A DNA stretch of 64,000 nucleotides. Origin: Acidobacteriota bacterium (GTDB lineage: Bacteria > Acidobacteriota > Terriglobia > Terriglobales > Acidobacteriaceae). The notes beneath the pieces were generated by a model, which searched no databases, was not told the origin of the DNA, and saw nothing but the letters and a program-made list of their open reading frames with translations. Where the stretch lies: positions 62,001-126,000 of the forward strand of contig QIBA01000057.1 of the NCBI GenBank assembly GCA_003225175.1, given 5' to 3'. The translations under genes were made by a program, and so were the position numbers. Shown here in pieces: positions 1 through 64,000 of this stretch (position 1 is the first letter of the stretch; each line of letters opens with the position of its first letter).

Positions 1-313
1 AGCGGCCACGGTTATACGCATATAGGTCCCCAAGGATTCGTCCCTGAGGATTCAGAACAAAACTGTAGTTCCCTCGGTTAAGTGGAAGGTCTTTCACGTT
101 GTTCGTGACTATCCCATTCAACCAGCGCACACGATCTTCACCGGAGATTGCGACCTTCGCGCGCCAGCCTAAATCGTAGAGCGCGCACCCGGAGCTAAGC
201 TCACGAAATTCGCTCGCAACATCATTGAAAGCTGATGCAGTTTCTACGCCGCTGTATTCGCTCATACGCGCGCCGGAGGCGACGAGTGCGTCATAGAGAG
301 CAGTTTTGTACAT
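1..313 (-). CDS. YgfZ/GcvT-like folate-binding protein, N-terminal part (cut by window edge)
   Basis: The first 104 codons run leftwards from an ATG at 311-313 and off the window. The translation contains ALYDLGWRAKVAISGEDR, then a WLNGIVTNNV segment and an LNPQGRILGDLY segment. This is the usual N-terminal pattern of the YgfZ/GcvT-fold proteins, which bind folate and help maintain certain iron-sulfur enzymes. The diagnostic YgfZ Cys motif near the middle of the protein would lie outside the window, so YgfZ cannot be told from another GcvT-fold protein here. The gene diverges from the leuB-like gene with only 29 bp between start codons, so the two promoters must overlap each other or the coding starts. 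Confidence 0.75.
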   Translation of the reverse strand, partial: MYKTALYDALVASGARMSEYSGVETASAFNDVASEFRELSSGCALYDLGWRAKVAISGEDRVRWLNGIVTNNVKDLPLNRGNYSFVLNPQGRILGDLYAYNRGR

Positions 314-342
314 AGCCGAACCTTTGATTATAGCGGTCTGCT

Positions 343-1410
343 ATGTTTTCTATCGTGAACCAAACACCGACCAGGCGCATCGCCGTCGTTCCCGGTGACG
401 GCATCGGGAAGGAAGTAATTGCACAGGCTGTGAACGTAGTGAAGGCCAGCATGGCTAAAGTTGAATTTGTCGAGTTCGACTGGTCTGCCGATCGCTATTT
501 GAAAGATGGAACCACTATTCCGGCGGACGGCTTCGCGATGCTGGCTCGCGATTTCGATGCCATTCTGGTCGGCGCATTCGGCGATCCGCGAGTACCTTCC
601 AACATTCATGCTAGAGACATTCTCCTTGGCATGCGATTCAAAATGGACCTCTACGCGAACGTCCGTCCGGTCAAGTGCCTGGATGACTCCCTCTGCCCGC
701 TGAAGAATGCAACCGCAGCCAAGATCGATTTCGTGGTCGTACGTGAGAATACGGAGGGTCCTTACGTAGATGTTGGAGGAATCTTTAAGCAGGGAACTCC
801 CGACGAGATCGCGGTTCAAGAAGACGTTAATAGTCGCAAGGGTGTGGAACGTGTGATCCGTTATGCCTTCGAGCACGCGCGCAGAAGCGGCCGCAAGAAA
901 GTCCTGATGACGGACAAGTCAAACGTGATGACCTATGCGCACGGTCTTTGGCAGCGAGTCTTCAAGGAACTCTCAGAAGAATATACCGATCTACAGCCGT
1001 CCCACATGTACGTGGATGCGCTCTGCATGCACATGGTTCGTGATCCGAGCCAGTTTGATGTGATCGTCACGAACAACATGTTTGGCGACATCATTACGGA
1101 TCTGGCCGCAGCTCTTCAGGGAGGACTTGGCATGGCGGCGAGCGGGAACATACATCCCGGTAAGACATCGATGTTCGAGCCAGTGCATGGATCGGCACCG
1201 CCTTTTGCTGGGAAGAATATCGCGAATCCAATGGGGGCGATCTTAACTGCAGCGATGATGCTCGATCATTTGGGATTTGCGGCCGAATCCAGCAAGATCA
1301 ATCAAGCTGTGCTGGCGGCTGTGCGCCAGAAGAAAACTACGCAAGATATTGGCGGAACGCTGGGAACTTGCGAGTGCGGAGATTGGATCGCAGCAAAAGT
1401 GGTGAGCTAA
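343..1410 (+). CDS. leuB: 3-isopropylmalate dehydrogenase-like enzyme (isocitrate/isopropylmalate dehydrogenase family)
   Basis: The 355-residue protein has the family's N-terminal nucleotide-binding start (RIAVVPGDGIGKEV), the catalytic-tyrosine region VRENTEGPYVDVGG, the catalytic lysine in TDKSNVM and the metal-binding aspartates in NMFGDIITDL. The EGPY..GG..GTP.E spacing, followed by a VN..GVERV segment, resembles actinobacterial-type LeuB, which oxidises 3-isopropylmalate with NAD+ in leucine synthesis. No other leucine gene is nearby, and tartrate or homoisocitrate dehydrogenases share the fold, so substrate is inferred. No good Shine-Dalgarno precedes the ATG, and a GTG four codons later is an alternative start. 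The gene ends in a 4-bp convergent overlap with the TPR gene. Confidence 0.75.
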   Translation: MFSIVNQTPTRRIAVVPGDGIGKEVIAQAVNVVKASMAKVEFVEFDWSADRYLKDGTTIPADGFAMLARDFDAILVGAFGDPRVPSNIHARDILLGMRFKMDLYANVRPVKCLDDSLCPLKNATAAKIDFVVVRENTEGPYVDVGGIFKQGTPDEIAVQEDVNSRKGVERVIRYAFEHARRSGRKKVLMTDKSNVMTYAHGLWQRVFKELSEEYTDLQPSHMYVDALCMHMVRDPSQFDVIVTNNMFGDIITDLAAALQGGLGMAASGNIHPGKTSMFEPVHGSAPPFAGKNIANPMGAILTAAMMLDHLGFAAESSKINQAVLAAVRQKKTTQDIGGTLGTCECGDWIAAKVVS

Positions 1411-1895
1411 TTCCACATCGCCTGAAGTCTTCTCAAAGCCCGGTAAGCTAAGACATATTGACCGTTCAGCTGCAGCGCGCGCAGATAGTGTTCACGAGCC
1501 TTTCCCCACTCACGCTTCTGCTCGTACACGCGGCCGAGATTGAAATGTGGGAAGCAATAGGATTCATAGCGTGCCGCAGCCAGAGCCTTTTTGAACCAGG
1601 GAATGGCTGCATCCCACTGACCTTGTTCGATCAAGTAAGCTCCGATGTCGTTATAGGGGTTCCCGAAATCCGGATCGATTTTGATCGCTTGCCTGCAATC
1701 CGCAATCGCCTGCAGATAATTCGACTGGAACGAGTGTGCCCATCCGCGAAACGTATATGCCTCGGCGGTAGGGAAGGCATCAATAGAGTGCGAGTAAAGC
1801 TCGATGGCCTCCTCGTACTCTCCCTTTTGCTGGTGCTCGTAAGCGCGCCGGAGGTACTCAACAGCCCTTTGCCGAAGTTCGCTGCTCTCTGCCAT
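1407..1895 (-). CDS. Tetratricopeptide repeat protein
   Basis: The 162-residue soluble protein is made almost entirely of TPR-type helical pairs (AEAYTFRGWAHSFQSNYLQA, then FGNPYNDIGAYLIEQGQWDA, then FPHFNLGRVYEQKREWGKA). The spacing of small and aromatic residues is typical of three to four repeats. There is no signal peptide or membrane segment, so a cytoplasmic scaffold role is likely, with partner unknown. Its stop codon overlaps the convergent leuB-like stop by 4 bp. Confidence 0.8.
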   Translation of the reverse strand: MAESSELRQRAVEYLRRAYEHQQKGEYEEAIELYSHSIDAFPTAEAYTFRGWAHSFQSNYLQAIADCRQAIKIDPDFGNPYNDIGAYLIEQGQWDAAIPWFKKALAAARYESYCFPHFNLGRVYEQKREWGKAREHYLRALQLNGQYVLAYRALRRLQAMWN

Positions 1896-2006
1896 AGGTT
1901 ACAGATCGGATCGCATTACTAGCGACGCGGTGCTGCTTGCCATTATTATCCAACTAATCTCATGTTTGCCGTATCCGGAGTTGATCGACCTGAACAGACC
2001 AAGCGA

Positions 2007-3626
2007 ATGCAATCCCGTTCTGCGCGCTGTGCACTGCTTTTGCTGCTCTGCTGCTCGATTTTTGCTGCTGTTAATGAGGCTGCGGGACAGCGGGTGCCCG
2101 CCGAGAGACCCGGCACAGCATCTCCATCCCAGCACGGAAAAGGAGATATTGGAATCCAGGTACAGCCAGCCTCTCCGCCCGCAGAGCGCAAGATCACTCC
2201 AGAGGAAGCCCGGGAGCTCTTCTCCTCTATCGATGAAACGCTTAGCTGGCTGAGCAAAGACACCGGTTACGCCATCAAGCAAAAAGTCAAAGGTGAGCTT
2301 GCGAGTCGAGAGCAGGTGGCGAAGTACGTTGATGATCGGCTGAATGATGATGAGGATGCCAAACGCCTCGAGCGTTCGGAGATTGTGCTCAAGAAGTTCG
2401 GACTGTTGCCTCGGGATTTCGATCTGCATGCATTTCTCATTCAACTCCTGCAGGAGCAGGTCGCCGGCTACTACGACGTGAAGACGAAGAACATGTATTT
2501 GCTCGATTGGCTCTCGGCCGATTCGCAGAAGCCCGTCTTAGCTCATGAACTCACGCACGCACTCCAGGATCAGAACTTCGACTTAAAAACATGGGAGACC
2601 CCGAAAGCCGCTAAGCGCAGCGACAAGGACGAATTCACCTTCGATGAAGACGAAGCGGCAACTGCCCGGAGCGCCGTTGCGGAAGGTCAGGGAATGGTGA
2701 CGCTCGTCGATTTCATGCTGCGAGGCACCGGACACACCTTGGCCGATGCTCCCCAAGTCGCCGGCATGATGCGCTCATCGATGACCGGGAACAGTGGATT
2801 CCCATTGCTTGAAAAAGCCCCGCTCATGATTCGCGAATCACTTGTGTTTCCTTATGGCGATGGTCTCGCTTTCGAAGCAGCGCTGCTGGAAAAAGGAAAG
2901 GATACGGCGTTCTCTGGGGCCTTCCGTCGTCCGCCGCAGAATACTCACGAGATACTCAACGTCGGCTCGTACCTAAGAGCTACGCCTGCGAAATGGCTGG
3001 TCTTACCTGATCTCCGCAATGAACTTGGCTCCGCGTATGAGAAGTATGACGAAGGATCGATCGGTCAACTCGACACCCGCATCCTCGTTCAGCAATATGC
3101 CGACAAAGAAATCGCCGCCAAGATGGCTGAGGCGTGGAGGGGCGGCGCTTATTACGCCGCCGGGAACAAAGACTCGAAGGCCAAGGGAACTACTCGCATA
3201 GGATTGATCTACTTGTCGCGCTGGGATACAGAGGATGCTGCCGATCAGTTCGCGAAGATCTACGCGGACTATGTGCCGAAGCGTTATGCGAAGGCAACCC
3301 CGATCGCTGTGAAAGACGTTAAGTGTGGCCCACCAGAGAGTTGCGATGCTAAGAGCGTCCGGGCCTTTACCACGGACGAAGGCGAGGTTTGGATTCAACA
3401 AGTCGAAGGCGCTGGTGTCTTGATCAGCGAAGGATTTGACGTTACGACCGCGTCGAAGCTACGCGCCCAGATTTTGTCTGCAAATCCCGCGAGAGTTGTC
3501 CAGGTGCAAATGCATTCCTTGATGTCTCCTTTGCGCACATCGGCGGCCATTCAGGAAGCAGTGGGACGATGGCTCACTGAGACAGTCAGCGAAGCACTTC
3601 AAGACTCACCGCGAAGCATGAAATAG
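2007..3626 (+). CDS. Secreted HELTH-motif metalloprotease-like protein
   Basis: This is a 539-residue protein if translation starts at 2007. That start gives a clean signal peptide (basic n-region, then a leucine-rich core ending near AAGQ). An upstream ATG at 1962 would add a 15-residue hydrophilic extension. A zinc-site motif HELTH is at about residues 180-184, preceded by a GYYD..T..MYLLD segment, and AVAEGQG about 45 residues later could supply the third ligand (Glu226). I read this as a gluzincin-like peptidase exported to the periplasm or cell surface. I do not recognise a named family and the substrate is unknown. Flanking genes give no functional link. Confidence 0.7.
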
Positions 3627-3732
3627 GCAGGCACAGACGGCGCTCGCCTCGGTGCTCGGAGTGGGAAACAGCCGCTCCCTCTGCTTCTGTATAATTTTTC
3701 TTACTTCACCCATCCTCACCGGAGTCGTGCAA

Positions 3733-4614
3733 TTGCAAGAAGCTGAAATAGGAATCATCGGAGGGAGTGGACTGTATGCGATGCCTGGTCTCTCCGATGT
3801 TCATGAAGAGAAGCTGGAAACCCCTTTTGGATCACCGTCAGATGCTTATGTACTCGGCGCTCTCGAGGGCCGAAAGGTAGCCTTTTTAGCCCGTCATGGA
3901 CGAGGCCATCGCCTCCTGCCGACCGAATTAAATTTTCGAGCAAACATTTATGGCATGAAGCAACTGGGAGTGGAGCGCATTATCTCCGTCTCGGCCGTCG
4001 GTTCACTGAAAGAAGAACACAAGCCAATGGATTTCCTGATTCCAGATCAGTTTGTGGACCGCACACGCCAGCGGGTATCGACATTCTTCGGCGAAGGCTT
4101 AGTTGCGCATGTTGCGCTTGCCGATCCAGTCTGCGCAGAAGTTGCGAAGAGCGCTGCGAATGCATGCAAAAAAGCCGGAGTAACCGGCAAGACTGGCGGA
4201 ACGTATATCTGCATTGAGGGTCCGCAGTTCTCGACCCGTGCCGAATCCAATGTCTATCGCAGTTGGGGAATGGATGTAATCGGCATGACCAACCTCCAGG
4301 AAGCCAAGCTCGCGCGCGAAGCGGAGATTTGTTATGCCACCCTCGCAATGGTCACTGACTATGACTGCTGGCATCCTGATCACGACGCTGTCACAGTCGA
4401 GACCGTAATCTCCTATCTGAACAAAAACGCCGAGAACGCTTGCAAGGTGGTAAGGCACACGGTCGCCGACATGCCAAAAACACGTAAGTGCAAATGCGGG
4501 TTGGCCCTTGAATATGCGATTCTCACGGACCGATCGAAGATTCCTCCCGAAACCCGGCGTAAGCTGAGCCTGCTGCTGGACAGGTATCTAAGGACGCAGG
4601 AGGCGAGGGCCTGA
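3733..4614 (+). CDS. mtnP: S-methyl-5'-thioadenosine phosphorylase
   Basis: This phosphorolytic enzyme cleaves methylthioadenosine to adenine and methylthioribose-1-phosphate in methionine salvage. The phosphate-binding GGSGLY, the [11 protein letters not shown] loop, [19 protein letters not shown] and the substrate loop [18 protein letters not shown] are all in the expected order for the MTAP/type II purine nucleoside phosphorylase family. The open frame extends upstream to 3652, but the homology starts at about [13 protein letters not shown] at 3721-3724 sits 8 nt before TTG 3733, so I prefer that start (293 residues), with GTG 3727 as the alternative. Its stop overlaps the ATG of the PfkB kinase by one base. 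A plain purine nucleoside phosphorylase is less likely. Confidence 0.88.
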
Positions 4615-5546
4615 TGTCGATCGTAGTCGTAGGCTCGGTAGCATATGACGGCATCAAAAGTCCTTCCGGCTCCGTAGATCGTTGTCTCGGAGGCGCGGCT
4701 ACATACTTCTCTCTCGCGGCAAGCTACTTCACACAAGTGCGCGTCGTGGCCGTCGTCGGCCAAGACTTCAGCAAGCAAGATGAAGACGTGTTGCGCGCAC
4801 GCAAAGTCGATACTCGTGGAATTGAGCACACCAAAGGGAAAAGCTTCTTCTGGCGCGGCGAGTATGGAGAGAACCTCAACGAGGCGAAAACGCTCGAGAC
4901 TCAGCTAAACGTCTTTCAGAGCTTCGACCCGCAAGTTCCCGCTGAATATTTGGACTCCCAGTACCTGTTTCTCGCCAACATTGATCCCGTCCTGCAAGGC
5001 AATGTCCGTCGCCAGATGGATGGGCGTGTGAAGCTCGTCGGCGGCGATACGATGAATTATTGGATCACCGATCCCAACCATCGCAAGAACCTGCTCGAGA
5101 CCTTGAAACGCGTGGACGTTCTGCTGATCAACGATATGGAGGCCAAACTCCTTGCACAGGAAACGAGCGTTCCTCGAGCAGTCCAGAAAGTACTGCGAAT
5201 GGGGCCGCGCGCCCTGGTCATCAAGCATGGAGAATATGGCGCCACGGTGTTTTTCAAAGAAGGTGAATTCGGCGGTGGACGGCATCCCTTTCGCGCTCCC
5301 GCGCTGCCAATGGAGGAGGTTCGCGATCCTACTGGTGCAGGCGACTCCTTCGCCGGGGGGTTCATGGGATATGTCGCCTCGCAGAAGAAGCTGGATCGGG
5401 AAACCTTCAAGCGTGCAATGTTTTACGGTGGCGTAATGGGCTCTTTTGCTGTCGAACGTTTCGGCACGGAGCGTCTGCAGTCACTCACACGCGAGGAGAT
5501 CGATGCCCGCTACCAGGTCTTCCGTGAACTCACGCATATCGGGTAA
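4614..5546 (+). CDS. PfkB-family carbohydrate/nucleoside kinase
   Basis: The 310-residue ribokinase-fold protein has an N-terminal GGAATYFSLAASYF substrate-lid segment, an LLINDMEAKLLA segment and the catalytic signature DPTGAGDSFAGGF with the base Asp near residue 240. The family phosphorylates sugars or nucleosides with ATP. It is translationally coupled to the MTA phosphorylase (shared base TGATG), which suggests a role in handling the ribose or nucleoside products of methylthioadenosine salvage. That role is inference from position only. The downstream GT-C gene starts inside its 3' end. Confidence 0.82.
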   Translation: MSIVVVGSVAYDGIKSPSGSVDRCLGGAATYFSLAASYFTQVRVVAVVGQDFSKQDEDVLRARKVDTRGIEHTKGKSFFWRGEYGENLNEAKTLETQLNVFQSFDPQVPAEYLDSQYLFLANIDPVLQGNVRRQMDGRVKLVGGDTMNYWITDPNHRKNLLETLKRVDVLLINDMEAKLLAQETSVPRAVQKVLRMGPRALVIKHGEYGATVFFKEGEFGGGRHPFRAPALPMEEVRDPTGAGDSFAGGFMGYVASQKKLDRETFKRAMFYGGVMGSFAVERFGTERLQSLTREEIDARYQVFRELTHIG

Positions 5547-7182
5547 GTCCGCCGGTTTCGCGACAGCGACGGCAGCGCCAGACGTCCAACTGAACTCGCA
5601 TTTGCGTGCTGAGGCAAGGGAATATTGGGCCGTTACGATTTTGCTCAGTCTGCTTGGGACGGTAGCCCTTTTTTTCTTCTATTCCCGAAATGAGATTCTT
5701 CTTTCCGGAGACGCTGTTGCACACATCAGCATAGCGCGCCGCGTTTTCGATTCGCGAACTCCCGGGCCGCTGCAGCTGGGCTCCGTGTGGCTCCCACTTC
5801 CGCACCTTTTGACGATTCCCTTCATTCTGAGCAAATCGATGTGGCAGTCGGGAATTGGTGGTTCCATCGTTTCAGTATTGTCATACGTTTTTGCCGGAAT
5901 CGGACTTTTCCGGCTGCTCTACCGTCGCTCGCGGGTTGCTGCTTGGATTGCGACTGCCTTGTTTGCCGCGAATCCTAACGTTCTTTATGTACAGAGCACA
6001 GCTCTGAACGAGCCACTCTATCTGGCATGTTTCATCTGGGCTGTTGTCTTTTTCGTAGAGGCTTCCCAGAGTCTCAGAGGAAACGAGCGAATCACCGGAC
6101 GCTTCTTGGAAAAAGGCGCTATGGCGCTGACGGCGGCAAACTTTACACGATATGACGGCTGGTTTCTCGCCTGCGTCTGTTGGGTCGCATTCCTGATTAA
6201 GTTCCTAGCAGAATTGCGAGTAAGCCCGCGAACGCTGATTGAATTACGTAGAACCGTATTCAAGCCCTTGCTGCTCACGGCACTAGGTCCAACTCTCTGG
6301 ATGGCCTACAACCTTGGCGTGTATATGAATCCATTGGATTTCGCCAATGGTCCGTACTCAGCGAAGGCGATTGCAGGGCGGACGACGCAGCAAGGATCGC
6401 CTTCGTACCCCGGGCAGGATCATCTCTTTACCGCTGCTGTTTACTTCGTGAAGGCAGCCCAGTTCAGTGTTGGAGAACATGAAACAGGTAGGATCCTGCT
6501 GTTTATCGCGGCTCTTGGCAGTGCGGCGTTCGCGTTACGCCGAGACTGGTTGCCGATCGCGCTGCTGTGGTCGCCCCTTGTTTTTTACTCGCTCTCAATC
6601 GCATACGGATCAGTTCCCATTTTTGTGCCGGTGTGGTGGCCTTTTTCCTACTACAACGTGCGGTACGGACTGGAGTTGCTTCCGGCGATTGCGGCTGGAG
6701 TTGGGCTTGCGATTGCTGTAATCAGGGAGAGTTGGGAGAGAGAATTGGTACCACGTCTTTCCACACTAGTGATTTTGTTGATTGGCGTATTTACGTATTC
6801 CCAATCATGGAAAGCAACTCCAGTCTGCCTGCGCGAAGTGCATGCGAATGGGAGTGGGCGCATGGAGCTCGATCATCGGCTTGCGAAAATTTTGAGCTCG
6901 TTGCCGCAGGGTTCCACCGTCCTCGCGTACACAGGAGCGCATGGTGGCGCGTTTCAATTTGCTGGCTTTCCCCTGCGCAGGACCATCAATGAGGGAAATC
7001 TCTACATTTGGGATGCCTCGCTGGCACACCCAGCGATGGACGTTGATTTCGTCATTGCAGCCGAGGACGATCCTGTAGGCTCGTCACTAAGGAATCATCC
7101 TGCCGGTCTCACCAAAATCGCATCTGTTCACCTCGCCGGACAAAGTGAGGTGACGGTTTATGAGACCTCACACTCACATTGA
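5503..7182 (+). CDS. GT-C fold membrane glycosyltransferase-like protein
   Basis: This is a 559-residue multi-spanning protein. A cytoplasmic tail of about 40 residues is followed by a first membrane helix (YWAVTILLSLLGTVALFFFY) and a short acidic loop LLSGDAVAHISIARRVF with Asp70. That is the layout of GT-C enzymes, which use lipid-linked sugars on the outer face of the membrane. The C-terminal ~120 residues are soluble. The start at 5503 is supported by GAGGAG five bases upstream. It overlaps the PfkB kinase by 44 bp, so the two are co-transcribed. Donor and acceptor are unknown. Confidence 0.65.
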   Translation: MPATRSSVNSRISGKSAGFATATAAPDVQLNSHLRAEAREYWAVTILLSLLGTVALFFFYSRNEILLSGDAVAHISIARRVFDSRTPGPLQLGSVWLPLPHLLTIPFILSKSMWQSGIGGSIVSVLSYVFAGIGLFRLLYRRSRVAAWIATALFAANPNVLYVQSTALNEPLYLACFIWAVVFFVEASQSLRGNERITGRFLEKGAMALTAANFTRYDGWFLACVCWVAFLIKFLAELRVSPRTLIELRRTVFKPLLLTALGPTLWMAYNLGVYMNPLDFANGPYSAKAIAGRTTQQGSPSYPGQDHLFTAAVYFVKAAQFSVGEHETGRILLFIAALGSAAFALRRDWLPIALLWSPLVFYSLSIAYGSVPIFVPVWWPFSYYNVRYGLELLPAIAAGVGLAIAVIRESWERELVPRLSTLVILLIGVFTYSQSWKATPVCLREVHANGSGRMELDHRLAKILSSLPQGSTVLAYTGAHGGAFQFAGFPLRRTINEGNLYIWDASLAHPAMDVDFVIAAEDDPVGSSLRNHPAGLTKIASVHLAGQSEVTVYETSHSH

Positions 7183-7212
7183 ATGCGTGAGAGATCTCGG
7201 GACAATCCTGTC

Positions 7213-8421
7213 TCAGGAAATGGTGCGCTTTAGCTGTCCGCAAGCGGCATAGATATCGCGCCCCCGAGGACGTCGAATAAACGCAGGCAGACCAGCCCCG
7301 ACCAGGATGCTCTGAAAGTCAAGAACGCGATCATGAGCCGGCATGGTGTAGCTCACTCCTGGTCCGGGATTAAAGGCAATAAGATTTATCTTGCAGCGAA
7401 TGCCTGCGAGGCGACCTGCAACTTCACGCGCGTGCTCGGCTGCGTCATTTACTCCCTCCAGCAGCACATACTCGAACGTTAGAAGTTCTCGCGGACGCAG
7501 TGGGAACTGTCGAGCTGCATCGAGCAGCATCTGCACATTCCATTTTCGCGTAATGGGCATGATACGTTCGCGAACCGTGTCATTAGGTGCGTTGAGCGAG
7601 ATGGCAAGCTTCGGACGAATCGGTTCCTTGCCGAAGTCGATGATCCGAGGCACAATGCCGGAGGTAGATACCGTCATCCGAGACTCCGGGAATTCGACCT
7701 CCTCAACCAGCAGACGAACCGCCTTCATGAAGTTTTCATAGTTCAGGAACGGTTCGCCCATGCCCATGAAGACTATGTTCATCCGCTCCTTCTCCACATT
7801 GACATCGTGGTCGCGCAGCAAAGTCAGCACCTGTCCGACGATCTCACCAGGGGTGAGATTTCGCTTCACTCCCAGCAACGCCGTAAGGCAAAATTGGCAA
7901 TTCACCGCGCACCCTACTTGGGAAGAAACGCAAATCGTTGCTCTTGATCTCGGCTTGCGGCCTGTGGGCTCCTGTGACGCCTTGCTCTGGTGAGTCTTCC
8001 CCCTCAAATGCGGAATGCGGAGAGGGGCCTTGTCGCCCGCATACTCGGATTCCAGTTGAGCAAGTTCCTCCCGGCCAGCTTCCGTTCCATCACCGGCCTC
8101 GCCGAAGTCGCCTTCAGGCATCCAGACGGTTTCGACAGACTCACCATCGGCTAAACCCATGAGGTATCGGACGGTGCCGTCCAGAGAAGTGAATTTCTGG
8201 TCGATTCGGGGAAATCCGACTGAGAGCCCTTCTTCAGCGATCTGAGACTTGAGCGTAGAGGGCAGATTGGATACGCCAACAAGCGACTCCCGACGTTGCC
8301 TGAAGATGGCATCTGCCACCTGCCGCCCGCGAAAGCCAGGATGCCCCAGGCGTTTTACAAGCTCCGTAAGCTCTTGATTCGAGAGGCTTAATAGTTCATT
8401 CGATACAGGCATGTTGGGCAT
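7213..8421 (-). CDS. rlmN: 23S rRNA (adenine-2503-C2)-methyltransferase RlmN
   Basis: This radical-SAM methyltransferase modifies A2503 of 23S rRNA (and A37 of some tRNAs). The cluster motif CAVNCQFC gives Cys171, Cys175 and Cys178, followed by LTPGEIVGQV, VFMGMGEPFLNYENF and TVSTSGIVPRI, all standard RlmN blocks. At 402 residues it is longer than typical RlmN. The excess is a hydrophilic Glu/Gly/Ser-rich insertion at about residues 104-160, just before the radical-SAM core. It stands alone, convergent with the GT-C gene and divergent from the M16 peptidase. Confidence 0.93.
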   Translation of the reverse strand: MPNMPVSNELLSLSNQELTELVKRLGHPGFRGRQVADAIFRQRRESLVGVSNLPSTLKSQIAEEGLSVGFPRIDQKFTSLDGTVRYLMGLADGESVETVWMPEGDFGEAGDGTEAGREELAQLESEYAGDKAPLRIPHLRGKTHQSKASQEPTGRKPRSRATICVSSQVGCAVNCQFCLTALLGVKRNLTPGEIVGQVLTLLRDHDVNVEKERMNIVFMGMGEPFLNYENFMKAVRLLVEEVEFPESRMTVSTSGIVPRIIDFGKEPIRPKLAISLNAPNDTVRERIMPITRKWNVQMLLDAARQFPLRPRELLTFEYVLLEGVNDAAEHAREVAGRLAGIRCKINLIAFNPGPGVSYTMPAHDRVLDFQSILVGAGLPAFIRRPRGRDIYAACGQLKRTIS

Positions 8422-8546
8422 CTAATGAGAGTAACTGAGGTAATTAGCACACATGATCGAGAGCGCCTGGTTACCGATGCACTGCTAATCGCCACTCCGC
8501 GCATTTAGAATACCTTTTTCAGCGCTTAGAAGGTCCTTACAACTTA

Positions 8547-9824
8547 ATGGTTCAAGAGCTCAGAAACGTGCGTCGGGAAGTGCTGCCGAATGGCCTCACC
8601 ATCCTGACGGAAGAGATGCAACAGATTCGATCGACGTCCATTGGCATATGGATCAAGACCGGGTCGCGTCATGAAGAATTCGAGCGCAACGGCATCTCTC
8701 ATTTTGTCGAACACATGCTTTTCAAGGGCACGACCAGCCGCTCTGCCCAGGATATTGCCCGCCAAGTTGACTCCATCGGCGGGAATATGGATGCGTTCAC
8801 CGCCAAGGAGTGCATCTGTTTCAACATCAAGATCCTCGACGAACACCTCCCAATTGCGATGGAGATTCTAAGCGACCTGGTGCTCAATCCTGTCTTCGCA
8901 GCTAAGGACATTGTCCGTGAGCGCGGAGTGATTCTCGAAGAGATCAAGATGGACGAGGACAGTCCCGACTACCTTGTTCACGAGATATTTACTCAGAACT
9001 TCTGGAAGGATCACCCGCTGGGGAAGCCGATTCTGGGCACAAAGGAGACGGTCCGCAGGTTCGAGCAGGCAATGCTGTTCGACTACTATGGCGGATTCTT
9101 CTATCCCGGGAACATTCTCGTAGCGGCAGCAGGCAGCCTGAATCATCAGCGTTTCGCTGATCTCGTGAGGCAGAAGTTCTCTCATCTGAAAGCCAAGCAG
9201 AATGGTTTTAAGCAAGCTGCGCCCCAAACCTTCTCGAAGATTATTGCGCGCAACAAGAAGTCGCTCGAACAAGTGCAAATCTGCATGGGAGTGCCGGCGC
9301 TGCAGATCGCGGACGACAGGCGCTACGTTGCCTATGTGCTGAATACACTCCTTGGTGGAGGAATGAGCTCGCGGCTGTTCCAGAATATTCGCGAGAACCA
9401 GGGCTTGTGCTACGCAATTTATAGCGATCTAAACTCGTATCGTGATACGGGCTGTCTTTCAGTGTTCGCAGGAACCTCACAGGAATGGGCTCCCAAAGTT
9501 GTGGAGTCAGTGGTTGGGGAGTTCCGTAATTTGAAGGCGGAATCGGTTCCGGAAGAGGAACTCAGCAGAGCCAAAGCGCAGCTGAAGGGAAGTCTGATGC
9601 TGAGCTTGGAGTCTTCCACGGCGCGTATGTCGAATCTTGCGCGTCAGGAGATGTACTTCGATCGCTTCTTCTCACTTGACGAGATCATTGAGCGAATCGA
9701 GAGCGTCACGGCCGATCAACTCAAAGTGATGGCCGAAGGGCTCTTTCATCAGGATAAGATCGCTGTAACTGTACTTGGAAATCTGGATGGCTTAAAGATC
9801 GGAGCTGAGCAGCTGGCTTGCTAG
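8547..9824 (+). CDS. M16-family zinc peptidase (processing-peptidase-like)
   Basis: The 425-residue protein has the inverted zinc motif HFVEH (His52, Glu55, His56) in the context ISHFVEHMLFKGT, and the downstream ERGVILEEIKM block with the third ligand. The C-terminal half carries the second M16 domain (GGGMSSRLFQNIRENQGLCY, with the substrate-binding arginine/tyrosine). Length matches bacterial single-chain M16B peptidases related to mitochondrial processing peptidase. No signal peptide is visible. The stop lies within a perfect 12-bp palindrome at 9822-9833. Confidence 0.9.
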   Translation: MVQELRNVRREVLPNGLTILTEEMQQIRSTSIGIWIKTGSRHEEFERNGISHFVEHMLFKGTTSRSAQDIARQVDSIGGNMDAFTAKECICFNIKILDEHLPIAMEILSDLVLNPVFAAKDIVRERGVILEEIKMDEDSPDYLVHEIFTQNFWKDHPLGKPILGTKETVRRFEQAMLFDYYGGFFYPGNILVAAAGSLNHQRFADLVRQKFSHLKAKQNGFKQAAPQTFSKIIARNKKSLEQVQICMGVPALQIADDRRYVAYVLNTLLGGGMSSRLFQNIRENQGLCYAIYSDLNSYRDTGCLSVFAGTSQEWAPKVVESVVGEFRNLKAESVPEEELSRAKAQLKGSLMLSLESSTARMSNLARQEMYFDRFFSLDEIIERIESVTADQLKVMAEGLFHQDKIAVTVLGNLDGLKIGAEQLAC

Positions 9825-9833
9825 ACGTCTAGG

Positions 9834-10363
9834 TTTTCCAAAGCTGCTCACGGTATCTTCTACCCCTACTCCGTCCTCTCCGGTCGGACTTACTTCGCAG
9901 CAGTGCATTCAACCGTTGACCGGTAATCTGATCTCCAGGGTAGTTTCCTCCGCGAGACCCACAGCACCCCAGGAGGACAATCATATCCGATCTTGGAGGG
10001 TCAGTTCTGCGCCAGGTCCGGAACCACTGTCGGAGATAATTTCTTAACGTGAACATCCGTTCATATGGGACAGCCAACCTTCATTCGCGACATAAAGTGG
10101 CATATCGAAAGGGGCGAAATTGCCATTTTGTGGCACTTTGGTCATCGCCCGCTGTTACTTCTATCCCTTCGATACACGCAATAGTGCCCTAAAGATTGCG
10201 CACAATAAGTGCTAATTTTACAGAGGTTTACAGCGTTTTCCACAACTTAAAATCAGGCTGTGGATGCCTGAGCACTCCTTGGATGGAAAGCTGCAGATTG
10301 TAGAAGGCGTCAGGCTGATCGTGAGCCTTAGAAAAGGCAACAGGCAGCCCAGTAAGGAGCACC
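9834..10363. other. Intergenic region upstream of pilin gene 1
   Basis: There is no convincing gene in these 530 bp. A minus-strand frame at 9829-10077 would give a very Arg-rich 82-residue peptide without recognisable features, which I do not accept. The notable sequence is an inverted repeat TCCACA (10239-10244) and TGTGGA (10259-10264), a possible protein-binding site about 100 bp before the pilin ATG. A good ribosome-binding site (AAGGAG) lies directly before 10364. Confidence 0.5.
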
Positions 10364-10885
10364 ATGAAAAAGCAAAAGGGTTTCTCGCTGATTGAACTTC
10401 TGATCGTCGTGGCGATCATTCTGATCATCGCGGCTATCGCAATTCCAAACCTGCTGCGCGCCAAGATCGCGGCCAACGAGGCCTCAGCTGTGGGTTCCAT
10501 GCGCACGATCGTGACCGCCGAAGTGAGCTACAACTCAGCCGGCTGGATCGTCGGTGGTAAGCAGATAGGCTTCTCAAACGCCCTTGCGGACTTAGGTCCG
10601 AACGGCTCAACAACTCAGTGCAATCCGCCAGATGCGACGCACACCTGTTACGTCGACGCGGTTCTGTCCGGTGCAGGCACCTCAGCGACTCCGAAGAGCG
10701 GATACTTCTTCACGTACGCACCGATCGCGGCTGCCGCTGGCGGTTCCAACGTTGGTTTCAATCTGAACGGAAATCCGGCGGCGCCTGGGCAGACTGGTAA
10801 CCGTTATTTCTTTGCGGATGCGAGCGGTGTGATCCGCTTCAATCCGAGTCAGTCGGCTACCAGCGCTGACGTTCCGCTTCAATAG
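10364..10885 (+). CDS. Type IV pilin-like protein, copy 1
   Basis: This 173-residue prepilin has a short basic leader MKKQKG, then FSLIELLIVVAIILIIAAIA, the class III signal. Cleavage is expected between Gly6 and Phe7, and mature Glu5 corresponds to Glu11. The head domain has two cysteines (Cys86, Cys95) that could close an 8-residue loop, and the C-terminus is rich in Ser/Thr (SQSATSADVPLQ). The major pilus or a pseudopilus is possible, and no pil assembly genes lie in the window. A near-identical copy lies exactly 13,235 bp downstream. AAGGAG precedes the ATG and a strong terminator follows, so it is probably a single-gene transcript. Confidence 0.9.
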   Translation: MKKQKGFSLIELLIVVAIILIIAAIAIPNLLRAKIAANEASAVGSMRTIVTAEVSYNSAGWIVGGKQIGFSNALADLGPNGSTTQCNPPDATHTCYVDAVLSGAGTSATPKSGYFFTYAPIAAAAGGSNVGFNLNGNPAAPGQTGNRYFFADASGVIRFNPSQSATSADVPLQ

Positions 10886-10925
10886 TCAGTTTGGCGAAGT
10901 ACCTGGGGGAGGGTACCAGCCAGAA

Positions 10926-10954
10926 AGAGACCGGGTTTACGCCCGGTCTCTTTT
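10926..10954 (+). terminator. Rho-independent terminator of pilin gene 1
   Basis: A 10-bp perfect stem (AGAGACCGGG paired with CCCGGTCTCT) with a six-base loop is followed by a short T run, 40 bp after the pilin stop codon. Confidence 0.88.
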
Positions 10955-11324
10955 CCATTTGTCGGGGATTTATGTGGCATCAAGGAAGACAATAGGGAAG
11001 ATGCGAATTCGGTTCTGAAAAACATCAATTTCTGTCCAGAATTTGCAAAATCCGCTCCACAGGCAGGGAATAAACAAGCGATAGAATGTCTTGGTTGTAG
11101 GCAGTAGAGGACAGAACGATTGAGCCAATTTTGTCCTGACGATTCGCAAAATAACAAGACGGGACTCGGGGATTTCCGCGGCTGCGGAAGCTGTCTCCTT
11201 TGATCTGGAACCGTTGCCTCCAAGGCCACTGACCACAAGCTATCTTGCTTTCATGCGCCGCTTAGACTGAACTTGAATATTGGCGGAATCCAAGAAAGCT
11301 CCTTAGCTATTTCGGGACGTTCAC
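10955..11324. other. Intergenic region before the HAD-UbiA gene
   Basis: I see no gene here. Both minus-strand frames lack protein-like composition. No clear promoter could be picked out. The region must hold the promoter of the HAD-UbiA/DprE1/DprE2 operon, because the pilin terminator closes the upstream transcript. Confidence 0.4.
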
Positions 11325-12815
11325 ATGAGCACCCTACAAGGCTCCCCTGAGCTCATCCAACACCAATTTCATCAGGATTCGCGTTCGAACACGGCCAATC
11401 CGGTCCTTTGCGTCGATCTGGACGGAACTCTTATAAAAAGCGATGTGCTTCTAGAGTCCCTTCTCTTGTTCCTGAAACAGAGGCCTTGGGCTCTGTTTTT
11501 TGTCCTATTCTGGAGCCTTCGCGGACGGTCGTACCTGAAGCTTCGTCTGGCCTCCGCGGCTTCGCTGGCAATTGAAAAGCTTCCGTTTCGGCAAGAGATC
11601 CTGGACTTTATTCGTGGTGAGCACGAATCCGGACGGCAAACACTGCTGGTTACGGCTGCCCATCAAAGCCTTGCTGAGGCAATTGCGGCTCACGTGGGGC
11701 ACTTCGATGGAGTTTACGGAAGCGATGGTGTAGTGAATTTGAAAGGCAGCGCTAAGGCCGGATTCTTGGCCGGCATGCTCGGAAAAGGCAACTTCGATTA
11801 CATCGGGGATTCCTATGCCGACCTGCCGGTTTGGAGCGTCGCAAGGCAGGCATACGTAGTCGGCAGTCGGCGTCTGGCGAAAAAAGTCGCGCGCAGAGCG
11901 TCTCTCGCACGATTGTTCGAGGTCTCTCAGCCTTCATTCACTGCCTGGTTGCGCTCTATACGACTGCTGCATTGGACTAAAAATTTATTGGTTCTATTGC
12001 CAGTCTTGCTGGCGCATAACTTCACCTGGCTGGCATGGCGCGACAGCCTGCTGGGTTTTGCCTTGTTCGGCTGTTGCGCCTCTGGGCTTTACATTCTCAA
12101 TGATCTTCTTGACCTGCATTCCGATCGACAACACCCAGCCAAGAGCAAACGTCCGTTTGCTGCCGGAGAATTCCCATTGTGGGTGGGAGTCTTCGAGTCA
12201 ACGCTGCTGGTAGGTTGTTCGCTCATCATTTCGGCTTTTCTGGATTTTCCTTTTGCTGCTGCCCTGCTTGGGTACGCCGTGCTTACGGTGGCGTACTCCT
12301 GGAAGTTGAAACGAGCGCCGCTGCTGGACGTCTTTGTTCTCTCAACCTTCTACACGATTCGCATTTGGGCTGGGGGTCTGATCTCCGGCATTCCCGTCTC
12401 GGACTGGCTGATGGCATTCTCGCTATTCTTCTTCCTGAGTCTGGCCATGGCCAAGCGCCACTCCGAGCTGCAGCGAGCGAGTAGGCTGGTGGAAGAAGGG
12501 GACTCAGGTCGCGGCTACGTGCTGAAAGATCGGGAGCTGCTGGCGATGTTTGGAATTGCCAGCAGCTTTGCCGCAGTCGTGATCCTTTGCCTTTATGCCC
12601 GCAGCCCCGTCGTGAATTCGCTTTATGGAAGTTCGGCGGAGCTGCTTTGGCTCTGTCCGTTGGTGCTCTATTGGCTTACCCGCGTGTGGCTGCTCGCGGG
12701 CCGTGGCGAGCTCGATGATGATCCTGTCTTGTTTGCAGTTCGCGATCGTACCAGCTGGGTACTGGCCGTGCTTGCGATCACTATCCTGATGATTGGTGGA
12801 TTCCACACGCGATGA
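11325..12815 (+). CDS. HAD phosphatase-UbiA prenyltransferase fusion (polyprenyl-phosphate phosphoribosyltransferase-like)
   Basis: This 496-residue protein has two domains. Residues ~27-200 form a HAD-type phosphatase (DLDGTLIKSD with nucleophile Asp31, and later YIGDSYADLPVW). Residues ~210-496 form a UbiA membrane prenyltransferase with NDLLDLHSDRQHPAKSKRPF and YSWKLKRAPLLDV. Both UbiA motifs match Rv3806c, the mycobacterial enzyme that joins decaprenyl phosphate to 5-phosphoribosyl pyrophosphate. The ATG of the DprE1-like gene overlaps this stop by 4 bp. Inference: UbiA makes polyprenyl-phospho-5-phosphoribose and the HAD domain removes the 5-phosphate, so one polypeptide would do the first two steps of polyprenyl-phospho-arabinose synthesis. 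Confidence 0.85.
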   Translation: MSTLQGSPELIQHQFHQDSRSNTANPVLCVDLDGTLIKSDVLLESLLLFLKQRPWALFFVLFWSLRGRSYLKLRLASAASLAIEKLPFRQEILDFIRGEHESGRQTLLVTAAHQSLAEAIAAHVGHFDGVYGSDGVVNLKGSAKAGFLAGMLGKGNFDYIGDSYADLPVWSVARQAYVVGSRRLAKKVARRASLARLFEVSQPSFTAWLRSIRLLHWTKNLLVLLPVLLAHNFTWLAWRDSLLGFALFGCCASGLYILNDLLDLHSDRQHPAKSKRPFAAGEFPLWVGVFESTLLVGCSLIISAFLDFPFAAALLGYAVLTVAYSWKLKRAPLLDVFVLSTFYTIRIWAGGLISGIPVSDWLMAFSLFFFLSLAMAKRHSELQRASRLVEEGDSGRGYVLKDRELLAMFGIASSFAAVVILCLYARSPVVNSLYGSSAELLWLCPLVLYWLTRVWLLAGRGELDDDPVLFAVRDRTSWVLAVLAITILMIGGFHTR

Positions 12816-14173
12816 CGACCCTAGCTACAGTTCCGGAGAGGGAAGTCGCCGTAGCGGGGCGCGGCAATGCGCGAACGGAACGATATCAATCATGGGGCAG
12901 GTATCCAAAAGCGGCGCACAGAAGCGTAACGAAAATTTACTGGCGCGACGAATTGGTCGACGCCCTGCGCCGTGCAGAACCAGCATCTCTCTTACCGTAC
13001 GGCATGGGGCGCAGCTACGGCGATTGCTGCCTTAATAGCGGTCGCGACCTGCTGGACTGCACTGCTCTCAACCGCATTCTTGATTATGACTGGGAGACTG
13101 GGCGAATCTGCGTTGAAGGCGGCATTACACTCGGCGATCTGCTAAAAGTGATTGTCCCCCGAGGCTGGTTTCTGCCAGTGACTCCCGGGACAAAATTCGT
13201 GACCGTAGGCGGAGCCATCGCGAACGATGTTCACGGAAAAAATCATCATCGCGCCGGCACGTTTGGTTGCCATGTTAAGCAGATCACGCTTTACCGATCA
13301 GATAACGATCCGGTCGTCTGCTCCCCCGCCGTAAATTCCGATCTCTTTCAAGCCACCATCGCAGGCTTGGGGTTAACGGGGGTCATCGGTTCCGCTGAGA
13401 TCCAACTCAAGCGCATTGGCGGCAATGCCATCGATGTGGAAACTCTTGCCTTCCGCAATTTGGATCACTTTGTCGAACTCTCGGCTGCCAGCGACCAGAA
13501 TCACGAGTACACGGTTGCCTGGGTCGACTGCTTGTCTGGCACTGAGACGCGCGGAATATTCTTCCGCGGCAACCACGCAGAAAAGAATGTTTCCTATCGG
13601 TCGATCAAGACTAAAATTCCATTTCCTTTTCCGGAATTCGTATTGAGTCGCCCAGCCCTCGAGCTTTTTAATCGGGCATACTTTACGCTCAAAGCCCGCA
13701 ACCCTGGCTTCGCAATCGTCCACTACGATCCGTTTTTCTATCCGCTTGATTCCGTCCAGAACTGGAATCTTCTCTACGGAAGGCGAGGATTTGTTCAATA
13801 CCAATGCGTGTTACCGCCTGGAGATATCTCAGCTGTGAAGAAGATCATTGCCGCCGTATCCAAATCCGGAGAAGCATGCTTCCTGGCGGTGTTGAAAGCA
13901 CTTGGGGAAATCCAGTCTCCGGGACTCCTCTCCTTTCCTCGTCCCGGCCTAACTCTCACCGCGGATCTGCCGATGCGCGGCAATCGCACGCTTGCGTTAC
14001 TAGCCTCACTCGATGAACTGGTACTCGCAAACGGCGGGCGACTGTACCCCGCCAAGGATGCACGTATGTCCTCCGCAATGTTCACTGCCGGCTTCCCAAA
14101 TTGGACCCGGCTGGTGCCTTATATCGATCCCAAGATTTCATCCTCGTGCTGGCGACGGGTGAGGAGCGAGTAG
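12812..14173 (+). CDS. DprE1-like FAD oxidase (polyprenylphosphoryl-ribose 2'-oxidase)
   Basis: The 453-residue FAD-binding type 4 oxidoreductase is close in length to mycobacterial DprE1. It has GMGRSYGDCCL near residue 65, the FAD-pocket HGKNHHRAGTFG at 141-152, FVQYQ with Tyr330, and YPAKDARMS with Lys415, all recognisable DprE1 landmarks. The reaction would oxidise the ribose 2'-hydroxyl of the lipid-linked sugar to a keto group. The position aligned by eye with DprE1 Cys387, the benzothiazinone target, is Thr383. The gene overlaps the HAD-UbiA gene by 4 bp and is followed 6 bp later by the DprE2-like reductase, which strongly supports the pathway assignment. Confidence 0.87.
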   Translation: MTTLATVPEREVAVAGRGNARTERYQSWGRYPKAAHRSVTKIYWRDELVDALRRAEPASLLPYGMGRSYGDCCLNSGRDLLDCTALNRILDYDWETGRICVEGGITLGDLLKVIVPRGWFLPVTPGTKFVTVGGAIANDVHGKNHHRAGTFGCHVKQITLYRSDNDPVVCSPAVNSDLFQATIAGLGLTGVIGSAEIQLKRIGGNAIDVETLAFRNLDHFVELSAASDQNHEYTVAWVDCLSGTETRGIFFRGNHAEKNVSYRSIKTKIPFPFPEFVLSRPALELFNRAYFTLKARNPGFAIVHYDPFFYPLDSVQNWNLLYGRRGFVQYQCVLPPGDISAVKKIIAAVSKSGEACFLAVLKALGEIQSPGLLSFPRPGLTLTADLPMRGNRTLALLASLDELVLANGGRLYPAKDARMSSAMFTAGFPNWTRLVPYIDPKISSSCWRRVRSE

Positions 14174-14179
14174 CACTCA

Positions 14180-14914
14180 ATGAAGAAGATAGTCATACTC
14201 GGCGCCACGTCCACAATGATCCAGCCGCTGCTGCGGAGGATGGCAAATGATGGCATGGAGCTGTTGCTGGTGGCTAGATCGCAGGAGCGGCTCGACTCGG
14301 TCCGGAGTGACCTCCTGGCCCGCGGCGCAGCGAACGTGCTCACGTTCGAAACCGACCTCACTTCGTCCCCAGATATTGTTTATTCGTTCGCCGAACAGTG
14401 CTTTCGCGACTTCGACACGCTGCTGCTCTCATACGGAACGATGCTGGACCAAGATCGCTGCCAGACCGACGCGGAATACGCTCTCGGGCAGGTTCGCACA
14501 AATTTCGTAAGCTCCATAGCGCTGTTAACCATATTTGGGAAGCACTTCGAATCCCGTCGGTCAGGGACCATAGCCGTGATCACGTCGGTCGCCGGAGACC
14601 GTGGACGGCGTTCTAATTACGTGTATGGGGCGGCAAAGGGCGGGCTGAGTATCTTTCTTCAAGGCTTGCGGAGCCGTATGCACCAGTACGGAGTCAGAGT
14701 GTTAACTATCAAGCCCGGCCCAGTGGCCACGCGCATGACTGAAAATTTGCCGGGACTCAGATTGTTAGCAAGCCCGGAATTAGTTGCGGTCGACATCTAT
14801 CGCGCTCTCAGACACTCGCGTACACAGATCAGCTATACGCCTTCATACTGGAAATGGATCATGTCTGCGGTTCGAGCAATTCCAGAATCGGTTTTCAAGA
14901 GGATTCAAATCTAA
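14180..14914 (+). CDS. DprE2-like short-chain reductase (keto-arabinose-forming epimerase partner)
   Basis: This 244-residue SDR has the N-terminal IVILGATSTM cofactor motif, the catalytic stretch TSVAGDRGRRSNYVYGAAK (Tyr-x-x-x-Lys) and a C-terminal IPESVFKRIQ resembling the DprE2 tail. The DR.RRSN.VYG signature is what separates DprE2 from general SDRs. It would reduce the 2'-keto lipid-linked sugar with NAD(P)H to the arabino form, completing epimerisation of ribose to arabinose on the polyprenyl carrier. It is the third gene of the tight three-gene run starting at 11325. Confidence 0.85.
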   Translation: MKKIVILGATSTMIQPLLRRMANDGMELLLVARSQERLDSVRSDLLARGAANVLTFETDLTSSPDIVYSFAEQCFRDFDTLLLSYGTMLDQDRCQTDAEYALGQVRTNFVSSIALLTIFGKHFESRRSGTIAVITSVAGDRGRRSNYVYGAAKGGLSIFLQGLRSRMHQYGVRVLTIKPGPVATRMTENLPGLRLLASPELVAVDIYRALRHSRTQISYTPSYWKWIMSAVRAIPESVFKRIQI

Positions 14915-14958
14915 TCTACCTCTTCTCCAAACTATCGACCGGGGTTGAGGACAACAGT

Positions 14959-16104
14959 CTAAGAGGGGCTGGGAATAGCGATGGAGAACGGCGGCAGGGA
15001 TTGCTCATCATACGTAAAGCGTCGGGCATAATTTACCAGCTTCGATTCGAAGAGCTTCCATGAGAGATGCGCCAATCCTAAGGTGGCTCCGATTGCAATG
15101 AACGCGGAGGTGAGTCTCCAGCTCAGTCCCGCATGGCTGGATACGATCAAGCGATCGCACACCATGTTCACGACCTGATGTAGCAGATATGCGCCATACG
15201 AGATGCTTCCCAGCCAGCGCAACGTTCCATTTCGAAACCACAAGGCCAATCTGGAATCTGGAAAGGCGATCAGTTCGAGCAACAGAAGGAAGTAGCACAG
15301 AGCCAGTGCCGAATAGCCATACTGCGCCATCCGCAGGCTCCCCATTCGCCAATCCTTTATCGTGGCTATCGTCATCACAACCAGTGGCAGAAGAAATGCC
15401 ATCCTCAATTTGTTTTTCTCTCTCGCCAGCAGATTTATAGCAAATTCACTGCGTACCGCCATAGCCGCCAATACACCTAGAGCCAGTGTGTCTGCGCGAG
15501 CGGGACTTAATACATGAACAGCCACTTGCTGAAATCCGAAAATGACCAACGCGTACCGCAACAGTGGGGCGCTCAGCGTGACAAACAGTAGAGTGTTGGT
15601 AAGCACCCTCCGCGAGAGGTAAAAGATCATCCACGGTAGCGTGAGATAGAACTGCTCTTCCACCGCCAATGACCACGTGTACGAAAGCAGCGGGTCAAAG
15701 GTATTGTGCCGTGCGATCCAGAGGTTCTGGGTGAACGTGAAGTATGAATACCAGGGCATGCTTCTCTCATGGAAGTGCGCCGCCGCAAAGCAGGATTCAA
15801 CCGCAATGCAGACCAGCAGGTAAATTGGAAGGATTCGATACGCGCGCCTGAGATAAAAAGTACGAAAACGATTGGGCGATTCGGATTGGTCCAGCAGAAT
15901 TCCGCCTATGAGAAATCCAGAAAGAACAAAAAACAGATCGACTCCACTCCACGTAAGTCGGCCTGCGGCAATCACGGAATGTACGCTTTGATTTGCATGC
16001 TCCCGCAGAGGAAGCACGAAATAATGCCAGACGATCACCATCGCGATGGCTAATCCGCGCAAGCCATCTAACTGTGGAATCCGTCTATCTTCTATCGGGG
16101 CCAC
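14959..16104 (-). CDS. Acyltransferase family 3 membrane protein (OafA/YrhL type)
   Basis: This 381-residue integral membrane O-acyltransferase begins with PQLDGLRGLAIAMVIVWHYF, containing the family's conserved Arg and His. The VDLFFVLSGFLIGGILL segment follows, then about ten hydrophobic spans and no C-terminal SGNH domain. Such enzymes acetylate or acylate surface polysaccharides and glycans. It is convergent with the DprE2-like gene (44-bp gap) and lies downstream of the GT-C gene at 16216-17907 on the same strand. This suggests it decorates the same glycan, which is inference from position. Confidence 0.85.
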   Translation of the reverse strand: MAPIEDRRIPQLDGLRGLAIAMVIVWHYFVLPLREHANQSVHSVIAAGRLTWSGVDLFFVLSGFLIGGILLDQSESPNRFRTFYLRRAYRILPIYLLVCIAVESCFAAAHFHERSMPWYSYFTFTQNLWIARHNTFDPLLSYTWSLAVEEQFYLTLPWMIFYLSRRVLTNTLLFVTLSAPLLRYALVIFGFQQVAVHVLSPARADTLALGVLAAMAVRSEFAINLLAREKNKLRMAFLLPLVVMTIATIKDWRMGSLRMAQYGYSALALCYFLLLLELIAFPDSRLALWFRNGTLRWLGSISYGAYLLHQVVNMVCDRLIVSSHAGLSWRLTSAFIAIGATLGLAHLSWKLFESKLVNYARRFTYDEQSLPPFSIAIPSPS

Positions 16105-16215
16105 GAGTAGATGGGACTATAGCGAATCTTCTGCAGCAAGTGACGTTGGTTGCTGGGCCTTGAGCGTCTATCCACGATTGAAAACGTTGTACTTACAACG
16201 CACGTGAAGCCATGC

Positions 16216-17907
16216 TCAGGGATGGGCAGATGAGGCTCCAGGCTTAGTGGCGCGAATCGCCGTCGCTTGTGTGCTTACACCTTCCGCTCCGCTAGTTGCC
16301 AAGGTCTGGCGTTCAACCTTGTAGATCAGGACTTCGGAATTCTTGTAGATTGGCGCAGTTTTGGCATAAGCGCGAAGGGTATTCGCGATAGTTTCATGAT
16401 CTTCGTCGAATGGTCCAGCAACGAAGATGAAGTCAGGCTGCAGCTTGTCAAGAATTTTGACTACACCTGACGATAGCGAGAATTCTAATGCCGCCGATAG
16501 ATCGACAGCAGTAAAAAACGCGTGATTCGGCAACCACTCGCGTCCCTGCGCTGTATTGACGCATTGTCGCTGGGTAAAGTATGGGAACCATTCTGCAATC
16601 ATGTCTTCGTACCATTCACTGGTTCTCTGGTCGAACACAAAGAATTTAGTGTTGGCTGGAGCGAGCTGGACGGCTGCCTGCATACCTTGCAGTTCGGCAG
16701 GGGACACCTGGGCGCGAGTATTGAGGCGAAGATCCGCCAGGCGATCCGATCGGACCTGAGGCAGTCCACTAAATTGCAGAGAAAAAGTGAGCGCGAGAGC
16801 TACAAGCAGAGCATCTCTCCAGCGACGAAAGAAAGCCGCGCGTCGCACGAGAAGAACCATAATGGCATTGACGAACCAAACCATACATAGCCCAGCAACG
16901 GCCGCGCTGTATGTCGCTCCGCTGCGACGTAAAAACCACGGTATGACTGTTAGCCAGCAGACGTAGGGGAATCTTGCGATGACCGCAAAAATGATTGAAG
17001 CAGCCAGAAATGACAAGGGAATCCAACGCAAGGGAGCGTAATACGCGCCCCCAGTTATTGCCGCGTTCATAAGTGGTCCAAAGCCAAGATGGCGATATAA
17101 CCAAATGACCCAAGGCAGGACGACTGCAATCGACACAATTCCCGCCAAAAGGGAGAACTGCAGGTTCTGGAACCGTTTCGGTAATAGAACGCTCAGTACA
17201 ATCACGGAGAGTGCCGCAAAGATGCCACCCTCGAGATGAGAAAGGACGGCAAGTCCCACACAGACTCCGCTCCACGCGGCCAGCATCATGGAATCGCATT
17301 TATGCGAGCGAACGAACAGGAGAATCGCGACTGAGGCGAATAACATGCCTAGGCCACGGGTTAAGCCACCTCCCATGATGAGCCATTCTGCGCTGCGGCC
17401 AATTGATGCGTAGCAACATGCGGCTAAGCAGGCATAAAAACCAGCCGGATATACTTCTTTCGCGATGAAGTAGATGACAACTACGGCCAGCAGATTTAGA
17501 GCGAGGGGCAGCCAGGTTAGTACCGAAACTGCACTCTGTCCGGTCACTACTGTACAGAGAGCGCCAAGGTAAAACCCAAGGGGAGGATAGGAAAGCGGAA
17601 TATCGAGAAAATTGTAAGTAGTATGAGTGGGAAAGACGAAATGTGCAGCGCGAATATTATCGATGATCTGCGCAAACATCCCTCCATCATTCAAGGGAAA
17701 GAGACGTCCGCGAAAATAAGGTAGGCGCAGCACCAATGCGACGGCAAGTGCAATTGCGATATCCTTAATGACGGCCCGAGTTGATCGCTGCTCAAGCGCT
17801 AACGGGTGTAATGGTAATGAGAGCTCGTGAAGAATCTCGGCTGTTGCCGCTCGATTTGTATCGAGGCTTGGGGCAGGCGCGACCGCTACGCTCTGGCGTG
17901 GTGTCAT
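16216..17907 (-). CDS. GT-C family membrane glycosyltransferase (candidate arabinosyltransferase)
   Basis: This 563-residue protein has a ~45-residue cytoplasmic tail, a first membrane span (AIALAVALVLRLPYF) and an acidic first loop (FPLNDGGMFAQIIDNI, Asp74). Nine or more further hydrophobic segments and a soluble C-terminal domain of about 160 residues follow. This is the GT-C architecture used with polyprenyl-phosphate sugars at the outer membrane face. The specific family is not recognised. Because the only complete lipid-linked donor pathway next to it is the arabinose type, an arabinofuranosyltransferase is a reasonable but unproven guess. It is divergent from the GT2 operon at 18057. 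Confidence 0.65.
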   Translation of the reverse strand: MTPRQSVAVAPAPSLDTNRAATAEILHELSLPLHPLALEQRSTRAVIKDIAIALAVALVLRLPYFRGRLFPLNDGGMFAQIIDNIRAAHFVFPTHTTYNFLDIPLSYPPLGFYLGALCTVVTGQSAVSVLTWLPLALNLLAVVVIYFIAKEVYPAGFYACLAACCYASIGRSAEWLIMGGGLTRGLGMLFASVAILLFVRSHKCDSMMLAAWSGVCVGLAVLSHLEGGIFAALSVIVLSVLLPKRFQNLQFSLLAGIVSIAVVLPWVIWLYRHLGFGPLMNAAITGGAYYAPLRWIPLSFLAASIIFAVIARFPYVCWLTVIPWFLRRSGATYSAAVAGLCMVWFVNAIMVLLVRRAAFFRRWRDALLVALALTFSLQFSGLPQVRSDRLADLRLNTRAQVSPAELQGMQAAVQLAPANTKFFVFDQRTSEWYEDMIAEWFPYFTQRQCVNTAQGREWLPNHAFFTAVDLSAALEFSLSSGVVKILDKLQPDFIFVAGPFDEDHETIANTLRAYAKTAPIYKNSEVLIYKVERQTLATSGAEGVSTQATAIRATKPGASSAHP

Positions 17908-18056
17908 TGGAATGGATGGATTGAACAGAGCGCATTATGCGGCAAGTCGCAACCGCCACAACGCAGTGGAGTTTACTTTAGTAACAGATACAGCTGAATT
18001 TGTCCTATTCGCTGCTGATTTCACTCCCTAGAATCTAATGACGCCGGAGCTCTCCG

Positions 18057-19043
18057 ATGTCTTCTCCCCAATTATCGGTCGTTGTGCCCTGCTACAACGA
18101 ACAGGAAGTGATACTTGCGTGCTATGAAGCCCTTGTCCACGCTCTCTCCGAGAAGACACAGAGTTTCGAATTAATCTTCGTCAACGACGGTTCCAAAGAT
18201 GCCACTCTCGAGATTTTGCGCGGCTTGCATGCCGTCGACCGCCGTGTCAAAGTCGTAGATTTGTCGCGCAACTTTGGGCATCAGATCGCAGTATCAGCCG
18301 GTCTAGCCTATGCGGATGGAGAAGCGGTGGCGATCATCGATGCGGATTTGCAGGATCCACCCGAACTGATCCTGCAAATGCTGGAAATTCGCGATTCGGG
18401 ATACGACGTCGTTTATGGTGTGCGCCGTGTGCGGAAGGGTGAGAGCCGCTTCAAACTTCTTACAGCAAAATGGTTTTACCGAATTCTGAACCGCCTCTCC
18501 GACACTGAGATTCCACTCGACTGCGGCGACTTCCGGCTCCTCGATCGGCGTGCTGTCGATGCATTGTTGCGAATGCGTGAACAACATCGGTTGCTGCGAG
18601 GAATGTGGAGTTGGATTGGATTTCGGCAATATGCGTTGCAGTATGATCGCGCACCGCGTTTTGCAGGTGAGACAAAGTATCCCTTCCGAAAGATGTTGAA
18701 GTTAGCCCTGGACGGCACGCTTTCGTTCTCGGTTGTCCCCCTGCGAATAGTGAGCTTCATGGGAGTAGCCACTGCGATTATTTCTTCAGTTGGGATTTTC
18801 TACGCTTTATTTCTGCGATTGTTTACTCGAGTGTGGGTTCCCGGATGGACCCTGCTGTTTATCGGAATGATGTTTCTAGGCGGAATGCAGATGCTCGCCA
18901 TCGGGGTTGCGGGAGAGTACATTGGCCGCATTTACACGGAAGTTAAGCAGCGTCCGTTGTATTTAGTGCGTGAGGTATTAAGCCACAGTATTCGCCGAGA
19001 TCTTATAAGGCCTGCCACAGCAGGCATGCCCATCCATGCGTAA
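18057..19043 (+). CDS. Polyprenyl-phosphate glycosyltransferase (GT2, GtrB/DPM1 type)
   Basis: The 328-residue protein has an N-terminal GT-A domain with LSVVVPCYNEQEV, FVNDGSKDAT, the metal-binding DAD (residues 96-98) and the hallmark DLQDPPELI. Two C-terminal membrane spans follow (residues ~235-300). The family transfers a hexose or similar sugar from a nucleotide donor to polyprenyl phosphate on the cytoplasmic side. GGAG seven bases before the ATG supports the start. It overlaps the flippase-like gene by 8 bp. The sugar specificity cannot be read from sequence. Confidence 0.88.
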   Translation: MSSPQLSVVVPCYNEQEVILACYEALVHALSEKTQSFELIFVNDGSKDATLEILRGLHAVDRRVKVVDLSRNFGHQIAVSAGLAYADGEAVAIIDADLQDPPELILQMLEIRDSGYDVVYGVRRVRKGESRFKLLTAKWFYRILNRLSDTEIPLDCGDFRLLDRRAVDALLRMREQHRLLRGMWSWIGFRQYALQYDRAPRFAGETKYPFRKMLKLALDGTLSFSVVPLRIVSFMGVATAIISSVGIFYALFLRLFTRVWVPGWTLLFIGMMFLGGMQMLAIGVAGEYIGRIYTEVKQRPLYLVREVLSHSIRRDLIRPATAGMPIHA

Positions 19044-20031
19044 GTACGCGCGCCCACTTTTCGGCGCTCTAATCAGCGCTGCCGCGGTTTACGCAATCAT
19101 TCGCAACGTCAGTATCTCTGAAGTGGCTCACGCGACCGCAGGGGCGAAACCGAGCTTCATTGTCATCGGTGTTGTTGCGCTTGCCCTAGGTTATGCCATT
19201 CGCTCCTTTCGCTGGTGGCGGATGTTGCGCCTTGGGAACGGTTCGATCTCGCTGAATTCAACTGCGCGCGTGCTAATGGCCGGATTTGCGGCGAATAATG
19301 TGCTTCCGCTGCGGGCCGGCGACGCCCTCCGGGCTTTTGGATTTCGCGCGACTCTCGGCATTTCGTCCAGCTTTGCGGTCGCCACACTCGTGCTCGAACG
19401 GCTTCTCGATCTTTTCTCGCTGTTACTCCTGGCGCTCTGCTTCATGAAGGTCGGTGGACTTACAAGTCTGCCCCACAATGTCGTCCGACTCGTACAGGTG
19501 CTTACTTTGGCCTGTCTGGCCGCCATCATCGTTGCTCTCGCTTTCGGCGCGCAAATCAGGCGGTGCTTGCTTTGGCTGCTGAACACTTGCTTCCCGAAAG
19601 CGGAACGAGGCTCTAAGCTGGAGCTTGCGATCACGAACATCACGAGCCTCTTCGAGTCGTTAAGACCAATCGAAGCGCTTCATCTCACGGCTCTCTCGCT
19701 TGCGGCTTGGTTCCTGGAAGCCCTTCTTTACATATGCGCGGCGAGGGCTCTCCATCTGCAGGTCTCCTTTGCATGGGCTTGCATGGCTTTAGTAGCAGGA
19801 AATTTTGCCGCGATCTTTCCGAGTTCTCCGGGCTACGTCGGGACTTTCCATGCTTCCGTGCTGGCCATACTTTTGTTTGCCGGCGTGGAGCGGAACCTGG
19901 CAGCCGCGTACGCCGTCGCGATTCATGGCGTGCTCTGGTGCACGGTGACATTGGCCGGCGCTATAGCTTATTTCTCTCTTCGCATTAAGGCTGTTCAAAC
20001 TTTGCCCGATTCCACAGGAGAAGTCGTTTGA
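19036..20031 (+). CDS. Flippase-like membrane protein (lysylphosphatidylglycerol synthase TM / UPF0104 type)
   Basis: This 331-residue protein has about eight membrane spans. Landmarks are the amphipathic RSFRWWRMLR segment and NNVLPLRAGDALRAF, typical of the AglD/MprF-like TM family, plus a later ERLLDLFSLL and a conserved PSSPGYVGTFHA. Members are proposed to move lipid-linked substrates or act beside lipid-sugar synthases. It overlaps the GT2 gene and the FAD oxidoreductase gene, so the three are one operon. A transport role for the GT2 product is inferred. Confidence 0.82.
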   Translation: MRKYARPLFGALISAAAVYAIIRNVSISEVAHATAGAKPSFIVIGVVALALGYAIRSFRWWRMLRLGNGSISLNSTARVLMAGFAANNVLPLRAGDALRAFGFRATLGISSSFAVATLVLERLLDLFSLLLLALCFMKVGGLTSLPHNVVRLVQVLTLACLAAIIVALAFGAQIRRCLLWLLNTCFPKAERGSKLELAITNITSLFESLRPIEALHLTALSLAAWFLEALLYICAARALHLQVSFAWACMALVAGNFAAIFPSSPGYVGTFHASVLAILLFAGVERNLAAAYAVAIHGVLWCTVTLAGAIAYFSLRIKAVQTLPDSTGEVV

Positions 20032-21374
20032 TCGACGCCGCAATTGTAGGTGCCGGATTTACCGGACTAAGCGCTGCACTGCAACTCGCGCGCAAAGGGT
20101 ACAGAATATGCGTGCTGGAGCAGGATAAAGAACCGGGTGGGCTGGCGGGTTCATTCTGGGTCGGCAACGAACGCCTGGAGAAGTTCTATCACCACTGGTT
20201 CACAAGCGACGTCCACATCATGGATCTGATCGCCAGCCTGGGACGCGAAGACCGGATTCTCAGGCGTCCCACGCGGACCGGCATGTACTATGCGCACCAG
20301 TTTTACCGGCTGAGCAGTCCAAGGGACGTTCTCACTTTCACGCCGCTTTCATTCATCAATCGACTGCGGCTTGGGTATGTAGCGCTGGCCGCGCGCCGGG
20401 TCAAAGACTGGAAGTCTCTGGAGCAGTACACGGCAAAAGAGTGGCTGCTGAAACACTGCGGAGAGCAGGTTTTTAGAGTCGTTTGGGAACCACTGTTGAT
20501 TGGCAAGTTCGGAGTCTATGCCGACGAAGTTTCCGCCGTATGGTTCTGGAACAAATTGAAGCTGCGAGGCGGCAGTCGAGGCCAGGGTGGAGAAGAGGTT
20601 CTTGCGTATTACAAGGGCGGATTTGCAGCGCTGGCAGACGACATCGTCGCCGAGATCCGCAGGCAAGGAGGCCAAGTAAGGCTCAATACTTCCGTTGCGG
20701 GAATCACCGCAAGCCGCGGAAGGGTGACGGGCGTAAGAACATCGAGTGGGACTATCGAAGCAAAATCAGTGCTGCTGACAACACCATTGCCGGTTGCTGC
20801 CGAGCTGCTTTCACCTATCTGCCGCCGCTCTTATATTCAGAGTCTCGAGCAGATTCGTTATCTGTCGAACATATGTATTGTGCTGGAACTCAAGAAAGCC
20901 TTGTCGTCCACGTATTGGCTTAATGTCAATGACCCTTCGTTCCCATTTGTCGCTGTCATCGAGCACACTAACTTCGAGCCGACTTCCACGTACGGTGGAA
21001 GACACATTGTTTACCTTTCGAAGTATCTTCCGTCTCAAGACGCTCTTTATCAAATGCAAGACGAGGAAGCAGCGGCTTTTGCCATCTCCGCTCTGCGGCG
21101 TATGTTTCCGGATTTCGACGCCAGCTGGGTAATTAGATCGAATGTGTGGCGGGCCGATTTCTCGCAGCCGATCGTTCAGCGTCACTACAGCAGACTTGTG
21201 CCAAAAATGAAGACTGAAGTTGCTAATCTGTTCCTCGCGACGATGGCACAAGTTTATCCCGAGGATCGCGGTACCAACTACGCGGTTCGAAGTGGGAATG
21301 AAGCTGCAGGGGAGATGGAGCTTAGTCTGCAAGAACAAGCTTCTAGCGAACCCGAGATAGCACAGCCAGTCTAG
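20028..21374 (+). CDS. FAD-dependent amine-oxidase-like oxidoreductase
   Basis: The 448-residue protein begins with the dinucleotide-binding motif AAIVGAGFTGLSAALQLARK and an ELE-type second strand ending in EQDKEPGGLAGSF. This places it with protoporphyrinogen-oxidase/UDP-galactopyranose-mutase-like flavoproteins. The TTG start at 20028 overlaps the previous stop (TTGA) and is preceded by AGGAG. In other bacteria such proteins are found next to GtrB-like synthases and flippases. A role in modifying the lipid-linked sugar is plausible, but no reaction can be assigned. Confidence 0.78.
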   Translation: MIDAAIVGAGFTGLSAALQLARKGYRICVLEQDKEPGGLAGSFWVGNERLEKFYHHWFTSDVHIMDLIASLGREDRILRRPTRTGMYYAHQFYRLSSPRDVLTFTPLSFINRLRLGYVALAARRVKDWKSLEQYTAKEWLLKHCGEQVFRVVWEPLLIGKFGVYADEVSAVWFWNKLKLRGGSRGQGGEEVLAYYKGGFAALADDIVAEIRRQGGQVRLNTSVAGITASRGRVTGVRTSSGTIEAKSVLLTTPLPVAAELLSPICRRSYIQSLEQIRYLSNICIVLELKKALSSTYWLNVNDPSFPFVAVIEHTNFEPTSTYGGRHIVYLSKYLPSQDALYQMQDEEAAAFAISALRRMFPDFDASWVIRSNVWRADFSQPIVQRHYSRLVPKMKTEVANLFLATMAQVYPEDRGTNYAVRSGNEAAGEMELSLQEQASSEPEIAQPV

Positions 21375-21414
21375 CCACATCGCGAGTCCCTGGACGTCAG
21401 GCTCTCGGCTCGAA

Positions 21415-23175
21415 TTAGGAAGGTGTTTTCTGCAGGCTCTTCTGAATCGCGAGTTCTTTTTCGGCTTCTTCACTCTTGCCCACGGCTTTGAGCGCTGACG
21501 CCAATCTTCCGTGAAGAAATGCCCGGTTCGGAGTTCGTCTGAGTTGCTCGCGGTAGATCTCTACGGCCTCATCGCCTTTTCCCACGTTCAAATCAACACC
21601 TGCCAGCCCGAGGGTCGCCATGAGATTATGCCCACCCCATAGCTTCGAAGCCGTTTGATATGCTTCACGAGCTTCTGTGTACTTTTGCTCGGAGCTAAGC
21701 ACATTCCCGAGGATATACCAGCCTTCCGGATCCTGATTTGGACCGATCACGCTGCGAGCAAATGCTTCCGCCTTTGCGTATTGTCCCAAGAAGACGCATG
21801 TGTCCGCATGGTATTCCAGCGCCTTCGGGTTTGCGGGAGCAATCTGCACAGCCCGTGTCGAAAGCGCCATGTCGTTGTCCCAATATGACTCATACTTCAG
21901 AGTAAGCCCTGCCATCAGAGCAAAGAGTAAGAGTAGGGCAGCACCTTGAGTGTGAGCGCCTAGAATCCGAAGATGATCGACTAAATACGCAATACCAATA
22001 CACAAAGCAACTGAAGAGAGATAGATATACCGGTCATGTTCCTGCAACACTACGACGTAAAGAATTACCGGAGCGAGCATGAGTACGAACCAGCTGGCAA
22101 AGAAGATCCCAATAGGTTTTCGTCTAACCGCCCAGGCAACTCCAACCGTACTCACCAGGACCAAAATCAGCGGCAACACAAACTTCACCAGCGAAAGTGT
22201 GAACACGAGCTTGATCGGATACTGAACACTCAATTCACTCGGCCATAACTGTTTCCCAAGGTACCAAACGATTGTGGTTGGAGCGCTGAAGATTGTAGTC
22301 TTTAGCGGGACCTGTCGCATGCCTTGGCCAAGTTGGTTGTGTACCAGGAGGCTCCTTGCTGAAATGGCCAGCGCTGTCACAGCCAAGAACGGCAATGCAG
22401 CCCTGAGGCTTGCCAGGCAGCGATCACGAAAGCGGGCATTGGCGGAACTGAATTCATAAATGGCGATCAGAATCGGAGCAAATATCGCTGCCTCTTTAGA
22501 AAATAATGCCAGCAGCAACAATAAGGTCGAAATCGCGTGGTACTTAAGTTTGCGCCCAGTAGTGTCGTTGCGAGCCTTGAAATACAAAATCATGGAGGCC
22601 AGGAAAAGCACTGCCGAAAGGGAATCGCTGATGCCGGAAATCCAGGCAGCGGTCTCAACCCTGGTGGGATGTAACCCGAAAAATCCTGCCGCAATCGCAG
22701 CAACTCTCTTGTCGCCAATCGTCTCGAAAGCGAGTCGATAGACCAAATATGTTGCCAAAATGTGGAGTCCTGCGGCGGCGAGATGAAACCATGCGGGAGC
22801 TGGCCCTAAGAGATGACGAATCATCGCCAGGACGAGCGACACGAGCGGTCGGTAATAATCCATCGTCCGCGGGACTTCCATGAAACCCCAGAATGAATGG
22901 GTAAGGAATTGGGGAAACTGTTTCCAGGATTCCATCCACGGATGCAATGTGATCAGGAGCGAGTCGTCATAAACGTAATCGAAGAGAGCCGTCCGTAGAT
23001 AAATCAGAGTCGTCGCGTAGAGTACGACGCGGATTAGAACTGCAGGCTGGATGAACCACTGAGACCAGGCTTGGAGGCGGCTGCGATCAGAAGTTGCGGG
23101 GCGATCGAGCGTGGGGATAATTATGGCGCTCAAGGTCGACTCACTTTGTCGGAGAATAAATACTGGTTTTCTCAT
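21415..23175 (-). CDS. GT-C membrane protein with C-terminal TPR repeats (TMTC-like)
   Basis: This 586-residue protein has a first membrane span at about 45-62, then the acidic loop FDYVYDDSLLI (Asp70, Asp71), and about ten further spans. An FGLHPTRVETAAWISGISD segment is typical of the bacterial relatives of eukaryotic TMTC O-mannosyltransferases. The last ~180 residues are TPR repeats (PANPKALEYHADTCVFLGQY, EGWYILGNVLSSEQKYTEA). Such proteins are thought to add sugars to exported proteins, with the TPRs contacting the acceptor. It is convergent with the FAD oxidoreductase and faces away from pilin copy 2. Confidence 0.72.
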   Translation of the reverse strand: MRKPVFILRQSESTLSAIIIPTLDRPATSDRSRLQAWSQWFIQPAVLIRVVLYATTLIYLRTALFDYVYDDSLLITLHPWMESWKQFPQFLTHSFWGFMEVPRTMDYYRPLVSLVLAMIRHLLGPAPAWFHLAAAGLHILATYLVYRLAFETIGDKRVAAIAAGFFGLHPTRVETAAWISGISDSLSAVLFLASMILYFKARNDTTGRKLKYHAISTLLLLLALFSKEAAIFAPILIAIYEFSSANARFRDRCLASLRAALPFLAVTALAISARSLLVHNQLGQGMRQVPLKTTIFSAPTTIVWYLGKQLWPSELSVQYPIKLVFTLSLVKFVLPLILVLVSTVGVAWAVRRKPIGIFFASWFVLMLAPVILYVVVLQEHDRYIYLSSVALCIGIAYLVDHLRILGAHTQGAALLLLFALMAGLTLKYESYWDNDMALSTRAVQIAPANPKALEYHADTCVFLGQYAKAEAFARSVIGPNQDPEGWYILGNVLSSEQKYTEAREAYQTASKLWGGHNLMATLGLAGVDLNVGKGDEAVEIYREQLRRTPNRAFLHGRLASALKAVGKSEEAEKELAIQKSLQKTPS

Positions 23176-23598
23176 ACTCCAGTCGTTCTCGCCGCGATAT
23201 CAAGCTGAAGATGCCGGGCGGGATAACCGAGGTAATAGGAACAGGTAGAGAGCTAAAGCAGGATTTGCGCGGCCAGCATTTAAGGAGTGAGCTCCTCGTC
23301 TTAATGTTTGCAAATTCAGGGTTAGCGGAGCGTACGGCACGTTTAACTCCCTTCTGACAAATTCCGTCCGGCTCCAATGACATAATCTGTCAAATTGGCT
23401 CTAACGCCCCTCATTCCCGAGCCCCATTTGGTTTGAAAGCCTCGCGTAAGTCGTTGACTTTACTAGACAATGTGCCAATTCTGGTCCTTGCTACGAAAGT
23501 GGTACCCCGGTTGCGATTACAGGGGTCGTCAACCAGCGGGGTTTTGCCCGCTAGGAAGAACGCAGACGGCCGTTCCTGGCCATCCTAAAAGGAGCAAA
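23176..23598. other. Divergent intergenic region upstream of pilin copy 2
   Basis: No gene is seen in these ~420 bp between the TMTC-like gene and pilin copy 2. It shares no obvious similarity with the region upstream of pilin copy 1. A weak promoter-like TTGACT lies at 23454-23459, and a hairpin AGCGGG/CCCGCT lies near 23536-23553. AAAAGGAG directly precedes the pilin ATG. The longer frame opening at 23470 only adds a non-pilin extension and is rejected. Confidence 0.4.
23378..23392. promoter_or_regulatory. Inverted repeat, possible operator
   Basis: TGACA and TGTCA half-sites are separated by five bases, with a further TGACA at 23355 in the same region. The site lies between the divergent TMTC-like and pilin genes, where a shared regulator could act. 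It is seen in sequence only; the binding protein is unknown. Confidence 0.25.
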
Positions 23599-24120
23599 AT
23601 GAAGAAGCAAAAGGGTTTCTCGCTGATTGAACTTTTGATTGTCGTGGCGATCATTCTGATCATCGCGGCTATCGCAATTCCAAACCTGCTGCGCGCCAAG
23701 ATCGCGGCTAACGAGGCCTCGGCTGTTGGTTCCATGCGCACCATCGTGACGGCCGAAGTGAGCTACAACTCAGCCGGTTGGTTGAGCGGTGGTAACCAGA
23801 TTGGCTTCTCGAACGCCCTTGCGGACTTGGGTCCGAACGGCTCAACAACTCAGTGCAATCCGCCAGATGCGACGCACACCTGTTACGTCGACGCGGTTCT
23901 GTCCGGTGCAGGCACCTCAGCGACTCCGAAGAGCGGATACTTCTTCACGTACGCACCGATCGCGGCTGCCGCTGGCGGTTCCAACGTTGGTTTCGCACTG
24001 AATGGCAACCCGGCAGCGCCTGGGCAGACTGGTAACCGTTATTTCTATGCGGATGCGAGCGGTGTGATCCGCTTCAACCCGAGCCAGTCGGCCACGAGCA
24101 GCGACGTCCCACTTCAGTAG
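23599..24120 (+). CDS. Type IV pilin-like protein, copy 2
   Basis: This 173-residue prepilin differs from copy 1 at only six positions: I62L, V63S, K66N, N133A, F150Y and A168S. It shares the MKKQKG|FSLIELL cleavage site, the Cys86/Cys95 pair and the Ser/Thr-rich end. The identity stops at the gene borders. Within the gene, 165 bp (23830-23994) are base-for-base identical to 10595-10759, while flanking parts carry silent differences, a pattern expected from gene conversion. The start is fixed by AAAAGGAG and by the pilin leader. A terminator and then a GT-C gene follow. Confidence 0.9.
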   Translation: MKKQKGFSLIELLIVVAIILIIAAIAIPNLLRAKIAANEASAVGSMRTIVTAEVSYNSAGWLSGGNQIGFSNALADLGPNGSTTQCNPPDATHTCYVDAVLSGAGTSATPKSGYFFTYAPIAAAAGGSNVGFALNGNPAAPGQTGNRYFYADASGVIRFNPSQSATSSDVPLQ

Positions 24121-24146
24121 TAAGCTTGGTTTAGCCTGACACTCAG

Positions 24147-24176
24147 GGGAGTCGCGGCAACGCGACTCCCTTGTTT
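24147..24176 (+). terminator. Rho-independent terminator of pilin copy 2
   Basis: A 10-bp perfect stem (GGGAGTCGCG with CGCGACTCCC) closed by a GCAA tetraloop is followed by a T-rich tail. The tail runs to within a few bases of the next gene's start, so read-through would be needed for co-expression. Confidence 0.88.
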
Positions 24177-24182
24177 ATTTCC

Positions 24183-25724
24183 GTGAGCCAATCCTCTCCC
24201 AACACCGAAATCACCCAGGGCTACGGCTTGCCGCTGCGTGCGGCAGGCTGGTTGTTTGTCTGCCTTAGTTGCATCTATGCACTTGCCTCCTCCGGCAGGA
24301 TCCGAACGCCGGATGAATACATGCCATTTTTCCAGGCGCAAAGCCTGGTCGAGCGCGGCTCGACGGCGATTCCTCAGGCGGTGCAGTTCAGGGATTTCTA
24401 CGGAGCATTCGACCGCCACGGACAGCCGCGAGCTCCCTATCCGGCGGGTCAGGCGTTCGCCTCTGTACCGCCTATGGTGGCAGGGAAATTTTTGCTGGCA
24501 CACCTGCCCGGAGTTCCGCGCACGCCGGAAGTGATCTTTTACATTCAGGTATTCGGCGCGGTGTTCAGCAGCGCTCTTGCAGCGGCTGGGGCGATGGCAT
24601 TCTTCTCCTTGACGCTCTCTGCACTTGGTGTTTCGGTACGAACTGCGCTGATCGCCACATTGTGCGTTGCCTTTGGCACTCTGATTTTTCCATATTCGGG
24701 ATATTTCTTTTCGGAACCCTTTAGCGCTCTGGTCATGATGGCAGCGGTATATCTCCTTGCCCTTGACGGAGGGCGAATGAACGACAAGAACGCCGTCGCT
24801 ATCGGATTCCTGCTTGCCCTGGCAATTTGGATTCGTCCCACAATGGTTTTTGCGACCGGCGTCTTCGCAATCGGGATTCTGCTCCGTGAAGGTCGAGCCG
24901 CCTTCAGACGTGCAATGGTTATTTGCTCCATTCCTGCGATCTCCGCACTGTTCTATCTGCTCTCGAACAAAATTGTTTTTGGGCGAGCGCTGAATTTTGG
25001 ATATCCCGAAACGGAAGATGTGTTGGGGAAACAGCTTAATTCTTTTCACGCACCTTTTTATGTTGGTCTTACCGGATTTCTGTTCTCGCCGGGCAAATCG
25101 ATCTTCATTTTCATGCCAATTTTGCTGCTCGCGATTTTGGGCATGCGGCAACTCTGGACCCGTGATCGGGCTGTTGCCGTCGTTAGCGCGGGATTGCCAT
25201 TCGTATACCTCCTGTTCTACATGCGCTACACGCAGTGGGAAGGTGGGATCTGTCCTGGACCGAGGTATCTGCTTCCGTTCCTGATCGTTACTTGTCTTTC
25301 GGCCGGCATTCTTCTCACGACCGGCAGCTCACTCCTTCGGAAGTGGCTGGTGGTGCTGACCGTGGTCGGCTTCGCAGTACAGGTGATTACTTATTCGACG
25401 AGCTTTCTCGAAGATCAGGTGATCGGCACGGGAACTTATTACGATTCCAAGCTCACATACCGAATGAGCTACGACCCGTTGGTGAGTCAGACAAGGCGGC
25501 TGATTGAATATGTCGATGGCAGACCAGCGCCGGTGGGACTTGGATTCGATCGCTGGTTCGTCTTCTTGCATAAGTTGGGAGTGCCTTGGTATACGGAATT
25601 GTTGATCGCTGCATTCCCGGTACTCTTGCTCGCACTGAGCCTGGTTCGTCTGAAGCGGATGCTCAGAGAGCAGGGGCAGAGCTTGCCTGAGTCTCCCGCA
25701 GTGCGCGTACAAGCGCCGAGCTGA
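24183..25724 (+). CDS. GT-C family membrane glycosyltransferase next to pilin copy 2
   Basis: This 513-residue protein has about ten membrane spans. After the first span comes an acidic loop RTPDEYMPFFQAQSL (Asp44, Glu45), followed by a conserved APYPAGQA segment and a late WEGGICPGPRYLLPFL motif of the kind seen in GT-C mannosyl- and arabinosyl-type transferases. The frame is open from a TTG at 24171, but that codon lies in the terminator tail, so GTG 24183 is preferred. Neither start has a good ribosome-binding site. Its place just 3' of a pilin gene recalls the pilin glycosyltransferases TfpO and TfpW of Pseudomonas, and a pilin-glycosylating role is inferred. Confidence 0.62.
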   Translation: MSQSSPNTEITQGYGLPLRAAGWLFVCLSCIYALASSGRIRTPDEYMPFFQAQSLVERGSTAIPQAVQFRDFYGAFDRHGQPRAPYPAGQAFASVPPMVAGKFLLAHLPGVPRTPEVIFYIQVFGAVFSSALAAAGAMAFFSLTLSALGVSVRTALIATLCVAFGTLIFPYSGYFFSEPFSALVMMAAVYLLALDGGRMNDKNAVAIGFLLALAIWIRPTMVFATGVFAIGILLREGRAAFRRAMVICSIPAISALFYLLSNKIVFGRALNFGYPETEDVLGKQLNSFHAPFYVGLTGFLFSPGKSIFIFMPILLLAILGMRQLWTRDRAVAVVSAGLPFVYLLFYMRYTQWEGGICPGPRYLLPFLIVTCLSAGILLTTGSSLLRKWLVVLTVVGFAVQVITYSTSFLEDQVIGTGTYYDSKLTYRMSYDPLVSQTRRLIEYVDGRPAPVGLGFDRWFVFLHKLGVPWYTELLIAAFPVLLLALSLVRLKRMLREQGQSLPESPAVRVQAPS

Positions 25725-25883
25725 AGAGATGGTTGCTGGCGACGCTTCGTTCAAGAACGGAGTGCGAACTCTTGTGGTTATCGTCAGATAGGCGATGCAG
25801 TGGCAAGATTGGACTTCTGGCTGCGACGGCGAAGTTGGTAAGTCGAGATTTGCCAAAGCCGCGCAGCTTTCCAGAACAATCAC

Positions 25884-26816
25884 ATGTTTGCTGTTGAGAT
25901 CCTGGGTTTAGAGAAAATCTACACAGTCGGATTTTGGCGCAAGACGAAAAGAGTGGGTCTCAAGAGTCTTCATCTTGAGATACTGAAGGGAGAGGTCTTC
26001 GGGTTTCTTGGGCCGAATGGTGCGGGCAAAACTACAACCCTGAAGCTCCTTATGGGACTGATCTCTCCTAGTGCGGGAACGGCGCGAATTCTGAACCAGC
26101 CGTGGCGCGATCCTGCGGTTCGCGCACGCATCGGATTTCTTCCGGAGCAGCCGTATTTCTACGATCACCTTACCCCGATCGAATTGCTGGACTACTACGG
26201 GACACTCTCGGGTGTTTCGGCCGCAGATCGCCGATTGCGGATTCCCAAGCTTCTCGAGCGAGTGGGATTAGCCTCGCAAGGGCGAACCCCATTGCGGAAA
26301 TTCTCGAAGGGCATGCTGCAGCGCGTGGGAATCGCGCAGGCCGTACTTCATGAACCGGAAGTTGTATTTCTGGATGAGCCAATGTCTGGTCTGGACCCGG
26401 TTGGTCGGCGTCAAGTTCGAGACTTCATCCAGTCTCTGAATCGCGAAGGCAAGACCGTCTTTTTCTCCACTCATATCCTTTCCGATGCTGAGGCTCTGTG
26501 CCATCGCGTTGCCGTTCTGAATAAAGGCGAGCTTCGCGGGGTGAGCGTGATTGCAGAGCTGGTTGCTCAAAATCGCAGCCGGTTCGAGGTGGTGTGGCAG
26601 GGCACGGCGGCGATACCCGCCATGCGGAACTTCGGCAACGAAATCCATGTCGCCGGGGAAGTTGCACGAACGATCGTGAAAGAAAGCCAAGTCCAGACCG
26701 CGCTGGAGACGCTCAGGAGCAACTCTGCGCAACTGGTTTCTGTGAATCCGGTGGGAGGATCTCTCGAGGAATATTTTCTTCAGAAGCTTGGCGAGCGGGA
26801 AAACGTCGTGCAATGA
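25884..26816 (+). CDS. ABC transporter ATP-binding protein
   Basis: The 310-residue single-domain ATPase has Walker A GPNGAGKTT, a signature segment FSKGMLQRVGIAQAV, Walker B VVFLDEPMSGLD and the switch histidine in FFSTHIL. It has the C-terminal ~90-residue extension common in ABC-2 type exporters. Its stop overlaps the permease ATG by 4 bp. The substrate is unknown. Similarity to NatA or gliding-type exporters reflects the general family only. Confidence 0.92.
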   Translation: MFAVEILGLEKIYTVGFWRKTKRVGLKSLHLEILKGEVFGFLGPNGAGKTTTLKLLMGLISPSAGTARILNQPWRDPAVRARIGFLPEQPYFYDHLTPIELLDYYGTLSGVSAADRRLRIPKLLERVGLASQGRTPLRKFSKGMLQRVGIAQAVLHEPEVVFLDEPMSGLDPVGRRQVRDFIQSLNREGKTVFFSTHILSDAEALCHRVAVLNKGELRGVSVIAELVAQNRSRFEVVWQGTAAIPAMRNFGNEIHVAGEVARTIVKESQVQTALETLRSNSAQLVSVNPVGGSLEEYFLQKLGERENVVQ

Positions 26817-27589
26817 CAATCCGCATCCGAGTCATCGCCTTCAATACGTTCAGGGAAGCGGTACGCGACCGTGTCCTCTACAATCTCGTATTTTTCGCAT
26901 TGCTGCTTGTTGCCGCAGCGCCTCTTCTGGGAGAGATCTCGATTGGCGTTCAGCGCGTTTTGCTCATCAACTTGAGTCTCAGCGCGATTTCCATTTTCGG
27001 AATCGTGATCTCTATCTTCGTCGGGATCAGTCTGGTCTCCAAAGAGATCGAAAAGCGCACGTTATATCCAGTGCTTTCGCGCCCTGTCGGGCGCGGGGAA
27101 TTCATTTTCGGAAAGTACTGCGGACTCGCAGGGACTCTTCTGCTTAACACGATCGCGATGACGGCCGGTTTTTATCTGGCGCTTCTGATCATGACGCGAA
27201 CTTTTACTCGTGCCGACGCCAACGTGCTGATCGCGATTTATTTTCTATTTCTGCAATTCATTGTCATCATTGCGCTCGCGTTATTGTTTTCCTCGTTCTC
27301 ATCGCCTCTGCTCTCGGCGCTGTTTTCACTGTCCATGTTTGTAGCGGGCACGTTTGCCGGGGACCTCCGCGCATTCGCCGCAATGTCGCACGGCCCGGAG
27401 GGAGTTCTGGCTCGAGCCGCCTCCTATATCGTTCCCAATTTGGCCTCGCTGAATGTGATCACACGCGTATCACATGATCAGTTCATTCCTGCTGCTCTCG
27501 TGGGATATAACACATTTTACAGCCTCTTGTATGCTGCTGCGGCTGCGAGCGGCGCAGTATTGATCTTTTGGCGCAGGGACCTGAAGTGA
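26813..27589 (+). CDS. ABC-2 type transporter permease
   Basis: The start at 26813 is within the upstream stop (ATGA) and gives MTIRIRVIAFNTFREAVRD, the usual amphipathic entry of ABC-2 permeases. About six hydrophobic spans follow in a 258-residue protein, with VSKEIEKRTLYPVLSRPVGR in the first cytoplasmic loop, a hallmark segment. A longer open frame upstream lies inside the ATPase gene and is not real. It pairs with the ATPase at 25884. Confidence 0.9.
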   Translation: MTIRIRVIAFNTFREAVRDRVLYNLVFFALLLVAAAPLLGEISIGVQRVLLINLSLSAISIFGIVISIFVGISLVSKEIEKRTLYPVLSRPVGRGEFIFGKYCGLAGTLLLNTIAMTAGFYLALLIMTRTFTRADANVLIAIYFLFLQFIVIIALALLFSSFSSPLLSALFSLSMFVAGTFAGDLRAFAAMSHGPEGVLARAASYIVPNLASLNVITRVSHDQFIPAALVGYNTFYSLLYAAAAASGAVLIFWRRDLK

Positions 27590-28467
27590 GTCGTCGTTCC
27601 ACGATGATCGTCGCGAGCGGGCTGGTAGTCTCGATGGTGGCGTGCTTCGCTCTTGTCGGTAAGATTGAGGCTGCCTACCCGTCTTCGCCGATGGAAGACG
27701 TGCTGTTTATCTCCTCGCCGGAGTTCGTGAAGCGCGCCAGCCTTGGCTACTCCGGACTGCTCGCCGACATCTACTGGATGCGAGTCGTGCAATATTTTGG
27801 CAGGAAGCACCAGCGTGACTCGAAGGAATACAAGGCGCTGACTCCATTACTGGACATTACGACTACCCTAGACCCGAATCTGGTAGTCGCGTATGAATGG
27901 GGATCGACCTTCCTCGACCAACCTCCTCCAAGCGGCGCCGGAGATGATGCAGCCGCAGTGGCGCTGATTCGCAAAGGTATTCGCAACAATCCCAACGAAT
28001 GGCATCTCTATTTCACGCTCGCTTTCATTCAATACCTCGGGCAGCACGATTATCTCGGGGCCGCGCAGAGCTTCGACGAGGGATCCAAGCTTCCCGGGTC
28101 GCATCCGTGGATGAAGGTCATGGCGGCGAAGATGTTGACCGAAGCCGGCAATTTCGAGACCGCTCGTTACATGTGGCAGAACATCTACAACGAGTCCACA
28201 GACAAGAATCTCAAGCAGAATGCCGAGCTGCATGTTGCGTCGCTCGTTGTCGATCAGGAGGTTCCTAAATTGGAATCCGTCGCTTCCGAATTCGCAAGGC
28301 ATACCGGACACAATCCGTCGTCCTGGAGAGACCTCATCGTAGCCGGGTGGCTCCGCTCGATTCCCGTCGATCCAACCGGAGCACCCTATGTGCTTCGGAG
28401 TGACGGCCATGTTGTGGTAGCCGACCCGAAGAAATTACCCTTCATAACCAGAGGGAAGCCCGAATAG
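27586..28467 (+). CDS. Membrane-anchored TPR-like protein of the ABC operon
   Basis: This 293-residue protein starts at a GTG overlapping the permease stop (GTGA). One N-terminal hydrophobic segment (IVASGLVVSMVACFALVG) could be an anchor or uncleaved signal. The rest is helical with TPR-like spacing (NEWHLYFTLAFIQYLGQHDY, KMLTEAGNFETARYMWQNIY). The end (DPTGAPYVLRSDGHVVVADP) is a short beta-rich segment often seen in such accessory proteins. I do not recognise a named family. Translational coupling implies a role with the exporter. Confidence 0.72.
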   Translation: MSRRSTMIVASGLVVSMVACFALVGKIEAAYPSSPMEDVLFISSPEFVKRASLGYSGLLADIYWMRVVQYFGRKHQRDSKEYKALTPLLDITTTLDPNLVVAYEWGSTFLDQPPPSGAGDDAAAVALIRKGIRNNPNEWHLYFTLAFIQYLGQHDYLGAAQSFDEGSKLPGSHPWMKVMAAKMLTEAGNFETARYMWQNIYNESTDKNLKQNAELHVASLVVDQEVPKLESVASEFARHTGHNPSSWRDLIVAGWLRSIPVDPTGAPYVLRSDGHVVVADPKKLPFITRGKPE

Positions 28468-28514
28468 CCAACAGTCTCGAGCTGCGAGTCTGCCGTAAAG
28501 AAGACTTCGAGCAA

Positions 28515-28958
28515 GTGTGGGCTTTGGACCAGCGTTGTTTTCCAAGGGACATTGCTTATTCCCGACAAGAACTTGAGTACCACCTGCGCCGGAAGTCAGC
28601 GATTTGTCTCGTTGCCTGGGAAGGCGAGCAGCTAGAAGGATTCATCCTCGGGCATCCTGAAGTTCGTGGGTTCGGGCACATCATCACCCTGGACGTAGAT
28701 GCATCCGCGCGACGAGCGGGTCTCGGAACAAGATTGATGCGCGCGCTCGAAGAAGCCTTCGTTGCCCTTGGCTGCAGATCAATACTTCTCGAAGTCGCAG
28801 TGAACAATCATTCTGCGCTCGCCTTCTATAAGAAGCACGGCTACTCCGTTTTGAAAACTTTGCGACGGTATTATCCCGGCGGATTGGACGGATTGCTGAT
28901 GGCGAAGCCGGTTGTCGCGCAAAACTCCAGCGCATCGAACGCATCCAATCGCACGTAA
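28515..28958 (+). CDS. GNAT N-acetyltransferase (RimI-like)
   Basis: The acetyl-CoA loop is clear (ARRAGLGTRLMRALEEAF), as are the C-terminal NHSALAFYKKHGY and the downstream LRRYYPGG typical of RimI-like protein acetyltransferases. The fold's first strand (LRVCRKEDFEQV) is encoded just upstream of the first standard start codon (GTG 28515). No ATG, GTG or TTG occurs in that frame back to the stop at 28401-28403. The true start may be a rare one, for example CTG 28482 or the ATA overlapping the previous stop. It is the last gene of the ABC operon. Confidence 0.8.
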   Translation: MWALDQRCFPRDIAYSRQELEYHLRRKSAICLVAWEGEQLEGFILGHPEVRGFGHIITLDVDASARRAGLGTRLMRALEEAFVALGCRSILLEVAVNNHSALAFYKKHGYSVLKTLRRYYPGGLDGLLMAKPVVAQNSSASNASNRT

Positions 28959-28971
28959 CGCTCCATGGACA

Positions 28972-30207
28972 CTAGCCGCTTCTTTGTGGGGCTCCGAAGG
29001 GCACGCCTTTAGCCTCCGGTCCCAGATAGACCACGAGTGCGGCGAGGCTCAGCACTGCTGCGGCAAGAATGCCCATGGACGCTGTATAGGAAAAGCGCTC
29101 ACCCAATTTGGGTTCGGTGTAACTGATGCTCGACGCGCAGAGCACTCCAAGTTGATAAGCAAATCCGGGAAAGAATCCACGGAGTTCCCCCGGCGAGAGT
29201 TCGTTGATATGAGCCGGAATCACACCCCAAGCGCCTTGCACCATGAACTGCATGGCAAATCCGCCGGCGACCAACAGCGCTGTCGTGGGCGAAAGGATCC
29301 AAAGTGGGATCGCAATTAAACCAAGCAGCGCGGCCGTGATCATGGCGCGCCTGCGGCCTTTCCAGTCGGAGTAGGCTCCAAATGCGAGTCCTCCGCATAT
29401 AGCGCCGATCATGGTGATGATGCTGATGAGCGCAGTTGCGTGTGCCCCATATCCGCGCTGATGACTGAGAAACGTCGGATATAAATCCTGCGTGCCGTGC
29501 GACATGAAATTCATCATCGTCATCAGCAGGACTAGATAGAGGAAGCGACGGCCATTACGCCGGACGATGAGCCAATATGTTCCCCAATCGGTACGGGTCG
29601 AATGCCATGCTTCGGACTCTTTGACTTTGGCGCGAATAAACAAAGAGAGCAGGGCAGGGAGGCCGCCGACGAAGAAGAGCGCTCGCCAGCCGTGTCGTGG
29701 GTAGATCGTGAAATAGGCTACGGCTGCGAGGATGTTCCCGAGCGCATATCCTTCTTGAAGAAGACCTGAGACGAGTCCCCGCCAGCGCGCCGGAACCGAC
29801 TCCAGGGTGAGAGACGCTCCGACTCCCCATTCGCCTCCCATGCCGATCCCATACAGCAATCGCAGAAACAAAAACACGTTGTAGCTAGTCGCAAACCCGG
29901 AAAGGACTTCGATGACTGAATAAAAGATGATGTCGAGCATCAAGGGCAGCCGTCTTCCATAACGATCCGCGAGCAATCCAAAGATGATCGCGCCCACTGG
30001 CCTCATTGCGAGACTAGCCGTCAGCGTTAATGCGATATCAGGACGCGTGCGATGGAAATCGCGGGCGACATCATTCAACACATAAGTGAGAACGAAGAAG
30101 TCGAAGGCATCGAGGGTCCAGCCGAGAAATCCGGCCATGAGAGCATTGCGCTGGTTGGCCCGCTCCGCCGCACTCTGCGTTATAAATCCGGGTGATTCGA
30201 GGGGCAT
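28972..30207 (-). CDS. Major facilitator superfamily transporter (carboxylate/sugar type)
   Basis: The 411-residue protein has twelve predictable spans. Motif A occurs as GLLADRYGRRLPLM after span 2 and again as GAYSDWKGRRRAM. The N-terminal GFLGWTLDAFDFFVLTYVL resembles the sialate:H+ symporter/lactate-permease group of MFS carriers. It is 3 bp downstream of the SGNH lipoprotein gene on the same strand, so import of a product released by that esterase is a reasonable inference. Substrate is unassigned. Confidence 0.85.
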   Translation of the reverse strand: MPLESPGFITQSAAERANQRNALMAGFLGWTLDAFDFFVLTYVLNDVARDFHRTRPDIALTLTASLAMRPVGAIIFGLLADRYGRRLPLMLDIIFYSVIEVLSGFATSYNVFLFLRLLYGIGMGGEWGVGASLTLESVPARWRGLVSGLLQEGYALGNILAAVAYFTIYPRHGWRALFFVGGLPALLSLFIRAKVKESEAWHSTRTDWGTYWLIVRRNGRRFLYLVLLMTMMNFMSHGTQDLYPTFLSHQRGYGAHATALISIITMIGAICGGLAFGAYSDWKGRRRAMITAALLGLIAIPLWILSPTTALLVAGGFAMQFMVQGAWGVIPAHINELSPGELRGFFPGFAYQLGVLCASSISYTEPKLGERFSYTASMGILAAAVLSLAALVVYLGPEAKGVPFGAPQRSG

Positions 30208-30210
30208 GGA

Positions 30211-30990
30211 CTATTTCTTGAGCGCCTCGGCGATTGCTTGCTCAGCCAATGGCTGCATCACTTCATAAGCTGCGTCGTTCGGATGCAAACAGTCGTAGGT
30301 GAGTTCCTTCCTGAACATACCGGAGTTATCGACCGTCGCTGAGTAGTAATCGAGATAACCAAATCCATTCTTCGCCGTGTAGGCCTTGATCCATTCGTTG
30401 AGCGCGACGATCTGCTGAGGAGGCCGCCGCTGAGTCTGCGGCTTAAGGTAATCGCAAACCGGCATCACAGACGCTATGACGACGCGGATGCCATTCGCTC
30501 TGGCCAACTCCGACATCGACGAAAGATTATCCTCAATATTCTGGAGGGTCTCAGAGCCCGTATTCCCAGCGATATCATTGGTTCCGGCGAGCGTCACTAC
30601 CAATTTGGGCTTGAGATCGATTACATCGGGACGAAAGCGTACGAGCATTTGCGGCGTAGTCTGTCCGCTGATGCCGCGATTGATGTAAGGCTTTCCCGGA
30701 AAGAATTGTGCCTTACCTTTGCCCCATCCATCGGTAATCGAATCTCCCATGAATACAATTCGATTCTCCCCGGACGCTGGCGGCGGAGTTGACGCGTTCG
30801 CGTCGCGGTAGCGGCCAAGATTCGGCCAGTCGTTCAGCGCCTGATGCGCGCGTTGAAGTTGTGGGATTAGTCTTTCCAGGTCCGGATCAGCAGATTGCGA
30901 TTGCGGTTGCGCCTGAGAAGTTGGCGATGGAGCTTGCGCCATGCAGGCAGAAAGCGAGAAGAGAAGGAGCGACCATCCGAGAATCTTCAT
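30211..30990 (-). CDS. SGNH/GDSL-type esterase lipoprotein
   Basis: The 259-residue protein has a lipoprotein signal (lipobox LSAC, Cys16) and then an SGNH hydrolase. Block I is FMGDSITDGWG with nucleophile Ser84, block II contains GISGQTT, block III is GTNDI with Asn138, and block V near the C-terminus is DCLHPND with the Asp-x-x-His pair. Such enzymes remove acyl or acetyl groups from glycans or lipids, and here it would act anchored in the periplasm or outer membrane. It is coupled to the MFS carrier. Confidence 0.87.
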   Translation of the reverse strand: MKILGWSLLLFSLSACMAQAPSPTSQAQPQSQSADPDLERLIPQLQRAHQALNDWPNLGRYRDANASTPPPASGENRIVFMGDSITDGWGKGKAQFFPGKPYINRGISGQTTPQMLVRFRPDVIDLKPKLVVTLAGTNDIAGNTGSETLQNIEDNLSSMSELARANGIRVVIASVMPVCDYLKPQTQRRPPQQIVALNEWIKAYTAKNGFGYLDYYSATVDNSGMFRKELTYDCLHPNDAAYEVMQPLAEQAIAEALKK

Positions 30991-31019
30991 GGGCTGGCAT
31001 GATAAACCAGCAGTACGAG

Positions 31020-32369
31020 TTAGACGGTCACTACTGCCATGGGGAGCGAGATCTCGATCTGAAATCCGCCCTCTTTAAGATTACCTGCCCCGATTTTTCC
31101 GTTGTGAAGTTTTATGGCGCGCTCTGCGATTGCGAGTCCAAGTCCAACGCCGCCCGTCCGGCGTTCACGGGATGTGTCCACTCGATAGAACGGTTTAAAG
31201 ACATTGTCCAATTCCGATTCCGGTACACCGGGTCCGTGATCTCGCACAATGATCTTTACGTCATTGGGTTCGCATTTGATGCTGATCTGAACCGCGGTTC
31301 CGGGTTCGGTGTAGCGGATCGCGTTGCGAACCACGTTCTCAAAGGCGCTGCGCAGCAGCTCCTGATCTCCCTCGATCCAACATTCCTGCATGCGGTCTAG
31401 CGCGACAGTGCAGCTGCGAGATTGCGCTTCAATTTCAACATCGGCAGCGATCTCGGCGAGGAGATCGGGAATGTGAACCATCGTGCTCGCCGGCACAGAG
31501 TCACCAGATTCCAGGCGCGATAGTGTCAGCAACATGCCCACCAAGCCGCTAAGTCTCTCTGCCTCGCGTTCAATGCGGTCGAGCGGTGGCGAGTGCTCGA
31601 TTCCCGAATCGCTGCGAGCAAGATCAAGAGCGAGCTTCAATCGCGTGAGCGGAGAGCGCAGCTCATGCGAAACATCACTGATCAGCCGCTGCTGGGCTCC
31701 AATGAGAACCTCCAGCCGCTCAGCCATCAGGTCGAAGTCCTGGACCAATTGTCCGACTTCATCGAGTTGAGCGGAGCCTTTACCAGCTCGTGCTTTCAGA
31801 TCGCCGGCAGCAATTTTCTGCGCGGCTGCTCGCAGGCGTGTGATCGGTCGAGTCAAGTAGCGTGCGAGCAAAGCGCAAATTAAACCTGAAATGACTAGCG
31901 CCAGTCCTAGCCGTTTGAAAGGATTTCCCCGAACTAGAGGAAGCTCGATACGCCTTAATTCGAAAATTGCCACATAGTTCGCCGACCGTCCTGGGAGCAA
32001 GCCCGTAATGCCAAACCTCTGATTCTCGATCGTACGAAACTCGACTCCTCCTGGAGCCCGGAGAGTTCCAAGATTGATCTTCCGATGTTTGTTGTCGCAG
32101 AGAAAATTGCCGCCTGTATCGAGCAAATCGAGCGGCATGCGTCCGGGCTCGACCGACTTCTTACTCTCGATCACTGCCTTGCAGCCGCCGTCCTCATACG
32201 AATGGATGAGGATCTCCGCATTAGACAAAATTGCAGGGGTGAGTCCCCGATGTACGGCAGATCGGATCTGATCTTCCGTTGGCCGTTCCGCCGTGGCGAT
32301 CAGTACTCCAAAAATAAGTGCGGTGCAGATCCAAAAAGACGCAAAGATTTTGAAGAAGAGGCTGCGCAT
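31020..32369 (-). CDS. Sensor histidine kinase (CpxA/EnvZ-like)
   Basis: This 449-residue classical kinase has a first membrane span at residues ~7-25, a periplasmic domain of about 125 residues and a second span at ~154-170. HAMP follows at ~171-225, then the H-box SDVSHELRSPLTRL with phospho-acceptor His235, N-box NVVRNAIRYTE, and G boxes VRDHGPGVPE and GVGLGLAIAE. The start at 32369 is chosen because the longer frame runs antiparallel into the regulator gene. It follows the response regulator gene by one base, so they are one operon. The periplasmic signal is unknown. Confidence 0.92.
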   Translation of the reverse strand: MRSLFFKIFASFWICTALIFGVLIATAERPTEDQIRSAVHRGLTPAILSNAEILIHSYEDGGCKAVIESKKSVEPGRMPLDLLDTGGNFLCDNKHRKINLGTLRAPGGVEFRTIENQRFGITGLLPGRSANYVAIFELRRIELPLVRGNPFKRLGLALVISGLICALLARYLTRPITRLRAAAQKIAAGDLKARAGKGSAQLDEVGQLVQDFDLMAERLEVLIGAQQRLISDVSHELRSPLTRLKLALDLARSDSGIEHSPPLDRIEREAERLSGLVGMLLTLSRLESGDSVPASTMVHIPDLLAEIAADVEIEAQSRSCTVALDRMQECWIEGDQELLRSAFENVVRNAIRYTEPGTAVQISIKCEPNDVKIIVRDHGPGVPESELDNVFKPFYRVDTSRERRTGGVGLGLAIAERAIKLHNGKIGAGNLKEGGFQIEISLPMAVVTV

Positions 32370-32370
32370 T

Positions 32371-33099
32371 TTATCTGAGCTGTTTCTCTCGTACCGGAGA
32401 GTGGACCATCGACACGTACATATAGCCCGTGTTGCGAATGGTCTTGATGCGCTCCCGACCATTCGGGAGATTTCCGAGCTTCTTGCGCAGTTTGCTGATG
32501 TGTACGTCGATACTGCGATCAAACGGACTCAGTTCCCGTCCCAGTACGACCGAAGCGATCTCATCCCGGCTTACCACATTGCCCGCGGATCGTAGCAGAA
32601 CTTCGAGCAAATTGAACTCTACCGTAGTAGTTTCCAGGACTTTTCCGTTTAGGGTAATTGTTCGGGATCCGGGATCGAGTTCCACGTCCCCCACTTGCAC
32701 GGGCTGCTTCGTAGCGCTCGATCCGCGTTGCTCTCGGGCGTTTCGGCGTCCGATTGCACGAATGCGAGCCAGTAACTCGCGCGCGTTGAACGGTTTCGAA
32801 AGATAGTCGTCAGCTCCGATTTCAAGTCCGACGATACGATCAAGCTCATCGCCGCGCGCGGTCAGAAGCAGCACAGGAATATCGGATGTTGTCCGCAGCT
32901 CCCGCAGTAAATCGAAGCCATTCATCCCGGGAAGCATGACGTCGAGGACAACCATCTGGTGATTGCCTTCCCGTGCTTTCTCCAAACCGCGAGCGCCGTG
33001 CTGAACGCTTTCTACTTCGAACCCTTCTTTACGCAGATACTCCGACAGCATTTCGCAGAGCTCCGCATCATCATCAATAATCAGGATTTTGTCCAACAT
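32371..33099 (-). CDS. OmpR/CpxR-family response regulator
   Basis: The 242-residue protein has a receiver domain with acidic pocket DDD (residues 9-11), phospho-acceptor Asp53 in VLDVMLPGMNGFD and Lys in YLSKPFNARELL. A C-terminal winged-helix DNA-binding domain follows (ISKLRKKLGNLPNGRERIKT, RNTGYMYV). It is the upstream partner of the kinase at 31020. Sequence layout is closest to CpxR-type regulators, so an envelope-stress role is possible but not shown. Confidence 0.92.
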   Translation of the reverse strand: MLDKILIIDDDAELCEMLSEYLRKEGFEVESVQHGARGLEKAREGNHQMVVLDVMLPGMNGFDLLRELRTTSDIPVLLLTARGDELDRIVGLEIGADDYLSKPFNARELLARIRAIGRRNAREQRGSSATKQPVQVGDVELDPGSRTITLNGKVLETTTVEFNLLEVLLRSAGNVVSRDEIASVVLGRELSPFDRSIDVHISKLRKKLGNLPNGRERIKTIRNTGYMYVSMVHSPVREKQLR

Positions 33100-33364
33100 G
33101 TGTAAGAGCTAAGATGACCCAGCTACTAGGATTGTGGCACGTTTCATATCATGGAACTCAGCTATTTACCTTTCTTTACACCCGAACTGCATGTTTTAAG
33201 GTCAACTGCTTCCCGAAAGTGGTCTTATTTAGCAGGAACGACAATAACGCCCAGGGACGAACATCACATCTTCGTCGTGCAAGTCTCTCCTGGTCGTCCC
33301 TCGGCGACATGGGCGGAGATGACGGCCTGATCATCTCCGCTCGTTTTTTACTATCTGAAGAGAG
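33100..33364 (+). ncRNA. Possible leader RNA or small RNA upstream of a small membrane protein gene
   Basis: This is gene-free space between the divergently oriented regulator gene and the small ORF at 33365. A stem (AGGGACGA at 33253-33260 with TCGTCCCT at 33294-33301) precedes a strong terminator at 33313-33349, which ends about 10 bp before the ORF's ribosome-binding site. A transcript starting here would end at the terminator unless attenuated. No known riboswitch class was recognised and no clear promoter was found. Confidence 0.3.
33313..33349 (+). terminator. Rho-independent terminator/attenuator
   Basis: A 10-bp perfect stem (GCGGAGATGA with TCATCTCCGC) and an 8-base loop are followed by TCG and a run of six T. 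No protein gene on this strand lies upstream, so it must end a non-coding transcript or act as an attenuator for the gene at 33365. Confidence 0.7.
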
Positions 33365-33658
33365 GTGCGGCGATTGCATCCTGGTGTATGGGAAAAAGTA
33401 GTTGACGCTCTCTTCTGGTTCCAGCTGGCCTGGATCATCTCCGGCTTCCTCCTCATGGCGTACTTCGCATTAAAAATTTTTCCTGCCGAGGCAGACATCG
33501 CGAGTTCCCATTCTGATCCTGCCGTCCCTGCTCAACGGCCTAAATTAATCACGCTCGGCAACTATCGATTTGAAGTTGCTCCTGATTTCCCCAATGCCCG
33601 CACCAACGTGATCGAGCTTTACCGACGGCAATCCGACAAGGACGCTGGACTTCGGTAA
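33365..33658 (+). CDS. Small single-span membrane protein, unknown function
   Basis: This is a 97-residue frame with one clear membrane span (ALFWFQLAWIISGFLLMAYF) near residues 15-36, a Pro/Ser-rich linker and a hydrophilic C-terminal domain (LGNYRFEVAPDF). Codon usage looks like neighbouring genes, which argues that it is real. Start is uncertain. GTG 33365 is very close to GAGAGG, whereas TTG 33374 is spaced 8 nt from it and is equally likely. No family recognised. Confidence 0.5.
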   Translation: MRRLHPGVWEKVVDALFWFQLAWIISGFLLMAYFALKIFPAEADIASSHSDPAVPAQRPKLITLGNYRFEVAPDFPNARTNVIELYRRQSDKDAGLR

Positions 33659-33778
33659 CTGGCGTTATTTAACCGCCGAGCACAACATCTTCTTCAGTTT
33701 GAGTGTCTGAGTTACTAAGGGAAAACTCCGTCGCCAATTCAAGCGATCGAGGGTCTATTCTTCGGGTTGGGAGGAGTT

Positions 33779-34381
33779 GTGAAACGCCTGTTTGCTGCGC
33801 TTTTCTTTATTTCGTCGATTCTTCTTGTAGATACGCTTCATGCCCAACAACAAATGGATGCCCAATTCGGAATCAGCGGCATAAACGCGCCATCCGCTAC
33901 CAATTTCGATTTAAATGATTTCAACCACTCTCCGCAATCTCTCAGCGGCGGAGTGTATCCGAGCTTCGCAGCCGACTTCATTATCTGGCGCAATCTTGGA
34001 TTCAATGGCGAAGTTGCATGGAGGGCCACTCGCGGTACCTACCAGGACCTCACACCCTACCGGCCGATTTTCTATGACTTCAACGCTGTGTATGCACGCA
34101 AGGTTGGTCGCATCGGCTACGCCGCGATGGGCGGAATTGGCGCGGAAAGCATCCGCTTCTACGGTGACTTTGTGAACTGCAACAACTTTGGCCAGTGCAC
34201 CAACTACGTGAGCAGCAATCACTTTCTCGGACACGTAGGCGCAGCCTTGCGGCTTTACCTGACAAAGACCGTCTATCTGGCTCCCGAAGCGCACTTCTAT
34301 TTCGTGCATAACAATCTCGAGTTCACGTCCGCTCATGCTACACGCTACGGCTTGAATCTCGGATACAGCTTCGGACGATAG
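33779..34381 (+). CDS. Outer-membrane beta-barrel protein
   Basis: The 200-residue protein has a signal peptide (KRLFAALFFISSILLVDTLHA, then QQQ). Alternating hydrophobic/polar strands rich in Tyr, Phe and Gly follow, ending in GLNLGYSFGR, as in eight-stranded OmpA/OmpW-like barrels that face the outer membrane. GGGAGGAG lies just upstream. A TTG at 33767 is another possible start. A palindromic repeat lies four bases after the stop and may act as the transcript end. Function unknown. Confidence 0.72.
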   Translation: MKRLFAALFFISSILLVDTLHAQQQMDAQFGISGINAPSATNFDLNDFNHSPQSLSGGVYPSFAADFIIWRNLGFNGEVAWRATRGTYQDLTPYRPIFYDFNAVYARKVGRIGYAAMGGIGAESIRFYGDFVNCNNFGQCTNYVSSNHFLGHVGAALRLYLTKTVYLAPEAHFYFVHNNLEFTSAHATRYGLNLGYSFGR

Positions 34382-34385
34382 CTTC

Positions 34386-34415
34386 GGTAGAGACGCAGCA
34401 TGCTGCGTCTCCACC
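34386..34415. repeat. Short palindromic repeat (family C), copy 1
   Basis: This is a 30-bp near-perfect palindrome centred on GCAGCATGCTGC with one mismatch, immediately after the barrel-protein stop. A second copy lies at 44318-44347, also at the end of a plus-strand gene. A role as transcript terminator or stabiliser is likely. Confidence 0.75.
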
Positions 34416-34486
34416 ATGCTGGCGCGTTCCTAAACCTGCGAAGTCGGCCCTTGCATTCCCGCAAAGACGCGCTGGTTCTCTGCCAG

Positions 34487-37075
34487 TCAGGACCTATTTC
34501 TTAGCCAATTCTGAAAGTTCCCGCTCTGTCGCCGCTGGAAATCAATGCAACCGTCGATTTGCTCCACACTTTGCTGGACAGCCCGCTGTGCGCCTGGCGC
34601 GGGATGATTCGCGAAAAATTGCTTCACGTCTTCGCTCATTTCCGCAGAGCAGCTATTTCCCAAAGCTGAAACCGCGCCTGCTCCACCGAACGAGGTCACT
34701 TTCTGTGCCATGCTGTCCCAATGATCTTTCAGATACTTCCATGCTGCCTCTCGAGCGGCTGGATTTGAAAGCAGAGCGCCAAAGAAGCGCGGATATTCCT
34801 GTTGTCGCACTTTTCCTTGATCTACGAGGGCAACCGTGCGCTGAGACAGGTTGGGATCTCTGAAAGCCGCCAAGGCATAGAGATAGTGGTTGTACTCGTC
34901 GCTGGTCTTCGCTTTTGCAAGCGCGCTTGATAGCTGATCATAGGAAGCTGAGTCACCATTTTCCGCTGCTACAGCAAAGGCGTTACCACTGATAGTCCCA
35001 TCCACCGAAGCGGGGTTCTGCATGTACTCGTCCACGATTTTGCGGGCGGCGGCGACCGCATCCGGATCTGCCGCTGAACCGAGCGTAGCGAGCAAGTTCG
35101 CCCGCAACACCTTCTGTTCATCCGTGTCGCTCGGGCGAGCACTCCATCCAAGCGTCTTCGCTAGTGGGGCAAACTGTGCGCGGACGACAGCTTTATACGA
35201 AATTTCCTGACTGCTTGGCACAAGCGAATCGCCGACATATTCCAGATGCCTCGTCAAGGATGCGACTACGTGCCGATTCTCATCACTACGCAATTGCTTT
35301 GCGAGGTCCAGGAAAGCTGCGACTGACGTCTTGCCCGCACGAGCAAGAGCCCATGTGTCCTCCACTAACGCAATGCGTTCCGGCACATTAAGTCGTTGCT
35401 CGGCAGCGTCAGCTACTTTCTTCAGATCCCGGGGCGCATACGCGACGCGGTAGTAGCCCTTGGCGTCGCGATTTCCGAATACCCAATCTGCGCAGCTCGA
35501 GGACGGAACAGCTTGTTGGGGTTGAGTCATCAGCGAGCACGTACCACCTGCGTCCTTGTTCGACTTCGTGCATACCGGCATCTGCCAGGTTTCGTTGCTT
35601 GCCGCCTCTAGTCGCTCAGGAGAAACGAAAAATCGCTGCTGCTTCAGCTCGAGTGTGTCGGAACCGTTGTTGCAGGAAGTCGACAGACTCAGCAACGGAA
35701 CTCCGGGTTGCAGGACAAACGTCGCCATGATTTTGTCGATCGGCTTTCCCGAAGCCTGAGCTTCAGCCTGCCAGAAATCTGCCGAAGTAGCGTTCCCGTT
35801 AACGTGCGCCGCGAGATACGCATTCACCCCTTCTCGGAATGTCTCAGGGCCGATATAGGACTCGAGCATGCGCAGTACCGCGGCGCCTTTTTCATAAGTG
35901 ATGCCGTCGAACATCTCTTTGATCTCGGAGGAGGTGCTGGGATTTCCATGAATCGCGCGGGCCGTGGTCAGGGAATCAACGCCGATAATCTGCTGAGCCT
36001 CTTCCGCCGCATCGTCCTCGAGATGCCACTCTGGATGCCAAGCCTCAATCGGTTTTCGCGACATCCACGTGGCAAAGCCTTCGTTGAGCCAGATGTCGTC
36101 CCACCACGCGGCCGTAACTAGATCGCCAAACCACTGATGAGCAATTTCGTGAGCGATCGTCACCGCTTGCCCGCGCCTGCGGAATACAGATGCGTTGTTC
36201 CCGCCCAACAGGAGCGCCGTATCGCGATAGAAGATCGACGCCGTATTCTCCATCCCACCCCACTCGTAATCGGGAATGGCGACCATATCAAGTTTCCCAA
36301 AGGGGTACTTCATGCCGTACCAGTGGTTATAGAACTCAATCGAATGTGCGGCTACATCGAGCCCGAAGGCTGCGTATTGCGTCTTGTCAGGCTCAGCGCA
36401 CACCCGAATGGAGACACCGTCGACCCTGCGAGAAAGGCACTGCCAATCACCAATCGCCAGCGCCACTAAATAAGTGGACATTTTTGGCGAAGTGGAGAAG
36501 GTGATCCTGTGGCGGTTGTCACCTGCCGGCTCGTCTTTCGCGATGCTGCCATTTGAAATGGCAGAGTCGCCCTTATCGGCCATTACGGTGAGATCGAAGG
36601 CGGCCTTGAAGGACGGTTCGTCGAAGCAGGGAAACATCATTCGTGCGTACGTGCCTTCGAACTGAGTGACGGCGTATTGTCGATGAGCACCTTTGCTGAG
36701 ATACAAGCCGCGCAATCCTTCCGTCAGCTTGCCCGAGAAGTTCAGATGAATCTGTGCCGGTCCGACCGGAGCCGGCGCTGGCAACGAGAGCCGCACGATC
36801 TCCTGCGCTTTGTCGTACGTCACTTTGGCCTTCTGCGCTGAGCTGTCTGTCTTGACCTCCGCCTCGGTAATGTCGAGATCGAGCGAGTTGAGAACGATCT
36901 CCTTCGTCGCCGTGCTTACACGCACATCGATTGTTTCTTCACCAGTGAAGGTTTTTTGCGCGATGAGAGGATCAAGGAAGAGCGAGTAATGACTCGGAAT
37001 AGCAGTCTGAGGAAGGCGCTGAGCGAACAAGGAGGGGGTAATTACAAAAAAGAACAGCCAGCAGATGCGCTTCAT
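34487..37075 (-). CDS. M1-family aminopeptidase, secreted
   Basis: The 862-residue protein has a signal peptide (MKRICWLFFFVITPSLFAQ), an N-terminal saddle domain and the exopeptidase motif GGMENTAS. The zinc site is HEIAHQWFGD with the downstream NEGFAT glutamate. The C-terminal helical ERAP-like domain is complete. The enzyme removes N-terminal amino acids from peptides, here after export to the periplasm. It is a stand-alone gene on the minus strand with a repeat element (37141-37315) upstream. Confidence 0.93.
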   Translation of the reverse strand: MKRICWLFFFVITPSLFAQRLPQTAIPSHYSLFLDPLIAQKTFTGEETIDVRVSTATKEIVLNSLDLDITEAEVKTDSSAQKAKVTYDKAQEIVRLSLPAPAPVGPAQIHLNFSGKLTEGLRGLYLSKGAHRQYAVTQFEGTYARMMFPCFDEPSFKAAFDLTVMADKGDSAISNGSIAKDEPAGDNRHRITFSTSPKMSTYLVALAIGDWQCLSRRVDGVSIRVCAEPDKTQYAAFGLDVAAHSIEFYNHWYGMKYPFGKLDMVAIPDYEWGGMENTASIFYRDTALLLGGNNASVFRRRGQAVTIAHEIAHQWFGDLVTAAWWDDIWLNEGFATWMSRKPIEAWHPEWHLEDDAAEEAQQIIGVDSLTTARAIHGNPSTSSEIKEMFDGITYEKGAAVLRMLESYIGPETFREGVNAYLAAHVNGNATSADFWQAEAQASGKPIDKIMATFVLQPGVPLLSLSTSCNNGSDTLELKQQRFFVSPERLEAASNETWQMPVCTKSNKDAGGTCSLMTQPQQAVPSSSCADWVFGNRDAKGYYRVAYAPRDLKKVADAAEQRLNVPERIALVEDTWALARAGKTSVAAFLDLAKQLRSDENRHVVASLTRHLEYVGDSLVPSSQEISYKAVVRAQFAPLAKTLGWSARPSDTDEQKVLRANLLATLGSAADPDAVAAARKIVDEYMQNPASVDGTISGNAFAVAAENGDSASYDQLSSALAKAKTSDEYNHYLYALAAFRDPNLSQRTVALVDQGKVRQQEYPRFFGALLSNPAAREAAWKYLKDHWDSMAQKVTSFGGAGAVSALGNSCSAEMSEDVKQFFANHPAPGAQRAVQQSVEQIDGCIDFQRRQSGNFQNWLRNRS

Positions 37076-37140
37076 TTTTGGGAAATGAACTCCATAGCCA
37101 GGGATTTTTCCAAACCAACAACTAGGGCTGGCGCCATGAT

Positions 37141-37315
37141 TCAGGGAAGGGCATCGGCTTTAGTCGTGCCGTTAAATGGCAATGAGCATTTCGGCTTAGC
37201 CGGTGAGGTTCGTCTAGCAGGCCGATATACCTCGCGCCGCAGTCCTTCAGAGGCTAAAGCCGGATAGCTTAGCGGCTCTGTTGCCGGGACGGCTAAAGCC
37301 GATGCCCTTCCCTGA
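37141..37315. repeat. REPIN-like inverted repeat (family B), copy 1
   Basis: This 175-bp intergenic element has outer arms that are inverted copies beginning TCAGGGAAGGGCATCGGCTT, about 30 bp each with two mismatches. Inner, weaker inverted arms (GGCTTAGCCGG and a matching AGGCTAAAGCCGG) make a nested structure. Related elements are at 54118-54249 and 59287-59453. Confidence 0.8.
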
Positions 37316-37345
37316 TGCTTGTAACCACTCACTAAACGCAGCGGC

Positions 37346-37606
37346 TCACCCAACGAAAAACTCATCAAGATAGCAATATCGCCACGCCTCCCCAGGCTCG
37401 AACGACCGAATCACCGGATGCTTCGTCGAATGATAATGCTTGGTGGCATGCTTGTTCTTAGATGAATCGCAGCAGCCCACATGTCCGCACGAGAGACACA
37501 GCCGCAGGTGTACCCATCCATCTCCCATTTTGAGACACTCTTCGCAGCCCTTGGACTTCGGTTTCGCATCGTGTGCATCTTGAAGATGTTTGCATGAGTC
37601 AGACAT
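37346..37606 (-). CDS. UBP-type zinc finger protein
   Basis: This 86-residue protein is essentially one UBP zinc finger (ZnF-UBP). It has CKHL near the start, CEECLKMGDGWVHLRLCLSC, GHVGCCDSS, HATKHYHSTKHPVI and a final SFEPGEAWRYCYLDE. The Cys/His ligands are all in place. In eukaryotes this domain binds the ubiquitin C-terminus. Bacterial single-domain copies have no known partner. GGAGG before the ATG supports the start. It is 14 bp downstream of the glutaryl-CoA dehydrogenase stop-side border, on the same strand, so it is co-transcribed. Confidence 0.88.
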   Translation of the reverse strand: MSDSCKHLQDAHDAKPKSKGCEECLKMGDGWVHLRLCLSCGHVGCCDSSKNKHATKHYHSTKHPVIRSFEPGEAWRYCYLDEFFVG

Positions 37607-37620
37607 CGGTCCTCCGCCTA

Positions 37621-38802
37621 TTAGAACGCGTCAATCCCGGTAACGTTCGCTCCAATGATAAGCGTGTGGATGTCGTGAGTACCTTCGTAAGTCTTCACTG
37701 ATTCGAGGTTCATCATATGGCGCATGATCGGATAGTCGTCAGCGATGCCGTTCGCTCCGAGAATGTCTCGGGCCATGCGTGCGCTCTCGAGCGCCATCCA
37801 GACGTTGTTTCGCTTGGCCATTGAGATGTGCTGATGCTGAACTTTGTCACAGTCCTTCAGGCGGCCGACTTGCAGAACGAGAAGCTGTGCCTTGGTAATC
37901 TCGGAGATCATCCACGCGAGCTTCTCCTGTACAAGCTGATGCGAGGCAATGGGCTGATCGCGGAACTGCTTTCGTAGAAGTGAATATTGCAGCGCAGTGT
38001 CGTAACACGACATAGCCGCGCCCACGGCTCCCCATGCAATCCCATAACGTGCTTGATTCAGACACATCAGCGGCGCCTTCAGGCCGTCAGACTGCGGCAG
38101 CAAATTGCACGTAGGGACGCGAACATCTTGCAGCGACAAACCAGAAGTGACGGATGCCCGCAGCGACCACTTGCCATGAACATCCCGCGCTGAGAAGCCC
38201 GGCCGATTCGTTTCGACGAGGAATCCGCGGACCTCGCCGCCATGCTCTTCGCTCTTCGCCCAGATGACGGCAACATCGGCAATCGAGCCGGAGGTGATCC
38301 ACATCTTCTCGCCGTTGAGAACGTACTCATTCCCCTGGCGCACTGCACGCGTGCGCATGCCGCCGGGGTTCGAGCCGAAGTCGGGTTCGGTAAGCCCGAA
38401 GCAGCCAAGCTTTTCTCCAGTCGCGAGCTTCGGCAGCCATTGCTGCTTCTGCTCCTCGCTGCCGAACGCATAGATGGGATACATCACCAGCGCAGACTGC
38501 ACGCTCACAAAAGACCGCACTCCGCTGTCGCCACACTCCAGCTCCTGCATTACGAGCCCGTACTCCACGTTCGACATTCCGGCGCATCCATATCCCTTGA
38601 GGCTGGCGCCGAAGAGTCCCATCTCGCCCATTGGCTTTACTAATTCGCGCGGAAAGCGTCCTTCGCGATTGCATGCCTCGATGATCGGGATCAGGTTGTC
38701 TTCGATGAATTTGCGCGTGTTATCGCGCACCAGGCGCTCGTCGTCGGAAAGGAGCGAATCGAACTCGATGAAGTCAACGCCTTTGAACTTGAAGGGGGGC
38801 AT
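37621..38802 (-). CDS. Glutaryl-CoA dehydrogenase-like acyl-CoA dehydrogenase
   Basis: The 393-residue FAD enzyme has the acyl-CoA dehydrogenase blocks GCFGLTEPDFGSNPGGMRT, YVLNGEKMWITSGSIADV and RYGIAWGAVGAAMSCYD. The C-terminal SVKTYEGTHDIHTLIIG carries the catalytic Glu in the glutaryl-CoA/isovaleryl group position, and the final VTGIDAF tail matches glutaryl-CoA dehydrogenase. The reaction is oxidative decarboxylation of glutaryl-CoA to crotonyl-CoA in lysine/tryptophan breakdown. Other short-branched acyl-CoA dehydrogenases cannot be excluded without alignment of the substrate-binding Arg. Confidence 0.85.
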   Translation of the reverse strand: MPPFKFKGVDFIEFDSLLSDDERLVRDNTRKFIEDNLIPIIEACNREGRFPRELVKPMGEMGLFGASLKGYGCAGMSNVEYGLVMQELECGDSGVRSFVSVQSALVMYPIYAFGSEEQKQQWLPKLATGEKLGCFGLTEPDFGSNPGGMRTRAVRQGNEYVLNGEKMWITSGSIADVAVIWAKSEEHGGEVRGFLVETNRPGFSARDVHGKWSLRASVTSGLSLQDVRVPTCNLLPQSDGLKAPLMCLNQARYGIAWGAVGAAMSCYDTALQYSLLRKQFRDQPIASHQLVQEKLAWMISEITKAQLLVLQVGRLKDCDKVQHQHISMAKRNNVWMALESARMARDILGANGIADDYPIMRHMMNLESVKTYEGTHDIHTLIIGANVTGIDAF

Positions 38803-39229
38803 TCAGGATTCTCTTTACGCCGCAAGTCGACTCGGTGATGCTGATCAAATCGGAGTCTTGGGAAAACAGATTAGGGTAACAGAGTCTAAAGCCGGTTACG
38901 CGGTTCCGGACCGCCCTCGGCCGGTATGCTGCTGAAGAACCCGCGCGTTAGAGGAACACCGTCACGGTAAAAAGCGTAGAGGTTACCGGTCGCACGAAAA
39001 TGCAAGCATAGCGTCAGCAGCGTACCGGCCGAGGGCGGCACGGAACCACGTAACCAACGAGCCCCAGCATTAACTAACAAGCCTCAGGATGAGCAGATTC
39101 GACTGCGGATAGGCGCGACTCAGAACGACGCCGCTCGTCGCGTTGACCCTCCCCTATCAGCGTGTTAATTTCAAGGGTTACCCAGCAAGTTCTGGGCGTC
39201 ACCTTCCGCACTGCAAATAAGGAACACCG
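38803..39229. other. Divergent intergenic region with family A repeat
   Basis: This is gene-free space between glutaryl-CoA dehydrogenase and gcvT, largely occupied by the inverted repeat at 38896-39053. The ~170 bp before gcvT were inspected for a glycine riboswitch and none was recognised. AAGGA lies just before the gcvT start. Confidence 0.5.
38896..39053. repeat. REPIN-like inverted repeat (family A), copy 1
   Basis: The 158-bp element has 42-bp terminal arms in inverted orientation, sharing the core GCCCTCGGCCGGTA (right arm reads TACCGGCCGAGGGC), with few mismatches. The 74-bp centre is unrelated to that of copy 2 (61262-61437). Such paired inverted units resemble REPINs, which are moved by a RAYT transposase encoded elsewhere. 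None is seen in the window. Confidence 0.82.
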
Positions 39230-40291
39230 TTGAGTCCTACCGCCGAAGTGAATACCGGACTGCGCAAGACTGCCTTGAATGCTGTCCATCGCAAGATGGG
39301 CGCCAAGATGGTCGATTTTGGCGGCTGGGACATGCCGGTCGAGTACTCCGGACTTATCGCCGAGCACATGGCGGTCCGCACTGGAGTGGGAGTCTTCGAC
39401 GTCAGCCATATGGGCGACATGCTTATCCGCGGACCGCTGCTATATCCCGAGGGAACATTTGTTGACGATGTAATCGTTCACAAACTCGGCGACAACGACT
39501 ACTTGCTGGTCATCAACGCGGGCACGAGAGAAAAAGACGTGAACTGGGTGCGCCAGAACGTCCGCGAATTCCGCTGCCACGCCGATAACCTGAGCGACTA
39601 CTACACGCAGCTCGCGATTCAGGGTCCCAAAGCTGTTGATGTCCTGCGTAAGCTCACGAATGTAGACCTCACGCCCGTCAAGAATTACTGGTTCACCTAC
39701 GGCACGGTCTGCGGACTGCCCAACACGATGATTGCCCGCACGGGCTACACCGGGGAAGACGGATTCGAGATCTACATTCCTTCCGACGAGCCGACGAGCG
39801 AGCGCGTCTGGTACGAGGTGCTGGGAGCGGGCAGAGAGTTCGGAATCCTGCCCTCTGGTCTTGGCGCGCGCAACACTCTCCGCCTCGAAGCAAAGATGGC
39901 GCTTTATGGTCACGAAATCTCCGACACGATTAACGTCTGGGAAGCTGACCTGGGACGCTACTGCAAAACGGAGAAAGGCAATTTCATCGGACGCGATGCG
40001 CTGGAGAAAGCCAAGAATGAAGGGCTGAAGAGGATTCTCGCCGGCCTGGAAATGATCGAACGTGGAATCGGTCGCGACGGCTACAAGATTTATAGCGAGT
40101 CAGGCGAACAGATCGGAGAAATCACCAGCGGATCGCCCGCACCGTTCCTCAAGAAGAACATCGCGCTGGCTTACGTTCCTCTGCAGTATTCCCAAGTTGG
40201 AACCGTAGTCCTGGTCGAAGTCCGCAGCCAGAAAGTAAAGGCACAGGTGGTTCCGACTCCCTTCTATAAACGTGCCAAGAAAGAGAAATAA
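39230..40291 (+). CDS. gcvT: Glycine cleavage system T protein (aminomethyltransferase)
   Basis: The 353-residue tetrahydrofolate-dependent enzyme releases ammonia from the aminomethyl-lipoyl H protein and forms methylene-THF. Landmarks are DFGGWDMPVEYSG, FDVSHMGDM, the folate-pocket RTGYTGEDGFEIY and GLGARNTLRLEAKMALYG, plus the C-terminal EITSGSPAPFLKKNIALAYV. It starts with TTG, supported by AAGGA upstream and by lack of a better start. It leads the four-gene gcv operon. Confidence 0.95.
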   Translation: MSPTAEVNTGLRKTALNAVHRKMGAKMVDFGGWDMPVEYSGLIAEHMAVRTGVGVFDVSHMGDMLIRGPLLYPEGTFVDDVIVHKLGDNDYLLVINAGTREKDVNWVRQNVREFRCHADNLSDYYTQLAIQGPKAVDVLRKLTNVDLTPVKNYWFTYGTVCGLPNTMIARTGYTGEDGFEIYIPSDEPTSERVWYEVLGAGREFGILPSGLGARNTLRLEAKMALYGHEISDTINVWEADLGRYCKTEKGNFIGRDALEKAKNEGLKRILAGLEMIERGIGRDGYKIYSESGEQIGEITSGSPAPFLKKNIALAYVPLQYSQVGTVVLVEVRSQKVKAQVVPTPFYKRAKKEK

Positions 40292-40305
40292 CAAAGGAAG
40301 ACAGC

Positions 40306-40695
40306 ATGGCTTTTCCCGCAGATTACCGCTACACCCGCGAACACGAATGGATCAAGGTGGACGGCAATCAAGCCACGATCGGTATTACCGATTATGCTCA
40401 AAACTCTCTCGGCGACATCGTCTTTGTGGAGCTACCTAAAGTAGGGGATGAACTCACTGTCGGCAAGACATTCGGCAGCGTGGAGTCGGTGAAGGCAGTC
40501 TCTGACCTGTATGCACCCGCCTCGGGCAAAGTTGTTGCTGTAAACGAGTCACTCACGACGACTCCGGAGAAGATTAACTCCGACGCGCACGGCACATGGA
40601 TGCTGCGCATTCAGCTCAGCAATACCGGCGAGGTGAATAAGCTGCTTTCATCGGACGATTACGACAAATACGTGAAAGAAGAGGGTGGGCACTAG
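40306..40695 (+). CDS. gcvH: Glycine cleavage system H protein
   Basis: This 129-residue lipoyl carrier has the lipoylation loop FGSVESVKAVSDLYAP, with lipoyl lysine Lys63, and the preceding HEWI and GITDYAQNSLGDIVFV segments in standard order. It shuttles the aminomethyl intermediate between P and T proteins. It lies 14 bp after gcvT and its stop directly abuts the gcvPA TTG start. Confidence 0.96.
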   Translation: MAFPADYRYTREHEWIKVDGNQATIGITDYAQNSLGDIVFVELPKVGDELTVGKTFGSVESVKAVSDLYAPASGKVVAVNESLTTTPEKINSDAHGTWMLRIQLSNTGEVNKLLSSDDYDKYVKEEGGH

Positions 40696-42024
40696 TTGCG
40701 TTATCTTCCCAAGTCTCCTGCAGACCGCGAGGTGATGTTACGCGAGATCGGCGTCCATTCTGTTGACGATTTCTTCAAAGCTATCCCCGCCGAGTACCGG
40801 CTGAATCGCGATCTCAAGGTTCCGCGGCAGATGGCGGAGTCGGAGATCATCGACTACTTCCGTGAGCGCAGCCAGGAGAATGCCGCCGGCTACGCAGTCT
40901 TCCTCGGTGCAGGCGCTTATCACCATTACCGACCGGTGATCATCGATGCTTTAGTCCAGCGCGGCGAATTCCTTACTTCGTACACGCCCTACCAAGCGGA
41001 GATTTCCCAAGGCACGCTGCAGGCGATCTTCGAGTTCCAGACCATGATTTGCGAGCTCACGGGAATGGAGATCGCCAACGCCTCGATGTACGACGGCAGC
41101 ACCGGAGCTGCAGAGGCGATTTTGATGGCAATGCGTGTCACAGGACGCCACGAATCGGTAATCGCGCGCACCGTACATCCGGAATATCGCGAGGTGATCC
41201 ACACCTATCTTCACCACCGCGATATGCCGATGACCTTTGTTGGCTATCGGGAAGAGAGCGGCGAACTCAAGTTCGATGAACTCGAGACGGCTGTTACCGA
41301 CCGGAGCGCATGCGTCCTGATTCAGAGCCCGAACTTCTTTGGCTCAATCGAAGATGTCGCGGCGATTGCCGAGATTGCCCATCGCAAGGGCGCGCTGCTC
41401 GTGGTCTCGATCGCCGAAGCGCTATCACTCGGGATCGTGAAGCCTCCGGCCGAAGCGGACATCGTCTCCATGGAGGCGCAGTCTTTCGGGGTGCCGCTCG
41501 GATTTGGCGGTCCCTACGATGGCGTGCTCGCAGCGAAGGAAAAGTACGTTCGTCAAATGCCTGGTCGTCTTGTCGGTGAAACCAGAGACAAAAATGGAAA
41601 CCGAGGCTATGTGCTCACGCTCTCCACGCGCGAACAGCATATTCGGCGGGAGAAGGCGACTTCGAACATCTGCACGAACCAGGCGCTGGTTGCGCTGATG
41701 TCCACGATCTACATGAATGTCTATGGACGCGAGGGCCTCAAGGACCTCGCCAAGCAGAACTTGGCGAAGGCGCACTACGCTGCCAGCGAGTTCGGCAAGA
41801 AAGCCGAAGTGCTGTTCCCGCGCGGAAAGCGGTTCAATGAATTCGTGGTCCAGAGTAAAGAAGATCCGCACGCGATCAACGACCGTTTGCTGGAGAAGAA
41901 GATCGTTGGTGGATTGTCGCTGAAGAAGTTCTATCCCGAATTGGGCAATGCGTCGCTCTGGTGCTGTACTGAAATGAATACACGTGAGCAGATCGATGCC
42001 GCAGTCCAGGCGGTGCAGGCATGA
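40696..42024 (+). CDS. gcvPA: Glycine dehydrogenase (decarboxylating) subunit 1
   Basis: The 442-residue N-terminal half of the split P-protein contains [15 protein letters not shown], the [13 protein letters not shown] segment, [15 protein letters not shown] and the [15 protein letters not shown] block. The two-subunit form is typical of many non-proteobacterial lineages. TTG is the start, immediately after the gcvH stop with GAGGGTGG upstream inside gcvH. The stop overlaps gcvPB by 4 bp. Confidence 0.95.
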
Positions 42025-43550
42025 TCCGAAAGGTCTCACAGCATGTCAACCAGAACGAAGGGCTGATCTTCGAGAAGTCCTCCCCGGGCAAGAAAGCCTA
42101 TAAGCTGCCGCCGCTCGATGTGCCGGAAGTTGATGCCGAGAAGCTACTCGGGGAACAGGCACGCGAAGACGTCGGGCTAATGCCCGAGGTGAGCGAAATC
42201 GAGATTATCCGCCACTTTACCCGGCTCTCGACCTGGAACTACGCCATCGATCTCGGGATGTATCCGCTGGGCTCATGCACGATGAAGTACAACGCTCGCG
42301 TGAACGAGTTCGTCGCGCGACTTGAAGGGATCGGCAACGCACATCCCTATCAGCCCGAGAAGATTTCGCAAGGCGCATTGCGGATCATCAAGACGCTGCA
42401 GGAGTGCCTGTGCGATATCACCGGCATGGACTCGATCACACTCCAGCCTGCTGCCGGGGCGCATGGTGAGTTCACCGGCATCCTCCTGATCCGCGCTTAT
42501 CACGAATCACGAGGAAACCCGCGCAAAAAGATCATCATTCCCGACTCGGCACATGGCACGAATCCGGCCACGGCAGCGATCTGCGGATATCACATCATTA
42601 ACTTGAAGTCGAACTCGGAAGGCATGGTCGATGCCAGTCTGCTCGCATCAGTCGTCGACGACAGTGTCGCCGGAATGATGCTCACGAACCCCAGCACGAT
42701 CGGCGTTTTTGAGCAGGAGATTCACCGCATCGCCGATGTCCTGCACGAGAAGGGTGCTCTTCTTTATATGGACGGCGCCAATATGAACGCGCTCGTAGGG
42801 AAGACACGCCCAGGTGATTTCGGTGTGGATGTGATGCACCTGAATCTACACAAGACATTCTCGACGCCACATGGCGGGGGAGGTCCCGGCTGCGGTCCAG
42901 TCGCCTGCAAGAAAATCCTCGAACGATTCCTGCCGACTCCCGTGCTGACCGCCCGCACGGATGGCAAGCTCGGCTTCGAGTACAACCGCCCGCAGTCGAT
43001 CGGACGCGTGCGCGCCTTTTACGGCAACTTCGGAATGTTTGTGCGCGCGCTGGCCTACATCCTCGCGAATGGTCCCGACGGTCTGCGTCAAACCACAGAA
43101 GATGCCGTGCTCAATGCCAATTACATTCGCAAGAAGCTCGAAGGCATCTACGAGCTGCCGTACAAGACAGGATCCATGCACGAGGTTGTCTTTAGCGATC
43201 GCCTGCAGACACAGAATGGCGTCAGGACTGGAGACATCGCCAAGCGCCTCATTGACTATGGCTTCCACCCGTACACAACCTCATTTCCGCTAATTGTTCC
43301 TGGCGCCCTCATGATCGAGCCAACCGAAAGCGAGTCGAAGGAAGAACTCGACTTGTTTATTGAGGCGATGAAGTCGATAGCCCAAGAAGTGCAGGACGAT
43401 CCACAACTCGTGGTCAGCGCCCCACATAACACCCGCGTAGCGCGCATGGATGAAACCACAGCAGCGCGCAAACCGATCCTGCGCTGGAAACCAGAGCAGA
43501 AGGCGGAAGCCGCGCCGACGCCGAAGGCGGAATTAGTGGAAACGCGATAG
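42021..43550 (+). CDS. gcvPB: Glycine dehydrogenase (decarboxylating) subunit 2
   Basis: The 509-residue PLP-binding half of P-protein has [22 protein letters not shown], the HGTNPATA segment and the PLP lysine Lys278 in [17 protein letters not shown]. It decarboxylates glycine and passes the methylamine to GcvH. The C-terminal ~30 residues (Ala/Glu/Lys/Pro-rich) extend past the usual end. It starts within the gcvPA stop (ATGA) and ends the operon. Confidence 0.96.
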
Positions 43551-43607
43551 GTTGTTTCGGGAGGTACCCGGCGTAGGTTTTCTCCGCGTTCGGGGTGAAA
43601 TGGATCT

Positions 43608-43880
43608 ATGTCCGTCTTCGACGATCACAAAGAAGAAATCGAGAAGCATGAGTTCATGATGGGCTCCGTTCGCGGCCGCCTTGCCGTGACCATGGACCTT
43701 CTCACCGATGCCCTCATCCTGATTGGCCAGCACGGTGTGTACTGCACCAGCAATCGGAATCCCAGTAAGCCGGCGATGGACCTTCAAGGTGTACTTTCGT
43801 CGCTGAACGGAGCCAAGGAACTGGTTTTTTCTGTAATGGAGGAGCTGCGCAAGCAACGAGAGAACCAGAAGACTGGCTGA
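43608..43880 (+). CDS. Small conserved-looking cytoplasmic protein, unknown
   Basis: The 90-residue soluble, mostly helical protein (EKHEFMMGSVRGRLAVTMDL, LQGVLSSLNGAKELVFSVME) has codon usage like neighbouring genes. There is no signal or membrane segment and no motif I can name. It lies 57 bp after gcvPB on the same strand and could be co-transcribed. Confidence 0.55.
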   Translation: MSVFDDHKEEIEKHEFMMGSVRGRLAVTMDLLTDALILIGQHGVYCTSNRNPSKPAMDLQGVLSSLNGAKELVFSVMEELRKQRENQKTG

Positions 43881-43992
43881 TGGCTCCTGAATATCTATTC
43901 TGCGCGACCTTGTGAGAGATTCCTTAAGCGAACTCAAACTTCAAACGTTTGTGCCACGACTCGTCAGAACGTCTTCTGTCTAATCTCATTCC

Positions 43993-44322
43993 ATGACGAC
44001 AATTCTTCTCTTGACCATATCGAACATTTTCATGACCTTTGCCTGGTATGGTCATCTAAAATATCGGCAGGCTCCATTATGGGAAGTTACGCTCGTAAGC
44101 TGGGGCATCGCATTCTTCGAGTACTGCTTTCAAGTGCCGGCGAATCGAATTGGTTCGTACGAATTCACCACTGCTCAGCTGAAGATCATTCAGGAAGTCA
44201 TCACCCTCATCGTCTTTTCTGTTTTCTCCCTCCTCTACCTCAAAGAGCAACTGAAGTGGAACTATGCTGTGGGGTTTGTTTGCATGGTGTTTGCCGTTTT
44301 CTTCGTTTTCAAGCGTTGGTAG
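43993..44322 (+). CDS. DUF486/DMT-family small membrane protein
   Basis: The 109-residue protein has four membrane spans, starting ILLLTISNIFMTFAWYGHL, with EYCFQVPANRIG in the loop and ending FVCMVFAVFFVFKRW. These are the hallmarks of the DUF486 group, small multidrug-resistance-like members of the DMT superfamily, probably working as oligomers. A palindromic repeat overlaps its stop codon. Confidence 0.85.
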   Translation: MTTILLLTISNIFMTFAWYGHLKYRQAPLWEVTLVSWGIAFFEYCFQVPANRIGSYEFTTAQLKIIQEVITLIVFSVFSLLYLKEQLKWNYAVGFVCMVFAVFFVFKRW

Positions 44323-44347
44323 AGACGCAGCACGCTGCGTTTCTACA
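44318..44347. repeat. Short palindromic repeat (family C), copy 2
   Basis: This is a second copy of the palindrome found at 34386-34415, with core GTAGAGACGCAGCACGCTGC. It overlaps the stop codon of the DUF486 gene. The centre carries a mismatch. Confidence 0.72.
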
Positions 44348-44395
44348 GGTTCCTGAGCTTCGCTGGTGTAAGCTAGAGATGTCCCATCGCGAAGC

Positions 44396-44472
44396 GCGCC
44401 CGTAGCTCAGCTGGATAGAGCGAATGCCTCCGGAGCATTAGGTCGGGAGTTCGAATCTCTCCGGGCGCGCCA
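44396..44472 (+). tRNA. tRNA-Arg (anticodon CCG)
   Basis: This 77-nt cloverleaf has acceptor GCGCCCG paired with CGGGCGC, D-arm GCTC/GAGC, anticodon stem AATGC/GCATT with loop CTCCGGA, and T-arm GGGAG-TTCGAAT-CTCTC (outer G-C pairs, one mismatch tolerated). The 3' CCA is encoded. It reads codon CGG. Confidence 0.97.
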
Positions 44473-44526
44473 GTTCTTACTCTGCGCTTATCCCCGGGGC
44501 AATACGCGTCTGGTAATCTCTCTCGC

Positions 44527-44784
44527 TTGGCGAGTGCGTTGGAGAAGATCGTTGATCAACGCCTTGGCCAACCGCTTGTGGGTGCCGTCAGTGTGGCCGT
44601 CGACCGGATGGCGGAGGAGATAGCACGTGAGGCGCTCGCGGATGAGACATTTCGCCGGGCGTTGCGTGAACTTGTGTGTTCGCAGAAGCTCTTGCATCAG
44701 CTGGTAGAGAGTGGCGACAGTAAAAAGAGTGCCATCGAAGCGTCCAGCAAAGAGAAAGTAGCTTTTCCCCTGATTGCCGGCTGA
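44527..44784 (+). CDS. Small hypothetical protein after tRNA-Arg
   Basis: This 85-residue frame starts at TTG. Its composition is protein-like and helical (KIVDQRLGQPLVGAVSVAVD, then MAEEIAREALADETFRRALR). Its codon pattern looks better than that of the overlapping minus-strand frame 44488-44799, so I favour the plus strand. There is no ribosome-binding site of note and no recognised family. Confidence 0.35.
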   Translation: MASALEKIVDQRLGQPLVGAVSVAVDRMAEEIAREALADETFRRALRELVCSQKLLHQLVESGDSKKSAIEASSKEKVAFPLIAG

Positions 44785-44864
44785 ATCGCCCACGTCCAAA
44801 GCGGAGCTTTAACACGATCTGTCAGGGCGCGGCGCACTTCCCCGTCTTAGCGCGTATCCGAATC

Positions 44865-45932
44865 TCAGAAGAAATCCCTCATGTCACTGACGCTGCTAGA
44901 GGCTCCGGGATAGACATTGACTCCCAGAGCATCGAGTATCGTCCGCAGCGTATTTTCATGCTTGTAGGGCACAGAAGAGACAGTTCCTTGTTTCACTTTG
45001 GGACCAATCACCGCAGTGTAGACACGCTCGTTGTCCGGACAAGTACCGACAGCCTCATCGCACTCATCGAACGTGATGAACATCAGAGCATCCCCGCCTG
45101 GCTGAAAATACGGCTTGTTCAGCAGCGGAGCAACATTCGTCGCGAGAAAGCTATCAGCATTTGCCATTGAGCCGTCCCATCCATCGTTGTTGCCGTCGGG
45201 AATGATGATCGAATAATTTGGCAGCTGGTTGGCCGCTACGTCTGCCGTCAACTGAGTGAGAGGTACGATGTTCTGTTGAAGCGCCGAATTATCGATTACG
45301 TCCGAGTACCACTTCGCCGGATTGTGGTGGGCTGCATAAGCTCCCGTCGATGGTCCCATGTATCCCGGACTGGGCAACGATTGCGCGTAGACTTTCCACG
45401 TCAGTCCAGCCTTTCCAAGCTCACGAAATATGTTGTCTGATGTGATGGTGTGGCTACATCCATCTCCCACGCAGCCGAACACCTCTTCGCCGCTGCCGGA
45501 AGACAGCCATAGATAATCCATCGTTGAGCCGGGTACATCTGCGTGATAGTTAGTCGCGTAGGCGTACTTGTTTCCTTGCGCAGCCAGCCAGGGCATACCG
45601 TTTGGATAAACCTCGCTGAACATTTTGTTTTCCTCGATCACGAGAAAGACGTGAGAGGAATGCGGAACTCCAGAGGCGCTTGGAGGTGGCGCTTGCGGCG
45701 TTGGAGGAGTGGGCGGGGCAGAGGGCGTCGGACTTGCCGGGTTTTGCGAAGGCGGGTTCACGTTGGCATTCGCACTCGGAGCAGGTGTTGTGCTCGCAGC
45801 CGGTGTGACCGCCGAACTGGCCACATTGGAAGTGGACTGCTGGCCGCCTGTGCCACAGCCGGATATCACTAAAGCTGCAAAAAGAGCCGCAATGCTAATC
45901 AGCTTCGGGAAGAAAGAACGTTGGATTTGCAT
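44865..45932 (-). CDS. Phosphoesterase-family lipoprotein (acid phosphatase/phospholipase C-like)
   Basis: The 355-residue protein uses the ATG at 45932 (AGAGGAT upstream). That start gives a lipoprotein signal with lipobox ISGC, followed by a long Pro/Ala/Thr/Ser linker (~50 residues). The catalytic domain has VFLVIEENKMFSEVY, TNYHADVPGSTMDYLWLSSG and FITFDECDEA, the phosphoesterase family (PF04185-type) metal-site segments. It would hydrolyse phosphate esters at the cell surface. Substrate is not predictable. An upstream ATG (45965) is less likely. Confidence 0.85.
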   Translation of the reverse strand: MQIQRSFFPKLISIAALFAALVISGCGTGGQQSTSNVASSAVTPAASTTPAPSANANVNPPSQNPASPTPSAPPTPPTPQAPPPSASGVPHSSHVFLVIEENKMFSEVYPNGMPWLAAQGNKYAYATNYHADVPGSTMDYLWLSSGSGEEVFGCVGDGCSHTITSDNIFRELGKAGLTWKVYAQSLPSPGYMGPSTGAYAAHHNPAKWYSDVIDNSALQQNIVPLTQLTADVAANQLPNYSIIIPDGNNDGWDGSMANADSFLATNVAPLLNKPYFQPGGDALMFITFDECDEAVGTCPDNERVYTAVIGPKVKQGTVSSVPYKHENTLRTILDALGVNVYPGASSSVSDMRDFF

Positions 45933-46234
45933 TTGATCCTCTGGAAGAGGCTCAAACGTAAACAACCATCTACTCTGCTGGCATCGGCAACGGCTCTTAG
46001 CTGATTAGGAAATCGTGCGTAACCGGAACCTTAATCCGCGGAGCACATCAGACGGAGATTCGCCCAAAAGGCGGGCAATCGGCAGTTAAATATTCGCCTT
46101 ACATTCGTTGTACTGCAAGCTGGGGTTTTTGACGGCAGAGTTTCACTTCTGCACCACCGGCGCCTGCTGATGATCGGCAGGCGTCAAAGAATGTATCCAT
46201 GTTCGATGTAAAATCCTCGCGTTGCAGAACGTTT
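45933..46234. other. Divergent intergenic region
   Basis: This is gene-free space between the phosphoesterase and cytochrome c genes. A 7-bp hairpin (CGCCTGC at 46161-46167 with GCAGGCG at 46177-46183) lies upstream of the cytochrome gene. No promoter is assigned. Confidence 0.35.
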
Positions 46235-46546
46235 ATGCGACCGTTCCCATTCTTGACCGGCCTGATCGTTTTCTTAACTGCAGTTACCGGTTTCTCCGCC
46301 GACAAAGCCATCGACGAGCTCTATCATGCGAAGTGTGTCTGGTGTCATGGAAACAATGGTCGAGGAGCGAGGGTTGGCAGAGACTTAGGGACGAAATTAT
46401 TTCAGGATCCTGAAATGGCAAAGCTCTCCGTCTCTGATTTTGCGAAAATCATCAAGAACGGTAAGAACAATATGCCTGCTTTCAGGAAGCAGCTCTCCGA
46501 CAGACAAATCAATGCATTGGCAAAATACGTTAAAGAGTTGAAATAG
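46235..46546 (+). CDS. Small secreted c-type cytochrome
   Basis: This 103-residue monohaem cytochrome has signal peptide MRPFPFLTGLIVFLTAVTGFSA, haem-binding CVWCH, and probable axial Met in NNMPAF near residue 80, followed by the C-terminal helix QINALAKYVKEL. Fold and size match cytochrome c553/c6-like electron carriers in the periplasm. An ATG 12 codons upstream (46199) is open but would spoil the signal peptide. No partner oxidoreductase lies adjacent. Confidence 0.87.
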   Translation: MRPFPFLTGLIVFLTAVTGFSADKAIDELYHAKCVWCHGNNGRGARVGRDLGTKLFQDPEMAKLSVSDFAKIIKNGKNNMPAFRKQLSDRQINALAKYVKELK

Positions 46547-46570
46547 TAGTCATTCGCATTCCTGAGAGGA

Positions 46571-48571
46571 TTACCAAACCCGACAGGCATTCGCACTCAC
46601 CATCGCTTGCGCAGGTTTGCAGCTGAATGCTTTCTGGAACTCTGGCATGTTCTGAAGAACACCATTCGTGCGCCAGCGTCCAGGAGAATGGGGATCGACA
46701 GTAACGAGAAAGCGGCTGTACTCATCGCTACGGTTCTCACACCAGACAGTCGCGAATCCCAAAAAGAAACGCTGCTCGGGAGTGAAGCCGTCGATTTTGC
46801 GGGACAGGGCATCATCGGACGGAGAAGCCTTTGCCTGTTGTTGCAGGCTTGAGAGTAGGGCCACCAGCGCAATGCGAGCTCCGCCGTTATCGGCTGTGTT
46901 TTCGCCGAGAGTTAATTTTCCATTGAGCTTAAGATCGTCGACGGCATTGAAGCCGCTGTACTGGTCGGAGATACAAGTGGCGCGCTTCTCGAATTCGCGC
47001 GCGTCGACGGGCGTCCACCAGTCGCGCAGATTTCCTTGCGGGTCGAACTTGCGGCCCTCGTCGTCGAAGCCGTGAGTCAGCTCGTGACCAATCACAGCGC
47101 CGATGCCGCCGAAGTTCACGGCGTCATCCAGCTCCTTCGTGAAAAACGGAGGCTGGAGGATGCCGGCTGGGAAGACGATCTCGTTGAATTGGCCGCTGTA
47201 ATATGCGTTTACCGTCGGGGGCGTCATGTCCCATTCGATTTTATCGACCGGCTTGCCGATCTTGTTCGCCTGGCGATGGGCCTCAAACTGCGCGGCGCGA
47301 GTGTAATCGCCGAGAAAGTCGTCGCGGGTGATTTTGATCGAGCTGTAGTCCCGCCACTTTTCGGGATAGCCGATCTTGTTGCGAATGGCATCCAGCTTGA
47401 TCTTCGCTTCTTTCTTGGTTGCATCGGTCATCCATGGCAGCGTGGCTATATCGCGATCGAGTGACTGCTCGAGGGCGTTCACCATCTTGAGCATGCGCTG
47501 TTTGCCTTCAACACCAAATGTCTGATCGACATAGGACTGTCCCAGAGCTTCGCCTAACGAATTGTCGGTCTGGTCAACGCAGCGCTTCCATCGCGCTTGC
47601 AACTCCTTTTGCCCAGTGAGTGATTGACGGTATTCAAAGCGCGCCTGAACGAATGGATCCGACAACCAAGGCGCGGCGAAGTTGATCATCTGCCAATTCA
47701 AATATGTTCTCCAGGCGTCAACTGGATACTTCATAAAGATCCCGTTCGCCTGCTTGAAAAACTTTACGAGTTGCAGATTGGGAGCGAGCGCAGCCGCCTC
47801 GTTGAGGCTCATTTTGTGGTCGTGCACCATGGGATCGCGCCGTACTGTGCGATCCATCGACGCCTTGGCCAGATCGGTTTCGATGTTGAGAATCGTCTGA
47901 GCCGCTTGGGCCGCCTGCGCTTCATTTTGTCCGGCCAGCGTGAAGGACTTCTTCAGGTAGGTGAGATAGGTCTGACGCACCGTTTTGGTCTTCTCGTCGT
48001 CCTTGATGTAGTAATCGCGATCAGGCATCGTGATTCCACCCTGATCGAGGTCAGCAACCACCATCGATGCATCGTGCAGATCTGGGCTGGAACTGAAGTT
48101 GAATACCGGACTCGGACCAGTGAGCAGCTGGATGTAAGCCATGCGCTCGATGATCTGATCTCGATTCTGGATCGCCGCAGTGCGGTCGAGCTCGGACTTG
48201 AGCGCCTGGATTCCTTTGCTGTTGATTGCCTTTTCATCCATGCACGCGTAATACAAGTCGCCAATCTCGCGCTCGACGACACTGCGCTTCGGATCGTCCG
48301 CCGACTGTTTTTCGAGTATGTCGCGCAGTATTTTCTGATTGCGCACATAGACCTCGGTGAAACTGTCCCAGGCCGGCTGGTCAGAGGGAATTGGATTGTT
48401 TTTCCTCCACGTGCCGCAGGCGAACTGGTAAAAATCCAGACATGGATCGACGCTGCGGTCCAGGTTCGCGGGCGTGAATCCGACCTTGTTGCTCGAAGGA
48501 GCGGGACTCTGGCCATCGGCCACGATCGAGATGGCAAACATCAATGCAAACACTCCGGCAAGATGTCGCAT
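46571..48571 (-). CDS. M13-family zinc endopeptidase (neprilysin/PepO-like), secreted
   Basis: The 666-residue protein starts at 48571 with a signal peptide (MRHLAGVFALMFAISIVADG). An N-terminal M13 domain follows, beginning DPCLDFYQFACGTW. The zinc site is GAVIGHELTHGFDDEG with the third ligand in GENTADNGG, and NAYYSGQFNEIVFPAGILQ is the substrate-binding segment. It ends in CRVW, the family's usual terminal Trp motif. The open frame continues upstream through the tRNA-Ser gene, which is not real coding. It cleaves exported peptides in the periplasm or outside. Confidence 0.93.
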   Translation of the reverse strand: MRHLAGVFALMFAISIVADGQSPAPSSNKVGFTPANLDRSVDPCLDFYQFACGTWRKNNPIPSDQPAWDSFTEVYVRNQKILRDILEKQSADDPKRSVVEREIGDLYYACMDEKAINSKGIQALKSELDRTAAIQNRDQIIERMAYIQLLTGPSPVFNFSSSPDLHDASMVVADLDQGGITMPDRDYYIKDDEKTKTVRQTYLTYLKKSFTLAGQNEAQAAQAAQTILNIETDLAKASMDRTVRRDPMVHDHKMSLNEAAALAPNLQLVKFFKQANGIFMKYPVDAWRTYLNWQMINFAAPWLSDPFVQARFEYRQSLTGQKELQARWKRCVDQTDNSLGEALGQSYVDQTFGVEGKQRMLKMVNALEQSLDRDIATLPWMTDATKKEAKIKLDAIRNKIGYPEKWRDYSSIKITRDDFLGDYTRAAQFEAHRQANKIGKPVDKIEWDMTPPTVNAYYSGQFNEIVFPAGILQPPFFTKELDDAVNFGGIGAVIGHELTHGFDDEGRKFDPQGNLRDWWTPVDAREFEKRATCISDQYSGFNAVDDLKLNGKLTLGENTADNGGARIALVALLSSLQQQAKASPSDDALSRKIDGFTPEQRFFLGFATVWCENRSDEYSRFLVTVDPHSPGRWRTNGVLQNMPEFQKAFSCKPAQAMVSANACRVW

Positions 48572-48642
48572 GTTCTTCCTCCAGAATTCGGAAACAGGCG
48601 AGATTACCACGGGCGCATCCAGTAGAATAGAAACGGCAGCCC

Positions 48643-48732
48643 GGAGAGATGGCCGAGTGGCTGAAGGCGCACGCTTGGAAAGCGTGTATACCTTAACGGG
48701 TATCGTGGGTTCGAATCCCACTCTCTCCGCCA
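48643..48732 (+). tRNA. tRNA-Ser (anticodon GGA)
   Basis: This 90-nt class II tRNA has acceptor GGAGAGA paired with TCTCTCC, anticodon stem ACGCT/AGCGT with GGA in the loop, a long variable arm (TATACC..GGTATC) typical of serine tRNAs, a TTCGAAT T-loop and encoded CCA. Confidence 0.97.
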
Positions 48733-48809
48733 GATCTTTATCGCCGTTCTCATTTCGCATGGGCCACCCTTGAGTCCTGGATATACTCGGGCGCATCGAA
48801 TGGGACGCC

Positions 48810-50489
48810 ATGGCAACGCCAATCAATACTCCACCCGTTCTTTCTCCTGAACGCCGGGAACAGCTTTTTCCGACGCTTACACCTTCGCAGATTGCGCGCA
48901 TCGCAGCCGTGGGCAAGACACATCCGGTGCAGACAGGCGAGTTGTTGATCAAGCAGGGTGAAGTAGGGCCCGGCCTGTTCGTGGTTGTTTCAGGAGAGAT
49001 TGAGATCGTCCAGCCGACTCCGAAGGGCGATGTGCTGATCACAACGCACACTTCAGGAAGCTTCACTGGAGAGCTGAACATGCTCTCGGGGCGCCGTGCT
49101 CTGGTCTGCGGCCGGATGAGCAAAGCAGGCGAGGTGATTGAACTTAATCGTCACGCTCTCCAGCAGCTTGTGCAGACGGATGTGGAGCTGAGTGAGATCA
49201 TTATGCGCGCATTCATTCTGCGCCGTCTTGAACTAATCGCCCACGGTATCGGTGACTCTGTGCTGGTTGGCTCCGCGCACTCACCGGGAACGCTGCGCAT
49301 CAAGGAGTTTCTCTCCCGCAATGGACATCCATATTCGTACATCGATCTCGATCGCGACGAGGGTGTTCAGGACTTGCTCGACAAGTTTCAAGTCAAGATC
49401 GACGAAGTTCCGGTGTTGATTTGCCGGGGAAAGCTTGTATTGCGGAATCCGAGCAACCGGCAAGTAGCCGATTGTCTGGGACTCAACCCGGAGATCGACG
49501 AGGGCCATATTCGAGATGTGGTCGTGATCGGAGCTGGCCCCTCGGGGCTGGCTGCAGCTGTCTACGCTGCTTCGGAAGGACTGGATGTTCTCGTGCTCGA
49601 AACCAATGCCCCAGGCGGACAAGCGGGATCAAGTTCCAAAATCGAAAATTATCTGGGATTTCCGACCGGAATCTCCGGCCAGGAACTCGCCGGCCGAGCC
49701 TATAGCCAGGCGCAGAAGTTCGGCGCTGACATGATCATCGCGCGCAGTGCCGTGAAGCTGGCTTGTACTAAGCGTCCGTATGCAATTGAAATCGAGGGTG
49801 GAACAAAAATTCCAGCACGCGCGATCGTGATTGCTACTGGCGCTCAATATCGCCGGCTCCCACTCGAGAACCTTTCCCGCTACGAAGGTATCGGCGTGTA
49901 CTACGGAGCGACTTATATCGAGGCACAATTGTGCGGAGACGAAGAGGTAATCGTAGTCGGCGGCGGGAATTCGGCGGGACAGGCGGCGGTCTTCCTGTCC
50001 GACAGCGCACGACACGTGCACGTGCTGATTCGCTCAGCCGGATTGGCCGATACGATGTCGCGTTATCTCATTCGCCGGATCGAAGATAGTCCTAAGATCA
50101 CATTGCACTCATTTACAGAGATCGATGCTCTGGAAGGCAATGGGAGGATCGATTGCGTCCGCTGGAGGAATAATCAGACCGGCGCCGGCGAGGTTCATCG
50201 CATCCATCATATATTTTTGATGACTGGAGCCAGTCCCAATACGGAATGGCTCGACGGATGCGTTGCGCTGGATGACAAAGGCTTTATCAAGACAGGCCCG
50301 GAGCTGCTTCCCGAAGAACTGCGCAGCGCCGAATGGCCGTTATCGCGTTCTCCTTACCTGCTTGAGACCAGTTTGCCGGGAGTATTTGCGGTTGGCGATG
50401 CACGCGCGAACAACGTTAAGCGTGTGGCGTCAGCGGTGGGCGAGGGCTCAATCTCAATTCACCTTGTGCATCGCGTTCTCGCGGAGTGA
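48810..50489 (+). CDS. Cyclic-nucleotide-binding domain fused to a thioredoxin-reductase-like flavoprotein
   Basis: The 559-residue protein has three parts. Residues ~20-140 are a CNBD with the phosphate cassette FTGELNMLSGRRAL. Residues ~150-225 are a glutaredoxin-like domain in which the CxxC site reads HSPG. Residues ~235-559 are a thioredoxin-reductase fold with FAD motif GAGPSG (241-246) and NADPH motif VVGGGNSAGQA (383-392). The position of the reductase CATC motif reads GATY (366-369), so no redox disulfide is present. It may be a cNMP-regulated NADPH-dependent flavoenzyme whose electron acceptor is unknown. Confidence 0.88.
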   Translation: MATPINTPPVLSPERREQLFPTLTPSQIARIAAVGKTHPVQTGELLIKQGEVGPGLFVVVSGEIEIVQPTPKGDVLITTHTSGSFTGELNMLSGRRALVCGRMSKAGEVIELNRHALQQLVQTDVELSEIIMRAFILRRLELIAHGIGDSVLVGSAHSPGTLRIKEFLSRNGHPYSYIDLDRDEGVQDLLDKFQVKIDEVPVLICRGKLVLRNPSNRQVADCLGLNPEIDEGHIRDVVVIGAGPSGLAAAVYAASEGLDVLVLETNAPGGQAGSSSKIENYLGFPTGISGQELAGRAYSQAQKFGADMIIARSAVKLACTKRPYAIEIEGGTKIPARAIVIATGAQYRRLPLENLSRYEGIGVYYGATYIEAQLCGDEEVIVVGGGNSAGQAAVFLSDSARHVHVLIRSAGLADTMSRYLIRRIEDSPKITLHSFTEIDALEGNGRIDCVRWRNNQTGAGEVHRIHHIFLMTGASPNTEWLDGCVALDDKGFIKTGPELLPEELRSAEWPLSRSPYLLETSLPGVFAVGDARANNVKRVASAVGEGSISIHLVHRVLAE

Positions 50490-50533
50490 TGCTGGTAGAG
50501 CGCTGATGCTGTACTGCGCGTGCGTGGCTTTCC

Positions 50534-51517
50534 ATGAAAGTTCTTCTCGCTATCCATCATCGGTTCGAACTCTGGAATGCACCTGACTGGCTTGGACCGA
50601 GACTCAAGCGCGATTTTCCTGAGCACGAGTTTGTTCAGTTAAAAGATCTTCACGGCCTCATTGATGAAATCGTCGATGCGGAAGTATTGATCGGCTGGCA
50701 GCTTCGGCCAGAGCAATTCAAGGCTGCCCGTAGGTTGTGTTGGATCCATGCGACCACAGCGGCTGTACATCAGCTTATGTTTCCCGAATTGGTTGCAAGT
50801 AATGTGCAAGTGACGAACTCCAGCGCGATTCACGGACCAGTCGTAGCTGAGCATGCCATTGCCTTAGTTTTCGCATTGGCCAAAGGACTGCCCTTCGCGT
50901 GCATGTATCAGGCACAGAGTCATTGGGGTCAACAGGATTTGTGGCGCAGCGACTTGCGTCCGCGTGAAGTTCAGGGTGCAACTTTGGGTGTGATCGGATT
51001 GGGCGCGATTGGACGAGAATGCGTTGGTCTGGCAAAGGCGTTGGGTATGCGCGTACTAGCTTCACGGGAGCATCCAGACAAGGGAAGTGAAGGCGCAGAG
51101 CGCGTATTCGGTCCAGCTCAGCTCGAGCAGTTGTTGGCCGAAGCCGAGTATGTCCTGCTTGCTGCTCCTCTCACCTCGAGAACCCGGGCTGTGTTCAATG
51201 ACGAGGCCTTTTCCAAGATGCGAAGGGACGCATACTTCATCAATGTCAGCCGCGGCGATCTGGTGGATGAACTCGCGTTGGAACGTGCTCTTCTATCAAA
51301 GACGATACGAGCAGCAGCTCTGGATGTCTTCCAAACCGAGCCGCTGCCGGCAGGGTCGCCCTTATGGGGGTTAGAGAACCTGCTCATTACGCCGCATAGC
51401 GCAGCCCTGACGGAAAGGCTTTGGGATCGTCATTATATCCGCGTGACCGAGAATCTCCGGCGGTACCTGACCGGTAAGCCCCTGCTGGGAGAAGTACCTA
51501 AACAAAAAGTATATTGA
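50534..51517 (+). CDS. D-isomer specific 2-hydroxyacid dehydrogenase
   Basis: The 327-residue NAD(P)-dependent oxidoreductase has cofactor motif GVIGLGAIGRECVGLA, catalytic Arg in FINVSRGDLVDE, Glu in FQTEPLPAGSPLW and His in ITPHSAA. The first ~100 residues form the substrate domain, which lacks the phosphoglycerate-type C-terminal ACT domain. The substrate might be glyoxylate, hydroxypyruvate or another 2-ketoacid. It is 44 bp after the CNBD fusion on the same strand. Confidence 0.88.
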   Translation: MKVLLAIHHRFELWNAPDWLGPRLKRDFPEHEFVQLKDLHGLIDEIVDAEVLIGWQLRPEQFKAARRLCWIHATTAAVHQLMFPELVASNVQVTNSSAIHGPVVAEHAIALVFALAKGLPFACMYQAQSHWGQQDLWRSDLRPREVQGATLGVIGLGAIGRECVGLAKALGMRVLASREHPDKGSEGAERVFGPAQLEQLLAEAEYVLLAAPLTSRTRAVFNDEAFSKMRRDAYFINVSRGDLVDELALERALLSKTIRAAALDVFQTEPLPAGSPLWGLENLLITPHSAALTERLWDRHYIRVTENLRRYLTGKPLLGEVPKQKVY

Positions 51518-51586
51518 ATCATCTCTTATAATCAGAGAAGACAACGCCGATCCGGGCGCACTCGCCCGATTGTAGAATCCGCAACG

Positions 51587-52147
51587 ATGACGATAGAAGC
51601 GATTCCAGAGAAACCGACTACCATTTCGTCGAAACGCCAGCGAGTTCTCTGGAGCTGGAGCCGCGATCTGCTCCTGGCATTAGCCTTCTCCGCCCTATTC
51701 ATCGTTTTTCTGTACCAGCCAGTCCGCGTAGAGGGCACGAGCATGCTTCCAGGTCTGCAGGATCAGGAGCGGATCTTCATCAATAAGTTCGTGTACAAGC
51801 TCGAGCCGATCGAACGTGGCGACATCGTTGTATTTCACTATCCCTTCGATCCGTCCAAGAGCTACATCAAACGTGTGATTGGCCTTTCAGGCGACCGAGT
51901 TCGAATCGTGGAAGGCCAAGTGTACGTGAATAGCCGTCCGTTGAAAGAAGCGTACGTGCCCGGCGAATACTTCGACTATCGCTCACTGCCGGAAATGAGC
52001 GTTCCTCCGAACTCGTACTTCGTCCTCGGCGATCATCGTTCGCTCTCAAACGATAGCCGAGACTTCGGCCCAGTCGCCGAGAATTACATCTACGGCAAAG
52101 CCGTTTTTGTGTACTGGCCGATGGAGAAGTTGGGATTACTTCGCTAA
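51587..52147 (+). CDS. lepB: Signal peptidase I
   Basis: This 186-residue membrane serine protease removes export signals. One N-terminal span (residues ~27-43), catalytic Ser52 in VEGTSMLPGL, catalytic Lys95 in SYIKRVIGLSGD and the closing LGDHRSLSNDSRDFG box are all present. Length suits the single-span type I peptidases common outside Gammaproteobacteria. Another copy may exist elsewhere, since many bacteria have several. Confidence 0.94.
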   Translation: MTIEAIPEKPTTISSKRQRVLWSWSRDLLLALAFSALFIVFLYQPVRVEGTSMLPGLQDQERIFINKFVYKLEPIERGDIVVFHYPFDPSKSYIKRVIGLSGDRVRIVEGQVYVNSRPLKEAYVPGEYFDYRSLPEMSVPPNSYFVLGDHRSLSNDSRDFGPVAENYIYGKAVFVYWPMEKLGLLR

Positions 52148-52230
52148 CGATAAAGGACCCACGTAAGCGAGTTTGCTCCTCCGGAATTGGTGTGCTACCG
52201 TCAGAAAAGCCCAACATTCTGCTGCGCGAC

Positions 52231-52307
52231 GGGCGGTTAGCTCAGCTGGTTAGAGCGCCTGCCTTACAAGCAGGAGGTCGCAGGTTCGAGTCCTGCACTG
52301 CCCACCA
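52231..52307 (+). tRNA. tRNA-Val (anticodon TAC)
   Basis: This 77-nt cloverleaf has acceptor GGGCGGT paired with ACTGCCC, anticodon stem CCTGC/GCAGG with loop CTTACAA, T-arm GCAGG-TTCGAGT-CCTGC and encoded CCA. Confidence 0.97.
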
Positions 52308-52313
52308 TTCCCG

Positions 52314-52967
52314 TTATACCTCTGCCAATCTCAGGATGTCGTCGTGCTCGTAAATGTGAACTCCGGTGTTTCCGAGCGCGGCGGCTTTCACCATTGCTTG
52401 CGCCACCGTCGCGGCTCGAATCGAGCGATATTTACGTAGTGCTCCAACCATCGTGAATTTCAGAGCTTCTGCCAGGACCATGCCGAGGTGCTCACCTGTA
52501 CGTTTTTCTTTGCGCTCCCCAACGAGGAAGCTAGGACGAAAGATGTGCAGTGAAACAAACGGTAACCTTTGCAATGCGTCTTCAAGCTCTCCCTTGGTGT
52601 GCAGATAGAAATTTCCTGATTTGGCATTCGCGCCGACCGACGAAACCAGCAGGAATTGCTTTGCGCCGGCAGTTAGGCTGCGCTCTGCCAGGAGAAGCGG
52701 GTACTCGAGATCGACGCGGCGGAATGCCGGTTGCGATCCGGCTTTCTTGATCGTTGTTCCCAGCGCGCAAAACACGTCATCGGAACCTGGAAAATTTCCG
52801 AGACTTTCGAAGTCCACGAGCTGTTCCAGCAGCTTCGGATGGCTAATTCCGCTGCCTTTTCGCACCAAAGCCGTGACGCTTGCGTACTCTGGCGAGGCGA
52901 GCAGGAACTGGAGACAATCCGAGCCAACTAGTCCGGTACTACCGGCGATCAGCGCAGATTTGGGCAT
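52314..52967 (-). CDS. NAD(P)-binding Rossmann protein (HTATIP2/NmrA-like atypical SDR)
   Basis: The 217-residue protein starts at 52967 with MPKSALIAGSTGLVGSDCLQ, the atypical-SDR cofactor motif. It continues with DVFCALGTTIKKAG, FLLVSSVGANAKS and the FRPSFLVGER block, as in the HTATIP2/TIP30 and NAD(P)H-binding families. An ATG ten codons upstream is less likely. A redox or regulatory role is possible, and its substrate is unknown. It ends 6 bp from the tRNA-Val 3' end. Confidence 0.83.
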   Translation of the reverse strand: MPKSALIAGSTGLVGSDCLQFLLASPEYASVTALVRKGSGISHPKLLEQLVDFESLGNFPGSDDVFCALGTTIKKAGSQPAFRRVDLEYPLLLAERSLTAGAKQFLLVSSVGANAKSGNFYLHTKGELEDALQRLPFVSLHIFRPSFLVGERKEKRTGEHLGMVLAEALKFTMVGALRKYRSIRAATVAQAMVKAAALGNTGVHIYEHDDILRLAEV

Positions 52968-53126
52968 TTTGGGGTATTTTGCGCTGCTCCCAGGCACCGG
53001 AGGCGCGCAATGGCCGTTTGATGTTACCTCAGTAACTAGGGACGAGCGGTATTACATAACTATTACACAGCTCTTATCGCCCGGTTGTTATGTTGAAAGG
53101 TGCTGTCCATTGGGCAAACGGAGACT

Positions 53127-54050
53127 ATGAGCGCAATCATTACACCTGACACTCTTACGCAGCCGGCCGTTTCGCAGGTTTACACCGCGAAGCGAGGCAA
53201 GATCAACTGGTACACCGCCTTCGTGATGGCGGTTTTTCATATTGGTGCAGTTGCAGCGCTGTTCATGTTCAGCTGGAAGGCGCTGCTGGTTACGGCCATT
53301 CTTTGGTATTTCTCTCTGAGCTTCGGGATCGGTATGGGGTATCACCGGCTCCTGACGCATCGTGGATATAAGGTTCCAAAATGGGTTGAGTATTTCCTTA
53401 CCACTTGTGCCACTCTCGCCCTTGAGGGCGGACCGATCTTCTGGGTAGGCACCCACCGCATACATCATCAGACGAGCGACCGCGAAGGCGATCCTCACAG
53501 TCCACGCGATGGCGGCTGGTGGGCGCATATGGGATGGATCATCAGCGGTGAAGTGCTGCACCATGGCAATCCCGAACTTGAACGATATACTCCCGATCTT
53601 CGCCGCGATAAGTATCACGCCTGGCTGTCGAAGTGGCACTGGGTTCCGCTCACGACGCTTGGGCTGATTCTGCTCGCTGTCGGCGGATGGACTTATGTGA
53701 TGTGGGGCATCTTCTTCCGCGTGACCGTCGGATTGCATGCCACCTGGCTCGTGAACTCCGCAACGCACATGTGGGGCAACCGTCGATTCACCACCAAGGA
53801 TGACTCGACCAATAATTGGTGGGTGGCTATGGTGACCTTCGGTGAGGGATGGCATAACAACCATCATGCTCACCCGGTTTCGGCGCGGCATGGGCTCGCT
53901 TGGTACGAAGTTGATTTGAACTACTACGGCATCTGCATGCTCAAAGCGCTCGGCCTGGCAAAGGACATCAAAGTCGTCGATATGCCGAAGAAGCTCCGTG
54001 AGCAAGAAGAGAAGCTGGCAACTGCCAAGCCGGAGTTGGTTTCGGCTTAA
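53127..54050 (+). CDS. Fatty acid (acyl-CoA/acyl-lipid) desaturase
   Basis: This 307-residue di-iron membrane desaturase has three histidine boxes: HRLLTH, HRIHHQ and WHNNHHAHP. Four hydrophobic spans lie between them. The HxxxxH/HxxHH/HxxHH set is that of delta-9-type enzymes that introduce a double bond into saturated acyl chains. GGAG four to five bases before ATG 53127 supports this start over 53100. It is followed by a clear terminator and so is probably monocistronic. Confidence 0.93.
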   Translation: MSAIITPDTLTQPAVSQVYTAKRGKINWYTAFVMAVFHIGAVAALFMFSWKALLVTAILWYFSLSFGIGMGYHRLLTHRGYKVPKWVEYFLTTCATLALEGGPIFWVGTHRIHHQTSDREGDPHSPRDGGWWAHMGWIISGEVLHHGNPELERYTPDLRRDKYHAWLSKWHWVPLTTLGLILLAVGGWTYVMWGIFFRVTVGLHATWLVNSATHMWGNRRFTTKDDSTNNWWVAMVTFGEGWHNNHHAHPVSARHGLAWYEVDLNYYGICMLKALGLAKDIKVVDMPKKLREQEEKLATAKPELVSA

Positions 54051-54073
54051 GTTCTCCTCTCGGGTCTTTGTTC

Positions 54074-54109
54074 AGTTCCGGTCGTTACACGGCCGGAACT
54101 TTTCTTTTT
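54074..54109 (+). terminator. Rho-independent terminator of the desaturase gene
   Basis: A 10-bp stem (AGTTCCGGTC with GGCCGGAACT, one G-T pair) and a 7-base loop are followed by a T-rich tail, 24 bp after the stop codon. Confidence 0.9.
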
Positions 54110-54117
54110 GAACGTGT

Positions 54118-54249
54118 CAGGGTATCGGCCTTCAGTCGTTCCGTCCAAAGCTTTACTTTTGCGGCTTCAGCCGCCGGGCTTTTGCGAAGTGGCCCGAGCG
54201 TGTAAAGCCAGATAGCAACATCAATCGGACGACTGCAGCCGATGCCCTG
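54118..54249. repeat. REPIN-like inverted repeat (family B), copy 2
   Basis: The 132-bp element has ends beginning CAGGGTATCGGCC and, in inverted form, CAGGGCATCGGCTGCAG. It is more degenerate than copy 1 and lies between the desaturase terminator and the histidine kinase gene. Confidence 0.65.
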
Positions 54250-54327
54250 CCGTGAGGCTGGCTACAGTCTCGCGCCGCCTGTGTGGCTTACAACTCTGCG
54301 CTACACTCGAATGCAGGATACTAGCCG

Positions 54328-55227
54328 ATGCGCGTTACCAGCCGCCGCAAAGCGATCGCATTCTTTATCACGCTGAGTTCGTGTGTGCTCGCAGTTGCAG
54401 TGACGTTGAACGTCAGCTGGATCGTACTTCACTGGCGGCAACTGGGGACGCTGGTCCTGGGTGTCATATTTTTTGGCATTGTCATTGCTGGACTGGTACT
54501 CAACACTATATTCCTGATTCGGGAAGTACGACGCAACGAAAAACAGGACAGCTTTCTCCATGCCGTCACTCACGAGCTGAAAACCCCATTGACTTCGATC
54601 CGCCTCTACCTGCAAACGCTGCAGAGCCGCAAAGTGGACGAAGAGCAGCGGAACGAATTTTATCGCGTGATGCTGTCGGACTCCGATCGGTTGTTGAAGA
54701 CAGTCGAACAGGTATTGCACGCCGCCGAACTGGGACATAGTCGGGACAAGCTCGAAGACATTGTCGATATGGAAAAGCTCGTCCGCGAGTGTCTCGAGGA
54801 GGCTCGTACTCATCACCATCTTTCAGCTGAGTCCCTGCGCCTGCTAGTCGAGAACAGTCAGGGCACTCCGAAGGTAACCGCCAATCGCGAGGAGTTGCGC
54901 TCTGCAATCTCGAACATCCTCGAGAATGCGATTAAGTACTCTGGGGAAAACGTAGATATTGAAGTGCAACTTCGTGCGAGCGATGACAAGAATGTCTCAG
55001 TGCGAGTGCGCGACAATGGCATAGGCATTCCTCGCAGTGAACTCAAACAAGTGTTCAAACGCTTCTATCGCGTTGCCGACCGCGAAGTGGCTCGTGTGAA
55101 GGGAAGTGGGTTGGGGCTGTTCATCGTACGGAGCATCGCAAAAAAATACGGTGGTAATGCCTTTGCCGAAAGCGAAGGACCTGGGCGCGGCGCGACGATC
55201 ATCCTGCAACTGCCGCGGGTCGTATGA
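54328..55227 (+). CDS. Sensor histidine kinase, short form
   Basis: This 299-residue kinase has two close membrane spans (residues ~10-32 and ~40-63) and almost no periplasmic domain. The H-box VTHELKTPLTSI has phospho-acceptor His82, followed by N-box ILENAIKYSG, G1 RDNGIGIPRSE and G2 GSGLGLFIVRSI. There is no HAMP. The lack of a sensory domain suggests it senses the membrane itself or a partner protein. It is coupled to the response regulator by a 4-bp overlap. Confidence 0.9.
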   Translation: MRVTSRRKAIAFFITLSSCVLAVAVTLNVSWIVLHWRQLGTLVLGVIFFGIVIAGLVLNTIFLIREVRRNEKQDSFLHAVTHELKTPLTSIRLYLQTLQSRKVDEEQRNEFYRVMLSDSDRLLKTVEQVLHAAELGHSRDKLEDIVDMEKLVRECLEEARTHHHLSAESLRLLVENSQGTPKVTANREELRSAISNILENAIKYSGENVDIEVQLRASDDKNVSVRVRDNGIGIPRSELKQVFKRFYRVADREVARVKGSGLGLFIVRSIAKKYGGNAFAESEGPGRGATIILQLPRVV

Positions 55228-55961
55228 GCCGAGTTCTGATCGTAGAGGATGAAGAGCATCTCGCTCGTGGGCTCAAATTCAACCTTGAAGCTGAAGGTAT
55301 CGATGCAGAAGTCGTTGGCGATGGCGAGGCTGGCCTGCAGCGACTGTTGCATCCAGACAGTGGAATCGACGCGGTCATCCTCGATGTAATGCTGCCCGGC
55401 ATTTCGGGCTTCGAAGTTGTCTCTCAGCTTCGTAACGCGAAACAGTACGTCCCCGTATTAATGCTGACCGCGCGTGGCCGGCCTGAGGACGTTCTGGGCG
55501 GCTTCGAAGCTGGGGTGGATGACTATCTACCGAAGCCGTTTGAGTTGCCCATCCTCGTGGCTCGTCTTCGAGGCCTCCTTCGCCGAAAGCAATGGGCCAG
55601 CGCAGTCGATTCCAAGACATCGCAAGAGGCTGGCTCGAATTCGGAGGAACCGAACACATTTTCCTTTGATGGCAAGAGCATCGACTTCACAACGTTGGAG
55701 CTGCGGCTGGCGAAAGAGACAATTCAGCTCACGGTGATGGAGACCGAACTCCTTCGACATTTGATTCGCAATGAAGGAAAAGCAGTCTCGCGCAAATCCA
55801 TTCTTGAAGATGTGTGGTCATTGCGTGAGGACACCGATACGCGCGCGATCGACAATTTTATTGTGCGCTTGCGGCGCTACATCGAAACAGTCCCAGCCAA
55901 GCCAAAACATCTGCTGACGGTTCGAGGTGTCGGCTACAAGTTCGTCGCCAATCCCAAATGA
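55224..55961 (+). CDS. OmpR-family response regulator
   Basis: The 245-residue protein has a receiver domain with acidic pocket EDEE (residues 8-11), phospho-acceptor Asp54 in VILDVMLPGISGF and Lys in YLPKPFELPIL. A 30-residue linker and a winged-helix DNA-binding domain follow (FIVRLRRYIETVPAKPKHLL, VRGVGYKFV). It starts inside the kinase stop (ATGA), so the two make one two-component system. Targets are unknown. Confidence 0.92.
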   Translation: MSRVLIVEDEEHLARGLKFNLEAEGIDAEVVGDGEAGLQRLLHPDSGIDAVILDVMLPGISGFEVVSQLRNAKQYVPVLMLTARGRPEDVLGGFEAGVDDYLPKPFELPILVARLRGLLRRKQWASAVDSKTSQEAGSNSEEPNTFSFDGKSIDFTTLELRLAKETIQLTVMETELLRHLIRNEGKAVSRKSILEDVWSLREDTDTRAIDNFIVRLRRYIETVPAKPKHLLTVRGVGYKFVANPK

Positions 55962-56186
55962 GGCTCAGGTAATCTTACCGGTGGAATCTGCGAAAATTGA
56001 GCTCCCAATGGCGTCCCGCTTGGGCCAAATACGGCCGATGCTGCTTCCATTCGCTGGTTTTCTGGACGGAGACATTCCTACGTCTGGACTTCGGCAAGGC
56101 ACTCCTCTAACGAGAGCGAGATTGCTACAATCTTCGCTTCCTCCCCAAGCGTTGTAAGAAGCCGAATCGGTTCCCAGGAGGGTCCC

Positions 56187-58931
56187 TTGGCAAAGTCCAC
56201 CCGTGTGGACCAACGAGCTGCGAAATCAGAGACGGCCACGCTGGAGAATGAGCCAGTTCTCCAAGCCAAACGCGTAGCCACGAAGGAAGAGGAGCGACTC
56301 TACTCTCCCTTTAAGAGCTTCGTTCCTCCTTGGCGGCGCTGGGGACCATATGTCAGCGCGAGGTCCTGGGGCACTGTCCGCGAAGATTACAGCGCAGATG
56401 GCGATGCCTGGAATTACCTCAGCCACGACAAAGCTCGCAGTAAGGCCTACCGCTGGGGCGAAGATGCTATCGCCGGCATCTGTGATCGCTATCAAATCCT
56501 TTCCTTCGGACTGGCACTATGGAATGGCTGCGATCCGATCCTCAAAGAGCGCTACTTCGGCGTGACCTCTCAGGAAGGCAATCGCGGTGAAGATGTAAAG
56601 GAATATTACTTTTATCTCGACGGTACTCCGACCCACAGCTACATGAGGATGCTGTACAAGTATCCGCAGCGGGAATTCCCATATGCGGAACTGGTGAAGG
56701 AGAATCAACTGCGTGGAGGCGCCGGTCCGGAGTATGAGCTGATCGATACTGGGGTATTCGATGACGATCGGTATTTCGATATCTTCGTCGAATACGCCAA
56801 GGCCGATGCGGAAGATATCTGTATCAAGATTGAGGCGTTCAACCGCGGTCCCGAAGACGCTGAGCTTCACCTGATCCCCACGCTCTGGTTTCGCAATACC
56901 TGGGGATGGACGGATCCTCCCGGGCGCGAGCCTACGATCCTGCGCGGCATTGAAGACGACTGCTCAGTCCTCTGGGCCGACGATAGTGGTGGCGATCGTC
57001 TACACAACTTGATCTTCGAATATTCCGTTGGCAATCGCTTTCTCTATGGTCCAAAGGGCGCGCAGCTGCTTTTCACCAACAACGAAACGAATGCGGAGCG
57101 GGTGTACGGCCCAGGAAGTATCAGTCGCCGTCAATATCAAAAGGATGCTTTCCACCGATTCATCGTGAATGGCGAGGACTGCGTGAACCATGAAGAAATA
57201 GGCACAAAAGCCTGCATGGTTTATCGAGTTAAGGTGTCCGCGGGCAAATCGCACGTGCTCTATCTGCGGCTGACGCCAGATCACCGGAAGTCACCGCTCA
57301 AAGATGTCGAGAAAATTTTCGAGGCACGGCGTCGCGAAGCAGACCAGTTCTACGAGTCCATTCACCCGCAGCGCGCGGATGAAGAAGAAAAGATGATTCA
57401 ACGCCAGGCGTTCGCCGGCATGTTGTGGAGCAAACAGATTTATCTGTTTGATGTGAGCCTGTGGCTCGAGGGTGACAATCGAAAGTTTCCTCCACCCGAA
57501 TCGCGCAAGACAATCCGCAATCAACACTGGCGGCACTTGAATTCCATGCGCATCTTGTCTGTCCCGGATAAGTGGGAGTACCCATGGTTTGCAGCCTGGG
57601 ACTTGGCTTTTCAGTGCACGACGCTGGCACTGGTGGATCCGGAGTTTGCAAAGGAGAACCTCTGGGTAATGCTGTTCGAGCAGTTCCAGCACCCTAACGG
57701 GCAGATTCCAGCTTATGAGTGGGAGTTCTCCGATCTAAATCCGCCGGTGCACGCCTGGGCCGTTTGGCGCGTCTACAACCGCGACCTCGAGCGCCATGGC
57801 GTTGGCGACAAGAAGTTTTTGGAGAAGTGCTTCCACAAGCTGCTCATCAACTTTGCCTGGTGGGTGAACAAAGTGGATAGCCAAGGCAACAACGTTTTCG
57901 AAGGCGGTTTTCTTGGTCTGGACAACATCGCTGTGATTGATCGCAGTGAGCGTCTGCCGGGCGGCGCGGTCCTCGAACAATCCGACGCAACCGGCTGGAT
58001 GGGATTCTTCTGCCTCTATCTCATGCGCATCGCGTTGGAGCTTGCTCAGGAGAACAAGGTTTACGAGAGCCTCGCCATCAAGTTTTTCGAGCACTTCATC
58101 TACATCGGTTCGGCGATGAAGCACATGGGTGGTCGTCGCTACACGTTGTGGGATCAGCAGGAGGGCTTCTTTTATGACGTCCTGCGTCTTCCCAACGGCG
58201 AGTTCCACAAATTCCGGGTGCGTTCGTTGGTTGGGCTAATCCCCATGTACGCCACCGAAGTCGTGAATTCGCGGGAACTCGACCGCCACCAGGAATTTCT
58301 CGCGAGTGTGAAGTGGTTCCTGAGTGAGCGTCCAGATCTTGCGGTTGGCTGTTACACAGATGCACGTGAAAATACCGAGCTGCACGTGCTTTCGATTCTG
58401 GAGGAGCATCAGCTCAAAGCGATTCTGGACCGTTTGTGGGACGAGAATGAATTTTTGTCTGATTATGGAATTCGTAGTTTGTCAAAGTTTCATGAAAAGC
58501 ATCCGTTCCGCTTTGGGAATAAAGAAGTTCGCTATGAGCCGGCAGAAGCCGACGCGAAGATTAAAGGGGGTAACTCCAACTGGCGCGGTCCCATCTGGTT
58601 CCCGACTTCTTATCTCCTGATCCGGTCGCTCAAGAAATTCGGCGATGCGATGGGCCAAAACTGGGGGATCTACCGTGGCGAGAAGTTAATCACGCCGTCG
58701 GACATGGCTGCAGAGATCGTCAATCGAATGATCAACCTGTTCAAACGTGATGCGAAAGGTCGGCGCCCGATTAACGGAAACATCCGCAAATTCCAGGAAG
58801 ATCCCCACTGGCGCGACTACTTGCTGTTTTATGAGTACTTCCACGGAGACACGGGCGCAGGACTCGGCGCAAGTCATCAGACCGGGTGGACGGGGCTCGT
58901 GGCGAACCTGATCCACGAATGGCGCAGGTAG
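56187..58931 (+). CDS. GH63-like glucosidase (mannosyl-oligosaccharide glucosidase family)
   Basis: This 914-residue protein has no signal peptide. An N-terminal beta-rich region is followed by an (alpha/alpha)6 catalytic domain with [40 protein letters not shown] and the C-terminal [20 protein letters not shown], hallmarks of the GH63 group. It would hydrolyse alpha-glucosidic links, probably in the cytoplasm. TTG start with AGGAGG five bases upstream is convincing. Related GH15-type or trehalose-acting enzymes are possible alternatives. Confidence 0.85.
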
Positions 58932-58963
58932 GCTGTCGCAAAGCCATCGCTACCGAAAACACG

Positions 58964-59182
58964 TTAGGACGATCGGCCTCGGGCTGCGATCATCAATCCT
59001 ATGCCCGCCAGGACAATCACGCCGCTGATCGCAGGAGAAATCTTCTCCTGAGTGCGTGTTTCAATCCCAAGCGATACTTCGCCTGCCTTTACTCCGTGCT
59101 TCTCAGTGTGGGGAATAGGAACAAACAGCAACACTACTCCGGCAATCACTGCCACCAGCCCCAGCCAGAACAAAGCCTTCAT
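58964..59182 (-). CDS. Small two-span membrane protein, unknown
   Basis: This 72-residue protein has start ATG 59182 with GAGGAG upstream. Two membrane spans (ALFWLGLVAVIAGVVLLFV and ISGVIVLAGIGLMIAA) flank a hydrophilic loop with KAGEVSLGIETRTQEK. Similar two-span 'DUF3185-like' proteins are common in soil bacteria, but I cannot assign a family. A longer upstream frame overlaps the repeat and is not used. Confidence 0.65.
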   Translation of the reverse strand: MKALFWLGLVAVIAGVVLLFVPIPHTEKHGVKAGEVSLGIETRTQEKISPAISGVIVLAGIGLMIAARGRSS

Positions 59183-59286
59183 CGTATAGTCTCCTCGGTG
59201 CTCACGATGCGACCATCCGAAAAGTCGAACAGGCATACTCCAACAGGTCGCGATAGCGAACTGGTCTCGTAATATAGCAGCACAGG

Positions 59287-59453
59287 TTGAGGGAGAGGCA
59301 TCGGCTTCAGCCGCTGAGGTATTCTCCTTCGGCGGTGCAAGCACAAACTGCATTCAACGATTCCGGAATTATGAAAAGCCTTCCCAGCGGCTAAAGCCAG
59401 AAACAAAGTAGCACTCCTCGAACGGCGCGGCTGAAGCCAATGCCCCTCCCTAA
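59287..59453. repeat. REPIN-like inverted repeat (family B), copy 3
   Basis: This 167-bp element has outer arms beginning TTGAGGGAGAGGCATCGGCT and the inverted counterpart ending GCCAATGCCCCTCCCTAA. Inner segments carry the same CAGCGG-CTAAAGCC theme. It lies between the two-span protein and the GH28-like gene. Confidence 0.75.
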
Positions 59454-59493
59454 TACCTAAGCCATTTCACAAGATAGAAGGGAGGATAGCCTA

Positions 59494-59568
59494 ATGGCCG
59501 AAAATGTTATTCGGACGAATAAGGATGACGATGACCGATTCGAAGGAATTTTCCCTCTTCCGACGTAG
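59494..59568 (+). CDS. Possible 24-codon upstream ORF overlapping the GH28-like start
   Basis: An ATG at 59494 lies 8 nt after a strong AGGGAGG (59479-59485). It opens a 24-residue reading frame (MAENVIRTNKDDDDRFEGIF and four more residues) that overlaps the start of the GH28-like gene in another frame. Its own product looks unremarkable. It could be a leader peptide that couples translation, or simply chance. The ribosome-binding site fits this ATG better than the ATGs of the main gene. Confidence 0.3.
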   Translation: MAENVIRTNKDDDDRFEGIFPLPT

Positions 59569-61252
59569 ATGGCTAGGCCTGGCTGCTACAGTCTCCGCAG
59601 CTTCAGGTTTGATGGGTATCACGAGCTTGATTGCTCAAACCGGAGCGAGTTCCAGTGGCACTGGTCACGATCGCGGTACGCGCACCTACAACATTCGCGA
59701 TTTCGGTGCGAAAGGCGATGGGGTCACGCTCGATACAGCGGCGGTTCAGGCGGCCCTCGATGCGTGCACCAATGACCAGGGTGGAATGGTGCTTGTGCCC
59801 GCAGGCACCTTCGTGATTGGCACGATTCAGATGAAGAGTAACGTGACTCTGCACATCGCCGCTCAAGGGAAACTGCTAGGGAGCGCCGATGGGAAGCAAT
59901 ATCGTGCAGCCGACGCCATCCCGCTCAGTGGGGACTCGACTCTTAACGATGGCAACGTCGGACTCATCTTTGCAGTTAAGGCCGAGAACTTCACCATTGA
60001 GGGACCGGGCATCATTGACGGCCAAGGTTTGCAGTTTCACAGCCCCACTCGCGGAGTGCCGCCACCATCGGGTCGTGGAGGAAACAATCGTCCCTACCAC
60101 TTGCTTTTTCATCAATGCAAGAACATCTCGGTGCGTGATATCACGCTACTCGAGAGCGCCTATCATTCGATCCGCATCATTCAATCGAGCTATGTGAAGC
60201 TGACTGGTATTCACATTCACAATCGCGTTAACAGCAACAATGACGGCTTCCATTTCATCAGCGCGCAACATGTTCACATCAGCAACTGCACGATCGAATG
60301 TCAGGATGATGCCTGTGCCCTATTCGGCAGCTGCAAGTATGTCACTGTCACGAATTGCTCGTTCACAACGCGCTGGTCGGTGTTCCGGTTTGGAGGGGGT
60401 GAGGCCGAGAACATCGCGGTATCGAATTGCCTGATTTACGAAACATATGGCTGTCCGATCAAGATGCATTGCGGGTCAGGCGCACGGTTCGAGAATATTT
60501 CGTTTTCCAATTTGATAATGAAGGATGTCACTGGACCGATCGCGATCAATGTTGGCCAGCAACCGAGGCGTTCACCACAGGAAGGTGTGTCTGCCCCAAT
60601 TCAGCCAGCGACACCGCAGGACTCCAGATCACCCGGTGTCGTTCGCAATATTTCGTTCAGCAACATTCATGCGACGGTCGTCGTTCCGGTACAACTCGCG
60701 GATGTGCCGTTTACAAGCGCCTATCGTCCCGCTGAGGTGAAGTCATGCCTCTCGTTGAACTGCGTCGAAGGTACCTTGGAGAAGATCACCTTTGACAACG
60801 TGCACCTGACCTTTCCCGGCGGCGGCACTGCTGAGGAAGCCGCAGTACGCGATGTCCCCAGAGTTGCGGGCGAGTATTTCGAAACCGGGATTTTGCCTTC
60901 CTACGCGCTTTTCGTACGCAATGTGCAGAAACTGACACTCAGTAATGTTCGCTTTGAAGTTGCCGCCGCTGAGGCTCGACCAGCTCTTGTTTTCGACCAT
61001 GTCAGCGACGCAGCCGTGAATGGCTTCAGCGTGCAAGGAACTATGGAATCTGAATCGACGCTTCGGCTTATCGAGTCGCGGGAAGTACTTCTGACAGCCA
61101 CGCGCTTATTGACTAGGGCACCAGTCTTCCTGCAAGTCGAAGGTGCGGATAGCGCGGCGATAACTGTTGATGGCGGTGATCTATCGAAGGCGTCATCGGC
61201 TATGGCGTTCAAAGCTGGCGCTTCGCAGAAAGCGGTGAACCTGAGGGTCTAA
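59525..61252 (+). CDS. GH28-like right-handed beta-helix protein with Tat signal
   Basis: The 575-residue protein has a twin-arginine-type signal (FSLFRRRWLGLAAT) predicting folded export. The mature part begins YNIRDFGAKGDGVTLDTAAV, the classic GH28/pectate-lyase-superfamily entry, followed by repeated beta-helix coils (NITLLESAYHSIRII, CTIECQDDACALF). It would degrade a pectin-like polysaccharide at the cell surface or in the periplasm. Catalytic Asp residues of GH28 were not individually confirmed. Start could also be ATG 59504. Confidence 0.8.
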   Translation: MTMTDSKEFSLFRRRWLGLAATVSAASGLMGITSLIAQTGASSSGTGHDRGTRTYNIRDFGAKGDGVTLDTAAVQAALDACTNDQGGMVLVPAGTFVIGTIQMKSNVTLHIAAQGKLLGSADGKQYRAADAIPLSGDSTLNDGNVGLIFAVKAENFTIEGPGIIDGQGLQFHSPTRGVPPPSGRGGNNRPYHLLFHQCKNISVRDITLLESAYHSIRIIQSSYVKLTGIHIHNRVNSNNDGFHFISAQHVHISNCTIECQDDACALFGSCKYVTVTNCSFTTRWSVFRFGGGEAENIAVSNCLIYETYGCPIKMHCGSGARFENISFSNLIMKDVTGPIAINVGQQPRRSPQEGVSAPIQPATPQDSRSPGVVRNISFSNIHATVVVPVQLADVPFTSAYRPAEVKSCLSLNCVEGTLEKITFDNVHLTFPGGGTAEEAAVRDVPRVAGEYFETGILPSYALFVRNVQKLTLSNVRFEVAAAEARPALVFDHVSDAAVNGFSVQGTMESESTLRLIESREVLLTATRLLTRAPVFLQVEGADSAAITVDGGDLSKASSAMAFKAGASQKAVNLRV

Positions 61253-61261
61253 ACGCGCTGA

Positions 61262-61437
61262 TTACGTGGTTCCGGCCGCCCTCGGCCGGTACAAGGATTG
61301 TCGAGCCACAAGGCCAAGCACGTGAGCACTGTTATGCGAAACCCGAGCGATCCTTTTTCGCTCGAAGTACCAGAGTTGCAAAAGCTGATCGCCCCGAACA
61401 TCCTTGTACCGGCCGAGGGCGTCCGGAACGACGTAAG
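61262..61437. repeat. REPIN-like inverted repeat (family A), copy 2
   Basis: The 176-bp element has arms TTACGTGGTTCCGGCCGCCC and inverted TTACGTCGTTCCGGACGCCC, each continuing TCGGCCGGTACAAGGAT (37-bp arms). The arms match family A copy 1, but the ~100-bp interior differs. It sits between two convergent genes (GH28-like and GlcG-domain lipoprotein). Confidence 0.82.
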
Positions 61438-61445
61438 CACTGGAA

Positions 61446-63014
61446 TTACTGCGCGCCCGAGCTCTGCACGCCCAAAAGCGTTGGATTTCGCGGGAATTTG
61501 AAATACGGTAGGCGCACAGGACCGCCGGGAGCAGGCAGCTCGATCTGGTCAGCCCGCTTGCTGGGATCGGGTAAGAATGCTTGCCCAGCACCAGAAGTAT
61601 CGAAATCGTCCTGATCGACGCCGTCGCCGCTCACTCCAAATCCGCCCACCATCACGCCGTTCTTATAGAGCGGAGTGCTGCCGGGGAAGAAGACGATCCC
61701 ATTCTGGAACTGACTGGGCGGTTGATGCCCGTTCGTACACGGGTGCGCGATATCGTAAAGAAAGAGGTTGAAGAATGGTCCTGCCGGATTGGCGTCGATG
61801 CCCGGAGGAAAAAATGGTTGCCCTCCGAAGCTGATGGTTCGATTCGTAACGGCTGTTCCCGGAGGCACACCCGGCATCTCCTGGGGATCAACCGCAGGGC
61901 TGGAGAAATAGATCACGTTCCTTGCCTTAGCGACCGCCACGTCGGCAGAAAAGATCGTTGCGTCGGGCATGCGATACAGGGCAAGCAAGTCACCGTTAAG
62001 ATCGGCTATGGCAAAGATGAAGCGGGCGGGAGAGCCATCCGGCAGGCGAATCACGGCGCGCTCGTTGTTGGCTACTGTGATCGCGGTGTCAACGATGCTG
62101 CTTAAGTCCTGAAGCGTGAGGCCGTTCGCGCCAGTCTTTCTGGCGATTAAGTCGCCATCGGGCGCTGGACCGGGACTGTCCATTGGCCCAATCTGGAACG
62201 ACCCGTTAGCAGTACCTGCACTTGTGCCCGGCGGCGCCACTTGATTCTGAACAAATGGCAACGCGATACCTCCGATGATAACCACCCCAGGAGGCGCGGG
62301 ATTCGGTATGAAACCTGCTCCGACGATGCCGGAGAATGCTGCGTACTCGTCGGCGTCATTGCTGGCGCCGGCCACACCCACACCGCCCGCTAGCTTGCCA
62401 TTTTTGAAAATTGGTACTCCGCCGCCGAGAACTGCATTCGGATCGGAGTCGAAGAGATTGGCTTTGCCGGTCACGATTCCGGTTCCGTTCGTGCTGCCGT
62501 CAATCGAGCGCGCAGGCGGAAGGGTCTTGCCGGAAAGGTAGTTGGTGTTGAACGGACATCCGCGATTTGTGTTCTCGATGCCGTACAAATCGGCGTTCGG
62601 GACATTGGTAATGCCAGGTGGGAAGTGAATCCCACTGATGTACCTGACGGTCCGCGATGAGAGAGGCGCTTGATCGTTGGAGAAGAAAGATGCGGTGCGC
62701 GCCAGACCAACGGCTAATTCGCGCGTATCCGTAGCTAATCCAAAGTTGCCGATAGAAGTTGCCGGAGTGCCCGGCTTTACATATACAGCCAGAATGTTTC
62801 CTTGGCGATTGGTGACTGCAACGGCTACCGGAACATTCAACGAAGCGGCAGCCGCGGTCACAACCGCCGTTACATCTTGCGCGGTCAGTTGGTTGACATT
62901 GCTCTGCTGGCCCGGAGCTGGAGCAGGAGCCGGCTGTGGCTGGTCGCCGCCCCCGCAAGAAATGACCCACATCAAGACAGCGAGGCAGGCGCACTGAAGT
63001 ACACGCTTACTCAT
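61446..63014 (-). CDS. Lipoprotein with two GlcG/HbpS-type haem-binding-like domains
   Basis: The 522-residue protein starts at 63014 with a lipoprotein signal (lipobox VISC). A Pro/Ala/Gln linker follows, then two tandem GlcG/HbpS-like (DUF336) domains (LTAQDVTAVVTAAAASLNVP and LTLQDLSSIVDTAITVANNE), each with its VGGFGVSG- or VGVAGAS-type ending. Single-domain HbpS binds haem and GlcG is often linked to glycolate metabolism. The duplicated, surface-anchored form is less common. Binding partner unknown. An ATG nine codons upstream is less likely. Confidence 0.82.
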   Translation of the reverse strand: MSKRVLQCACLAVLMWVISCGGGDQPQPAPAPAPGQQSNVNQLTAQDVTAVVTAAAASLNVPVAVAVTNRQGNILAVYVKPGTPATSIGNFGLATDTRELAVGLARTASFFSNDQAPLSSRTVRYISGIHFPPGITNVPNADLYGIENTNRGCPFNTNYLSGKTLPPARSIDGSTNGTGIVTGKANLFDSDPNAVLGGGVPIFKNGKLAGGVGVAGASNDADEYAAFSGIVGAGFIPNPAPPGVVIIGGIALPFVQNQVAPPGTSAGTANGSFQIGPMDSPGPAPDGDLIARKTGANGLTLQDLSSIVDTAITVANNERAVIRLPDGSPARFIFAIADLNGDLLALYRMPDATIFSADVAVAKARNVIYFSSPAVDPQEMPGVPPGTAVTNRTISFGGQPFFPPGIDANPAGPFFNLFLYDIAHPCTNGHQPPSQFQNGIVFFPGSTPLYKNGVMVGGFGVSGDGVDQDDFDTSGAGQAFLPDPSKRADQIELPAPGGPVRLPYFKFPRNPTLLGVQSSGAQ

Positions 63015-63133
63015 TCTGATTAGGCCGGGGGAAAGGTGCACGGAAGTTTAGCGACTCGAAGGCAACTCCACAATAGCAATATCGATGACCAGATTTCATA
63101 GGTCCTTTAAAAAATCATTTACCATCGCTGGCT

Positions 63134-64000
63134 ATGAAGAAGCCTCTGCTCGGATTAATTCTTATCCTCCTTACGGTCGGTCTTGCGCTCCAGATTCTCA
63201 GGGGTTTTGCCGACAAGAGTGGCCGCATTGCCCTCCCCAGCAGCAAACTGCTACTCGAGCCGGTTCCCGGCGATCCGCAAACGACCAATAGCTTTCCCAC
63301 ATCGATGGCGTTGTCACCGGATGGCAAGTATCTGGCGTTGTTGAATAATGGCTACGGCACGTTCGAGTCCGACTACAAACAGTCGATCGCAATTGTCGAT
63401 ATAGCTAGCAACAAGCTTACAGATTTCCCCGATGCGCGGCTTGAACGCCATGCCCACCAGACTTATTTCTACGGCCTGGCATTCAGTTCAGACGGCAAGA
63501 AGCTCTACGCCAGCATGAGCTCTATGACCGATCCCGAAGGAAAAAACCCAGGTAACAATGGTAGCGGCATCGCCACATACGACTTCGCCGATGGACGGGT
63601 TACGCCTGCCGGATTCATTCGCTTTCCTGCGTCTGCACGAGCAGCTGCACCGAAGACCGCTCCTGAAGACCCAGACGAGGAGCCCAGTGCCGGACCGGGC
63701 TTCACGGTCCCATTCCCTACAGGAATCACATCATTTCAGCAGCAGGGCAAGGAGATGCTCCTGGTTGCGGACAATCTCTCCGATGCCGCCGAAATTGTCG
63801 TTCCAACTTCGCAGGAGATTCGTCGCGTCGAGCTTGCGGCCTATCGCGCTGTACCGGGTTCGTATCCGTTCGCAACTCTGGTCACCAAGGATGGGAATAC
63901 CGGCTACGTGAGCCTGTGGAATGCATCTCGCGTCGCAGAAATCGATCTCGGAAGCGGCAAGCTGAAGCGGATGATCGAGCTTCATGCGCCGGCAAAGCCT
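63134..64000 (+). CDS. YncE-like beta-propeller protein, N-terminal part (cut by right edge)
   Basis: ATG at 63134 opens a frame that stays open for 289 codons to the window edge. A signal peptide or anchor (KKPLLGLILILLTVGLALQI) is followed by propeller repeats (SMALSPDGKYLALLNNGYGT, IAIVDIASNKLT, GLAFSSDGKKLYASMSS, VTKDGNTGYVSLWNAS). In Acidobacteria such N-terminal propellers are often fused to a C-terminal alkaline-phosphatase/phosphoesterase domain, which would lie beyond the window. That is inference from family knowledge. Confidence 0.78.
   Translation, partial: MKKPLLGLILILLTVGLALQILRGFADKSGRIALPSSKLLLEPVPGDPQTTNSFPTSMALSPDGKYLALLNNGYGTFESDYKQSIAIVDIASNKLTDFPDARLERHAHQTYFYGLAFSSDGKKLYASMSSMTDPEGKNPGNNGSGIATYDFADGRVTPAGFIRFPASARAAAPKTAPEDPDEEPSAGPGFTVPFPTGITSFQQQGKEMLLVADNLSDAAEIVVPTSQEIRRVELAAYRAVPGSYPFATLVTKDGNTGYVSLWNASRVAEIDLGSGKLKRMIELHAPAKP

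Follow-up and report, generated by a model that had tools for sequence, protein, structure and literature searches.

One gene in the window, the stretch of 64,000 nucleotides of acidobacterial DNA analysed here, encodes a HAD-type phosphatase and a UbiA-type transferase on the same chain and is followed by genes resembling those for DprE1 and DprE2. The locus raises the question of whether a single polypeptide makes the 5-phospho intermediate of an arabinose-lipid pathway and also dephosphorylates it. In mycobacteria, the second step is assigned to a separate phosphatase, Rv3807c, which is described as unrelated to HAD proteins (PMC11127046). The gene has the following features, all on the + strand, with the type of evidence in parentheses:

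11325..12815, + strand: HAD-UbiA fusion gene, 496 aa (ORF, Pfam, NCBIfam, predicted model)
11391..11927, + strand: HAD phosphatase domain, residues 23-201 (Pfam, motifs, predicted model)
11415-11429, + strand: HAD motif I, 31-DLDGT-35 (motif)
11652, + strand: HAD motif II, T110 (motif)
11754, + strand: HAD motif III, K144 (motif)
11805-11822, + strand: HAD motif IV, 161-GDSxxD-166 (motif)
11934..12809, + strand: UbiA domain, Rv3806c-like, residues 204-495 (Pfam, sequence alignment, predicted model)
12099-12125, + strand: UbiA residues N259-D267 (alignment)
12453-12467, + strand: UbiA residues K377-E381 (alignment)

The reading frame is single and intact, with an ATG start, no internal stops and 496 residues. 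Both halves pass their Pfam cut-offs, the N-terminal HAD domain (PF12710, residues 31-169) with 40.4 bits against 27 and the C-terminal UbiA domain (PF01040, residues 223-468) with 67.6 bits against 34.2, and the protein as a whole belongs to NCBIfam NF006088 (PRK08238, “UbiA family prenyltransferase”; score 572 bits, cut-off 351). This last match spans residues 18-492, so that NCBIfam curates the two domains together as one family. Its cut-off was passed in 13 of 61 relatives (own genome included), and full-length fusions are found in 35 of 347 genomes of the phylum, a count that omits two partial matches over the cut-off, one cut short (G145) and one covering the UbiA part only (G308). The fusion is therefore no assembly accident, and the earlier note on this DNA was correct in placing HAD and UbiA on one chain. 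An AlphaFold2 model, with 73 fusions as the input alignment, has a mean pLDDT of 92.1 and a pTM of 0.88.

The HAD half was described in the earlier note as having intact DLDGT and GDS..D motifs, and both are indeed present (D31LDGT35 and G161DSYAD166) together with T110 and K144, so that the nucleophilic Asp of loop I and the residues of the other motifs (D31, D33, T110, K144, D162 and D166) are in place. The predicted model resembles 3fvv (VIA Z 16.7) and SerB phosphoserine phosphatases (Z about 14), with a helical cap (helices 41-52, 54-65 and 68-78) after the first strand as in the SerB fold type; the HAD domain alone found no close relative among PDB sequences (best E 0.26). D31, D33, G34, T35, K144 and D166 never vary in the 73 aligned fusions, a set of named loci found partly via the pattern LCVDLDGT (present in 67/73 rows), so that the conservation of motif I in it is partly selected. 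D31, D33, T35, K144 and D166 are likewise invariant in 13 relatives found by profile without the motif pattern. The first acidic position of motif IV, usually held to bind metal, is Asp in the window protein (residue 162) and in 26 of the 73 fusions and Asn in the other 47; Asn there is an unusual, tolerated change.

The UbiA half resembles Rv3806c, the DPPR synthase of M. tuberculosis (PDB 8j8j, 8j8k), in its fold, in 11 of 12 substrate contacts and in having a product that would pass to DprE1/DprE2. The stretches NDLLDLHSDRQHPAKSKRP (259-277) and KRHSEL (377-382) align with Rv3806c, and N259, D260, D263 and D267 of loop II and R378 and E381 of loop IV are all present; these residues and K377 never vary in the 73 aligned fusions. 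Twelve residues of Rv3806c have been described as contacting PRPP or decaprenyl phosphate (R22, K28, Y70, N73, D77, K87, R90, Q135, Y138, K143, Y157 and K191; PMC10994848), and when mapped by sequence alignment all but Q135, which is replaced by T321, are identical in the window protein. The phosphoribose-binding residues are reported not to be conserved in other UbiA proteins (PMC10994848), and the identity at 11/12 positions thus points to a phosphoribosyltransferase rather than to an ordinary prenyltransferase. The predicted model aligns with 8j8j over 285 residues (VIA Z 28.8, rmsd 2.7; Foldseek E 1.9e-10), with other UbiA structures clearly below (Z about 19-21). The presence of Rv3806c motifs in this half, as read in the earlier note, is confirmed by these contacts and this structural match. 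The two proteins differ in that Rv3806c has no HAD domain and, besides the substitution at Q135, in that the window protein misses the NCBIfam DPPRS equivalog cut-offs (NF008978, 142/207 bits; NF008977, 120.5/234 bits; NF008976, 100.1/474 bits).

A biochemical precedent is ORF15 (AWU66546.1) of Citrobacter youngae O1, a bifunctional polyprenyl phosphoribose synthase (PPPRS) and phosphoribosyl phosphatase (PRP) whose chain begins with the HAD phosphatase and ends with the UbiA synthase (Kelly et al. 2024, PMC11127046). ORF15 is reported to convert PRPP and farnesyl phosphate to farnesyl-phospho-ribofuranose, and its HAD-nucleophile mutant D18A to accumulate the 5-phospho product with a small dephosphorylated remainder (PMC11127046). 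ORF15 and the window protein share the HAD-UbiA order, a place at the start of a pentofuranose pathway and nearly equal spacing of the tested residues (D18-N247, 229, against D31-N259, 228; N247-R366 and R366-E369, 119 and 3 in both), as judged from the residue numbers given in PMC11127046. The pathway of ORF15 places alpha-ribofuranose on an O antigen by means of a MATE flippase and a GT136 transferase, whereas the window has DprE1/DprE2-like genes downstream of the fusion, pointing to arabinofuranose. The D18A biochemistry and the counterpart residues here support, by analogy, the suggestion in the earlier note that the HAD half removes the 5-phosphate of polyprenyl-phospho-5-phosphoribose. 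This idea is not new, being already in print via ORF15; no report of the fused enzyme together with DprE1 in Acidobacteriota was found in the literature searched.

Pilin arabinosylation in Pseudomonas offers a further parallel, PMC11127046 describing a PPPRS with a C-terminal PRP domain in P. syringae B728a and a related system in P. aeruginosa PA7. These systems resemble the window in combining a phosphoribosyltransferase with a phosphatase, and D-Araf is predicted on their type IV pilin; the domain order of the P. syringae enzyme, however, is reversed relative to the window protein, and the PA7 synthase is without the PRP domain (PMC11127046). DprE1/E2 homologues are also recorded in candidate systems for Araf-containing glycans (PMC11127046).

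The genes that surround the fusion and bear on its product are:

10364..10885, + strand: type IV pilin-like gene, upstream (Pfam)
12812..14173, + strand: DprE1-like FAD oxidase, 453 aa (NCBIfam, PDB match, overlap)
14180..14914, + strand: DprE2-like SDR reductase, 244 aa (NCBIfam)
16216..17907, - strand: PMT_2-type GT-C membrane protein (Pfam)

The oxidase gene and the fusion gene share four bases, the start codon of the one and the TGA stop of the other lying within ATGA (12812-12815), and the best PDB match of the oxidase is mycobacterial DprE1 (1.9e-65). Since the oxidase and the reductase fall below their equivalog cut-offs (350/500 bits for NF053785 and 158.6/250 bits for NF053786), we name their genes DprE1-like and DprE2-like. 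In an alignment of the oxidase with mycobacterial DprE1 (4aut), the Cys of GWNVCVDFP, which we take to be the covalent benzothiazinone site, corresponds to Thr in the window protein.

We consider it very likely that the window protein is bifunctional in the manner of ORF15: UbiA transfers phosphoribose and HAD removes the 5'-phosphate, after which the DprE1/DprE2-like proteins epimerise the product to an arabinofuranose lipid. The UbiA half would act at the cytoplasmic face of the membrane, where it would move 5-phosphoribose from PRPP onto a polyprenyl phosphate that is probably undecaprenyl phosphate. The HAD half, using Mg2+ and the nucleophile D31, would then hydrolyse the 5'-phosphate and leave polyprenyl-phospho-ribofuranose, and the DprE1-like oxidase and DprE2-like reductase would invert C2 to give polyprenyl-phospho-D-arabinofuranose. 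Once this lipid had been flipped to the other side of the membrane, a GT-C arabinosyltransferase would use it to modify some surface glycan or protein. The present analysis shows the domain architecture, the intact motifs, the predicted fold, the overlap of the genes and the co-occurrence with DprE1, and both half-reactions have been shown elsewhere for an enzyme of matching architecture; we infer the activity of the window protein itself, the arabinose product, and the flippase, transferase and acceptor.

The distribution of the fusion follows that of DprE1 in the 61 relatives, in the phylum and among named loci elsewhere, although the counts for relatives and phylum are phylogenetically non-independent, most fusion genomes coming from one family. 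DprE1 is present (E 1e-40 or better) in 12/61 relatives, all of which carry the fusion, and one further relative (G022) carries the fusion but no DprE1. In seven of these 12 (own, L034, L035, L038, L041, L043 and L044) the genes for the fusion, DprE1 and DprE2 are consecutive, a short ORF separates fusion and DprE1 on one contig in L037, and in the remaining four the two are far apart or on separate contigs. Across the 347 genomes of the phylum, 73 have DprE1; 31 have both genes, four the fusion alone, 42 DprE1 alone and 270 neither, so that DprE1 accompanies 31/35 full-length fusions against 42/312 of the other genomes (Fisher p 7e-20, kinship ignored). A scan of genome contigs gave 80 named fusion loci, the best of 541, and these span eight named phyla and one unassigned lineage. 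Among these best 80 of 541, the locus includes DprE1 in 46 and DprE2 in 44, and in 40 the gene immediately after the fusion, in the same orientation, is DprE1; a genome-wide search for the other 34 found DprE1 in 12 more (58/80 in total). The linkage with DprE1/DprE2, for which the earlier note had proposed a survey of domain fusions, holds in this survey. DprE1 was found neither in the locus nor in the genome for 22 of the best 80 of 541, and the fusion alone accordingly does not imply arabinose. The six closest of the best 80 of 541 loci (52-54% identity) are from MAGs labelled Acidobacteriaceae or Terriglobia, which makes an origin of the window in Acidobacteriota most likely.

Relatives of the fusion protein also occur in 84 plasmid records. 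On pNGR234a, the symbiosis plasmid of S. fredii NGR234 (L156, NC_000914.2), the gene after a HAD-UbiA fusion at 6941-8410 encodes an NAD(P)-dependent oxidoreductase. Genes for an SMR transporter and an epimerase come about 5 kb further along, and no DprE1 is annotated in that stretch; this fusion perhaps serves a different pentofuranose.

The phylum also contains a second arrangement. When lists were compared by eye, an unfused UbiA relative was present in 41 of the 42 genomes that are DprE1-positive and fusion-less, and alongside the 31 genomes with fusion and DprE1 this indicates two versions of the pathway. A HAD-domain search (E 0.001) found a free-standing relative of the window HAD in 0 of 20 tested among those 42 genomes and none in four relatives without the fusion; in the own genome it returned only the gene itself. 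Pfam likewise detected neither HAD nor PAP2 phosphatases among six neighbours of unfused UbiA and DprE1 pairs (L136, L137 and L138), while the contig of another such pair (L145) carries no further neighbour.

The rhizobial noeCNHOP operon resembles the window in its related UbiA protein and in having DprE1-like and then DprE2-like genes in the same order. It differs in that NoeC has no HAD domain and in that a GtrA-type gene (noeN) stands between noeC and the DprE1-like gene. NoeC of IRBG74 (L158, NC_022536.1, 5419-6582) is a 387-residue UbiA protein with 38% identity to the window UbiA half over 300 residues, and IRBG74 makes arabinosylated Nod factors although its NoeC is without HAD; another phosphatase can therefore carry out the dephosphorylation. 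The NoeC proteins (L158, 5419-6582; L159, 4419-5582) are extended at the N terminus by about 100 residues that match no Pfam family, and within the L158 and L159 stretches no match to a HAD remnant rose above chance. These observations qualify the reading of the HAD half as the dephosphorylating step: ORF15 D18A supports the role, whereas the residual activity of that mutant and the HAD-less NoeC speak against strict necessity. By this analogy, the HAD half may only accelerate a step within reach of other phosphatases.

NoeN has been suggested as the phosphatase of Nod-factor arabinosylation (PMC5080398). The IRBG74 gene that we take as noeN by its position in the operon scores 36.6 bits against a cut-off of 26.1 for GtrA/DPMS transmembrane (PF04138), and the gene in this position is annotated as GtrA family in both plasmids (L158, 6579-7001; L159, 5579-6001). 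Sinorhizobium alkalisoli has the same GtrA-type arrangement as IRBG74. The GtrA gene of R. leguminosarum OyaliB is flanked by a complete HAD-UbiA fusion on one side and the DprE1-like gene on the other, a setting in which a second phosphatase would be superfluous. Judged by its family match, a flippase-type role fits NoeN better than that of a phosphatase, and the published assignment probably needs correction.

Three other explanations of the window protein deserve consideration. The UbiA family is large and the genome has two further UbiA genes, so that the UbiA half might be an ordinary prenyltransferase of quinone, haem or lipid biosynthesis with an incidental HAD fusion; we regard this as extremely improbable given that 11/12 Rv3806c contacts are kept, those to phosphoribose included (PMC10994848), and that the PDB sequence matches are to Rv3806c only. 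It is quite improbable that the HAD half targets another substrate (free phosphoribose or another sugar phosphate) or is mainly structural or regulatory, leaving a general phosphatase to remove the 5-phosphate. That reading would accommodate the activity kept by ORF15 D18A (PMC11127046), the Nod-factor arabinosylation supported by HAD-less NoeC, and the unfused UbiA in 41/42 DprE1-only genomes with a free HAD relative in 0/20 tested. The catalytic residues, however, are invariant in both the 73 and the 13 sequences, unlike those of a decayed regulatory domain, and D18A shifts the product as a phosphatase step predicts (PMC11127046).

The enzyme might also be as described but the operon product ribofuranose or another pentofuranose, with the DprE1- and DprE2-like proteins acting elsewhere. 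The missed DprE1 and DprE2 equivalog cut-offs are consistent with such a product, as are the fusions without DprE1 (22 of the best 80 of 541 named loci and 4/35 phylum genomes), but it is made unlikely by the presence of both a DprE1-like and a DprE2-like gene in one operon with overlapping genes, by the best structure matches of the oxidase being mycobacterial DprE1 (1.9e-65), and by the DprE1/E2 homologues described in Araf-glycan candidate systems (PMC11127046). The bifunctional enzyme followed by epimerisation to arabinofuranose is our preferred reading, and the earlier interpretation is, by analogy with ORF15, very probably right for the window protein.

The surroundings of the operon suggest a region devoted to surface glycosylation. 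Four large membrane proteins, GT-C-like or multi-pass, are encoded around it (5446-7182, 16216-17907, 21415-23175 and 24171-25724), and a second pilin-like reading frame lies at 23470-24120. The PMT_2-type protein at 16216-17907 is one of several candidate arabinosyltransferases; phmmer matched none of the GT-C proteins of the window to NoeP or to the GT87 neighbours, and the protein at 21415-23175 matches a neighbour gene in fusion locus L035. The operon contains no PAP2 phosphatase, the three PAP2 genes of the genome all lying on other contigs.

The upstream pilin-like protein (10364-10885) is a possible arabinose acceptor. Pilin glycosylation may be the purpose of the operon, as the comparison with Pseudomonas pilin arabinosylation invites, but among 12 other fusion loci (L034-L045) a pilin homologue adjoins the fusion only in L041; in L043 a pilin fragment lies about 8 kb off, beyond the opposite end of the operon. 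No transferase or flippase emerged as a partner common to the loci: gene clustering over 93 fusion loci and the window gave only the fusion (87 loci), DprE1 (50) and DprE2 (38) as frequent clusters, the next occurring in 13 loci, where loci end at contig ends and partial genes can drop from the fusion cluster.

The enzyme type is already known, and what is new here is a comparative frame for the distribution of the fusion against that of DprE1. We propose, tentatively and with rather less than even confidence, that HAD-UbiA followed by DprE1-like and DprE2-like genes is a common non-actinobacterial D-arabinofuranose lipid pathway that occurs in at least six named phyla and has the same polypeptide make and dephosphorylate the 5-phospho intermediate. 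In the organism studied here it would feed GT-C enzymes decorating a surface structure, possibly the nearby type IV pilins, while an unfused branch that includes NoeC would use another phosphatase, with NoeN as a flippase-type partner. The GtrA-type score of NoeN sharpens the question of which enzyme dephosphorylates the intermediate in HAD-less systems, and the fused enzyme offers a simple soluble-plus-membrane assay of this step. The ORF15-type two-in-one enzyme would thereby be extended from ribose-decorated O antigens to DprE1/DprE2-like operons of acidobacteria and other phyla, an extension that predicts D-arabinofuranose in further bacteria.
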